DNA of 44,676 bases, from contig JABUTA010000002.1 of assembly GCA_021443845.1 (NCBI GenBank), positions 9,308-53,983 on the forward strand, read 5' to 3'. Position numbers and translations under genes: made by a program. Positions 1-44,676 of the stretch are shown here, one piece after another (position 1 is the first letter of the stretch; each line of letters opens with the position of its first letter). Below the pieces are notes generated by a model. That model was not told the origin of the DNA. It saw only the letters and a list, made by a program, of their open reading frames with translations, and searched no databases. The stretch is from Parasporobacterium sp. GTDB lineage: Bacteria > Bacillota > Clostridia > Lachnospirales > Lachnospiraceae.

Positions 1-3000
1 TATAATATCATCAACAGTGAGCCTGTCGGTTTCGGTTTCACCGTAAGGTAAATACTCATCACCCACACTGACACTATCCTCGTGATACCAGTTAATACTC
101 TGATCTATGTTAACTATCTTTACAAGACCCTTCTCTACTGCGAAAAGTGCCATACATACAGGATATCTTGACTCAGTGTCACCTTCATCCTGCCATTCCT
201 TCTGTACGGCAAGTTCAATATGATAACCCGGACCCGGACCTGTGACATTAGCCAGATTGGCTTTAAGTTCCTTGTATGACTCGTTTTCGCTTATCCGGAC
301 ATTGTTTTCCTCATACTCTAACGTATGGTCATAACCTGTTGGATTAAACTTTATTTCCTGTATTTCATACTTGTATTCTTTACCATACTTATCAAAACGA
401 TCAAGCTGTGACAGAGTCAGTTCCCAGCTCTGCTCGTCCACTGTAAGGTTATTTTTATCGATGACTACATAGCCGCCTTCAAGAGGCAGACCTTCCGGAA
501 AATAATATTCACCGTTACGTAAAATCTTTACCCAGATATAACCTCCATCATCACCGATTTCTTTGGTTACATTTTCACCGTTATTCTTCCACACCTTTGT
601 GATAACGAAATCCATAGGTGCGTTAATGTTATTTACTATACCGGTATACTGAGAGCCTGTATTGAGATTAACTGTACCATCAACATAAAGAGATACATTG
701 CCCTGGCCTTTGGCACCCGGTGCAGACTCGCCGATATATACAGAATCATACTTTCCGTCATATCCCCTGGCATCATAGTCCCAATTACCGGCGCCCGTAC
801 CTATACCGATAGGAATCGAAGTGCCGTTAATCTTTATTTCCGTCTCTCGCCAGCGATATATAATAATATTTCCCTCAGAATCGTATTTGGTCAGATGATA
901 GCTGTCTGTACCCTGAGTGATGTTCTCCTCACGATAACCTTTGAGGACTTCGGAAACATTTTCTGTCTTAGCTCTTTCACCGTCATAGTTGAGGTAATCA
1001 CCATAGGTAACAGGTACCCACGCCCATGTTCCTTCATCCGGATCATATTTATACTTTTCCAGAACAACGGTTGCGCTGTTATCAACATCAGGTTTTTCAA
1101 GAACACCTACATTAAGCGTAACATCTACAGATGCTACGGTAACGTCCTTCACTTCGTTGGTGATGGTGCCGTTATTGAGTACATACTTCGGAGTACCACC
1201 GGCAGTTTTGATCTCTTCAAATGCAGAGATGACATCTGCATCTTCCCTGGCTGCTGCGTTGTTAACTGTTGCCTGGTATGCCTTTGTGCCTGTTTCAAGG
1301 GCAAAATATACAAGCCTCTTTCCGTTCTTATCAAACATAGGCACATCTGCCTTAAGTTCGATATCGTAAATATAAGGTTCGCCATTCTCTCCCTTTTTAG
1401 GAACAGATTGTTTAGCGGTACCCTGGACAGCCGATGCCTTGGAAATATCTGTAATATGACCATCTTCAATATAATCTTCAGGTATTACATAAATAAAAAT
1501 ATTGGCATCAGGTCTGGCATCAGGATCCAGATTATCATCAACCCATATCTTGTTATAGGTAAATGTCATCGGATGCTGAATAAATTCAACTATGGTACCA
1601 TGAATGTACAGACCGTTTTCTACGGCTGCATAATCGTTAATATTGTTATATTCAGTATTATATTCATAAATGACTGCCTTCTCAGGATCAGGATCCGGAG
1701 AAGGTCCCTGGGACGGAATATGACCGGGAGCCTTCAGTCTTAATGAATAAGCCAGCGGACCGCCTTCAGAATTATATGCAGGCATGCCTGTCATGGTGAT
1801 CTGAATCTCATTTCCGTCACCGATCCGTGTGAATTTTACAGATGCTTCACCTGAATAAGGCACAGGATCATTACTCTCCGATGTATCAAGAACATAAATT
1901 TCGAAATCACCGGCAGTAAGTCCGGTCATATCAGTTGTTACCGGACGTGTGTTGTATCTGTTTGAATCGTCGCCCCACTTAAGGGATGCCTCAAATTCAT
2001 AGCGTACAGTATTCTTTATACTGCCGCCGTTTATCACGCTGACATTTCCTTCATTGTTATAACCCGGAAATGCAGCGGATGTTGATTCAGGATCCTGCTG
2101 TACGACGTAGTAGGTGATTGTATGAGAGACTCCGCCTGCTGAGTATTTTTCCGGCAATATCTCTTTATCAAATTCAAACAGCCAGTTTGTTCTGTTATCC
2201 TTCCAATGGCCGTTAACCAGCTTAAGGCTTTCATCTGTTCCGTCAAACTTGTCGGCAGGAATTCCTGTCTTTTCATTAAACAGAGAAATATCAAATCTGT
2301 CTCCGCCATCAATGGAGAACTGGAGCGTATACCATCCGGAAACATCAGGCCATACAGGTCTGTCCGCCTCATGAACTCCTTCCGTGTCGGTCTCTTTGTT
2401 ATCGTTCCAGTCTACAATAAATCTGGACACACCATACCATGTTGTTATATTTGCCTCATTTGCAGAGACCTTAACTGTATATGGTTTGGCCAGCTTGTCA
2501 AAAAGCACAACATCATACTGTCCGCCGCCGCCCGTTACGGTAACAGTGCTGTTTTCGGGATTTACAGGATCATTATTAACTTTGACATCCGGGCTGGATG
2601 AGGAAGCAACAAGATAGTTATCCTTTGTAATCGGAGAATCATCTCCGTATTTTTCTACAAGATAGTCAATGATATCGTAAACTAAACATGTGGTGCCGGA
2701 GGGGATTATATATAAGTCTCCTGCAGCGGCCAGTTCAGCTTCTTCCTCTGAGGCTTCAGCCGCATTAATCATGTCCTCAGCATCTGCCTTTTGTTCTGCT
2801 TCGAAATCCAGAACATATTTTGAAAAGCTGTAGGTATCACATGTCAATGTGAGTGCTGCAGCCGGCATGGTTGTATCATATGTCTTTACAGAATCAAGTT
2901 TCTGAACATCAGGATAACCGTATGTCTCATCTACGTGATATACGGTAGTTCTTATCTCATCGGCAGTGTATGCAATACCCAGCTGTTCTGCCGCTTCATG

Positions 3001-3834
3001 CACATACTCTCTGATTTCATCAGGCAGTTCATTAAGAGCCATCACCTGCTCTGTCAGAACATCTGCAGCCTTTGCGGCAGCTGCCTCGGTGACATCAGAC
3101 ATCCGGTCAACACCGAATGTTACTGTTACAGCACCGAATGAAGTATCAGGCTCAACAGGGATTCCGTCCTTATCATATACTGTGACATCAACTATAACAG
3201 ACTGAACCGGAATGAAAGTGTGATCACGCTTAACTTCAACTGCATCTTCTACAGTATTGTACGGATCGGATACCTCACGTACTTCAACATAGGAACCTTC
3301 AGGAAATGCTCCCGGATTCGCCGTTACATGCACATATATTCTGCTGCCGCTGTTCAGAGTCACACAGGAAGCAGAGTCAAAAGCCACAGGTTCTTCATCT
3401 GTAGTGTTTTCCTCTGCAGCTTCAGTTTCTGCGGCTTCAGTAGTTTCATCGGCAGGCTGAGGCACGTCATCGGTCATCTCTTCTGCCGGCTCTGTAAAGG
3501 CCTGAGTTGTCTCCGGAACAAAAACTTCTTCAGCAGTTGTTTCCGGAACAGTTTCCTCTATTACAGGCTCGTGTTCTTCAGCGGTGGATTCTTCCATAAC
3601 CGTTACTGAAGTGTCGGGCTCGCTGAATGTCTCAGGTACATCTTTCTCTGAAGTATCCTGATATTCAACCAGCGTGTCGGACCATTCTGTGAGCAGGTCA
3701 CCGGTATCATCAGCAACATAATCGTAGCCTGCGGGTTCTTCTGCCAGTGCAGTGAGGGTGCTGGTCTGAACAATGCCCAATACCATGGTCATTGTAAGAA
3801 TCATCGCTACGATTCTTTTGAATTTCGTAAACAT
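1..3834 (-). CDS. Large secreted surface protein with Cna-B-type repeat domains (partial, C-terminus beyond left edge)
   Basis: My minus-strand translation from ATG at 3834 (MFTKFKRIVAMILTMTMVLGIVQTSTLTALAEE...) stays open to base 1. Signal peptide, Glu/Thr/Pro-rich N-terminal linker, and repeats such as FTYNKIWVDDNLDPDARPDANIFIYV and DFVITKVWKNNGENVTKEIGDDGGYIWVKILRNGEYYFPEGLPL...WELTLSQLDRFDKYGKEYKYEIQEI typical of Cna-B/SpaA folds. RBS AGAAAGGAAAGG upstream. Confidence 0.85.
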   Translation of the reverse strand, partial: MFTKFKRIVAMILTMTMVLGIVQTSTLTALAEEPAGYDYVADDTGDLLTEWSDTLVEYQDTSEKDVPETFSEPDTSVTVMEESTAEEHEPVIEETVPETTAEEVFVPETTQAFTEPAEEMTDDVPQPADETTEAAETEAAEENTTDEEPVAFDSASCVTLNSGSRIYVHVTANPGAFPEGSYVEVREVSDPYNTVEDAVEVKRDHTFIPVQSVIVDVTVYDKDGIPVEPDTSFGAVTVTFGVDRMSDVTEAAAAKAADVLTEQVMALNELPDEIREYVHEAAEQLGIAYTADEIRTTVYHVDETYGYPDVQKLDSVKTYDTTMPAAALTLTCDTYSFSKYVLDFEAEQKADAEDMINAAEASEEEAELAAAGDLYIIPSGTTCLVYDIIDYLVEKYGDDSPITKDNYLVASSSSPDVKVNNDPVNPENSTVTVTGGGGQYDVVLFDKLAKPYTVKVSANEANITTWYGVSRFIVDWNDNKETDTEGVHEADRPVWPDVSGWYTLQFSIDGGDRFDISLFNEKTGIPADKFDGTDESLKLVNGHWKDNRTNWLFEFDKEILPEKYSAGGVSHTITYYVVQQDPESTSAAFPGYNNEGNVSVINGGSIKNTVRYEFEASLKWGDDSNRYNTRPVTTDMTGLTAGDFEIYVLDTSESNDPVPYSGEASVKFTRIGDGNEIQITMTGMPAYNSEGGPLAYSLRLKAPGHIPSQGPSPDPDPEKAVIYEYNTEYNNINDYAAVENGLYIHGTIVEFIQHPMTFTYNKIWVDDNLDPDARPDANIFIYVIPEDYIEDGHITDISKASAVQGTAKQSVPKKGENGEPYIYDIELKADVPMFDKNGKRLVYFALETGTKAYQATVNNAAAREDADVISAFEEIKTAGGTPKYVLNNGTITNEVKDVTVASVDVTLNVGVLEKPDVDNSATVVLEKYKYDPDEGTWAWVPVTYGDYLNYDGERAKTENVSEVLKGYREENITQGTDSYHLTKYDSEGNIIIYRWRETEIKINGTSIPIGIGTGAGNWDYDARGYDGKYDSVYIGESAPGAKGQGNVSLYVDGTVNLNTGSQYTGIVNNINAPMDFVITKVWKNNGENVTKEIGDDGGYIWVKILRNGEYYFPEGLPLEGGYVVIDKNNLTVDEQSWELTLSQLDRFDKYGKEYKYEIQEIKFNPTGYDHTLEYEENNVRISENESYKELKANLANVTGPGPGYHIELAVQKEWQDEGDTESRYPVCMALFAVEKGLVKIVNIDQSINWYHEDSVSVGDEYLPYGETETDRLTVDDII

Positions 3835-4004
3835 AAGCCTTTCCTTTCTTGGATTTCACAATGATTGACAATGTGAATTAAGGGTATAATTAGCACATAT
3901 TATTATAATTCATCAAGATTCCATCTAAAATAATCAATTTTTCCTAAATAGTAATCAATTTTTCCAAAATAATTAACAAAGTATTTAAAAATTATTACTT
4001 TTGC

Positions 4005-4052
4005 ATAAAAAAATACGCCGGATTGTCGGATAAAATACAGACAGTCTGGCGT
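4005..4052 (-). terminator. Rho-independent terminator downstream of tRNA-Leu
   Basis: Minus strand ACGCCAGACTGTC-loop-GACAATCCGGCGT (13 bp with wobbles) followed by ATTTTTTTATG. Confidence 0.8.
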
Positions 4053-4107
4053 TTATTGAAGTATTATCAATATTTCCCCGTATATAACGGATAACATTTC
4101 ATCATTA

Positions 4108-4187
4108 TGCGGGCAACAGGACTTGAACCTGCACGGTTGCCCACCAGAACCTAAATCTGGCGCGTCTGCCAATTCCGCCATGCCCGC
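4108..4187 (-). tRNA. tRNA-Leu(UAG)
   Basis: Minus strand GCGGGCATGGCGGAATTGGCAGACGCGCCAGATTTAGGTTCTGGTGGGCAACCGTGCAGGTTCAAGTCCTGTTGCCCGCA; 7-bp acceptor GCGGGCA/TGCCCGC, anticodon stem CCAGA/TCTGG with loop TTTAGGT, long variable arm, TTCAAGT T-loop. CCA not encoded. Confidence 0.95.
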
Positions 4188-4256
4188 AGAATCACCTGTC
4201 GAGTTTATTACAAATGCATACAGGTGTCAATTACTTATCTATTTGCTTCTGTGCAT

Positions 4257-4287
4257 AAAACAGCCGGCATTTACATAATGCCGGCTG
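4257..4287 (-). terminator. Terminator of sugar ABC transporter operon
   Basis: CAGCCGGCATT-loop-AATGCCGGCTG then TTTTATG on minus strand, just after the stop of the 4349 CDS. Confidence 0.8.
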
Positions 4288-4348
4288 CCCGTAAAAAGAT
4301 GATAATCGTATAAAAGTATATTTGAACAGGTTAATATTTCATATAATA

Positions 4349-5383
4349 TTACTTATTCTCTGCCCTGGCTATCTTCATGGCTGCCTTTCGGGCACTCTTA
4401 TCAAGGAACCTGCCCTGATTTGTTGTGAGTGCAATGAAGAAGAACAGGAATGCACCTACACCGATATCCTGAACTGCTGAAGGAAGTCCGAGGGCAAGTA
4501 CGCCTGCAGTCATAAGCTTGATGCAGAAAGCACCGATAAATATGCCTACTGTGAAGTTGGTATATCTTGAAAGATATAAGCCAATAAAAACTGCCGGAAA
4601 TGCCTGGAACATCATACCCATGTTATTATTGAAGGTTGAGCTTGCTTCTATACTGCCCTTTAAACCAACATTAACACATGCTGCGACTCCGAGTATAAAA
4701 CCACACAGAAGGTAGCTGAGAATTACATTCTTTGTTTCATTGACGCCTATATTATTGGCAATCTGCTGGTTGTTTCCCAGAGATCTTACGTTATATCCGA
4801 ACTTTGTAAATGTATAGATAACAGCAAATATCAGGAATACAGCCACAGCAAGTATGTATATCCACGGTGACCGGCCGAACAGCGTATAATTAATACCGCT
4901 CAGTCTGGCACCGTTTCCTCCGTTAACTATACGTACAAGGGTCTCATATATAAGCATTACTCCGATGCTTATAACCAGTGCAGGTACCTTTATAACAAGA
5001 TACAGAACTGCATTTATAAGGCACAGCAGCATGCAGATAACAATGCACAGAAGCAGAAGTATCCATGAAGGACCTGTTGACCTCTTGTCATTTTCAAGTA
5101 TTCCTGCGCTGAGGGCCTTTGCAATAGGAGTTGCAATAAAGCTTGAACATACACATATGATACCCATGGAGAAATCCCATCTGTCATTTATCATATTGCA
5201 TGCCATAGCCATGGCTATAAGTGCACCGAGGATAGCCTGCTTTATTACACCGTCAATGCTCTTCCATGTACCGAAAGCCGCCTGTGGGCTGAATATCTTA
5301 CATAAAACCAGAAACAGAACATATATAGCCACAGGCCATATCAATGTTTTCCAAGTATTTCCCGCAATTCTTTTAAAAGTCAT
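4349..5383 (-). CDS. Sugar ABC transporter permease (RbsC/BPD_transp_2 family)
   Basis: Multi-TM protein with RbsC-like regions (VIKVPALVISIGVMLIYETLVRIVNGGNGA; GYNVRSLGNNQQIANNIGVNETKNVILSYLLCG); in operon with SBP, second permease and ATPase. Confidence 0.88.
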   Translation of the reverse strand: MTFKRIAGNTWKTLIWPVAIYVLFLVLCKIFSPQAAFGTWKSIDGVIKQAILGALIAMAMACNMINDRWDFSMGIICVCSSFIATPIAKALSAGILENDKRSTGPSWILLLLCIVICMLLCLINAVLYLVIKVPALVISIGVMLIYETLVRIVNGGNGARLSGINYTLFGRSPWIYILAVAVFLIFAVIYTFTKFGYNVRSLGNNQQIANNIGVNETKNVILSYLLCGFILGVAACVNVGLKGSIEASSTFNNNMGMMFQAFPAVFIGLYLSRYTNFTVGIFIGAFCIKLMTAGVLALGLPSAVQDIGVGAFLFFFIALTTNQGRFLDKSARKAAMKIARAENK

Positions 5384-5422
5384 GGTAAAAACCTTTCAAA
5401 ATAAACAATCGATTATTTCAGG

Positions 5423-5448
5423 ATGCGCCGGACCGGAATCCGGCGCAT
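5423..5448. promoter_or_regulatory. Intercistronic GC-rich hairpin between SBP and second permease
   Basis: ATGCGCCGGA-ccggaa-TCCGGCGCAT, perfect 10-bp arms with no strong U-tract; likely processing/attenuation hairpin. Confidence 0.7.
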
Positions 5449-5495
5449 ATTGATCATCAGTCTTTTACAAAAAAGCAGAGAATGCCTTCTTATGC

Positions 5496-6590
5496 TTAGT
5501 TTGCATGACGAGCCTGTACATCTTCAAGGGAGAACTTCTCAGCAAATGCCTTAAGATCAGCGAATGAAGCATCAGGTCCGATGAACGGTGTCAGCTCTTC
5601 AAGGGTGTATGCAGGATGATCTGCTGAGCAGTAATCCATAGCAGCCTGGAAATCTTCTGCTGACTGACAGAATAAATATCTCATGTTGATAGAAGCTGCA
5701 CTTCCGTCTTCCTGTACCATCTTGTTGCCTGTCATGGCATTGTAAAGAAGTACAAAAGCGATCATGGAGTCTGCACATGTGCCTGTTGTGGCATATGAGA
5801 GTGTTCCGTCTTCGAATGCATAGAGAGCATCATCATTAGGGTCATAGCAGTTAAGCATAACTTCACCGCTCTTGCCTGAGTTGATAAGTGGCTGGTATAC
5901 AGTTGAAACTGTCTCTACTGAAGAGAAGATAGCCTGCATTCCCGGGAATGAGCTTAAGAGTTCATCTGCAGCACCTGCCTTGTCAAATGAAAGACCTTCA
6001 TGGATGTTTTCTTCAGGAACACCTAATTCAGCAAGCTTTGCTCTTGCACCGTCAAGTCTTGCATCCATCTGAGCTGATAAGCCGTAAGGGAATCCGTGAA
6101 GACCGAATTCAGTAGCGCCATTGTCATACATTGACTGGATGATCTCGCCTGCGATCTGTTTTTCATCTTCCCAAACTTCACCTGCAAAGTACTCACTTGC
6201 AGAGAACTGTGCATAGTCAGCACTTGCGCTTGAAGGGTCATTAGATGTAACGATGTACATTCCGTACTGTTCACATACTTCAACAAGCTTTGACATTACT
6301 GTGCCCGGATGAAGGTTAACGATTCCGTTGTATCCTGCTGCACCGAAGTTCTGAACGTCTTCGATGGTAACTTCAGGATCTGTTCCGCCGATAGCTGTTT
6401 CGAATGTAACACCTAAAGGCTCTCCGATAGCTCTGAGACATCCCATGATGTCCTTAGCCCACTGGCACTCTGTGTCGTAGAGGATAACGCCTACCTTGTA
6501 AGTATCCTGTGCTTCTGCTGCGAAAGAGAATGATGAGAATACACCAATGCACATAACAGCAGCAAGGATAACCGCAACTACTTTTTTCAT
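5496..6590 (-). CDS. Sugar ABC transporter substrate-binding protein (periplasmic-binding protein family)
   Basis: Signal peptide MKKVVAVILAAVMCIGVFSSFSFAAEA; RbsB-like fold text (YKVGVILYDTECQWAKDIM...). Start chosen at 6590 (AAAGGAGAAAAAAC-ATG) rather than ORF-track 6617. Confidence 0.88.
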   Translation of the reverse strand: MKKVVAVILAAVMCIGVFSSFSFAAEAQDTYKVGVILYDTECQWAKDIMGCLRAIGEPLGVTFETAIGGTDPEVTIEDVQNFGAAGYNGIVNLHPGTVMSKLVEVCEQYGMYIVTSNDPSSASADYAQFSASEYFAGEVWEDEKQIAGEIIQSMYDNGATEFGLHGFPYGLSAQMDARLDGARAKLAELGVPEENIHEGLSFDKAGAADELLSSFPGMQAIFSSVETVSTVYQPLINSGKSGEVMLNCYDPNDDALYAFEDGTLSYATTGTCADSMIAFVLLYNAMTGNKMVQEDGSAASINMRYLFCQSAEDFQAAMDYCSADHPAYTLEELTPFIGPDASFADLKAFAEKFSLEDVQARHAN

Positions 6591-6635
6591 GTTTTTTCTC
6601 CTTTTTATTTTGCCCACATGGGGTTATTAACACAT

Positions 6636-7571
6636 TTATCTCGGAAGGAATCCCAACTTGTTCCTCTTGTAATTGAACAGGATAACAATAAGGAATACAA
6701 CACCAATAACAAGGTCACTCCAAGTGCTTGGAACGCCTATGATAACAAGTCCGTTGGTAAGAAGTACAACAATAAGTGCGCCTATTATAGGTGCACGCAC
6801 AGAACTCTGCATACCACCGTTCAGGCTCATACCACCCAGGACAATGGCAACAATAACATCCATTTCAAAGCCTGAACCTGCCAGAGTTGCAACGGTACGG
6901 GCTGAACTCATTGCAAAGAATCCTGCCACACCCACCATTACGGCAGCAATGACATATGCTATCAGCCTTACCTTATCAATATTGATGCCGCTCTGCCTTG
7001 CGGCAACATCATTCTCGCCAATGGCACGGTTATTCTTACCGAATGCAGTACGGTGCAGAAGAATATATGCAGCAGCAAGCATCACAACAAGAACCACGAT
7101 CTTGATAACCCAGTTGTCACCTGCTGAAAATTCAGGAGGAAGATTGATATTGCCTTCTGAAACGGTGGTAACAATACCGCGGCATATGAACTGCATGCAT
7201 AACGATGTGATAAACGCCGGGAGCCGGAGCTTGACTGTAACCGTACCCATGAGAAGATAGCAGACCAGAGAAACAACTATGCACATGGGAAGTGCCAGCC
7301 AGATGCTCATACCGGTAGAAAGGAAAATAAGACCGGATACCATCATTGATAATCCGTATATACCTCCTACTGCCAGATCAAATCCTCCGTGTGAATAAAG
7401 GAAAGAACATGCCACTGACAGTATTACAATGGTATAGCACTGATCCAGAATGTTATTAAGGTTCGCGGGATCGAATATCTTCCCTGCAGAAAGGATCCAA
7501 AGAACTATGATAACAACAGCCAGACCCACAAAAGGAAGTATGGTATTGGTATGTTTTTTTATAAATTCCAT
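6636..7571 (-). CDS. Sugar ABC transporter permease (RbsC family)
   Basis: Multi-TM; GKNNRAIGENDVAARQSGINIDKVRLIAYVIAAVMVGVAGFFAMSSARTV...LGGMSLNGGMQSSVRAPIIGALIVVLLTNGL is characteristic of RbsC-like permeases. Confidence 0.9.
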   Translation of the reverse strand: MEFIKKHTNTILPFVGLAVVIIVLWILSAGKIFDPANLNNILDQCYTIVILSVACSFLYSHGGFDLAVGGIYGLSMMVSGLIFLSTGMSIWLALPMCIVVSLVCYLLMGTVTVKLRLPAFITSLCMQFICRGIVTTVSEGNINLPPEFSAGDNWVIKIVVLVVMLAAAYILLHRTAFGKNNRAIGENDVAARQSGINIDKVRLIAYVIAAVMVGVAGFFAMSSARTVATLAGSGFEMDVIVAIVLGGMSLNGGMQSSVRAPIIGALIVVLLTNGLVIIGVPSTWSDLVIGVVFLIVILFNYKRNKLGFLPR

Positions 7572-7590
7572 TATTTAAGTCCTCCCTTCC

Positions 7591-9087
7591 TTAGATCATG
7601 TATTCTATGAGCATATGCTCTGTTATCTGTTCGCTTCTTGCAAATTCAGCCCCTATGGCACCGTCTTTCATAATAACTATGCGGTCGCTCATACCGATTA
7701 TCTCGGCGAGTTCCTCCGAAATAAGAATTATGGATTTGCCTTCTTTTTTCAATTTATACATAAGCTGGTACATTGCCTGCTTTACGCCTATATCAACGCC
7801 TCGGGTCGGACAGTCGAGAATGAGTATTTCAGACTTATTGCCTATCCATCTGCCGAAAACTACTTTCTGCTTGTTTCCGCCGGAAAGTCCCTTTACAGGC
7901 TGGTCAACATTGTTGCACTTTATTGAAAGAAGTTTTTTCTGTTCCTCTGCAAGAGCCTTTTCATCTTTTCTGAAAAGAAGCCCGCCTCTGGTTATATCCT
8001 TGAGTGAAGGAAGCTCGATATTTTCCAGGATGGTGGCTGTGATCATAAGAGATTCCTGATCTCTGTTCTTTGAGATATATCCTACTCTCTTACCGGTCGC
8101 CACATAAGGCTGTGTGATTTCTGTTCCGTCAGCAAGTGTAACCTTTCCTCTGAGTGGCTTTTCGATTCCGAATGCAAGCCTTCCGACTTCATGCATACCG
8201 CATTCTGAAAGTCCGCCGATACCCAGGATTTCTCCTTTGTGGAGCTCAAGGTTGAATCCCTTAAGGGTTCTGCCGTCATATATGTCAGTCAGCTTCAGCA
8301 CTACTTCATCAGAGTATGAGCCGTCATAATCACTTCTGTAATAATCTCCTACCATTTCACGTCCTACCATAAGGGACTTGATAAGATCCGGCTCCATTCT
8401 GTTTTTATCAAGTGTATCTATCAGAACACCATCCCTCAGTACGGTAAGAGCCGAGCAATGTTCCATGATCTCATCCAGGTCATGAGAAATAAATATCACG
8501 CCCTTCCCCTGTGAGGACATTCTGTCACAGAGTCTGTATATGATATCTCTTCCCCTCTGGGACAGAGCTGTGGTAGTCTCGTCAACTATCAGAATATCCG
8601 GATCGTCATACATGGCTCGTGCAATTTCGACCAGTTTTCTGTTTTCGAAATTCAGAGTATCGATCATTGACCATGCATCAATATCACCGGCTCCCAGATC
8701 ATCAAGGATCTGCTGAGCAGCTTTTCTCATTTTACCTCTCTGGACAATGCCGTTCCTGGTAAAAAGTGCTTCCTTACCGATGAATATGTTATCGCATACT
8801 CTTATACCGGAAATGGTGCCCATTTCCTGAAGAATCATGGCAACACCCTTTTTCTGGGCATCAACCATACTCTCGGGCTTATATGCTTCTCCTTTAAGGA
8901 AAAGTTCACCCGAATCGCAGCCATACACACCGGAAATAATAGAGCAGATAGTGGATTTACCGGAACCGTTCTCTCCTATAAGACCTCTTATCTCACCTGA
9001 ATTAAGGGTAAAATCAACGCCCTGAAGTGCTTTTGTCAGTCCGAAGTTCTTAACAATATTGACAGCACGAATTAATTCTGAGCTCAT
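7591..9087 (-). CDS. Sugar ABC transporter ATP-binding protein, tandem NBDs (RbsA/MglA family)
   Basis: Walker A GENGSGKST, second-domain signature LSGGNKQKVVFGRW and ILDCPTRGVDIG; NBD1 has a divergent signature (LNFENRKLVEIARA) and DETTTAL. Confidence 0.92.
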   Translation of the reverse strand: MSSELIRAVNIVKNFGLTKALQGVDFTLNSGEIRGLIGENGSGKSTICSIISGVYGCDSGELFLKGEAYKPESMVDAQKKGVAMILQEMGTISGIRVCDNIFIGKEALFTRNGIVQRGKMRKAAQQILDDLGAGDIDAWSMIDTLNFENRKLVEIARAMYDDPDILIVDETTTALSQRGRDIIYRLCDRMSSQGKGVIFISHDLDEIMEHCSALTVLRDGVLIDTLDKNRMEPDLIKSLMVGREMVGDYYRSDYDGSYSDEVVLKLTDIYDGRTLKGFNLELHKGEILGIGGLSECGMHEVGRLAFGIEKPLRGKVTLADGTEITQPYVATGKRVGYISKNRDQESLMITATILENIELPSLKDITRGGLLFRKDEKALAEEQKKLLSIKCNNVDQPVKGLSGGNKQKVVFGRWIGNKSEILILDCPTRGVDIGVKQAMYQLMYKLKKEGKSIILISEELAEIIGMSDRIVIMKDGAIGAEFARSEQITEHMLIEYMI

Positions 9088-9177
9088 TTATATCCTCCTA
9101 AGGAATTTCTCATGATAAATAGAACCATGAACAGGTTCAGTGAAGACGCAGCAAAAAGAAAAACGCTGCAGCACTTT

Positions 9178-9212
9178 TGATAACCGGTTCTTATCACATT
9201 TGGGGATTATAC
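9178..9212 (-). promoter_or_regulatory. Putative promoter/operator of the sugar ABC operon
   Basis: -10 TATAAT on minus strand (complement of 9206-9211) with TGATAAccggttcTTATCA palindrome at 9178-9196 immediately downstream. Confidence 0.45.
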
Positions 9213-9470
9213 TTGATATTCTGCAGTTTTACCATACATTGTTCACATTTTTGTGCACAATAATGTTATTAAATATTTGTATTATTTAATATATTGACCG
9301 TATTATTTTATCCGCCGTCTGTATTATTACCTTTATATATTCCACCATATGTGTTAAAATCCTAGCCGATTGTAATTTTAAGTGCTGCAGGCTGGTATAA
9401 ATACGAGTGATCCTTAAGTCAGTGACCGGCACGATATATCAGTCCTGTGGGACAGAAAGAGGTTTATGAA

Positions 9471-10775
9471 ATGGCAAACAATAATTCAAACGGTGCATAC
9501 AAACAGCCCGCAAACATCAAGAAAAAAAGCAAATGGAAAAAGAAATACACCATATGGCTCGTTGTCATCATTGTTGTAATTCTCGGAATTCTTGCTATCG
9601 TAGGAGCCGGAGAAGGCTGGTTCAAATCTGCTGATATGATCAACGGCAAGCTTGAAATGGGTAGTTATTCACCCCTCGAAATCTCAGAGGATGAAATCAG
9701 GGTTTCTGATGATACCATACAGAGTTATCTGGACAGCATTATTTCTTCAGCTACTACTTCTGAGCAGATTACCGAAGGTACTGCGGAGGATGGTGACACA
9801 GTCAATATCGATTATACCGGAGTTCTTGAAGGTGAAGAAGAACCATTTGAAGGCGGTACAGCTGAAGGTCAGTCCCTGACTCTCGGTTCCGGCACAATGA
9901 TCGACGGATTCGAATCTCAGATTGTCGGACACAGCATAGGTGAAACATTTGACATAAATGTTACATTCCCGGAAGACTATGCAGGAGACGAAACTCTCAG
10001 CGGCAAAAATGCAGTTTTCACCATCACTCTTAACAGCAAGACCGTCGTAAATGTTCCTGAACTTACAGACGAATTCGTTCAGACATATACAGCTGAAAAT
10101 TTTGATGAACAGATAGATTCTGTAAAGGAATTAAAAGAATACTACAGGACCAGATTAACAGAATCCAACAAGCAGAGTGCGATCCTGAATGCACTTATTG
10201 AAAAAGCAAATGTCATTTACTACAACGAAGCAGACCTTGCAGCTCTTACAGACTACAATGCTTCATCGCTGGCATACTACGGCAGTTCTTACGGATTAGA
10301 TGGAGAAACTCTTGCCCAGTTATACGGATTTGATTCTGCGGCACAGTATGCAGATTCCGAGTCAAAGAACACCCTCAGAACAACCATGACCTTAGACAGG
10401 GTTGCTCAGGATAAGGGCATAACAGTATCTGACGAAGAAATGAACGAAGCTCTTCAGAAATACATGGAAAATGAAAACTTTACAGGCACTGTTGATGAGT
10501 TCAGATCCCAGTCAGGCCGTGCATTCCTTTTCCTTGTTGAAAAGACAGAAGTTCTCATGCCTAAGGTTCTGAAGGCAGTTGAAGAAGAAGACGTGACCTG
10601 GATTCCGTCAGATGCTTCCGGCAATGCAGATGTAGCTGCCCCGGCAGAATCTGAAGAAACCACAGTGGCTGAGGAAACATCAGCTGAGGAAACATCAGCA
10701 GAAGAAACATCTGCAGAAGAAACCGAAGCAATCGAAGAATCTGCTTCAGCAGAAGAAACTTCAGAGACAAAATAA
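9471..10775 (+). CDS. Membrane-anchored trigger-factor-like FKBP-type peptidyl-prolyl isomerase
   Basis: N-terminal basic segment + TM helix (KKYTIWLVVIIVVILGILAIVGAG), FKBP domain (GDTVNIDYTGVLEGEEEPFEGGTAEGQSLTLGSGTMIDGFESQIVGHSIGETF), trigger-factor-like C-terminal region, Glu/Thr/Ser-rich tail. Start at MANNNS. Confidence 0.88.
   Translation: MANNNSNGAYKQPANIKKKSKWKKKYTIWLVVIIVVILGILAIVGAGEGWFKSADMINGKLEMGSYSPLEISEDEIRVSDDTIQSYLDSIISSATTSEQITEGTAEDGDTVNIDYTGVLEGEEEPFEGGTAEGQSLTLGSGTMIDGFESQIVGHSIGETFDINVTFPEDYAGDETLSGKNAVFTITLNSKTVVNVPELTDEFVQTYTAENFDEQIDSVKELKEYYRTRLTESNKQSAILNALIEKANVIYYNEADLAALTDYNASSLAYYGSSYGLDGETLAQLYGFDSAAQYADSESKNTLRTTMTLDRVAQDKGITVSDEEMNEALQKYMENENFTGTVDEFRSQSGRAFLFLVEKTEVLMPKVLKAVEEEDVTWIPSDASGNADVAAPAESEETTVAEETSAEETSAEETSAEETEAIEESASAEETSETK
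10668..10727 (+). repeat. 15-bp coding tandem repeat (AEETS units)
   Basis: gctgaggaaacatca x2, gcagaagaaacatct, gcagaagaaaccgaa in register. Confidence 0.85.
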
Positions 10776-10806
10776 TATATATACTTCAGGAATTATTATT
10801 GACCAG

Positions 10807-10839
10807 AAAAGCTCCGGCTCCGACAGCCGGAGCTTTTTA
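10807..10839 (+). terminator. Terminator of PPIase gene
   Basis: AAAAGCTCCGGCT-ccgac-AGCCGGAGCTTTTT. Confidence 0.92.
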
Positions 10840-11134
10840 TTGTGTTATCCACCCGCCGAAGACCTGTGCATTCATGCGTATGACAAAAACAGGCCACCGC
10901 GAAAGCGGTGGCCATCTGTGTTTTTCTGCACCCTGTGCAGATCGGTGTTTTGTTCACCAATGTCGCAAAAAAGAGAGGAGTTGCGATTTATGTTGGTATA
11001 GTACAGCATTAACCTTAAAACGAACTTAGGAAATCAGTTTATTTGAGTTCAGGAAAACAGTTTTTTTCTTGAGAAAATATAATATTTGTGGTAATGTTTG
11101 TCCAAATGCATTTAAAACAAAAAAGGAGAACCCC

Positions 11135-12928
11135 ATGAAAGTTTTATTACAGAATGGAACCGTTCAGGAATGTGCATGGGATGATGATATTGCCCGTGAG
11201 GCTTTTCGTCATACAACATCTCATATTCTTGCCCAGGCAGTAAAAAGGCTGTACCCTACCGCCAAATGTGCAATAGGCCCTGCCATCAAGGACGGCTTCT
11301 ATTATGATTTTGAATTTGACTTCGACTTTACCGATGACAAGCTTGCTGACATCGAAAAGGAAATGAAGAAAATCGTAAAAGAAAACCTTAAGCTTACTTA
11401 CTTTACCATGGAACGTGATGAAGCCCTTAAGGTGATGTCAGAAAAAGGTGAGTCTTACAAGGTTGAGCTCATAAATGACCTTCCGGAAGATACCGTGTTA
11501 AGTTTCTTCCAGCAGGGTGATTATCTTGAACTCTGTGCAGGTCCTCATGTCACCTATACCAGTGCCATCAAGGCTTTCAAATTGTTAAAGGTTGCAGGTG
11601 CCTACTGGCGCGGAGATGAGAAGAATAAGATGCTTACCCGTATCTACGGAACATCCTTCCCTAACTCAGATCTTCTTGAACTCTATCTTTTCCAGATAGA
11701 AGAAGCAAAGAAACGTGACCACAGAAGGCTCGGTAAGGAACTGGGACTTTTTGCCCTTCTTGATGAAGGCCCCGGATTCCCGTTCTTCCTTCCGAAGGGA
11801 ATGATCCTCAAGAATCTTCTCCTTGATTACTGGAGACATATACATACACGTGATGGTTATGTAGAAATCCAGACTCCTATCATGCTGGACAGAAAACTCT
11901 GGGAGACCTCAGGTCACTGGGATCATTACCGCGAAAATATGTATACCACTGTTATTGATGATGAAGATTTCGCTATCAAACCAATGAACTGCCCCGGTGG
12001 TATGCTGGTTTATAAGATGGAGCCTCATTCATACAGGGATCTTCCTATCAGAATGGGTGAAATTGGTCTTGTTCATCGTCATGAAAAATCAGGACAGCTT
12101 CATGGCCTCATGCGTGTACGTTCATTCAATCAGGATGATGCTCATATATTTATGACACCGGAACAGATACCCTACGAGATCAAAGGCGTTGTAAAACTTA
12201 TTGATGAGGTATATTCCAAATTCGGATTCAAATACCATGTAGAGCTTTCAACCCGTCCGGAGGACTCCATGGGTTCAGATGAGGATTGGGAAATGGCTAC
12301 CAGCGGCCTCAGAAATGCTCTGGATGAACTTAATCTGCCTTATGTGGTTAATGAAGGTGACGGTGCTTTCTACGGGCCGAAGATTGACTTCCATCTTGAA
12401 GACTCTCTCGGCAGGACATGGCAGTGCGGTACCATCCAGTTAGACTTCCAGCTCCCCCAGAGATTCGAGGCCGAGTACATCGGTCAGGATGGTCTGCCCC
12501 ACAGGCCTATCATGATCCATCGGGTATGCTTCGGTTCTATCGAACGTTTTATCGGTATCCTTATAGAGCACTTCGCAGGCAAATTCCCGTTCTGGCTGAG
12601 CCCTGTTCAGATTAAGATACTTCCTATTTCCGAAAAGTATTCAAGCTATGCTGACTACTGCAAACGGAGCCTTGAATATAACGGTTACAGATGCGAAGTT
12701 GACAACCGTGCCGAAAAGATAGGCTATAAGATCCGCCAGGCAAGAAATGAACGTGTCCCTTATATTTTCGTTGTAGGTGAGAAGGAAGAAGAAACAAGAA
12801 CAGCTTCCGTAAGACGTCGCGGTGAAACCGAAAATGAAGACCTGGGCATCATGAACTATGAGCAGGTACTTGCACAGCTGGCCAAAGAAGAAAAAGCTTA
12901 TGATGCAGAAAAAGATTTCATAAGATAA
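11135..12928 (+). CDS. thrS: Threonine--tRNA ligase
   Basis: Class II aaRS motifs, TGS/HxxxH editing region (FRHTTSHILAQAVKRLYP), MNCPGGMLVYK, anticodon-binding C-terminus. ATG at 11135 preceded by AAAAAAGGAGAACCCC; ORF track uses upstream TTG at 11069. Confidence 0.97.
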   Translation: MKVLLQNGTVQECAWDDDIAREAFRHTTSHILAQAVKRLYPTAKCAIGPAIKDGFYYDFEFDFDFTDDKLADIEKEMKKIVKENLKLTYFTMERDEALKVMSEKGESYKVELINDLPEDTVLSFFQQGDYLELCAGPHVTYTSAIKAFKLLKVAGAYWRGDEKNKMLTRIYGTSFPNSDLLELYLFQIEEAKKRDHRRLGKELGLFALLDEGPGFPFFLPKGMILKNLLLDYWRHIHTRDGYVEIQTPIMLDRKLWETSGHWDHYRENMYTTVIDDEDFAIKPMNCPGGMLVYKMEPHSYRDLPIRMGEIGLVHRHEKSGQLHGLMRVRSFNQDDAHIFMTPEQIPYEIKGVVKLIDEVYSKFGFKYHVELSTRPEDSMGSDEDWEMATSGLRNALDELNLPYVVNEGDGAFYGPKIDFHLEDSLGRTWQCGTIQLDFQLPQRFEAEYIGQDGLPHRPIMIHRVCFGSIERFIGILIEHFAGKFPFWLSPVQIKILPISEKYSSYADYCKRSLEYNGYRCEVDNRAEKIGYKIRQARNERVPYIFVVGEKEEETRTASVRRRGETENEDLGIMNYEQVLAQLAKEEKAYDAEKDFIR

Positions 12929-12955
12929 TGCACATTTCTGTCTGAAAACAGATAT

Positions 12956-13002
12956 AAAACCCATGTATGCATCTTCTGTCATGAAGAGAATACATGGGTT
13001 TT
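12956..13002. terminator. Bidirectional terminator between thrS and rsmE
   Basis: AAAACCCATGTAT ... ATACATGGGTTTT with inner TCTTC/GAAGA stem; symmetric A/T flanks. Confidence 0.85.
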
Positions 13003-13062
13003 GTCATTTAACGGATATTTAATGCACCGGTTAACTTATCTGTTAAAGAAATCATATTGTAT

Positions 13063-13830
13063 TCATCCGCCGTCTGATCCCTCCAGGTTGAACATAAGAA
13101 CGGAAAGAAGCATCAGCGGAGCTGTTTCCGTGCGGAGTATACGGCTTCCAAGGGATATCTGCTTTGCAGATGCACCTCCGCTGTCAGGCAATGCACAGAC
13201 CCTTTCAACTTCATCAGGATCAAAACCTCCTTCAGGTCCCACAAAGATGCCTACACTCATTCCCGGCATGATGCCGTTTATTATTTCCCTGGTAGTTCTG
13301 ATATCTTTATAATTCTCGTATGGTATCAGCACCAGATCCAGTCCGGCAGCATATGCAACAGCATCCTTAAAGGCCATAATGTCATGAACCCTGGGTATTA
13401 TCCCTCTTCTGCTCTGCTTTGCCGCACTTTCTGCTATTTTCTGCCACCGCTCTGTTTTGCTTTTCTGCTTTTTGGCATCATATTTCGCGATACATCTTTT
13501 TGTATCCACAGGTATTATCTCATATACTCCCAGCTCTACAGACTTCTGTATGATGTGCTCCAGCTTATCTGATTTCGGCATACCCTGAAAAAGAAAGAAT
13601 TTACAAGATGGCTCGTTTGCTGATATTTCGGACGACATAATATCACACACTATTTCCGTTTCAGAAATACTGCTTACACTGCAGGTGTAATCTCTGGATG
13701 AACCGTCACTTATAAGAACTTCCTCCCCTGTCCTGATCCTCAGAACATTTTTCATATGGTTCACATCCTGCCCGTATATGTATACTCTGTCTTCTGTAAT
13801 GTTTTCCGGTTCTGCAAAAAAATGATACAT
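13063..13830 (-). CDS. rsmE: 16S rRNA (uracil1498-N3)-methyltransferase RsmE
   Basis: MYHFFAEPENI..., KSDKLEHIIQKSVELGV.EIIPVDTKRC, KQSRRGIIPRV, GIFVGPEGGFDPDEVE, LGSRILRTETAPL: RsmE/SPOUT hallmarks. Confidence 0.93.
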   Translation of the reverse strand: MYHFFAEPENITEDRVYIYGQDVNHMKNVLRIRTGEEVLISDGSSRDYTCSVSSISETEIVCDIMSSEISANEPSCKFFLFQGMPKSDKLEHIIQKSVELGVYEIIPVDTKRCIAKYDAKKQKSKTERWQKIAESAAKQSRRGIIPRVHDIMAFKDAVAYAAGLDLVLIPYENYKDIRTTREIINGIMPGMSVGIFVGPEGGFDPDEVERVCALPDSGGASAKQISLGSRILRTETAPLMLLSVLMFNLEGSDGG

Positions 13831-13891
13831 ACAACACACCGTCCGGTTATTATTTCGTCTTCTTATTCAAAAGCTGCCGATCCTTCTTTCA

Positions 13892-14329
13892 TTATCTGCA
13901 GAGGAGCATTCTTCTCTTATTCTCAACGCCGAACATATGCGCCATGTTGCCCATGCCTGAACCATCAGCTTCTGCCTCAAGTGCACCGTTATAATTAAGC
14001 ACCCATCCAAAATCCATGACTACATCATGATAGCCCACAGAAAGCCCGCCTTCACAGGGCACCTTTACCGTGATGGCTGTGCGGAACTGCCAGTATTTTT
14101 CCGTATCAAACATTTCCTCTCTGGTATAATCAAGGCCATTATACACATAAGTCAGAGAATCTCTGTCATACACTTTACCATCCACTTTAACATTACCGAA
14201 ACGGCACTGGGTGAACCATAATCCCTTGTAGTATTTAGGTGTGAATTTGAATTCAAAACCTGTTATATTGCCCTTCTCATCATAAGTATTATGAAAACCT
14301 CTCTGCTGAATTGACTGAAATTCCAACAT
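13892..14329 (-). CDS. C-glycoside deglycosidase beta-subunit-like protein (DgpB / DUF6379 type)
   Basis: 145-aa protein with SIQQRGFHNTYDEKGNITGFEFKFTPKYYKGLWFTQCR...VKVDGKVYDRDSLTYVYNGLDYTREEM; directly downstream (18 nt) of the TIM-barrel alpha subunit. Family from recall; needs HMM check. Confidence 0.72.
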   Translation of the reverse strand: MLEFQSIQQRGFHNTYDEKGNITGFEFKFTPKYYKGLWFTQCRFGNVKVDGKVYDRDSLTYVYNGLDYTREEMFDTEKYWQFRTAITVKVPCEGGLSVGYHDVVMDFGWVLNYNGALEAEADGSGMGNMAHMFGVENKRRMLLCR

Positions 14330-14347
14330 ATTCCGAACCCTCCTTCT

Positions 14348-15256
14348 TTAATAACCCAGTATATTCTTCATCATGATCTGATGGCGGCGAACCTGATCCG
14401 GAATTATTTCCATCGCCTTGCCGAAGTTTTCAAAACTTTCTTCTGCAAAAAATCTGATAGGTCCTTCATATTCGGAAAGAAGATCCCCGCTCCATCCGTT
14501 ATCTATCATGAGCTGAATAACTTCTCTGTAGGGGATGGTTTCCTCTTCGAAGTTTTCATTGATATTAACAAACTTTGTATGGCAGGACCTGCTGTAAGGA
14601 AGGAAGTCAACTATTTCCTCAGGCTTTGTAATATCCTTATAGTCCGACATTACTATAGGTCCGAATCCTTCAGGCTGTTTAAACTGGAAAGTGCCGAAAT
14701 CAATATTGAAGCCGAAATGAGATGTACCTGTTCTTTTTATGAAATCCAGATACTCATCACGTATATGGGGAGTATGTAAAGTTGTGGGAAGATGTACTTC
14801 ATTCTGCATCATTACATCATATTTTTCGGCCCAGGGAAGGGCTTTTTCTATATAAGACTGCCAGCCCGGTTCAGGATCACACATAAAATTTGTACATGTG
14901 ATTTTTGTACGCAGGGACGTGAATCCAAGCATATGTGCAAGTTTGAAATCAGTTTTCAGTTCTTCTACAACTTCTTCATCAGTCATAGCCGGGCCCCTGC
15001 GGAGATGATTTTCTGCCCAGTGTCCCAGTTCTGATGGACGCAGATTATATTTTTCGCATAATCCCCAGTACTTATCTATCCACTCAGATGAGGGATTCGG
15101 ATAGTTGTCAATATAGCTTGTAAGAAGCTCAAAACAGGTTGCACCTGTGTCATAAGCTTCTTCAAAACAGTCTTCAAGTGTCATGCATCTGCCCATGAGA
15201 TTATGATAACTGTAGAAAGTTATGCCTCTCCGGGGACGGCCTTTTTCAATACCCAT
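14348..15256 (-). CDS. C-glycoside deglycosidase alpha-subunit-like, sugar phosphate isomerase/epimerase TIM-barrel (DgpC type)
   Basis: AP-endonuclease-2/xylose-isomerase-like barrel: GITFYSYHNLMGRCMTLEDCFEEAYDTGATCFELL; candidate metal ligands QNEVH, NIDFG, CHTKF, SEYEG (E-D-H-E pattern). Confidence 0.75.
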   Translation of the reverse strand: MGIEKGRPRRGITFYSYHNLMGRCMTLEDCFEEAYDTGATCFELLTSYIDNYPNPSSEWIDKYWGLCEKYNLRPSELGHWAENHLRRGPAMTDEEVVEELKTDFKLAHMLGFTSLRTKITCTNFMCDPEPGWQSYIEKALPWAEKYDVMMQNEVHLPTTLHTPHIRDEYLDFIKRTGTSHFGFNIDFGTFQFKQPEGFGPIVMSDYKDITKPEEIVDFLPYSRSCHTKFVNINENFEEETIPYREVIQLMIDNGWSGDLLSEYEGPIRFFAEESFENFGKAMEIIPDQVRRHQIMMKNILGY

Positions 15257-15294
15257 ATTTTGTACCTCCTATATTTCAGACATCATTGTCAGTA

Positions 15295-16065
15295 TCACTT
15301 TCCCTGCCTGATGTCCAGATATTCGATTATTGTTTTAATTGCTGCTCCCATAACGGCATAATCCTGGAATCTGTGATCTGCCTTTTCAAATGGGATAAAA
15401 TCTATTGCATTATTTTCCGAAAATTCCATCACTGTTTCTATCGGAACAACTTCATCCTTTACTCCGTGAAGTATCAGCATCCTGTCCGCATAGTCCAGAT
15501 AATCATGACCGGTAATGTCATTTGTTCTGAGATCCTCCATAAACTGCAGATTTGCATTTATTTTCCTGTCGAAACCCACCTGAATGTCTTTTCCCTTGAG
15601 AAGTTTTTCATATTCGTCCGATTTCATTATACGGCGTAACATTACATCATACATTCTAACAGCAGGACACCTGAATACTGCCTTTTTAAAGGGCATGCCA
15701 TGTTCTGCAATATATTTAAAAAACAGATACCCACCGAAGCTTGTGGCATAAACGTATATATCATCCGTATTAAACTGTTTCGCAGCATACTCCAGCACTA
15801 TATCGATATATGTGCTGCAATCTTCGAGAAGCAGCTTCTTCTTTACATCATCACCATGACATGGCCAGTTGAATGTAATCACTGCTGCAGTCTTTACCCT
15901 TGAAAGCAGATTTTCCGCAAATCTTTCTGCAGCACGGTTATCCTTATGCCCTCCGAAACCATGCCCGAATATAACGACCGCGGATATATTTCTTATTTCG
16001 TTATAATATATTTTGCTTTTAATGCTATGGTGCAGTTCATTAATATCAAAATATCTCCTGTTCAT
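15295..16065 (-). CDS. Alpha/beta hydrolase (serine hydrolase)
   Basis: VVIFGHGFGGHKDNRAAERFAENLL, nucleophile elbow YATSFGGYLF, MLILHGVKDEVVPIE, KADHRF. ATG overlaps upstream stop (TAATG). Confidence 0.85.
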   Translation of the reverse strand: MNRRYFDINELHHSIKSKIYYNEIRNISAVVIFGHGFGGHKDNRAAERFAENLLSRVKTAAVITFNWPCHGDDVKKKLLLEDCSTYIDIVLEYAAKQFNTDDIYVYATSFGGYLFFKYIAEHGMPFKKAVFRCPAVRMYDVMLRRIMKSDEYEKLLKGKDIQVGFDRKINANLQFMEDLRTNDITGHDYLDYADRMLILHGVKDEVVPIETVMEFSENNAIDFIPFEKADHRFQDYAVMGAAIKTIIEYLDIRQGK

Positions 16066-17045
16066 TATATCCACTTCATTCTCTTATAAAACTCAACCAT
16101 GGCATGAGCGGTTTCAGCTGCAGGACGCGGTGCATATCCAAGGTCCTTTACTGCCAATTCGCTGGAATGTACTGGTTTTTCATTGAGCCTCGCAATTGTA
16201 TACCGGGTAAACACAGGCTCCTTTTTCTTCAGTCTCATAAAGGGCTCATATACTGCTGCCGCTGCCCTCATAGCCCATACAGGAATGTACCACTTTATTT
16301 TTTTCAGGCCTGCTTCTTTCCTCATCATATTTACGAAATCGGATATATCACAGTACTCATTTGACAGGATATAACTTTCACCTTTCCGTCCTACGGAAAG
16401 TGCCTCAACCGCTGCTTTTGCAACATCCCTGCTGTCGGTTATTTCACATGCCCCCCTGATAAAGGGAGCGTATCTGTGCCTGAGACATCTTATAAAAGCA
16501 GAAGTGACAAAACCTTTTCTGTAGTCATCAGGTCCCATTACCGTACAGGGGAGCAGAATACATGCATCAAGTCCTTCCGAAGCTGCTTTGATCACCAGTC
16601 TGGAGGCCCTGGCTTTTGTTTTTGCATAGCCGCCTCTTACCCGGTCCGAATCATAGTATGGATGTACCATTACTCCGTCCTGTCCCACTGCAGACTCAAT
16701 TGCACTTATATATACGAGGCCTGCATTTTTTTCTCTGCAGATTTCTACGATATTTTTTGTTCCGAGAGTATTGACTCTGTATAACTTATCCGTAATTTTT
16801 CTTCTGACGGACATAAATGATGCAGCATGGATTACTTTTATTTCTCCATCCACATCAAATATCTCATTGAGTGACTTCTTTTTCGTAATATCACCGGTAT
16901 ATACTTTTGCTCCCAGTTCCTCCAGAAGAGGTTTTGTTTTCTCGGATCTTATAAGGCAGCGGGGCGTAATACCTCTGCCCAGAAGTTCCTTCACGATTGC
17001 GAATCCCAGGACTCCTCCGGCTCCGGTCACGATATATTCAGCCAT
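16065..17045 (-). CDS. NAD-dependent epimerase/dehydratase (extended SDR)
   Basis: YIVTGAGGVLGFAIVKELLGRG nucleotide-binding motif; YAKTKARA catalytic YxxxK; RVNTLGTKNIVEICRE. Confidence 0.88.
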   Translation of the reverse strand: MAEYIVTGAGGVLGFAIVKELLGRGITPRCLIRSEKTKPLLEELGAKVYTGDITKKKSLNEIFDVDGEIKVIHAASFMSVRRKITDKLYRVNTLGTKNIVEICREKNAGLVYISAIESAVGQDGVMVHPYYDSDRVRGGYAKTKARASRLVIKAASEGLDACILLPCTVMGPDDYRKGFVTSAFIRCLRHRYAPFIRGACEITDSRDVAKAAVEALSVGRKGESYILSNEYCDISDFVNMMRKEAGLKKIKWYIPVWAMRAAAAVYEPFMRLKKKEPVFTRYTIARLNEKPVHSSELAVKDLGYAPRPAAETAHAMVEFYKRMKWI

Positions 17046-17085
17046 AATACTTCCTCCTCACCGCAGAATAACATCATTAATGATT

Positions 17086-18225
17086 TCACATTTCTACCCA
17101 GCAGGATCCGTTCTGAATCGACTTAACTGCTGCATCCACGAACCTGACACCGTTTATTCCGGCATCTATCGTTGGATAATCCTTTGCAGGTTCTGCATCA
17201 GGACATTCCTTCAGTTTAAGATAGTCTTCTATTACATTTTTGTAAATATTGGCAAATGCCACCATAAATCCCTCAGGGTGTCCCGCAGGCAGATGTGTCA
17301 TGGAAGCCGCTTTTATTCCGTTCAGATAAGGATTTCCCCTGGTAATTACTCTGGCAGGCTCGCCTTTAGGGGAGTATATGAGGTTGTCCGGCTCATGCTG
17401 GTTCCATTCAATATATCCCTCGGTTCCGCAGACTCTGATCTTCAGTCCATTACCGTTTCCTGACGCAATCTGTGTTACCCAGAACGAACCGTTAACTCCG
17501 TTATCAAACTGCACCAGGAGATTTGAATTGGTCTCCAGCTGTTTTCCGTAATAATCAGCCGTTGCAAGGAGCCTCTTTATCCTGAGGCCTGTGATATAAT
17601 TTACCATATATTCAATATGAGTACCTATGTCTCCCAGAGCATTTGCCTTGCCGCATTTTGCAGGATCCAGTCTCCATACATACCTGCCGGAATCACCGGT
17701 CACGGCATCCAGCAGCCAGTCCTGCACATATTCACCGTTTACTGCCATAATGGTACCGATCATGCCGCTTTTTATCATTTCGGCAGCTACTTTAACCATT
17801 ACATATCCCATATATGTATAGGTGACTGCAAAAAAAAGTTTTTTATCTTCGACAATAGCCTTAAGTTCTTCAGCTTCCTCTATTGTAAAACACAGGGGTT
17901 TTTCACATATAACATTAATTCCCGCTTCAAGAAATGTCTTTGCTATCTCATAATGGGTATCGTTCGGTGTCACTATACTTACAAACTCGATTCCGTCGCT
18001 GCGCCGGCTCTCCGCTTCGGCCATTTCTTTATAGGAATCATATATCCTGTCATTGTCAATGTCACAGTAATCTCCTGTCTGAAGATTTTTTTCTCTGTCC
18101 CTAGAGGAAAAACATCCTGCAGCAAGCTCGGCACAAGCATTAACAGATAATGCATTCCTGTGAACATTGCCAATGAATGATTCAAGATGTCCGCCTACCA
18201 TTCCAAATCTTACTTTAGTTTTCAT
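17086..18225 (-). CDS. Gfo/Idh/MocA family oxidoreductase (DgpA-like putative glycoside 3-oxidase)
   Basis: VRFGMVGGHLESFIGNVHRNALS (GxxGG..xFIG.VHR type N-terminus), EFVSIVTPNDTHYEIAKTFLEAGINVICEKPLCFT, DIGTHIEYMVNYITG; good RBS GGAGGGG. Confidence 0.85.
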   Translation of the reverse strand: MKTKVRFGMVGGHLESFIGNVHRNALSVNACAELAAGCFSSRDREKNLQTGDYCDIDNDRIYDSYKEMAEAESRRSDGIEFVSIVTPNDTHYEIAKTFLEAGINVICEKPLCFTIEEAEELKAIVEDKKLFFAVTYTYMGYVMVKVAAEMIKSGMIGTIMAVNGEYVQDWLLDAVTGDSGRYVWRLDPAKCGKANALGDIGTHIEYMVNYITGLRIKRLLATADYYGKQLETNSNLLVQFDNGVNGSFWVTQIASGNGNGLKIRVCGTEGYIEWNQHEPDNLIYSPKGEPARVITRGNPYLNGIKAASMTHLPAGHPEGFMVAFANIYKNVIEDYLKLKECPDAEPAKDYPTIDAGINGVRFVDAAVKSIQNGSCWVEM

Positions 18226-18243
18226 GCTGCCCCCTCCATTATA

Positions 18244-19737
18244 TTATTCGGCCCATTCAAGGGACCGCTGCACTGCTCTGTGCCACTCCCTTATTCCCGC
18301 TGAGCGTTTTTCCTCTGATAAAGCCGGAATGAACGACTGCTGATCCATATCCACGCTGTTGATTATATCGTCTTTATCTGACCAGAACCCCACAGCCAGA
18401 CCTGCAAGAAACGCCGCTCCCAGAGCAGTTGTCTCTGCATTTGAACCTCTGTACAGCGTCAGGCTGCTTATATCTGCCTGCATCTGCATAAGCAGATTGT
18501 TTCTGCTGGCTCCTCCGTCAACCCTGATGGATCTGAGTTCAAAACCGGATGCTTCCTTCATAGCGTCTGCAACATCATTTGTCTGGTACGCAATAGCTTC
18601 AAGAGCCGCCCTGATAATATGATATTTATTGACGCCCCTGGTGATTCCCACTATAGTACCCCTGGCGTACTGATCCCAGTAAGGTGCACCCAGCCCGGTG
18701 AAGGCAGGTACAACATAACATCCGTTCGTATCGTTCACCTTTCCTGCCAGGAATTCCGAGTCTTTTGCACTTTCTATGAGTTTAAGTTCATCTCTGAGCC
18801 ATTGAATTACCGATCCTGCAGAAAAAACCGAACCCTCAAGAGCGTAATCAATCTCTCCGCCCTGTCCCCAGGCAATAGTGGTAACTATCCCTTTATCCGA
18901 AAATACCGGGCGTTTTCCGGTATTCATCAGCATAAAACAGCCCGTACCGTATGTATTTTTTATATCTCCGGGATTAAAGCATTTCTGTCCGAACAAAGAT
19001 GCCTGCTGATCCCCTGCAGCTCCGGAAACAGCTATCGGTCCTCCGAGAACTTCCCTGTCTGTCATGCCGTAAATGCAGCTTGAAGGCATTACCTCCGGAA
19101 GCATGGATGCGGGAATATTGAGAAGCCTCAGTATATCCTGATCCCATTCAAGGGTATTAATATTAAACATCATAGTTCTGGATGCATTTGAATAGTCTGT
19201 CACATGCACCCTGCCGGCAGTAAGCTTCCATATAATCCAGGTCTCAACAGTTCCGAAAAGGAGTTCACCTTTTTCTGCTTTTTCCATTGCCCCTGGAACA
19301 TTCTCAAGTATCCATCTGATCTTGGTGCCGGAAAAATAAGCATCAACAACCAATCCCGTCTTTAATCTTATTCTTTCAGAAAAGCCTGATGCTTTTAGTT
19401 CATTGCAGTAATCCGATGTTCTCCTGCACTGCCATACTATTGCATTGTAAACAGGTTTGCCCGAAATCTTATCCCATACAACGGCAGTTTCACGCTGATT
19501 GGTAATACCTATCGCGGCAATATCAGAATGAACCGCACCAATGCTGTTCATTGCCTCTCTGGCAACATATACCATGGAATACCATATCTCATCAGGATCA
19601 TGTTCTACCCATCCCGGTCTGGGATATATCTGTTTAAATTCTTTCTGAGCAAAGGCACAAACCCTGCCTTTTCTGTCAAACAGCATGCATCTGTTGCTGG
19701 TGGTACCTGCATCCAGAGCCATAATGTATTCTGCCAT
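18244..19737 (-). CDS. glpK: Glycerol kinase (FGGY family)
   Basis: [93 protein letters not shown]. Start at 19737 after GGAG. Confidence 0.93.
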
Positions 19738-19738
19738 A

Positions 19739-20935
19739 TTATTTCTCCAGATATCTGATAAGTGCTTCTGCTGATGCACCTGCACCTCCGAGAGACTTCA
19801 TATCATCGCTGTATTCTTTAAGGGTTTCTTTATATTTTCTGTCATTAAGAAGTGTTTCTATTTTATTTCTGAGAGCTTCAGATGTCAGTTCTTCCTTTGA
19901 AAGGAATGCAAATCCCAGCCCTTTATCCTCGATCTGTCTTGCTGTGATTGCCTGCTCATCCATCTGTGGAACGGCGATCATGGGAACGCCGAAATAAATA
20001 GATTCACTTGTTCCGCCCATTCCCCCATGAGTAATAAAAACATCAGACTGGGAAAGAATATCCAGCTGGGGGACCATTTTGCCGATTTCAACATTGGCGG
20101 GGATATCTGTCAGAGCTTCAGGATCAACTGCACCCAGCGCAACAAAAACATTGATATCCATATCCCTGACAGCATCAAACAGTATCGGATAATAGCCCAG
20201 CCAGTTAAATACCGTACCAAGTGATGAGTAAAGAAGAGATTTTCCGTTATCCGGTGCCTTCCATGTTCCGAATGCCTTGCGTTCACCCATCTGGACACCG
20301 GTAAATACAAAGCTGTCATCAAATGTTTCAGCCTTGGGAACGAGCTTTTTCTGGACCATTACAATATTGAAATCTCCCCGTCCGTCAAAAATCTCCTTTA
20401 CTGTCATCATCCTGCAGCCGTATTTCTCCGCAAATCCTGCTGCAATGCCTGCAGCTGCCTGCACAAGAGGGTGTTCCGGGGATACTCCCGAAAAGCCTGC
20501 AGATACAGAATAATCATCATTGGAAGGATAGCTGGTGTAGAGCATGATATTCGGGACTTTCAGATGATCTGCCGCTATTGTTCCCGCTATACCTGCAAAA
20601 TCATGAACTATTGCATCAGGTCTGTCTTCTTCAAGCACTTGAAGGATATCTTCAATATATGCTCCTGCCTCATTCAGGAAGATGAAGGGAACTGTAGCTG
20701 CTACATTTTCGTCAGCACCCTCCTTTTTGTCTTCCTTATCATCATTATCCGGCTTTGGTCCTGCCATCCAGGATCTGCAGGCCACAAACTTCGCGCCTGT
20801 GGGCTCAACAATCTGCCTGAAGTCCTCTGTGCAGAAATATGTTACACGCATTCCCCGTTTAATGAGCTCCGTTACGAATGAAAGTGTCGGATTAACATGT
20901 CCGAATGCCCCAAGTGAAACAACTGCTATATGCAT
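19739..20935 (-). CDS. GT1/MGT-family UDP-dependent glycosyltransferase
   Basis: [36 protein letters not shown]-terminal donor motif [42 protein letters not shown]. Contains acidic/basic insert [15 protein letters not shown]. Confidence 0.9.
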
Positions 20936-21118
20936 ACCTCTCCTCCTGATAAAAACTGCAATCCTGAAGCCGTAATATATGTAAACACATAATACATTAA
21001 AACTTCAAGTATATAAATAACCCTGTGTATTTAATCCGTTATTTTTTTCTTTCCCCGGAACAGCACCTGTGCAAAAGCCGGTAAAAAGCTCATATCAGTT
21101 ATAACATAAAAGGAGAAG

Positions 21119-21139
21119 GAACCATTTTCAATGATTCCC
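21119..21139 (-). terminator. Possible terminator separating HD-GYP gene from glycosyltransferase operon
   Basis: Minus strand GGAATCATT-gaa-AATGGTTCC then TTCTCCTTTT. Confidence 0.45.
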
Positions 21140-21150
21140 CCATTCTTATA

Positions 21151-23661
21151 TCAATATTCAATAACTTCTATACTGCCTGACTTCACTCCGTTCACAAAAA
21201 TATCAGCCAGCCACGGATCAAACTGGGTTCCTTTATTTCTTTCAATTTCCTCAAGCGCACTTTCAACACTCATACTGTATTTATATGACCGTTTTGAAAC
21301 CATGGCATCAAAAGCATCTGCAATAGACAGACATCTGGCGCCTATAGGAATATATTCTCCCTTTATTCTTCTCGGATATCCGGTTCCGTCATATTTTTCA
21401 TGATGTCCAAGAACCGCAGGAATCACATAATCCAGGTCCGGCAGATGACGTATCATTTCAATCGAACGTTCAACATGCTGTCTCATCACACTGAATTCCT
21501 CATCGGTAAGAATCCCCTCCTTGGACAATATAGCATCCGGAATGCCGATTTTTCCTATATCATGCAGAAGTCCGGCCTGCCTTACTACCTCTACCAGTTC
21601 CTCATTCAGACCGGCCAGCTGTGCAATCCTGACAGCATATTTTGATACGCATTGTGAGTGATTGAAGGTGTAATGGTCCTTGGCATCAATAGCTGCAGTA
21701 AGGGCATATATCGTTGAATAAAGTTCACTGATGTTATCCCCTTTATTTTCCTGCCGGTCATCCTTCATATTCACAGTGAATACCGCTATATCATTTTTTC
21801 CCTTCTGCTTGATTCTGAAAACAGCCATGTTGGCATATGAGATCAGCTGATTCATATTTGTAGCTGAGTAGGGATATGTGCAGATTCCGGCAGAAAATGT
21901 AAGGAATTTCTTTGTGGCTTCCGGACTTTTCTCAATTGTGTCAGCCAGAAGTTCCCTCACGTCTTCTGCAATTCTCACAGCCTGTGCACTGTCACACTGC
22001 GGAAGAAGTACGCCGAATTCCTTTCCGCTGTATCTGGCGGTAAGTCCTCTGGCACCGACTATAGTCCTTATCATTTCGGTAAACCCCTTAAGTATCCTGT
22101 CTCCTTCTGCCTCACCGTACAGTTCATTGTAAAGGCTGAAATCATCAAGATTAAACAGGATCAATGTTACAGGAGATTTCGTCTTATCATTAAGAGCCGC
22201 CTCAACAGCTCTGATAAGGGCTCGTCTGTTATATGCTCCTGTCAGAAGGTCACAGTTTGCCTCCCGCTTCATCTGGGCATATAACCGTGCGTTTTTGATC
22301 ACCATTGACGCAACCGAAGCAAGCGAACTGAGAAAACTGATATCTTCGTATGTAAAGTCTGATTTTCTGCCGCTCTTTCCTGAAAACACACTGACTCCCA
22401 TTACATGATCTCCATCCATGAATGGAAGGATATATCTGGCATTAACCGATTCAAACATCTTTTTCTCAGCTTCCCACATACCTCTGTATGCCGAAGACCG
22501 TTTGAAATCATCATAAAATACGCCCTCTCCTGTTTTTTTCAGTTTATCAATAACAGGATTATCAGCAGATATGGTCAACGATCTGTCAAGACTGCCTATT
22601 TCAGAAGTCCCTATATAACTGCGCTCACTTTCAGAAAACATCGCAATATGGATTGATTCAGCCGCAATCATATCTTTTGATACCTGATAGAATCTTGAAA
22701 GCACATCCTTCATTTCAAGTGAAGAATTAACTGCCACGGAAAACCTGCGGACTTCCTCATTCCTTCTTTCGCTTTCACGGATGAACAGCTTTCTCAGAAG
22801 GCTGTTAAGAAGTATGTATAATGCGACAGCAACAATTGAACATATAAGAGCTACAAGTACGGTGGGTTTTCTTATTACACCCCCGAATATATTGTCTACC
22901 AGTAATATCAGTTTATCCCCATAATGAGCAAAAAGAGCTGCAGTGGCTACAAGGGACAGAATAAACACTGCACCGGAGGATGCAACCTGCCCTACGGCAT
23001 AAATACGTTTTTTGCAGAATGCATAATAAATCAGGCACGCGTTGATCATACAGGCAAGTGTATCATTCGGAAAAGTATTCATTGCAGGAATCATATCCAG
23101 AAGGACTCCTGCAAGCATGATGAGCATTCCGACCAGCAGCGGCATAATGTACTTCCACTGCACCATGTCATCCATAATGCTGGCTCTGACCTCAAATACT
23201 ATACTTATGATAATTATTATTGAGAAAAGTATGGGAATTAATGACCATATATAAACATCATATTTGAAAATGTATTCTCCGTCTACATACTCCATGCGGG
23301 CATTTCCGACAAATACATTGAAAAAGTTCAGTATTACAAGGACGGTTGTTATGATGCCGTATATCAGCTTGATAAAACTGCCTTTGCGTTTTGTGTATGA
23401 TGTGGCCAGCAGATAGTACAGGTAAGGTACAAGAAACAGACCGGTCAGAGATATTTCCCACCAGAATTCAGTACCCGGACCAAGACCGAGGCGCATGCAC
23501 AGAGAGCCCGCACACCACAGGATAAAGGCCACGAGAAGAGCCATGAATGACTTTATTTCTTTAGACTTTTTTGCCGTTATCAGGGTGAATAACAGAAAGA
23601 TGTTGCAAAGAAGGGCAAATGTTGGCACAGAAGTGAAAAGTATCTCATTTACTGAGGACAA
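21151..23661 (-). CDS. Membrane sensor with GAF, degenerate GGDEF and HD-GYP domains (putative c-di-GMP phosphodiesterase)
   Basis: Multi-TM N-terminus (7TM-histidine-kinase-like), GAF-like region, GGDEF domain with SGKEF in place of GGDEF, HD-GYP motif LLHDIGKIGIPD...HHEKYDGTGYP. Likely start TTG 23661 given AGGAGG spacing; GTG at 23670 also possible. Confidence 0.88.
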   Translation of the reverse strand: MSSVNEILFTSVPTFALLCNIFLLFTLITAKKSKEIKSFMALLVAFILWCAGSLCMRLGLGPGTEFWWEISLTGLFLVPYLYYLLATSYTKRKGSFIKLIYGIITTVLVILNFFNVFVGNARMEYVDGEYIFKYDVYIWSLIPILFSIIIIISIVFEVRASIMDDMVQWKYIMPLLVGMLIMLAGVLLDMIPAMNTFPNDTLACMINACLIYYAFCKKRIYAVGQVASSGAVFILSLVATAALFAHYGDKLILLVDNIFGGVIRKPTVLVALICSIVAVALYILLNSLLRKLFIRESERRNEEVRRFSVAVNSSLEMKDVLSRFYQVSKDMIAAESIHIAMFSESERSYIGTSEIGSLDRSLTISADNPVIDKLKKTGEGVFYDDFKRSSAYRGMWEAEKKMFESVNARYILPFMDGDHVMGVSVFSGKSGRKSDFTYEDISFLSSLASVASMVIKNARLYAQMKREANCDLLTGAYNRRALIRAVEAALNDKTKSPVTLILFNLDDFSLYNELYGEAEGDRILKGFTEMIRTIVGARGLTARYSGKEFGVLLPQCDSAQAVRIAEDVRELLADTIEKSPEATKKFLTFSAGICTYPYSATNMNQLISYANMAVFRIKQKGKNDIAVFTVNMKDDRQENKGDNISELYSTIYALTAAIDAKDHYTFNHSQCVSKYAVRIAQLAGLNEELVEVVRQAGLLHDIGKIGIPDAILSKEGILTDEEFSVMRQHVERSIEMIRHLPDLDYVIPAVLGHHEKYDGTGYPRRIKGEYIPIGARCLSIADAFDAMVSKRSYKYSMSVESALEEIERNKGTQFDPWLADIFVNGVKSGSIEVIEY

Positions 23662-25285
23662 AACTCTCACCTCCTCTGCTGAATACTCCGCCTGCTGTAT
23701 TTCTGATATCTATGATATCAGAACCGGAGGGATTGATCCTTCTGATATTTCTGCCGATTTTCTCTTCGTAAGATCTGATGGTTCCTTCCGGAAGTATGGT
23801 TACCTCCAGCGGTTCTCTTCCCAGGAGTCTTTTAAGGTCGTTGAAATCATGGTCATAATGTCTGAAATAGGCACTCATGTGTTCTATCACAAGCTTTTCG
23901 GTAAGAAACAGGCTCTGTTCTGAGGATGAATCTATCTCAGCATACAGATGCATGAATGAGCATTTATTACCGTCATATTCCTTACACGCAAACCAGTCTC
24001 CTACAGGGAGACCCGACATCTGAATAACTCTGTCTATGCTTCTTCTGGTAATCCTCGTAAAACCTGCAATATCAATGACAGAAGGCACTCTGTCCACATA
24101 CTCAAACTGGGGAAGTTTAAGATGATCCTTATCGTTTCCGGTCCGCAGGCATCTGTATATGTCCCCGGGCCTGTAACGCATAAAAGCTCCGCCTTTGAAT
24201 ATTGTAAGAACAAGTTCATACTCTGTATTTGCACACACCTCATCCATGAGATACGTATTCGGCACATATGAGGGATCTTCTTCATTTCTGAGGACCTCTG
24301 ACACAGGTATAAATTCATAGAATGCTGTATCAGGGAAGAAAACAAGACCATCCCTGGACCATGTTTCTGTGGCAAGGCAGCAGGTTTCGGTTCCTCCATG
24401 GATTTCGAGAGGTTTCATCCCCCATGCCTCCTCGAGTTCATCCTTGAACATGGCTGTATCTGTACCCACCGCCACAAATCCTTTAAGTTTAAACAGGTCC
24501 TTCGGCTGGATTTCACGTTTATCGCGTTTTGACTGGTATTTTGCCTTTATGATCCTGTAAAGCATTCTGGGGCTCATACCTGCCAGTCCGGAAAGCCCGA
24601 ATCCTGAAGACTTTGTATATTCTCCGAAATTCTTTGTAATAGCATAAACTATGCTGCTCATACCGAAGAACTGATCAAGTCCTTTTTTTACAGCAAGTTT
24701 GAATCCGGCTTTCTGCTGCTGTGAAAAGCTCAGGGATTCTGCATCTTTTAATGATGGCATGAATCTGAAATCCATTTCACCTGCAACAAGTATCGGAAAA
24801 AGTCCGGTTGCATAAGGAAGCGGGGCCAGACCGTAAAATGCCTTTGCATCCGGTTCCACATTGAACTTGCCCTTTTCGGTTGATGTGGAAAGAATCATGG
24901 CGCTTATAACATTTCTGGTATATACATCCAGCATTTCCCTTGTATACGGGGCTGTCTTTACAGGTCTGCTTCCGCTTTCCCATGTTGTTTCAAGCCACAC
25001 AAGGGGTTTACCCGGAAGCATTTCCTCATGCCTGTTCAGAAGAACATTCTGATAATCTTCATATTTTGTAAGGGGTACCATTTTACGGAATTCTTCCACA
25101 TTTTCAGGTTTTGCATCCTTCATTATGGATTTTCCGAGTTCAGAAGCAGCAAAAATACTGATCTGCTCATCAAGCAGTCTGAACTGTATTTCCATGAATT
25201 CAGACAGCTCCAGATCAAGAAAGCCGCAATATTCATCCCATAGCCTGCCTTTCGGCATTGTTTTCAGCTTTTCCTTAAAAAGCAT
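23645..25285 (-). CDS. GH3 auxin-responsive-promoter family acyl-adenylating enzyme
   Basis: MPKTKYEDYQNVLLNRHEEM-like N-terminus (MVPLTKYEDY), TTWESGSRPVKTAPYT, GLSGLAGMSPRMLYRIIKAK, EIHGGTETCCLATETW, MRYRPGDIYRC. Confidence 0.8.
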   Translation of the reverse strand: MLFKEKLKTMPKGRLWDEYCGFLDLELSEFMEIQFRLLDEQISIFAASELGKSIMKDAKPENVEEFRKMVPLTKYEDYQNVLLNRHEEMLPGKPLVWLETTWESGSRPVKTAPYTREMLDVYTRNVISAMILSTSTEKGKFNVEPDAKAFYGLAPLPYATGLFPILVAGEMDFRFMPSLKDAESLSFSQQQKAGFKLAVKKGLDQFFGMSSIVYAITKNFGEYTKSSGFGLSGLAGMSPRMLYRIIKAKYQSKRDKREIQPKDLFKLKGFVAVGTDTAMFKDELEEAWGMKPLEIHGGTETCCLATETWSRDGLVFFPDTAFYEFIPVSEVLRNEEDPSYVPNTYLMDEVCANTEYELVLTIFKGGAFMRYRPGDIYRCLRTGNDKDHLKLPQFEYVDRVPSVIDIAGFTRITRRSIDRVIQMSGLPVGDWFACKEYDGNKCSFMHLYAEIDSSSEQSLFLTEKLVIEHMSAYFRHYDHDFNDLKRLLGREPLEVTILPEGTIRSYEEKIGRNIRRINPSGSDIIDIRNTAGGVFSRGGESFVLSK

Positions 25286-25292
25286 ACCCCTG

Positions 25293-25823
25293 TTATTTCC
25301 TTATCCGGAATCCAAGGAACGGAACTTTTTTCCTGTATTCCTCATATCCGTTTATATATATTCTGAACCAGTAAACATCCTGTACAATGATATATGCCGA
25401 ATTGAGTACCACTGTCAAAGCAGCACATACTACACCTTCAACAGTCCCTGCTGCCAGTGCAAGTGCCCCGCTTAATATGATGAAAGCATAAAATCCGGGA
25501 TGTCTGCACATGCCGTATATACCTTCTGTGTTTACTTCAGAAGAACCTTTATCAGCAGTATAATTGCCTTTTCCCGCAACAGCCAGCAGCTTCACGTACC
25601 AAACCACAGTTGCTGCGGCTATTAAAATCCCCGAAATAAACTGCACGTCAATTCCCCGGAATCCCCGGATTATTATCAGTACCCACATTGCAGTCAGAAG
25701 GGTAAGTCCCACTGCAAACCAGATATTATATCTACTTCCTGTCCGTAAGCTTCCGGCCCGGACGAATTCAAACAGGCTGAAGGCTGCAAAGGCTGCCAGC
25801 CCAAGACATATACTAATCAGCAT
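25293..25823 (-). CDS. Isoprenylcysteine carboxyl methyltransferase / PEMT-like membrane protein
   Basis: ~5 TM helices and GIYGMCRHPGFYAFIILSGALAL motif, C-terminal Y..GYEEYRKKVPFLGF. Confidence 0.75.
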   Translation of the reverse strand: MLISICLGLAAFAAFSLFEFVRAGSLRTGSRYNIWFAVGLTLLTAMWVLIIIRGFRGIDVQFISGILIAAATVVWYVKLLAVAGKGNYTADKGSSEVNTEGIYGMCRHPGFYAFIILSGALALAAGTVEGVVCAALTVVLNSAYIIVQDVYWFRIYINGYEEYRKKVPFLGFRIRK

Positions 25824-26670
25824 TTTTCTTCATGAATGCCGCCCCTACCGTTCCCGGGCCTGCAAATATGCCGATGACCGGACCTATATATTCTATGCGT
25901 ATTTCTGTTTCCGGGAACCGGGCAGCCAGCATATCTGCGAGACGAGCTGCTCTTTCAGGGCAATCCCCGTGAAATACCGTAATTTCGTATGAAGGATCCA
26001 GTTCTTCTCCCACCTTGTCAGCAACAGAATTCATTCCTTCACTCATGCTCCGGGCTATTCCGATGTCACTGACTACTCCTTCGTCAAATACCATCAGCGG
26101 TTTAATTCCCAGAAGATCTGCAGTAAGCATTTTCACGGTTCCTACCCTTCCGCCTTTTCTTGCATATTTCAGGGAATCCAGCACAAAATAAACGCCTATG
26201 CGTTTCTTCATTTTATCAAGCTCTGTGATGATTTCGGCAGCACTCAGCCCCTGTGCAGCCATTCTGGCTGCTTCACGGACCATTATGGCCATGCCGTGAG
26301 AGCATTGGGCTGTATCATAAATATATACCCTGCTGTTTCCTGCATTTCGCCGGAATAACTGCGAAGCTACTACGGCAGTTGAATAGCACCCCGACATTTT
26401 GGAAGTAATAAGAAGACACAGCACTTCTTCTGCCTCAGCAGATGCTTCTTTCATGGCCTTCAGCATGTCTCCCACAGGAAAATGGGAACTTGTTACCGAA
26501 GATGAATTTTTCATTTTCGCAAAAAATTCAGGGGGCATGATCTCAACCATGTTAAGGTATGTTTTATCTTCAAACACAACAAGATCACTGACCATCCTTG
26601 CGGACAGTCCGTGTATCTCTTCCATATTCATATCACAACCGGTGTGAGTAACAATGCTTACTTTTGTCAT
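25813..26670 (-). CDS. DegV family protein (fatty-acid-binding, FakB-like)
   Basis: SIVTHTGCDMN N-terminus, SSSVTSSHFPVGDML, LLITSKMSGCYSTAVVA, VLDSLKYARKGGRVGTVKMLTADLLGIKPLMVFDEG. Start at 26670 (AAGGAGTGTTT-ATG). Confidence 0.9.
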   Translation of the reverse strand: MTKVSIVTHTGCDMNMEEIHGLSARMVSDLVVFEDKTYLNMVEIMPPEFFAKMKNSSSVTSSHFPVGDMLKAMKEASAEAEEVLCLLITSKMSGCYSTAVVASQLFRRNAGNSRVYIYDTAQCSHGMAIMVREAARMAAQGLSAAEIITELDKMKKRIGVYFVLDSLKYARKGGRVGTVKMLTADLLGIKPLMVFDEGVVSDIGIARSMSEGMNSVADKVGEELDPSYEITVFHGDCPERAARLADMLAARFPETEIRIEYIGPVIGIFAGPGTVGAAFMKKNAD

Positions 26671-26726
26671 AAACACTCCTTATCAGGTCAAGCTATCATC
26701 ATTTTGCGCAAAAATCAACATGTTCC

Positions 26727-26770
26727 TTGCGTTTTTGTTGTTACAGTTTATAATGATACTGTAGCTGTAA
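26727..26770 (+). promoter_or_regulatory. Promoter of FakA-like gene with overlapping inverted repeats
   Basis: TTGCGT-16 bp-TATAAT; ACAGT..ACTGT and TTACAG..CTGTAA arms around the -10. Confidence 0.5.
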
Positions 26771-26797
26771 ACCAGTAAAAACGGAGAAAAACACTAT

Positions 26798-27742
26798 ATG
26801 TTGTTGACTGTAAAAGATATAACCACAGCATTTACTCTTTCGGCATATAATTTATCAGTGAAAGAAAAAATACTCAATTCTTTAAATTTTTTTCCTGTTG
26901 CTGATAAGGACACCGGTACAAACATGCTTATCTCTATGAAGATTGCCTGCGAGAACATGACAGACTGTCCCTGGCCTAAAGATTTTTTTGATAATATAGT
27001 TGACACATTCATCAACAAATCCCATGGCAACTCCGGCACCATACTTACCATGTTCTTTCTGGGAATGGCAGATGCACTCCCTGCAGGCAGGGACATTGAT
27101 GGATTTGAGCTTGCACATGCTTATATATCCGGAGCAAACAGTGCATACAACAGCATACCTGATATTGTTGAAGGCACTATTCTGACTCTCATGAAAAAAA
27201 CCTCTGATGCATGTATTTCCTTTATGTCGGAAACAGAAAATGATCCTTCTGCGATATGGGATCGCATCTGCCGTGAGGCATATTCCGTACTTCCTCTCAC
27301 AGCTTATCAAAATCCTTCTCTTAAAAATCTTCATGTTCCTGACTCAGGTGCAGCCGGATTCTGCATTATACTTGACAGCTTCAGAAGTGCATTCATGCAT
27401 AAAACCGATTCTTCAGTTTCGGCAGAACTTGAAGAACTGCTGCCTGGTGAAGAAATAAACAGCATCACTGATTTTAAAATAAACATTCCTTTCAGATACT
27501 GTTTTGAAATAGTTATCGGTCATAATATACTCAACAGTGATGAGGATACTCAGAAGATTGTATGCAGTCTGCGGAATTCTCTGGCTGATATGGGAGACTG
27601 TCTGATTATAGTTCCCCGCAGAAACAACATAAAAATCCATATACATACAAACGATACAGACGGAGTGATATGTATTGCCGGCAAATTCGGTAACATTCTC
27701 TCACACAAATCAGATGATATGCTGGCAGCAATACTTAATTGA
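26798..27742 (+). CDS. Compact DhaL-domain protein, FakA-like putative fatty acid kinase
   Basis: FFPVADKDTGTNMLISM (PVPDGDTGTNM-like), NKSHGNSGTILTMFF (GARGNSG-like), VPDSGAAGFCIILDSF (VDAGGxG-like), C-terminal FRYCFEIVIGHN...MGDCLIIVPRRNNIKIHIHTNDTDGVICIAGKFG. Confidence 0.8.
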   Translation: MLLTVKDITTAFTLSAYNLSVKEKILNSLNFFPVADKDTGTNMLISMKIACENMTDCPWPKDFFDNIVDTFINKSHGNSGTILTMFFLGMADALPAGRDIDGFELAHAYISGANSAYNSIPDIVEGTILTLMKKTSDACISFMSETENDPSAIWDRICREAYSVLPLTAYQNPSLKNLHVPDSGAAGFCIILDSFRSAFMHKTDSSVSAELEELLPGEEINSITDFKINIPFRYCFEIVIGHNILNSDEDTQKIVCSLRNSLADMGDCLIIVPRRNNIKIHIHTNDTDGVICIAGKFGNILSHKSDDMLAAILN

Positions 27743-28202
27743 AAATGTATCTCAGATGGGTATGTCCAGGATCAAGGTGCTCAAAACCCATTTTTATATA
27801 CAGCGGATAACCTGCTTCCGTAGCATTAAGTTCGATTGAATCCAGCTCATGTTCTTCTGCATATTCAAGAACATTCTTTACAAGCCGGCGTGCAATGCCT
27901 TTCCTTCGGTACTCAGGCATTGTATATACATTCAGAAAAGCTCCGCTGTGTCCGTGTATGAAATGAGGGTTTGCCGGCTTTTCCATAAGAAGAAGCTGTA
28001 CTGTCGAAATGATCCTTTCCCCGTCTTTTGCTATAAATGCTATAAGATCATTTCCCAGATGCCTTTCATAATAATCAGGAAGCTGAGCCCTTATCAGGTT
28101 CTCCTGTTCCTGAGTGATCTCACCCATATCATCCCCTATATAGGCAAATCTTAATTCAATAAGCTGCTGTATATCTTTTTTTTCTGCGATCAAATATTCC
28201 AT
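27735..28202 (-). CDS. GNAT family N-acetyltransferase
   Basis: SGAFLNVYTMPEYRRKGIARRLVKNVLEYAEEHELDSIELNATEAGYPLYIKMGFEHLD. Confidence 0.9.
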   Translation of the reverse strand: MEYLIAEKKDIQQLIELRFAYIGDDMGEITQEQENLIRAQLPDYYERHLGNDLIAFIAKDGERIISTVQLLLMEKPANPHFIHGHSGAFLNVYTMPEYRRKGIARRLVKNVLEYAEEHELDSIELNATEAGYPLYIKMGFEHLDPGHTHLRYIFN

Positions 28203-28231
28203 ATCCTGTCAATCCACCAAACTAATAATTT

Positions 28232-29011
28232 TTAATCTGCAGCATTCCACAGAAAGTCCATATAGATTCTGTTCTGTTCCCGCCAGGAAGACTCGCTGTG
28301 TATACCCCCCAGCTGACAGAATACCTTTGCAGCGGCACCCTGTGCTGTTATTTTTCTGGCAAATGATCTGTTTGCTCTTGATGTATAACTCTTTGTATCT
28401 TCATGTTCATGGTCATTCACACCTTTTGCTTCACGGGTTCCCCATGACAGGTATACCCTTGTATCAGGATCCACAGGATGCTCATTTATTTCCCTGTGTA
28501 CCTGAGGCATACAGAAACCGAAGGCACTGGAAATACATGCAGCTTTGGAAAATACATTGTTATAATGTACCACACCGTAGAATGCCATTAACCCTCCCAT
28601 GCTGGAGCCGGCAATTCCGGTACATGACCTGTCGGCATATGTTCTGAATTCTCTGTCGATTACTGGCTTGATGTCATTGATAATCCAGTCAAAGGTAATG
28701 TCACCCTTAGGTTCATCCGAAAACATCCCGTATCGTGCCTGATAGGGACTGTATTCTGTCAGTCTGTCATTCCCGTGATGTGAGCATTCCATACCGACTA
28801 TTATAAGCTGTTTGTTCCATTCATGCATGAATTCATTAAGCCCCCATGAGGTGCCGAATGTTGCATCTTCATCAAAAAAAAGGTTATGCCCGTCAAAATA
28901 ATACATGACCGGATACCTTTCATCCGTGTCATGATAATTATCCGGCAGATATATGTGGAGCCTTCTCGCTTCCTGTGCTGCCGGATACCAGAAATCCTGC
29001 TTTATTATCAT
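28232..29011 (-). CDS. Putative esterase (enterochelin-esterase/esterase D-like alpha/beta hydrolase)
   Basis: RRLHIYLPDNYHDTDERYPVMYYFDGHNLFFDE, nucleophile GIAGSSMGGLMAFYG, C-terminal GGIHSESSWREQ. Start at MIIKQDF (29011). Confidence 0.88.
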   Translation of the reverse strand: MIIKQDFWYPAAQEARRLHIYLPDNYHDTDERYPVMYYFDGHNLFFDEDATFGTSWGLNEFMHEWNKQLIIVGMECSHHGNDRLTEYSPYQARYGMFSDEPKGDITFDWIINDIKPVIDREFRTYADRSCTGIAGSSMGGLMAFYGVVHYNNVFSKAACISSAFGFCMPQVHREINEHPVDPDTRVYLSWGTREAKGVNDHEHEDTKSYTSRANRSFARKITAQGAAAKVFCQLGGIHSESSWREQNRIYMDFLWNAAD

Positions 29012-29266
29012 AAGATATCTCTTTCGTTTATATATACTGTAAGCTTTTTGAATATTATATATAAATTCTGATGTTTTTTCCAATAAAATCTGTAATTAAT
29101 CCATAAAAAACAGTTCCTGTAAATCTGTTTCGGCATTGATTTGTATAAATGTACTTTTTTAATGCATTGTAAGCAGCGGTCTTCCTAAGATATTTAGTGA
29201 AATAATAATTCTGATATTGTATACTGCGAACAGTACCTGTAAATATTGACTGATACGGAGGATATC

Positions 29267-30166
29267 ATGCGAACTGAAGTAATTATATCTGATTTTGACA
29301 GACTCCCGCTGTCTGTGGCTTATTCGGAACCCGAAGGGCAGCCCCAGGGCATTGTCCAGATATCTCATGGTATGGCTGAGCATAAGGAACGCTATTATCC
29401 TTTTATGGAATATCTGAGTTCAAATGGCTATATCTGCGTGATACATGACCACAGAGGACACGGAGGCAGTGTCCGCTCAGAAAAAGATTACGGATTTTTC
29501 TATACGGAAAAAACTGAAGGAATCATAAATGACCTGCATCAGGTTTCTGAAAGAGCATCAGCATTATATCCGGGGCTTCCTGTTTATCTCTTTGCCCACA
29601 GCATGGGCACCCTTGTTGCCAGAAATTTCATGAAAAAATTTGATTCGGATATCTCCAAAGTCATTCTCTGCGGTCCTCCCACCAGAAACAGTGCCGCAGG
29701 ACTCGGATTATTACTTGCAAGATTTACCGGAAGCAGACGGTGGAGCAAAGAGCCCAATCATTCTCTGAATAAAATGGCCTTCAGCAACTTCAACAAAGGA
29801 TTTTCAAAGCCCAATGAATGGCTGTCCGTAAACCCTGATAATGTTGACCGGTATAATAATGATCAGCTGTGCGGTTTCACATTTACCACAAACGGCTTCA
29901 TAAATCTTCTGAAGCTTCAGAAAGAGGCATTCAGATCCTCAGACTGGCATCCCCGGAATACGGAACTTCCCATTTTTCTTATAGCCGGTAAGGATGACCC
30001 GGTCATAATATCTGCAAAGAAATTCAAGGAGCTGGCTGATTTTCTGAACGGAGTCGGCTACACCAATGTTACCTGCAGGCTTTACGGCAGTATGCGTCAT
30101 GAAATCCTTAACGAATCAGATAATCTCACGGTATTTGATGATATAGCTGATTTTCTCAGGAGATGA
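29267..30166 (+). CDS. Alpha/beta hydrolase, lysophospholipase/monoacylglycerol lipase-like
   Basis: PQGIVQISHGMAEHKERYYPFMEYLSSNGYICVIHDHRGHGGS, VYLFAHSMGTLVARNF, LIAGKDDPVI, MRHEILNE. Confidence 0.9.
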   Translation: MRTEVIISDFDRLPLSVAYSEPEGQPQGIVQISHGMAEHKERYYPFMEYLSSNGYICVIHDHRGHGGSVRSEKDYGFFYTEKTEGIINDLHQVSERASALYPGLPVYLFAHSMGTLVARNFMKKFDSDISKVILCGPPTRNSAAGLGLLLARFTGSRRWSKEPNHSLNKMAFSNFNKGFSKPNEWLSVNPDNVDRYNNDQLCGFTFTTNGFINLLKLQKEAFRSSDWHPRNTELPIFLIAGKDDPVIISAKKFKELADFLNGVGYTNVTCRLYGSMRHEILNESDNLTVFDDIADFLRR

Positions 30167-30204
30167 TGTCCGTTCAGCTTATCAGCCGGCCTTACTGCAA
30201 AAAC

Positions 30205-30250
30205 AACTTCTGCAATCTTCCGTAAAATACGGTATTGCAGAAGTTATTTT
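30205..30250. terminator. Convergent terminator
   Basis: AACTTCTGCAAT-ctt-CCGTaaaatACGG-t-ATTGCAGAAGTT followed by ATTTTT. Confidence 0.85.
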
Positions 30251-30291
30251 TCATTAACACTGTCAGGGGCAGTTTTTATCCTCCCCCGGAA

Positions 30292-31092
30292 TCAGTCAAG
30301 GAGTTCCTTTGCCTTTGTATAAGGAAATACAGGACCTTCCAGGCATACATATGTCTCATTTATCTTACAGTGTCCGCACTTTCCTACTGCACACTGCATT
30401 TTCCGTTCGAATGATACCCATATCTTATCATCCGTTACTCCGCCTTTTTTGCACGCTTCAGCAGCAAATCTGAACATTACGGGAGGGCCTACTATGATCA
30501 CGTTATAGTTCCCGTTGAAGCTTTCAAATGGCACCTCAGGTATGTATTTTGTGACCATTCCCTGACGGAATCCCGGAGCCTCCGTATTGTCCAGACAGTA
30601 ATATGTATGGAATTTCGGATTCTGTGCAAACTTTACCAGGTCTTCTCTGAAAAGAACAGAATCCGCATCCTTGAATCCGACTATTATATATACCGATTCA
30701 ATCTCATCCGGGTGATCATAAAAATACTGAAGTGTAGTCCTTGTAGGTGAAAATCCCGTTCCTCCGGCAACCACTACAAGGGTCTTATGCTTAAATTCCT
30801 CTACAGGAAATGCATTACCGTAAGGACCTCTCATGAACAGGGTATCGCCTTCATCAAGACCGAATATTCCGTTTGTAAGCCTGCCGACTTTTCTGATGGT
30901 AAATTCCACATATCCCTCACCCATACCGCTGACAGATATAGGTGCTTCACCCACCTTCGGGATTGAGAGCATGAAGAACTGTCCGTGCTTAACTTCCTGT
31001 CCATGCCATTCTACTCTGAAGGTATGCTCTGCCTTTGTTTCCGCAAGGTTTTTCAATATCTTATGAGGTGACGGTAATACTATATTATTCAT
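30292..31092 (-). CDS. FAD/NAD(P)-binding electron-transfer subunit (anaerobic sulfite reductase subunit B-like)
   Basis: FRVEWHGQEVKHGQFFMLSIPKVGEAPISVS (FNR-like), LVVVAGGTGFSPTRTTLQYF, C-terminal FeS motif MQCAVGKCGHCKINETYVCLEGPVF. Confidence 0.87.
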   Translation of the reverse strand: MNNIVLPSPHKILKNLAETKAEHTFRVEWHGQEVKHGQFFMLSIPKVGEAPISVSGMGEGYVEFTIRKVGRLTNGIFGLDEGDTLFMRGPYGNAFPVEEFKHKTLVVVAGGTGFSPTRTTLQYFYDHPDEIESVYIIVGFKDADSVLFREDLVKFAQNPKFHTYYCLDNTEAPGFRQGMVTKYIPEVPFESFNGNYNVIIVGPPVMFRFAAEACKKGGVTDDKIWVSFERKMQCAVGKCGHCKINETYVCLEGPVFPYTKAKELLD

Positions 31093-32122
31093 TCCTGCCC
31101 TCCTCCTTCATCTGATCAACTATATCCGCCAGACCGTTTACTGCCTCAGTAAAATGAATATCCTGAGGACATCTCATATCGCATCTGCCGCAGCCTACGC
31201 ACATATGCCCCTGTCCGAATCTCAGATTGTAATCATACATTTTATGCATGACCTTGAATCTCATATTATCCCCATGTTTTGAACGTACGCCATGACCTCC
31301 GGCCATAACCGTATAAGATTCAAGCATACAGGATGACCATGAGCGCCTTCTTTCACCATCCGTATCCGTTTCATTATATATGACATCTACTGTGTCAAAG
31401 CAGCTGCATGTCGGGCATACTGTATTGCACCCGCCGCAGGCTATACATTTTTCATCAAACTGTCTCCAGAAATCAGATTCATTTATTGCTTTGATAACTG
31501 ATCTGTCGGTAATGTCCGGAACCCTGACTTTCCTGATGTTTTCCTCAACAAATCCCGGTGTGAATTCTGTTTCCTGCCGGCCTTCAAAATACCCGGACAG
31601 AGCATCATCCCCGATGGTGAACGTCATGCCCTCTTCAGTGAATCTTACAGCGTTATCATACTCTGCCCTGTTTGTCCCCATAGATACGCAGAAACAGGTT
31701 TCGAAGCTTTCCCTGCACTCCATCAATATAAACTTAACCCTGTCCCTGAGCCTTTTATAATAGTGATCCGGATTATTTCCGTTACCCAGGAACATATTGT
31801 CAAGACGTGCAAATCCGTTTATATCACATGCCCTCAGCATTACTACGATATCTCTGTCGTCAGCCAGCTCACTTTCCCTGACTTCACTGCCTGTAAAGTA
31901 CAGCAGTGTCTGTATAATAGGATATACCGTCATTTTCGGCGAAAAATCAGACTTCCTGTCATAAACAATATCCCTGGATTTTCTGATCTCACTGTATCTT
32001 ACTTCCTCTTTATTTTCTCCGCGGTTTCTTTTCTTTAAGAGAACAGGCGCAAATACTCTGTACTTTTCCCGCATGGTCTCAAGGATTTCATCCATGGTTT
32101 CATAATTTACAAAATATCCCAT
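31085..32122 (-). CDS. 4Fe-4S dicluster protein (anaerobic sulfite reductase subunit A-like)
   Basis: CIACGGCNTVCPTCSCFDTVDVIY and CVGCGRCDMRCPQDIHF ferredoxin motifs, N-terminal AsrA/HydB-like region (VVMLRACDINGFARLDNMFLG). Confidence 0.87.
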   Translation of the reverse strand: MGYFVNYETMDEILETMREKYRVFAPVLLKKRNRGENKEEVRYSEIRKSRDIVYDRKSDFSPKMTVYPIIQTLLYFTGSEVRESELADDRDIVVMLRACDINGFARLDNMFLGNGNNPDHYYKRLRDRVKFILMECRESFETCFCVSMGTNRAEYDNAVRFTEEGMTFTIGDDALSGYFEGRQETEFTPGFVEENIRKVRVPDITDRSVIKAINESDFWRQFDEKCIACGGCNTVCPTCSCFDTVDVIYNETDTDGERRRSWSSCMLESYTVMAGGHGVRSKHGDNMRFKVMHKMYDYNLRFGQGHMCVGCGRCDMRCPQDIHFTEAVNGLADIVDQMKEEGRNE

Positions 32123-32748
32123 ACCTTTGCCTCCTGGCTTATAAAGCCCCTGGTTATCATACCCACAGCCTTATAAAAATCTGTCCGGGCATACTTGATC
32201 ACGTCATTACAGAATACCGGAACCCATTTCCTGATATGCCTGTCAAAGAATTCCTTCTGGTCCTTCAGAGCCTTTTCATATGCCGCCTCATTTTCCGAAT
32301 CTGCTGCAGATGCTGCTTCTTCACACAGAACCGCCATGAATTCAAATTCCAGTCCCACATGATCATCCGGAATCTTATACATGCCGGCTTTTGCCTTCAG
32401 TCCTCTGGCAGCATAATACTTTTCAGCATCGGAAGTACAGGATTCATTCATCATTTTCTTTTTGCTGGTATAAATGGATTCGTAAGGGAATGCTGCAAGT
32501 CCTGTTGCCTCACCTGCTGCCAGAAATACCTTCGCATAATCCACTTCGGTATCAATTATGTTTTCTTCAGATGCTTCTGCCAGATATGCTTTCAGCTTAG
32601 CATAACCATCACCGATATCAGATTCGTCTGATTCCGGGAATGTCATTTTCTTCATATCATTAAGGAGTTTTTTATCAACTTCCAGAATAAATATTCTTGC
32701 CAGAAATCTGTACACATTTCCCCTGGCTGACATAAGTGCTTTATTCAT
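32107..32748 (-). CDS. TorD-like molybdoenzyme maturation chaperone
   Basis: All-helical; VDYAKVFLAAGEATGLAAFPYESIYTSKKKMMNE..., DHVGLEFEFMAVLCEEA; ATGA overlap with upstream FeS gene. Confidence 0.85.
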   Translation of the reverse strand: MNKALMSARGNVYRFLARIFILEVDKKLLNDMKKMTFPESDESDIGDGYAKLKAYLAEASEENIIDTEVDYAKVFLAAGEATGLAAFPYESIYTSKKKMMNESCTSDAEKYYAARGLKAKAGMYKIPDDHVGLEFEFMAVLCEEAASAADSENEAAYEKALKDQKEFFDRHIRKWVPVFCNDVIKYARTDFYKAVGMITRGFISQEAKVWDIL

Positions 32749-33368
32749 CAGATCTCACCTCTCATCTTTCCGGCATATATAAACGGAAGTTCTTCTATCC
32801 ATCTGCAGTCACGAAGAATATATCTTGCCTGAGGATTATTGCCATTTGGATCGGCAAGGGTATATACATGTCCTTCATTTTCCCTTATAAGCACTGATAC
32901 CTCACTGTCAGGATCATTGATATCCCCGTAGTGCAGTGCTCCGCCTGCACAGTTGCGCACGCATGCCGGAGGAAGTCCGTCTGCCCTTCGTCCTGAACAG
33001 ATATCGCATTTGTCGGATACATTCAGTTCCTTATTGAAAATAATACACTGATAAGGACAGCTCTTCATGCAGCTCTGACAACCTATGCACATATCCCTGT
33101 CAATATATACCACCCCGTCATCTCCTGATTTATAGCATGCACCTGTAGGACATACTTCTGTACAGGATGGATTTTCACACTGCTGGCACATTACCGGCAT
33201 AAAATACATTTCAATATCCGGATATTTTCCTGTAGGTCCCATGGAATACATTTTGCTTCTGGAGGGACCCAATGAAATACTGTGTTCTGTCTTGCATGCT
33301 ACCTGGCATCCTCCATGGCAGCCGATGCAGCGGTCAAGCTCTACTAATATGATATACTGTGATTCCAT
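32748..33368 (-). CDS. DmsB-like 4Fe-4S ferredoxin subunit of Mo oxidoreductase
   Basis: Multiple Cx2Cx3-11Cx3C motifs: CIGCHGGCQVACK, CQQCENPSCTEVCPTGA, CIGCQSCMKSCPY, CDICSGRR..PACVRNC. Confidence 0.92.
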   Translation of the reverse strand: MESQYIILVELDRCIGCHGGCQVACKTEHSISLGPSRSKMYSMGPTGKYPDIEMYFMPVMCQQCENPSCTEVCPTGACYKSGDDGVVYIDRDMCIGCQSCMKSCPYQCIIFNKELNVSDKCDICSGRRADGLPPACVRNCAGGALHYGDINDPDSEVSVLIRENEGHVYTLADPNGNNPQARYILRDCRWIEELPFIYAGKMRGEI

Positions 33369-33385
33369 TTTTCAACCCTCCTCTC

Positions 33386-36037
33386 TTAATGTTCGATAGG
33401 AAGCCATGTCTTAAAATCTTCAGGCTTCTCCCAGATTCCCTCAGGGGCTCCTTCTTCTGCCTTATACACTTTAACCATGAATCCCCTGAGTGTATAGGTT
33501 CCCACCACATCATTAAACGGTGCTGAACCTTTTGTAAGAATATTTACATTCATTTCCTTCCAGCCGTGGGTCGGTGTATTCAGCTTTTCAGGATTCCAGA
33601 AACGTTCCATACACACAGAACCCGGCATCATGCCCTCTGTTACGTATGCTTTTGCTCTTATCTTTCCTCTCAGCGATTCAATCCATACCCAGTCCCCTGT
33701 CTTTATTCCGTTCTTTTCAGCATCTGATGTATGTATCCATATTTCCGCCACCGGCATTATTTCTCTCATGGCAGCGTTGTTTCTGAGAGTTGAGTGCTGG
33801 TAGAAGGGTACACGGCCGTTCGTCATAATAAGCGGGAACTCCCTGCATAATTCCGGATCATTTACAGGACCTTCTATCGGTTCCAGATAATACGGCAGTG
33901 GATCATAATCCTTTGATGCCGGAGGAAGTTCATGATAGGAGAACGGTTTTCCTGTTCTTGCCAGGGTTATCATACTGTCAAGGTAAATCTCGATCTTTTT
34001 GGATGGTGTATCAAAGCCTTTGTATTTTCCGGTTTTCTCATCTATCCATTTATAAACATAATATGATCTCCACTCATTCCTCGGCAGATATTCAAACGGG
34101 GCCTTTTCCTTTACTTCCTTCCATGTCATGCCTATATGCTCTGTACAATGGTTGAAGAACTCATCCATGCTGTCCCAATAAGCCAGATCATCCCCCATGA
34201 ATTCAGGATCAAAGGCTTTCTGACACATTTCATGTCCCATATCCGCACATTTCCTTGCCAGCTTTGACCAGAGCAGGGTCTCATCAACAGTTTCCCACAG
34301 ACTTACAACTGCCTGACGGGCAACAATGGTATTGCAGGTTTCCACAAGCATATCCGTTTCCAGCCACTCTGCTGTGGGCAGGAGGATATCCGCATATGCA
34401 GAGAATGATGTAGGGTAAATAAAGGAATGTACAATGTAGTCCAGATGCTTTATTGCTTCTTCTATTTTGGAAGCTTCAGCTACTACACCGAACTTATTGC
34501 CTGATCTGTCCAGCCATACCTTTAAAGGATAAGGCTTACCTGTAATAACCGCATCCAGGATTGCAGCAGGCTGTCCTGCCCACCAGATGTGAAGTCCCTT
34601 GTGTTCAATGCCGCCCAGCCTCTTCTCCAGCATTTCCTTCGGAAGAAGACGTTCTGCCTGGGGCACAGGATAATTGGGCATTCTTAATGTTCCGCTGGTG
34701 CGGAATCTCTGAAGAAGTGAACCCGGACGTTCAACATTGCCCACGAGACAGTCAATGATACATGCAGCCATTGCTGCCTGCTCGGAGTTAGGTGTCTGGT
34801 CTGTGGCAACGCCCAGTGCCAGTCCTCCGGGCTGATTATCCGTAAACAGAAGAACAGCCTTTTCAATGCGTTCTGCATCTACGCCGCATACCTGTGCCGT
34901 ATGCTCCAGAGTCCATTCCGCCACCCTTTCTCTGAGAAGTCGGAAGCCTGTCTTATATATCTTTCCGTCAACTTCATACTCACCGTCCAGTTCAACATCA
35001 AGATTCTCATTCCAGGGATATTCCAGAGGCTGCATGGAATCTGTTTTTTTATCCCATACCATGAATGTATCGGGAACGGAAGGATCCTCACTTTTAACAG
35101 GACGCAGCATGAATTTTGTTTCGGTATCTACCAGATACGGGGAATCTGTCCATTTCATGACGAATTCCTCATCATATTTTTTATTGTCGATTATGTACTT
35201 TATCCAGCACAGCATCAGGGCAACGTCTGTACCCGGTCTTACGGGAAGCCATATTGTTGCCTTTGCGGCATCCGGAGTAAAACGGGGATCTATGCAGATG
35301 GTCTTTACTCCCCTGGCACGAAGTTCATTTACGGCACGTCCGCCGCTGGCCGGACATGAATATGAAGGATCTGTTCCCCATAATACCAGACACTTTATCG
35401 GGGTCTCATCAGGGAAATACAGTTCAAGGGCATTGGAATCTGCTATTGAAGGATCCACACCGCCGTACATCATGGTATAACCCAGTACTCTCGGAAGGTA
35501 GCACTGGGCACATCCGGGTTCAAACCAGTTCGGAGTGCCGAATATATTGCAGAAACGGCATACGCTCCAAACTTCCGGATTACCGCCGCCGCCGGTGGTT
35601 CCGAATACTGCTTCCGGCCCATATTCATCCCTTACCCTCATAAGCTCCGATGCGATTTTTGTAAGGGCATCATCCCAGGTCAGACGGTGCCATTTGCCGC
35701 CTCCTCTTTCACCTACTCTCTCAAGAGGATATTTGTTTCTGTTAGGGTTATACAGTGCCTGTATTCCAGCCAGTCCCTTTGCGCACATTTTTCCTCTGCT
35801 CATGGGATCTTCAGGATTGCCTTCCAGCTTCACCACACGGCCGTTCTTTACATGAACAAGTACACCGCAGTTGGCAATGCATGCACGGCATGCTGTTTTT
35901 ACGATTATCTCCTCTCCATCGGTAGCAACCGTATAGGGTTCACAGGAGTCAAAGAAATGTTCTCCCCTGACACAATCCGCCAGACCTCCGATCTGTATGG
36001 AATTGAGATATTTATCGGAATTGCTGTTTACTTCCAT
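33386..36037 (-). CDS. Molybdopterin-dependent oxidoreductase catalytic subunit (DMSO reductase superfamily), cytoplasmic
   Basis: N-terminal 4Fe-4S CRACIANCGVLVHVKNGRVVKLEGNPEDPMSRGKMCAKG, WDDAL, ELRARGVKTICIDPRFTPDAAKA, IYPTSFSAYADILLPTAEWLE, MTNGRVPFYQHSTLRN, NGIKTGDWVWIES. No twin-arginine signal visible. Confidence 0.93.
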   Translation of the reverse strand: MEVNSNSDKYLNSIQIGGLADCVRGEHFFDSCEPYTVATDGEEIIVKTACRACIANCGVLVHVKNGRVVKLEGNPEDPMSRGKMCAKGLAGIQALYNPNRNKYPLERVGERGGGKWHRLTWDDALTKIASELMRVRDEYGPEAVFGTTGGGGNPEVWSVCRFCNIFGTPNWFEPGCAQCYLPRVLGYTMMYGGVDPSIADSNALELYFPDETPIKCLVLWGTDPSYSCPASGGRAVNELRARGVKTICIDPRFTPDAAKATIWLPVRPGTDVALMLCWIKYIIDNKKYDEEFVMKWTDSPYLVDTETKFMLRPVKSEDPSVPDTFMVWDKKTDSMQPLEYPWNENLDVELDGEYEVDGKIYKTGFRLLRERVAEWTLEHTAQVCGVDAERIEKAVLLFTDNQPGGLALGVATDQTPNSEQAAMAACIIDCLVGNVERPGSLLQRFRTSGTLRMPNYPVPQAERLLPKEMLEKRLGGIEHKGLHIWWAGQPAAILDAVITGKPYPLKVWLDRSGNKFGVVAEASKIEEAIKHLDYIVHSFIYPTSFSAYADILLPTAEWLETDMLVETCNTIVARQAVVSLWETVDETLLWSKLARKCADMGHEMCQKAFDPEFMGDDLAYWDSMDEFFNHCTEHIGMTWKEVKEKAPFEYLPRNEWRSYYVYKWIDEKTGKYKGFDTPSKKIEIYLDSMITLARTGKPFSYHELPPASKDYDPLPYYLEPIEGPVNDPELCREFPLIMTNGRVPFYQHSTLRNNAAMREIMPVAEIWIHTSDAEKNGIKTGDWVWIESLRGKIRAKAYVTEGMMPGSVCMERFWNPEKLNTPTHGWKEMNVNILTKGSAPFNDVVGTYTLRGFMVKVYKAEEGAPEGIWEKPEDFKTWLPIEH

Positions 36038-36129
36038 AAAATGTCACCTCAATGATTACTTATTATTACTGCAGGTTTCTGTTATATATCATGCATGTGC
36101 CATATAATTCGTGCACTGCATTGTACAGA

Positions 36130-36397
36130 TGTGTTGTGCTGCCTGCCTAAAATATATATATCTGAATGGCGTATATGACGAGCCGTCTTAATTCAGGGAT
36201 TATTCGTCGTGAATTTGCGGACGACGGATTCGCACTTCAGGTGCGTAATCCGTCAGGGTAATCTGAGCAGTAAACGCATCAGGCGTTTACTGCGAATTTA
36301 CCCGGTCCGCACAATACATGACGAATAATTCCATGAATTACAGGCGCAGTCATCCTTAGCCATTCAGATATATATTTTTTAGGCAGACCCCACATCA
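36130..36397. repeat. ~270-bp nested imperfect palindrome (foldback / MITE-like or structured regulatory element)
   Basis: Outer arms CTGCCTAAAATATATATATCTGAATGGC (36143-36170) vs GCCATTCAGATATATATTTTTTAGGCAG (36359-36386); second-level arms AATTCAGGGATTATTCGTCGTGAATTTGCGGAC vs GTCCGCACAATACATGACGAATAATTCCATGAATT; inner hairpins at 36224-36253 and 36268-36292. Confidence 0.85.
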
Positions 36398-36472
36398 TAC
36401 ATATAATTTAATGTTAAATAATGAATATGTAAAATTACTAATAATCATAAATGTATTCCATTTCAGAATCAA

Positions 36473-37381
36473 TTACATATTCTTTATGATATTAATCAAT
36501 TCCTTCACAGCCCTCTTGGTATTCCCCTTTCTCCAGGCCATTACGAACCCGCTGTGAGTACCTTTAATGGGAATCCTGGCATGATCGTTTTCATTCATAT
36601 CCAGATAATATTCATCACATATGAATACATCCTTTTCAGTCATGAGATTAAGACCCTGGGAATTGGAAGCCTCCACATATCTGGTAACTTCAGGTATGAA
36701 TCCCTTTGCCCTGAATATATCCATGAGCATACGGTTATACTCTGAAAGAACCCGGGGAGAAATGCTTATAAAATCCATATCCCGCAGGTCTTCCGGAGTC
36801 AGTTCGCATCTCGATGCCAGGGGACAGGTCTTCAGAACACAGGCGCAATGGGGAGTGTCACCCACCTTTATCCATTCCAGATTATCATAATGCTTTCCCT
36901 CAAAGTCATACAATATTGAAAATACAATATCCACTTCATTTTTGATGAGCATCTCCCTGACAGTCTGGACATAGTTGGTTTCAATCTTTATTTCCAGGCC
37001 TTCCATCCTGTCATTCAGCTTCCTCAGGGCAGGCATCAGGAATTTTTCCGGTTTAAAAGAATTAAGGAATCCGATGCTCAGTGTATTTCTCTTATCGGCA
37101 TTAAGTATATGTGCCAGCTCTATATTCTTTTCTATTTCCGCAACTACGCCATTCAATGAATCATACAGGAATTTGCCTTCTCTGGTCAGCACCAGTTTTT
37201 TATTGACTCTCTTGAAAAGCTTCAGATCCAGCTGGCCCTCCAGGCTCTGGATTTTTTTTGTAAGTGTGGGCTGGGTCAGATTAAAATATTCTGCCGATCT
37301 GGTTATGCTTTCATTTTCGGCAACCTTCAGAAAATACTGGATCTGTCCCAGGCTGATATTTCTTATATCCACATTCCTCAT
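36473..37381 (-). CDS. LysR family transcriptional regulator
   Basis: ISLGQIQYFLKVAENESITRSAEYFNLTQPTLTKKIQSLEGQLDLKLFKRVNKKLVLTREG HTH plus LysR substrate-binding domain. Confidence 0.94.
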   Translation of the reverse strand: MRNVDIRNISLGQIQYFLKVAENESITRSAEYFNLTQPTLTKKIQSLEGQLDLKLFKRVNKKLVLTREGKFLYDSLNGVVAEIEKNIELAHILNADKRNTLSIGFLNSFKPEKFLMPALRKLNDRMEGLEIKIETNYVQTVREMLIKNEVDIVFSILYDFEGKHYDNLEWIKVGDTPHCACVLKTCPLASRCELTPEDLRDMDFISISPRVLSEYNRMLMDIFRAKGFIPEVTRYVEASNSQGLNLMTEKDVFICDEYYLDMNENDHARIPIKGTHSGFVMAWRKGNTKRAVKELINIIKNM

Positions 37382-37596
37382 TTGTTTTTATCCTTCTGAA
37401 ATTCTGTATATAAATAACTAAAACTTCCCACACAGCTTGGGATTGAGCATTTGGGGCTCAAGAAAAAGCTAAGACAAAAAACACACAGTGACGGTAAATT
37501 TCCGAGCATGAAGCTGTCTCCGGGATATGGAAAGCGTGAGTAAATAATCTATGTCTGACAGCTTCGAGTATACCATTACATTACTGCCCAGGGAAA

Positions 37597-37634
37597 CTAA
37601 AAATGAGAACCATCGGCCTCCCGACAGTTCTCAT
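37597..37634 (-). terminator. Terminator of pfkA
   Basis: Minus strand ATGAGAAC-tg-TCGG-gagg-CCGA-tg-GTTCTCATTTTTAG. Confidence 0.85.
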
Positions 37635-37649
37635 AAATAATAATTAATA

Positions 37650-38633
37650 TCAGATCAGATCCCCGACCATTGCCCTGGAAATAATATGGTCAGCCTCATA
37701 GATCTCATGCTTTGTATTAATAGCTTCAAACATATCCATGTCTGTAATTCTATGATCCTTTGATACCACTACTCTGTTGGTCTTGCCTTCCGCAAGAATC
37801 TTCACAGCCCAGTATCCCATTCTGGTAGCCATAACTCTGTCCCTGGCTGTAGGCGAACCGCCTCTCTGCACGTGTCCCAGAACTGTTACTCTGGCAGTAA
37901 GGCCGGTCTTTTCATGGATATAATCTGCCAGTTCAGCACTGCTTCCTGCACCTTCGGCAATAATTATCATGAAATGGGTAAAGCCTGCAAGCCTTCTGTT
38001 CCTGATGTTATTGATAACTTCTTCAGGATTCCATTTCTTCTCCGGAATAATAACGTCTGTAGCACCTGAAGCCAGGGCAACATACTGGGCAAGATCACCC
38101 GCATTGTGACCCATAACCTCAATGACCGAGCATCTCTCATGAGACTGCATTGTATCCCTGAGGTGGTCGATACATGAAACAGCCGTGTTGGCAGCAGTAT
38201 CAAATCCTATGGAATATTCTGAACATCCGATGTCATTATCGATAGTCGCCGGTATGCCTACCACGGAAATGTCATGTTCGCTTGCAAGTGCAAGTGCTCC
38301 TGCCCATGTTCCGTCTCCGCCTATGGCAACCAGACCGTCAAGCCCTATGAGCTTGCATATATTGTATGCCTTCGCTCTGCCCTCTACGGTTCTGAATTCA
38401 TCGCTTCTGGCTGTGTAGAGAATCGTTCCGCCGCTCTCAAGAATATGAGCAACGCTGTGGAGATTCATCAGCTCGATATCTCCCTGGATCAGACCCTTCC
38501 AGCCTCTTTTGATACCTACAACTTCGATATTATGAGCAACTGCTGTCCTTACAACAGCTCTGACAGCAGCATTCATACCCGGAGCATCGCCTCCGCTCGT
38601 TAATACGCCTATTCTTTTAACTGCAGATTCCAT
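37650..38633 (-). CDS. pfkA: ATP-dependent 6-phosphofructokinase
   Basis: IGVLTSGGDAPGMNAAVRAVVR, AIGGDGTWAGA, GIPATIDNDIGCSEYSIGFDTA, EVMGHNAGDLA, GHVQRGGSPTARDR. Confidence 0.96.
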   Translation of the reverse strand: MESAVKRIGVLTSGGDAPGMNAAVRAVVRTAVAHNIEVVGIKRGWKGLIQGDIELMNLHSVAHILESGGTILYTARSDEFRTVEGRAKAYNICKLIGLDGLVAIGGDGTWAGALALASEHDISVVGIPATIDNDIGCSEYSIGFDTAANTAVSCIDHLRDTMQSHERCSVIEVMGHNAGDLAQYVALASGATDVIIPEKKWNPEEVINNIRNRRLAGFTHFMIIIAEGAGSSAELADYIHEKTGLTARVTVLGHVQRGGSPTARDRVMATRMGYWAVKILAEGKTNRVVVSKDHRITDMDMFEAINTKHEIYEADHIISRAMVGDLI

Positions 38634-38751
38634 AAACTGATCCCCCTTATATATTTTTGTTAAAAACCAAGCTGCACACCAAATCGATTTAAGTTTACCA
38701 CCTGGATAACATATTTATCAATATTAATCAGGCAAATATTCCGCCTGTGCT

Positions 38752-39375
38752 TTATTTTCTGTTCGCTGTACTTATATTTCTTCTCTTCATTCCCATGATC
38801 GCAATGGATATGTCACTGATCATGAGAGAAATTTCCATGGGACTCTCCCGCATGGGACCGTTCAGCCAGTTTTCAATTATGTTCATGCTGCCTGCAATTA
38901 TATATTTTATAATATAATCTGAAAATACCGGGTTACGGTTTACCCAGTCATCTGAAATGTCTGTTACAAATATCATTACATCCCTTATAATTGAGTTAAG
39001 AAAATTCCTGTCATAACTGTGTTTAAGTATAAGGCAGGTGATATCCCTGTTTTCCTTCAGGTAACACAGCAGATTATAAAGGGGCTGCAGGAGACTGTCG
39101 GGATTCTCGGTTTTAATCTCATACATGCAGTCCTTAACCTTATCCCTGATCTCGTTTTCCAGTTCCGACATCACATCAGCCACATTATCATAATGCTTGT
39201 AAAATGTGGATCTGTTCAGTTCTGCGGCTGCGCAGAGTTCACTGGCTGTTATCTCATAGAGAGATTTTTCCTTGAGCAGGGATATGAGGCTCTTTCTGAA
39301 AAGCATTCTTGTAAGCCTGGTCCTCTGGTTTTCCTTAACTTTTTTCTTTGCATCTTCGTTTATTATTTCATTCAT
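38752..39375 (-). CDS. TetR/AcrR family transcriptional regulator
   Basis: LFRKSLISLLKEKSLYEITASELCAAAELNRSTFYKHYDNVADVM helix-turn-helix; TetR-like C-terminal domain. Confidence 0.9.
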   Translation of the reverse strand: MNEIINEDAKKKVKENQRTRLTRMLFRKSLISLLKEKSLYEITASELCAAAELNRSTFYKHYDNVADVMSELENEIRDKVKDCMYEIKTENPDSLLQPLYNLLCYLKENRDITCLILKHSYDRNFLNSIIRDVMIFVTDISDDWVNRNPVFSDYIIKYIIAGSMNIIENWLNGPMRESPMEISLMISDISIAIMGMKRRNISTANRK

Positions 39376-39520
39376 ATCTGCACCTTTTTCGATAATGTTG
39401 ATATCGAAAACGAAAACTCAGGTCTGTGCTCCGATAACCACATTATCTGATTTCTTATCTATTTAGCGACAAAACACAGTGTATGTGTTGTCTTTACGTC
39501 TTTATAAAAAATACTGTTTA

Positions 39521-39549
39521 TTGTTAAAGCAACACTGTGTTGTTATAAT
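39521..39549 (+). promoter_or_regulatory. Promoter of MMPL exporter with palindromic operator in the spacer
   Basis: TTGTTA (39521-39526) -17 bp- TATAAT (39544-39549), spacer contains perfect palindrome CAACACtGTGTTG (39530-39542). Confidence 0.65.
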
Positions 39550-39641
39550 CATATACACGTTAAAAATATACGTCAAGTATGATCGGCAAAATCATGTTGT
39601 ATTAATAATAAACTCTGGCAGAGAAAGGACGGATTTGTATT

Positions 39642-41942
39642 ATGAATAAAATATCTGCCTGGATAGTAAATAAGAGGATCCTTATTCTGGTAATTGCTGC
39701 GATTTTATGTCTGGCATCCGTATACGGTATTTTCAAGGTTAACATTAATTATGATATGTCTGAATACCTGCCAAAGGATTCGCAGGTAAAATCAGGTATG
39801 GGCATAATGAAAGACGAATTCGGAGAAATGTCTCAGATAACAGTAATGTTCGATGATCTGGATACGGAGAATCAGCTTAACAGAAAAGATGAACTTTCAG
39901 AAATAGAAAATGTCAGAACAGTTGTATATTTTCAGAATGATGAATTCTATCAGAAAGATAATCACTCAAGATATGTAATAACCGTTGATGCAGGAACATA
40001 TTCTGATGCTGCCCGTAAGGTGCTGGACACCGTCCGTGATAAATACGGAGACTCTGCTTATCTCAGCGGTGAGATCGTCGACAATAAAATGATGCTGGAT
40101 ACTCTTTCAAATGAGCTTCCTTTGATTGTTCTGATTGTTGCGGTCATCGTATTTATAATACTGTTCATTTTCTGCAGATCATGGATAGAACCAATTATAT
40201 ACCTCGTGGGAATTGCCGTTGCAATATTATTCAACATGGGAAGCAATGCCCTTCTTGGTTCCGTGTCATTCATGACATTTGCAATCGCTGCCCTTCTCCA
40301 GCTGGGACTGTCCATGGACTACACTATAATGCTGATGAACAGATACAATCACGAACGTCAGCTGACTCCGGATCCGGCAGAAGCAATGAAAAAAGCGCTG
40401 GCAGCCTCATTCAGTACTGTTTCCGGAAGTTCGGTCACTACCATAGCCGGACTTTTAATGCTCCTTTTCATGAGCTTCAGGATCGGGGCGGACATGGGAA
40501 TCGTTCTGGCAAAAGGCATACTCATGAGCCTTATATGCATTTTTACCGTACTTCCCTGCCTTACTGTTGTTTTCGATAAGCTCATACAGAAAACCCAGAA
40601 GAAATCATTCCGTATCAATTTCTCCTGTGTGCTCAGAAAAACTGTCAATGCACGTATATTCCTGATTGCCGCTGTCGTTATAATAGCCGTGGGAGCATTC
40701 TTTATCAAAGGAAATCTGGGCATCAGCTATATTAAATCCTTTGATAATACAGAGCAGGAAGCTATGGAAGCTGCATTCGGTGCAGACAATCAGATGGTAC
40801 TGCTGTATGAGAACACTGAGAATACGGAAGGCATTTCAGAATTCATATCCCGCCTTGAAGCAGACGAAAGAGTAAACTATGTGCAGGATTATTCTAATAC
40901 TCTTGGAAAAACATACACATATCAGGAATTATCCGCAGAAATGGGACTTTCAGAAAGCCAGGCCCGGGGACTGTTCCAGCTGTATGCATCCAGTCACCCT
41001 GAATCAGACGGTTCCATTGAAGCCGGTGAATTATTGCGATTTGTGGATGAAGAAGTGCTTACCAATCCAATGTTCTCTATGATGATTTCCGAAGATATCA
41101 AAGCACAGATAAGCAGTTACAAAGAAATGCTCGGCAGCGGGGATGAGAATTCCGATCCGGAAGCAGAACTGCTTAAAGGCATCAGATACAACCGTATGAT
41201 AATATCGGCAGACCTTCCTGCAGAAACGTCTGATACATTTGAATTTGTGGATTATGTCAATACATATGCTGCCGAATGCTTTGACAATCATACATATCTG
41301 GTAGGAAATTCACCTATGGCAGGAGAAATGAATAATGGTTTTGGAAACGAACTGAATCTTATCACTTTACTGACCATCGCAGCAGTATTCATAGTAGTTC
41401 TCATAACATTCCGCTCATTGACCGGTGCTGTACTGCTGGTTGTACTTATACAGGCAGCTGTGTTCATCACCACAGCAATAGTATGTCTGCAGGGCTATAC
41501 CATAAATTATATTTCCCTGATACTGGTACAATGTATAATGATGGGAGCAACCATAGATTACGGAATACTTCTCATGGACAACTACCGCAATGCACGGATG
41601 AACCTGGATAAAGAGGAGTCCCTTAAAGAAGCTATGAACATGTCTGTAAGAACCATCCTTACTTCATCTTTGATACTTATCACATCCTGTGTGACAGTAA
41701 GTGTCATAATGACTCAGAAAACCATTGCCCAGACATGCCTGATGATCGCATACGGAACATGTATTTCAGTAATACTGGTTCTTATATTCCTTCCATGCTT
41801 AATGTATGTTCTTGACAGGTTTATCATAAAAAAGCCAGTAAGGATCCGGAAAGCTGCAGATAATTCAAATGCTGCCGTTCCGGGTAAAACTTCCGTCAAA
41901 GAAAGTAAAGCTTCCGTCGCCGGAAACAATACGGTTCAGTAA
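39642..41942 (+). CDS. MMPL/RND superfamily transporter
   Basis: VNINYDMSEYLPKDSQVKSGMGIMKDEFGE, LLQLGLSMDYTIMLMNRYNHE, second half VQCIMMGATIDYGILLMDNYR; duplicated TM architecture. Confidence 0.92.
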   Translation: MNKISAWIVNKRILILVIAAILCLASVYGIFKVNINYDMSEYLPKDSQVKSGMGIMKDEFGEMSQITVMFDDLDTENQLNRKDELSEIENVRTVVYFQNDEFYQKDNHSRYVITVDAGTYSDAARKVLDTVRDKYGDSAYLSGEIVDNKMMLDTLSNELPLIVLIVAVIVFIILFIFCRSWIEPIIYLVGIAVAILFNMGSNALLGSVSFMTFAIAALLQLGLSMDYTIMLMNRYNHERQLTPDPAEAMKKALAASFSTVSGSSVTTIAGLLMLLFMSFRIGADMGIVLAKGILMSLICIFTVLPCLTVVFDKLIQKTQKKSFRINFSCVLRKTVNARIFLIAAVVIIAVGAFFIKGNLGISYIKSFDNTEQEAMEAAFGADNQMVLLYENTENTEGISEFISRLEADERVNYVQDYSNTLGKTYTYQELSAEMGLSESQARGLFQLYASSHPESDGSIEAGELLRFVDEEVLTNPMFSMMISEDIKAQISSYKEMLGSGDENSDPEAELLKGIRYNRMIISADLPAETSDTFEFVDYVNTYAAECFDNHTYLVGNSPMAGEMNNGFGNELNLITLLTIAAVFIVVLITFRSLTGAVLLVVLIQAAVFITTAIVCLQGYTINYISLILVQCIMMGATIDYGILLMDNYRNARMNLDKEESLKEAMNMSVRTILTSSLILITSCVTVSVIMTQKTIAQTCLMIAYGTCISVILVLIFLPCLMYVLDRFIIKKPVRIRKAADNSNAAVPGKTSVKESKASVAGNNTVQ

Positions 41943-41958
41943 ATGTACCCTCTGATAA

Positions 41959-41998
41959 AAATGCAGTTCATGGAAATGTCCTTTGAACTGCATTTTTT
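41959..41998 (+). terminator. Terminator of MMPL gene
   Basis: ATGCAGTTCA-tggaaatgtcctt-TGAACTGCATTTTTT. Confidence 0.88.
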
Positions 41999-42089
41999 AC
42001 TGCAAAAAAATATTCTGCAGCGGTTTTAAAATATATTAATATTTATTATAATGTATCGGGTATATTATCAGCAAAAAGGAGACCACAAA

Positions 42090-43670
42090 ATGAAATGGAA
42101 CAATTTTGATACTCTTAAATCATATGAGAAACTCGGTTCTGCAGCAGCTGTTGACGTGAAGACCGTGATGTCAGGTGAAAACGGTGCAAAGCGTGTTGCA
42201 GATTACAGAGTCAGCATGGCTGCAGATATGGTTTACAGTTATGCAGCCAAACCTGTTGACGATGAACTTCTGAATATTCTTCAGGAACTGGCAGATGAAG
42301 CAGAACTTACAGATAAGTACGCTGCTTTATATAATGGTGAAATGATCAACACCGGTGAAAAGAGACTTGTCCTCCACCAGTTATGCCGGGGCCAGTTAGG
42401 TAAAGATGTTATAGCAGACGGTGTTAACAAACGTGAATTCTATTCCACACAGCAGAAACGTGCTGCTGAATTCGCCGTTAAGGTTCACAACGGGGAAATT
42501 TTAAATGAAAACGGTGAGAAATTCACCACCGCTGTTCAGATCGGTATCGGAGGCTCCGATCTTGGCCCCCGTGCGTTATATATGGCTCTCGAGAACTGGG
42601 CACGTGCAAACGGCACACTCAAGATGGAAGCCCGTTTCATCAGCAACGTTGATCCGGACGATGCATCAGCTGTTCTTGCGACAACAGATCTGGCCCATGC
42701 ACTGTTCATTGTTGTTTCGAAATCAGGTACAACACTTGAAACTCTTACAAACGAAAACTTCGTGAAGGATGCTCTCAGAGCAGCAGGCCTTGATCCTTCA
42801 AAACATATGCTGGCAGTAACCAGCGAAACCTCTCCTCTGGCAGGCAATCCCGAATATCTGGATTCCTTCTACATGGATGACTATATCGGTGGACGTTATT
42901 CAGGAACATCTTCCGTAGGCGGAGCTATCCTGTCACTGGCATTCGGCCCTGATGTATTCGCACGTATCCTCGAAGGTGCTGCACAGGCAGATGCGACAGG
43001 CAAGGAAAAGGATATCCGTAAGAATCCTGCACTTCTTGATGCTCTTATCGGCGTATATGAACGCAGTTTTTTAGGATATGGCGTTACAGCTGTTCTTCCG
43101 TATTCTCAGGCTCTTATCCGTTTTCCTGCACATCTCCAGCAGCTGGATATGGAATCAAACGGCAAGAGCGTAAACAGATTCGGCGATCCTGTAAACTATG
43201 TAACAGGCCCGGTTATTTTCGGTGAGCCCGGAACCAACGGACAGCATTCATTCTACCAGCTGCTCCACCAGGGTACTGATATCATTCCTATCCAGTTTGT
43301 AGGATTCAAGAAGAGTCAGATGGGCAATGACGTCATCATAGAAGGAACCACCAGCCAGCAGAAGCTTTCGGCAAATGTTGCTGCACAGATCATGGCCTTT
43401 GCCTGCGGCAAGGATGATGAAAACAGCAACAAATATTTTGCAGGCAACCGTCCTTCCAGCATTATCGTAGGTGAGCAGCTTACTCCCGAGGCAGCAGGTG
43501 CTCTTCTTGCTCACTTTGAGAACAAGGTTATGTTCCAGGGATTTGTATGGAATCTGAACAGCTTCGACCAGGAAGGCGTACAGCTCGGAAAGGTTCTTGC
43601 AAAGAAAGTCCTTGCAAAGAACACAGATGGCGCCCTTACAGCATACAGCGAGCTTCTGGGAATATTCTGA
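42090..43670 (+). CDS. pgi: Glucose-6-phosphate isomerase
   Basis: VQIGIGGSDLGPRALYMAL, VVSKSGTTLETLTN, GGRYSGTSSVGG, PVIFGEPGTNGQHSFYQLLHQG. Start at 42090 after AAAAGGAG. Confidence 0.95.
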   Translation: MKWNNFDTLKSYEKLGSAAAVDVKTVMSGENGAKRVADYRVSMAADMVYSYAAKPVDDELLNILQELADEAELTDKYAALYNGEMINTGEKRLVLHQLCRGQLGKDVIADGVNKREFYSTQQKRAAEFAVKVHNGEILNENGEKFTTAVQIGIGGSDLGPRALYMALENWARANGTLKMEARFISNVDPDDASAVLATTDLAHALFIVVSKSGTTLETLTNENFVKDALRAAGLDPSKHMLAVTSETSPLAGNPEYLDSFYMDDYIGGRYSGTSSVGGAILSLAFGPDVFARILEGAAQADATGKEKDIRKNPALLDALIGVYERSFLGYGVTAVLPYSQALIRFPAHLQQLDMESNGKSVNRFGDPVNYVTGPVIFGEPGTNGQHSFYQLLHQGTDIIPIQFVGFKKSQMGNDVIIEGTTSQQKLSANVAAQIMAFACGKDDENSNKYFAGNRPSSIIVGEQLTPEAAGALLAHFENKVMFQGFVWNLNSFDQEGVQLGKVLAKKVLAKNTDGALTAYSELLGIF

Positions 43671-43714
43671 CAATTTAATACGTATATTCGCTTATATGTT
43701 ATGTAAATACACTT

Positions 43715-43745
43715 ATCGCCCGGACATGTGTCCGGGCGATTTATG
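43715..43745 (+). terminator. Likely terminator of pgi
   Basis: ATCGCCCGGACAtgTGTCCGGGCGAT palindrome, weak U-tract (TTTATG). Confidence 0.65.
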
Positions 43746-43795
43746 ATGTTCAGGCTCTACTGTTCTGTTATAAGTATTTATAAAGCATTATCCGG

Positions 43796-44676
43796 TCACT
43801 GTGCAAGAACAGAAAAAACGGGCTTCAATGCCGGATATAAAAGACTGTATTTCTGATAACATTTTTCATATCCGGCAGCGATTTCAGGATCCGGCTTAAC
43901 AGTTCCGGATACTTTTACAAGTTCTGCGCAGACTTCCTCAACTGATCCATACACACCGCATGCAACCATTGCCAGCATTGCGCCCCCCATTCCCGGGCCC
44001 TGCTCCGATACAGGAAGGGTCAGCTCTATATTCAGTACATTGGCTATTATCTTCTTCCATAAGCTGCTCTTTGCTCCTCCCCCGCAGATCATGCTTTTTC
44101 TTACATCTATACCCAGACTTTTTATCACTTCCAGATTATCCCTTACTGCAAAAGCCACGCCTTCCAGAACTGCCTGAGTCATGGCTGCCCTGGTGGTATC
44201 CATGGAAATCCCCACAAAAGTCCCTCTTGCATTTACGTCATTTATGGGAGAACGTTCTCCCATGAGATAAGGCAGAAAATATACATTGTTATTTCCCAGC
44301 ATGTCTTCCGTTATTAATGCCTGCTCTGCGTTATATGCTCTGGTATCCAGCACATCTTCCATAAACCATTTGCTGCAGCTTGCAGCAGACAGCATGCATC
44401 CCATCATATGATATTTCCCGTCTGCATGACAGAAAGAATGTATAGCCCCTGCAGGGTCATGACTGTAGGAATGGCTGGATATAAATACTGTTCCTGACGT
44501 ACCCAGGGAAATATTGCATGCGCCCTCACCTACCGTACCTGTTCCCACAGCTGCCGCAGCATTATCACCGGCTCCCGCACACACCTTTACCCGTTCCGTA
44601 AGTCCCAGTGCCTCAGCAGCTTCAGGAAGCAATGTGCCCACCGGTTCATAGCTTTCAAACAGCTTCGGCATCTGCT
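43796..44676 (-). CDS. Xylulokinase-like FGGY carbohydrate kinase (partial, N-terminus beyond right edge)
   Basis: VCAGAGDNAAAAVGTGTVGEGACNISLGTSGTVFISS, YLMGERSPINDVNARGTFVGIS, GGGAKSSLWKKIIANVLNIELTLPVSEQGPGMGGAMLA. Confidence 0.88.
   Translation of the reverse strand, partial: QMPKLFESYEPVGTLLPEAAEALGLTERVKVCAGAGDNAAAAVGTGTVGEGACNISLGTSGTVFISSHSYSHDPAGAIHSFCHADGKYHMMGCMLSAASCSKWFMEDVLDTRAYNAEQALITEDMLGNNNVYFLPYLMGERSPINDVNARGTFVGISMDTTRAAMTQAVLEGVAFAVRDNLEVIKSLGIDVRKSMICGGGAKSSLWKKIIANVLNIELTLPVSEQGPGMGGAMLAMVACGVYGSVEEVCAELVKVSGTVKPDPEIAAGYEKCYQKYSLLYPALKPVFSVLAQ

Follow-up and report, generated by a model that had tools for sequence, protein, structure and literature searches.

An operon pairing a molybdoenzyme with an AsrAB-type electron-input module in gut clostridia, and its candidate role in reductive dehydroxylation

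The AsrA and AsrB subunits of anaerobic sulfite reductase normally pass electrons from NAD(P)H to the sirohaem subunit AsrC. Characterised dehydroxylases of the DMSO reductase family come essentially from gut Coriobacteriia and are tied to respiration (PMC11574389, PMC12771579), and Ucdh of Enterocloster, a gut clostridium, is an NADH-driven molybdenum dehydroxylase for urolithin C that belongs to the xanthine oxidase family (PMC12771579). A search of the open-access literature yielded no account of AsrAB combined with a molybdenum enzyme. The operon reported here, an undescribed wiring of a known kind of enzyme, lies in a 44,676-nt stretch of DNA, analysed as a whole and called the window (positions 9,308-53,983 of contig JABUTA010000002.1), from a Parasporobacterium sp. 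MAG that is 81.6% complete (GCA_021443845.1).

Gene organization and recurrence of the operon

Five co-directional open reading frames, in the order MoA, FeSB, TorD-like, AsrA and AsrB, occupy positions 30292-36037 on the minus strand of the window (Table 1). The reading frames and their Pfam and NCBIfam matches agreed with the gene families given in the initial annotation. Its description of five overlapping genes applied to three junctions, FeSB/TorD, TorD/AsrA and AsrA/AsrB, with overlaps of 1, 16 and 8 bases, but not to MoA and FeSB, which are separated by a 17-bp gap.

Table 1. Genes and sequence motifs of the molybdoenzyme operon, with the adjoining regulator gene (window coordinates).
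Feature	Position	Strand	Family or motif
MoA, catalytic subunit, 883 aa	33386..36037	-	DMSO reductase superfamily, bis-MGD type with N-terminal [4Fe-4S]; PF04879/PF00384/PF01568 (Molybdop_Fe4S4/Molybdopterin/Molydop_binding)
FeSB, beta subunit, 206 aa, 19 Cys, four predicted [4Fe-4S] clusters	32748..33368	-	PF13247 (Fer4_11)
TorD-like Mo-enzyme assembly chaperone, 213 aa	32107..32748	-	PF02613 (Nitrate_red_del/TorD); NF003442, 81.8 bits
AsrA, ferredoxin-type subunit of NAD(P)H electron-input module, 345 aa	31085..32122	-	TIGR02910, 408 bits (cut-off 323)
AsrB, FAD/NAD(P)H-binding subunit with C-terminal [2Fe-2S] motif, 266 aa	30292..31092	-	TIGR02911, 315 bits (cut-off 289); PF00175, PF10418
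LysR-family regulator, directly upstream of MoA	36473..37381	-	PF00126/PF03466
MoA residues 50-85, [4Fe-4S] motif	35783..35890	-	C50-x2-C53-x3-C57-x27-C85, then K87
MoA residues 173-180, predicted Mo ligand Cys179	35498..35521	-	EPGCAQCY (alignment)
AsrB residues 234-250, four-Cys [2Fe-2S] motif	30343..30393	-	C234, C239, C242, C250

MoA, FeSB, AsrA and AsrB were found in the same order in 14 other genomes, at approximately 49-80% identity. All of these are gut-clostridial genomes, in which the locus has the arrangement MoA-FeSB-(TorD)-AsrA-AsrB without AsrC, which brings the number of genomes, including that of the window, to 15. The pairwise distances of the five proteins were correlated (Mantel r 0.58-0.92), and none of 2000 permutations gave a value as high. 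This recurrence, together with the correlated distances, demonstrates that the association of the genes is not due to chance. In six relatives (L014, L015, L018, L020, L021 and L022), TorD is fused in frame to AsrA. AsrAB was not found in the genome of L017, L016 has no AsrB and only a truncated AsrA, joined to TorD, and the genome of L019 shows no AsrA, which suggests that the core can perhaps work with a different donor or that these copies are decaying.

Many relatives carry MobA/MobB or MoeA genes near the operon, and presumed ModABC genes, assigned by reading the sequences directly, lie near L007. Only molybdenum-cofactor or molybdate genes and regulators recurred among the neighbouring genes, with no recurrent catabolic family. 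Near L010, L012 and L022, a URO-D/methyltransferase-like gene scored too weakly to be retained as an O-demethylase, and an apparent 4,5-dihydroxyphthalate-decarboxylase-like gene near L013 gave no family match. The LysR-family gene, which is also found directly upstream of MoA in L006 (34% identity, same strand) and L007 (divergent), is a possible regulator of the operon, but this link is only suggestive because other relatives carry GntR or PucR-like regulators at that place. A hairpin upstream of MoA was dropped as a candidate riboswitch or regulator, as it had no Rfam match and was a genome repeat, and a defence-system search gave no match.

The catalytic subunit MoA and its exported relatives

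The N-terminus of MoA carries no RR (Tat) motif, which its exported relatives possess, and MoA is thus predicted to be cytoplasmic, as first annotated. An alignment of 18 MoA-family members showed that C50, C53, C57, C85 and K87 are invariant, and the [4Fe-4S] motif aligned with the FeS motifs of acetylene hydratase and PsrA. C179 was likewise invariant, whereas L022 and L023 have S or A in place of C176. The cysteine that ligates Mo in acetylene hydratase, PsrA and NapA fell in the alignment column of C179, as did a cysteine of Dadh (QICKGPR) and of Dodh (DSCYQPR). The suggestion that a cysteine of the EPGCAQCY stretch ligates the metal was right in kind; the ligand is probably the second one, Cys179, as the first varies in two relatives.

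Acetylene hydratase (2e7z, 210 bits) was the best solved relative of MoA by sequence, followed by PsrA, and was also the closest solved structure in a fold comparison with an AlphaFold model that, with a mean pLDDT of 65 and a shallow alignment, is usable at the fold level only. The scores of MoA against the PhsA (272 bits, cut-off 694), DmsA (236 bits, cut-off 778), TorA (80 bits, cut-off 1465) and Fdh-alpha (208 bits, cut-off 666) models were all below the cut-offs, and pyrogallol transhydroxylase was a very weak match (33 bits). A search of a plasmid collection with MoA returned only distant molybdenum enzymes of about 27% identity and no functional clue.

In a phylogenetic tree, in which PsrA was represented by a partial sequence, MoA fell within the group of acetylene hydratase, Dadh-type and Dodh-type enzymes (31 rows, SH-aLRT 99) and did not group with DmsA, YnfE, TorA, NapA or PsrA. 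Within that group it belonged to a third clade (support 100), outside both the Eggerthella-type (Dadh) and the Gordonibacter-type (Dodh) clades; the phylogeny that had been proposed as a check thus placed MoA in no characterised clade with a defined substrate. AU tests did not distinguish whether the MoA clade is sister to Dadh, to Dodh or to neither; with the branch order of the acetylene hydratase/catechol dehydroxylase group unsettled, the tree does not indicate the chemistry.

Exported members of the MoA clade occur in E. lenta, Parvibacter, G505 and Deferribacteraceae, with Tat signals and an anchor and/or NapG/NapH-like genes. The dopamine dehydroxylase (dadh) locus holds homologs of the FeSB, TorD, NapG and NapH of these relatives, of their anchor and of their small hypothetical protein, in agreement with the published description of the dadh cluster (PMC11887054). 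Neither a Tat signal nor a membrane anchor nor NapGH-like ferredoxins were present in the window. MenD was present in G505, E. lenta and Parvibacter (three of the four genomes with exported relatives) and in none of 18 clostridial genomes, while MqnC was found in none of the 18 or the four. The Deferribacteraceae relative has an anchor-like gene, yet neither MenD nor MqnC was found in that genome. The absences of MenD, and those of AsrC described below, are provisional because the genomes are draft MAGs.

The AsrAB module and the proposed electron path

AsrA and AsrB both exceeded the NCBIfam equivalog cut-offs, whereas HydB/HydG models scored far below theirs and far worse than the AsrA/AsrB models. 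The closest solved relatives were sulfhydrogenase 1 gamma (9nez_C) for AsrB and 9nez_B for AsrA. Fifteen cysteines of AsrA show little or no variation in the Mo-linked and AsrC-linked groups alike; TIGR02910 upheld its assignment to the AsrA family, but the accompanying label of a dicluster protein may undercount the clusters, as 15 conserved cysteines exceed what two clusters need. The four cysteines of the AsrB motif were invariant in 45 AsrB sequences, and the FeS ligands of AsrA and AsrB were all retained in the Mo-linked forms.

As stated in the initial annotation, the operon contains no AsrC, and the best match in the MAG, an 881-aa frame, scored 106 bits against a cut-off of 324. Among 20 genomes carrying a MoA-family gene, one had an AsrC over the cut-off, and the same genome has a second AsrA adjoining AsrC; in G006, AsrABC and the Mo-linked operon are both present, at separate places. 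Across 399 genomes sampled from the phylum, AsrB and AsrC were adjacent at all 29 of the other AsrA loci that were read. The Mo-linked AsrAB formed one clade (support 100/100) nested within AsrC-linked AsrAB (97/94). This nesting of a single clade within ordinary AsrABC supports, at the level of sequence, the earlier proposal that AsrAB was recruited to drive a molybdenum reductase, and shows that this recruitment from anaerobic sulfite reductase occurred once.

FeSB was 38.5% identical to DadhB, compared with 32.5% to E. coli DmsB and YnfG, is also related to PsrB, ArrB, PcrB and EbdB, and is predicted to be the electron relay between AsrA and MoA. Since AsrABC itself has not been purified (PMC10949509), the path through AsrAB was assigned by homology. 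Taken together, the operon most likely encodes a soluble, cytoplasmic NAD(P)H-dependent molybdenum reductase in which an NAD(P)H module has taken the place of a quinol module. Electrons would enter at AsrB, from NAD(P)H through FAD to the [2Fe-2S] cluster, and would be relayed by the [4Fe-4S] clusters in AsrA and then by all four of those in FeSB to the N-terminal [4Fe-4S] cluster of MoA, whose Cys179-ligated Mo-bisMGD site would reduce an organic substrate; TorD would assemble MoA. The ancestor would have been exported and quinol-linked, with a Tat signal, a membrane anchor and NapG/NapH-like ferredoxins, and in one module exchange, in clostridia where menaquinone synthesis was not found, the core of MoA, FeSB and TorD would have been kept and the AsrAB half of anaerobic sulfite reductase gained. 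We infer the direction of electron flow, the formation of a complex, the use of NADH as against NADPH and the direction of the exchange.

Candidate chemistry and comparison with known systems

The least certain part of our reading is the reaction, which may be, with a likelihood somewhat short of even, a reductive dehydroxylation; a hydroxyl group would be lost, most likely from a phenol of plant origin or a comparable small molecule, and the reaction would act as a sink for NAD(P)H in the cytosol. Phenolic dehydroxylation, which the initial annotation had listed beside S/N-oxides and oxyanions, was raised above these because of the clade membership and the homology with the dopamine dehydroxylase locus, and it stays a candidate. 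The nearby plant-glycoside locus, cited there as a hint at the substrate, does contain C-glycoside deglycosidase genes, but it is weak evidence because it belongs to other operons, at a distance of more than 10 kb.

The same wiring could instead serve the cytosolic reduction of an S-oxide, N-oxide, polysulfide/thiosulfate or oxyanion, which we consider rather unlikely. Such enzymes dominate the DMSO reductase superfamily, sulfur chemistry was the original service of AsrAB, and PsrA was the second-best solved relative; the PhsA and DmsA scores also point this way, but these and the TorA score lie far under the cut-offs. Further, MoA groups with acetylene hydratase and the catechol dehydroxylases and not with the reductases of such compounds, and the accessory genes of its exported relatives are common to the dadh locus. 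It is improbable that the system runs in the oxidising direction, with MoA oxidising or hydroxylating its substrate and AsrAB reducing NAD(P)+ as in NAD-linked formate dehydrogenases, even though the NAD-binding modules of molybdenum enzymes are able to run both ways and both formate dehydrogenase and ethylbenzene dehydrogenase belong to the superfamily. In formate dehydrogenases a His follows the Cys or Sec ligand of the metal, whereas the residue after Cys179 in MoA is Y180; moreover, AsrAB descended from a reductase feed, and the exported relatives are laid out like typical terminal reductases.

Because acetylene hydratase is the best solved relative by both sequence and fold, MoA might be a non-redox hydratase or transhydroxylase, of the acetylene hydratase or pyrogallol transhydroxylase type, with AsrAB merely keeping the metal reduced. 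This appears quite improbable, as acetylene hydratase has an Asp (Asp13, in CDINC) next to its cluster cysteines where MoA has Ile (CIANC), the match to pyrogallol transhydroxylase is very weak, and a dedicated, co-inherited NAD(P)H module exceeds the need for priming. Least probable of all is that AsrAB goes on feeding an AsrC-type sirohaem subunit whose gene lies elsewhere, its place beside MoA being incidental or shared. AsrC could be missing from a MAG of this completeness, but only one of the 20 MoA-family genomes has it over the cut-off, there beside a second AsrA, and 15 genomes retain the arrangement, with TorD fused to AsrA in some relatives.

Returning to dehydroxylation, we tentatively propose, with less assurance than for the reaction itself, that reductive dehydroxylases include a third, cytosolic lineage driven directly by NAD(P)H and represented by these operons, which would be found outside Coriobacteriia and be widespread in gut clostridia without menaquinone. 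It would have been born when the membrane module of a quinol-linked dehydroxylase was swapped for AsrAB, making phenol dehydroxylation a fermentative NAD(P)H sink instead of respiration. If true, fermenting gut bacteria would possess a cytosolic electron sink, and a wider set of microbes would possibly transform plant phenols. The operon is also a clean case of unrelated reductases exchanging an electron-input module, and both ancestral forms can still be observed. The substrate question is open to test, as three genes of E. lenta, which in DSM 2243 stand at about 774.9, 1886 and 3210 kb of the genome, lie in the MoA clade and this organism is culturable and has genetic tools.

Compared with AsrABC sulfite reductase (TIGR02910/02911/02912), the AsrA and AsrB of the window fall inside the equivalog families and keep all cluster ligands, but they belong to their own Mo-linked clade and their partner is MoA-FeSB, with TorD, in place of AsrC. 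The archaeal sulfhydrogenases I and II likewise use homologs of AsrA and AsrB, HydB and HydG, as an NAD(P)H module for another catalytic core; that core is a NiFe hydrogenase, whereas the window operon has no hydrogenase subunit. Acetylene hydratase resembles MoA in sequence and fold and in its Cys metal ligand at the same place, but has the Asp beside the FeS cysteines and catalyses a reaction without net electron input, while MoA has a dedicated one. Ucdh matches the proposed reading of MoA as an NADH-driven molybdenum dehydroxylase of a gut clostridium, although it belongs to another molybdenum enzyme superfamily with another cofactor (MCD). The Gordonibacter-type dehydroxylases (Dodh and kin) are, like MoA, soluble, without a Tat signal and with a small FeS partner, and Dodh shares C-Y-x-P-R at the Mo ligand; they form a separate clade, no AsrAB has been described for them, and, unlike MoA, their catalytic subunits have no N-terminal [4Fe-4S] motif (PMC11574389). 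The Eggerthella-type dehydroxylases (Dadh, Cadh and Hcdh of E. lenta) differ in that MoA lies outside the Dadh clade and the window has AsrAB and lacks the Tat signal, anchor and NapGH, but they share with the MoA operon the wider clade, a four-cluster beta subunit, the N-terminal [4Fe-4S] and a TorD-like chaperone, and the dadh locus shares with the exported relatives of MoA the homologs of the anchor, NapG, NapH and the small hypothetical accessory protein.

Organization of the Mo operon

The operon comprises five co-directional genes encoding a DMSO-reductase-superfamily catalytic subunit (MoA), a four-cluster FeS subunit (FeSB), a TorD-like chaperone, and AsrA and AsrB, the NAD(P)H-side subunits of anaerobic sulfite reductase. 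Pfam and NCBIfam searches confirmed the families given in the initial annotation, whose description of five overlapping genes held for three junctions (overlaps of 1, 16, and 8 bases), whereas MoA and FeSB are separated by 17 bp. AsrA and AsrB scored above their NCBIfam equivalog cut-offs (408 versus 323 and 315 versus 289, respectively). MoA matched many DMSO-reductase-family models in NCBIfam, none above its cut-off, so that the existing NCBIfam functions do not cover MoA. Upstream of the operon, and sharing its strand, is a LysR gene. The interval between this gene and MoA contains an extended, almost perfect hairpin (−141 kcal/mol, z −15), a dispersed repeat with 28 matching genome sites (68–100% identity, many of 100–230 bp), which is probably a palindromic, MITE-like mobile element.

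Elsewhere in the window, C-glycoside deglycosidase genes occur among hydrolase, epimerase, FGGY kinase, and UDP-glycosyltransferase-like genes in what is likely a plant C-glycoside utilisation locus. A protein with GH3-family domains (auxin-responsive GH3, acyl-adenylating), unexpected for a clostridium, adjoins a GGDEF-HD protein.

Features of the window and of related loci (L-handles)
Feature	Location	Strand	Size	Match
C-glycoside deglycosidase beta subunit	13892-14329			PF19906
C-glycoside deglycosidase alpha subunit, AP_endonuc_2-type	14348-15256			260 bits to PDB 7bvs
GFO/IDH/MocA oxidoreductase	17086-18225
Likely C-glycoside locus	13892-18225
GH3-family protein	23645-25285
Mo operon	30292-36037	-
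MoA		-	883 aa
FeSB, four-cluster ferredoxin-type subunit		-	206 aa
TorD-like chaperone		-	213 aa
AsrA	31085-32122	-	345 aa
AsrB		-	266 aa
Hairpin	36140-36420
TorD-AsrA fusion, truncated	L016:5404-6792
Small uncharacterised protein of exported loci	L070:12375-13151; L071:8956-9603; L072:5227-5925; L023:8055-8630; L024:7314-8093; L148:4836-5423

Conservation of the operon and origin of AsrAB

Screening a single genome for each species turned up 19 loci encoding relatives of MoA; almost all belong to gut MAGs assigned to Lachnospiraceae, Oscillospiraceae, and further Clostridiales. The order MoA, FeSB, AsrA, AsrB is kept in 14 of the 19, and in 13 of those 14 TorD was detected, following FeSB and preceding AsrA. 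Across these loci the pairwise distances of the five proteins are correlated (Mantel r 0.58–0.92), and none of 2000 permutations reached the observed values. At loci L014, L015, L018, L020, L021, and L022, TorD and AsrA form a single in-frame protein, a natural fusion that couples the subunit for electron input to the chaperone of the Mo enzyme. Many relatives have Mo cofactor synthesis genes (MobA/MobB, MoeA) close to the operon, and our reading of the sequences places putative molybdate transport genes (ModABC) near it in L007. The L016 locus keeps the fusion with an AsrA part devoid of the C-terminal ferredoxin domain and is missing AsrB, and a search of the L017 genome found no AsrA at all; at these two loci the catalytic core may therefore persist with a different donor or be degenerating.

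In a 399-genome sample of the phylum, AsrA was present in 31 genomes (E below 1e-60), and AsrA, AsrB, and AsrC, the sirohaem catalytic subunit, stood side by side in all 29 loci read, the window's own apart. When AsrA and AsrB were concatenated for tree building, the 15 Mo-linked pairs formed one clade (support 100/100) nested among AsrC-linked pairs, seven of which grouped with it at 97/94. AsrC exceeded its cut-off in 1 of 20 genomes, its absence from the others, like those of AsrA and MenD, resting on draft MAGs; that genome, G006, carries an ordinary AsrABC and the Mo operon at separate positions. In both subunits, Mo-linked and AsrC-linked pairs share the same cluster-ligand cysteines, and hardly any residue switches from one group to the other. 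The simplest reading of these sequences is that a working AsrAB module was recruited once and thereafter co-inherited with MoA, and the phylogeny thus supports the recruitment proposed in the initial annotation. No description of AsrAB paired with a Mo enzyme was found in open-access papers. The window's AsrA has 15 conserved cysteines, among which C99, C136, C143, C145, C239, C241, and C265 are additional to those of the two ferredoxin motifs; this suggests that the protein binds at least one cluster more than the two of the usual annotation.

Exported relatives and candidate chemistry

Tat signals were present in MoA-clade members of E. lenta, Parvibacter, Deferribacteraceae, and G505, a genome of the window's phylum that is perhaps Desulfitobacterium-like; anchor and/or NapG/NapH-like genes lie beside their FeSB and TorD. 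The E. lenta dopamine dehydroxylase (dadh) locus encodes homologs of the exported relatives' FeSB (49%), TorD (43%), NapG, NapH, anchor, and small hypothetical protein, in agreement with the published cluster, in which TorD-like DadhF, hypothetical DadhE, and NapGH-like DadhG/H are required for activity (PMC11887054). The MoA family thus shares its machinery with catechol dehydroxylases, and this is the most informative hint so far at the reaction it catalyses. The small uncharacterised protein accompanies exported members of the MoA clade, and its counterpart in the dadh accessory cluster is perhaps DadhE; next to the AsrAB-linked operons a homolog was not detected. MenD is encoded in G505, E. 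lenta, and Parvibacter and was found in 0 of 18 clostridial genomes, so that the module exchange fits cells without a menaquinone pool; MqnC was found in none of the clostridial or exported-relative genomes searched, and the exception is a Deferribacteraceae MAG with an exported member, in which neither marker was found.

In the proposed scheme, NAD(P)H would reduce FAD in AsrB, and AsrA and then FeSB would relay the electrons to MoA, first to its N-terminal cluster and then to Mo-bisMGD, where a cytosolic substrate would be reduced; we infer the electron direction, complex formation, and choice of pyridine nucleotide. Kinship points tentatively to reductive dehydroxylation, which we consider nearly an even prospect. 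Reduction of S/N-oxides, sulfur, or oxyanions is rather unlikely, and any other chemistry is less likely still. Plant phenolics are plausible in this organism, since the same window carries the C-glycoside deglycosylation locus, which is not linked to the operon.

Placement and active site of MoA

Reference sequences for the trees were taken from public genomes, among which E. lenta DSM 2243 was identified by a match of the published dadh primers (PMC7028382). Dodh, the Gordonibacter-type catechol dehydroxylase, was found through its primer in two genomes presumed to be Gordonibacter, and acetylene hydratase and only part of PsrA were read from PDB alignments. MoA and its relatives formed one clade (support 100) in two trees, within a larger group containing acetylene hydratase and the Dadh and Dodh clades (99 in the better tree), whose branch order distinguishes no nearest neighbour of the MoA clade. 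The initial annotation had made its reading depend on MoA lying outside characterised clades, and both trees place it in neither characterised dehydroxylase clade. E. lenta has three MoA-clade members (51, 51, and about 40% identity), and dehydroxylase homologs were noted in Desulfitobacterium and Clostridium ljungdahlii in an eLife paper. Taken together, the operon encodes a soluble Mo enzyme that belongs to the acetylene hydratase/catechol dehydroxylase branch and is wired to NAD(P)H.

Among 18 aligned family members, C50, C53, C57, C85, and C179 are invariant and C176 varies. C179 occupies the alignment column of the metal-ligand Cys in acetylene hydratase and in NapA; in Dadh and Dodh the matching residue is the Cys of QIC-KGPR and DSC-YQPR, respectively. 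The best solved match to a low-confidence AlphaFold model of MoA (pLDDT 65) was acetylene hydratase. The residue after C179 is Tyr, whereas formate dehydrogenase has His, and the Asp of the acetylene hydratase CDINC motif is replaced by Ile in MoA.
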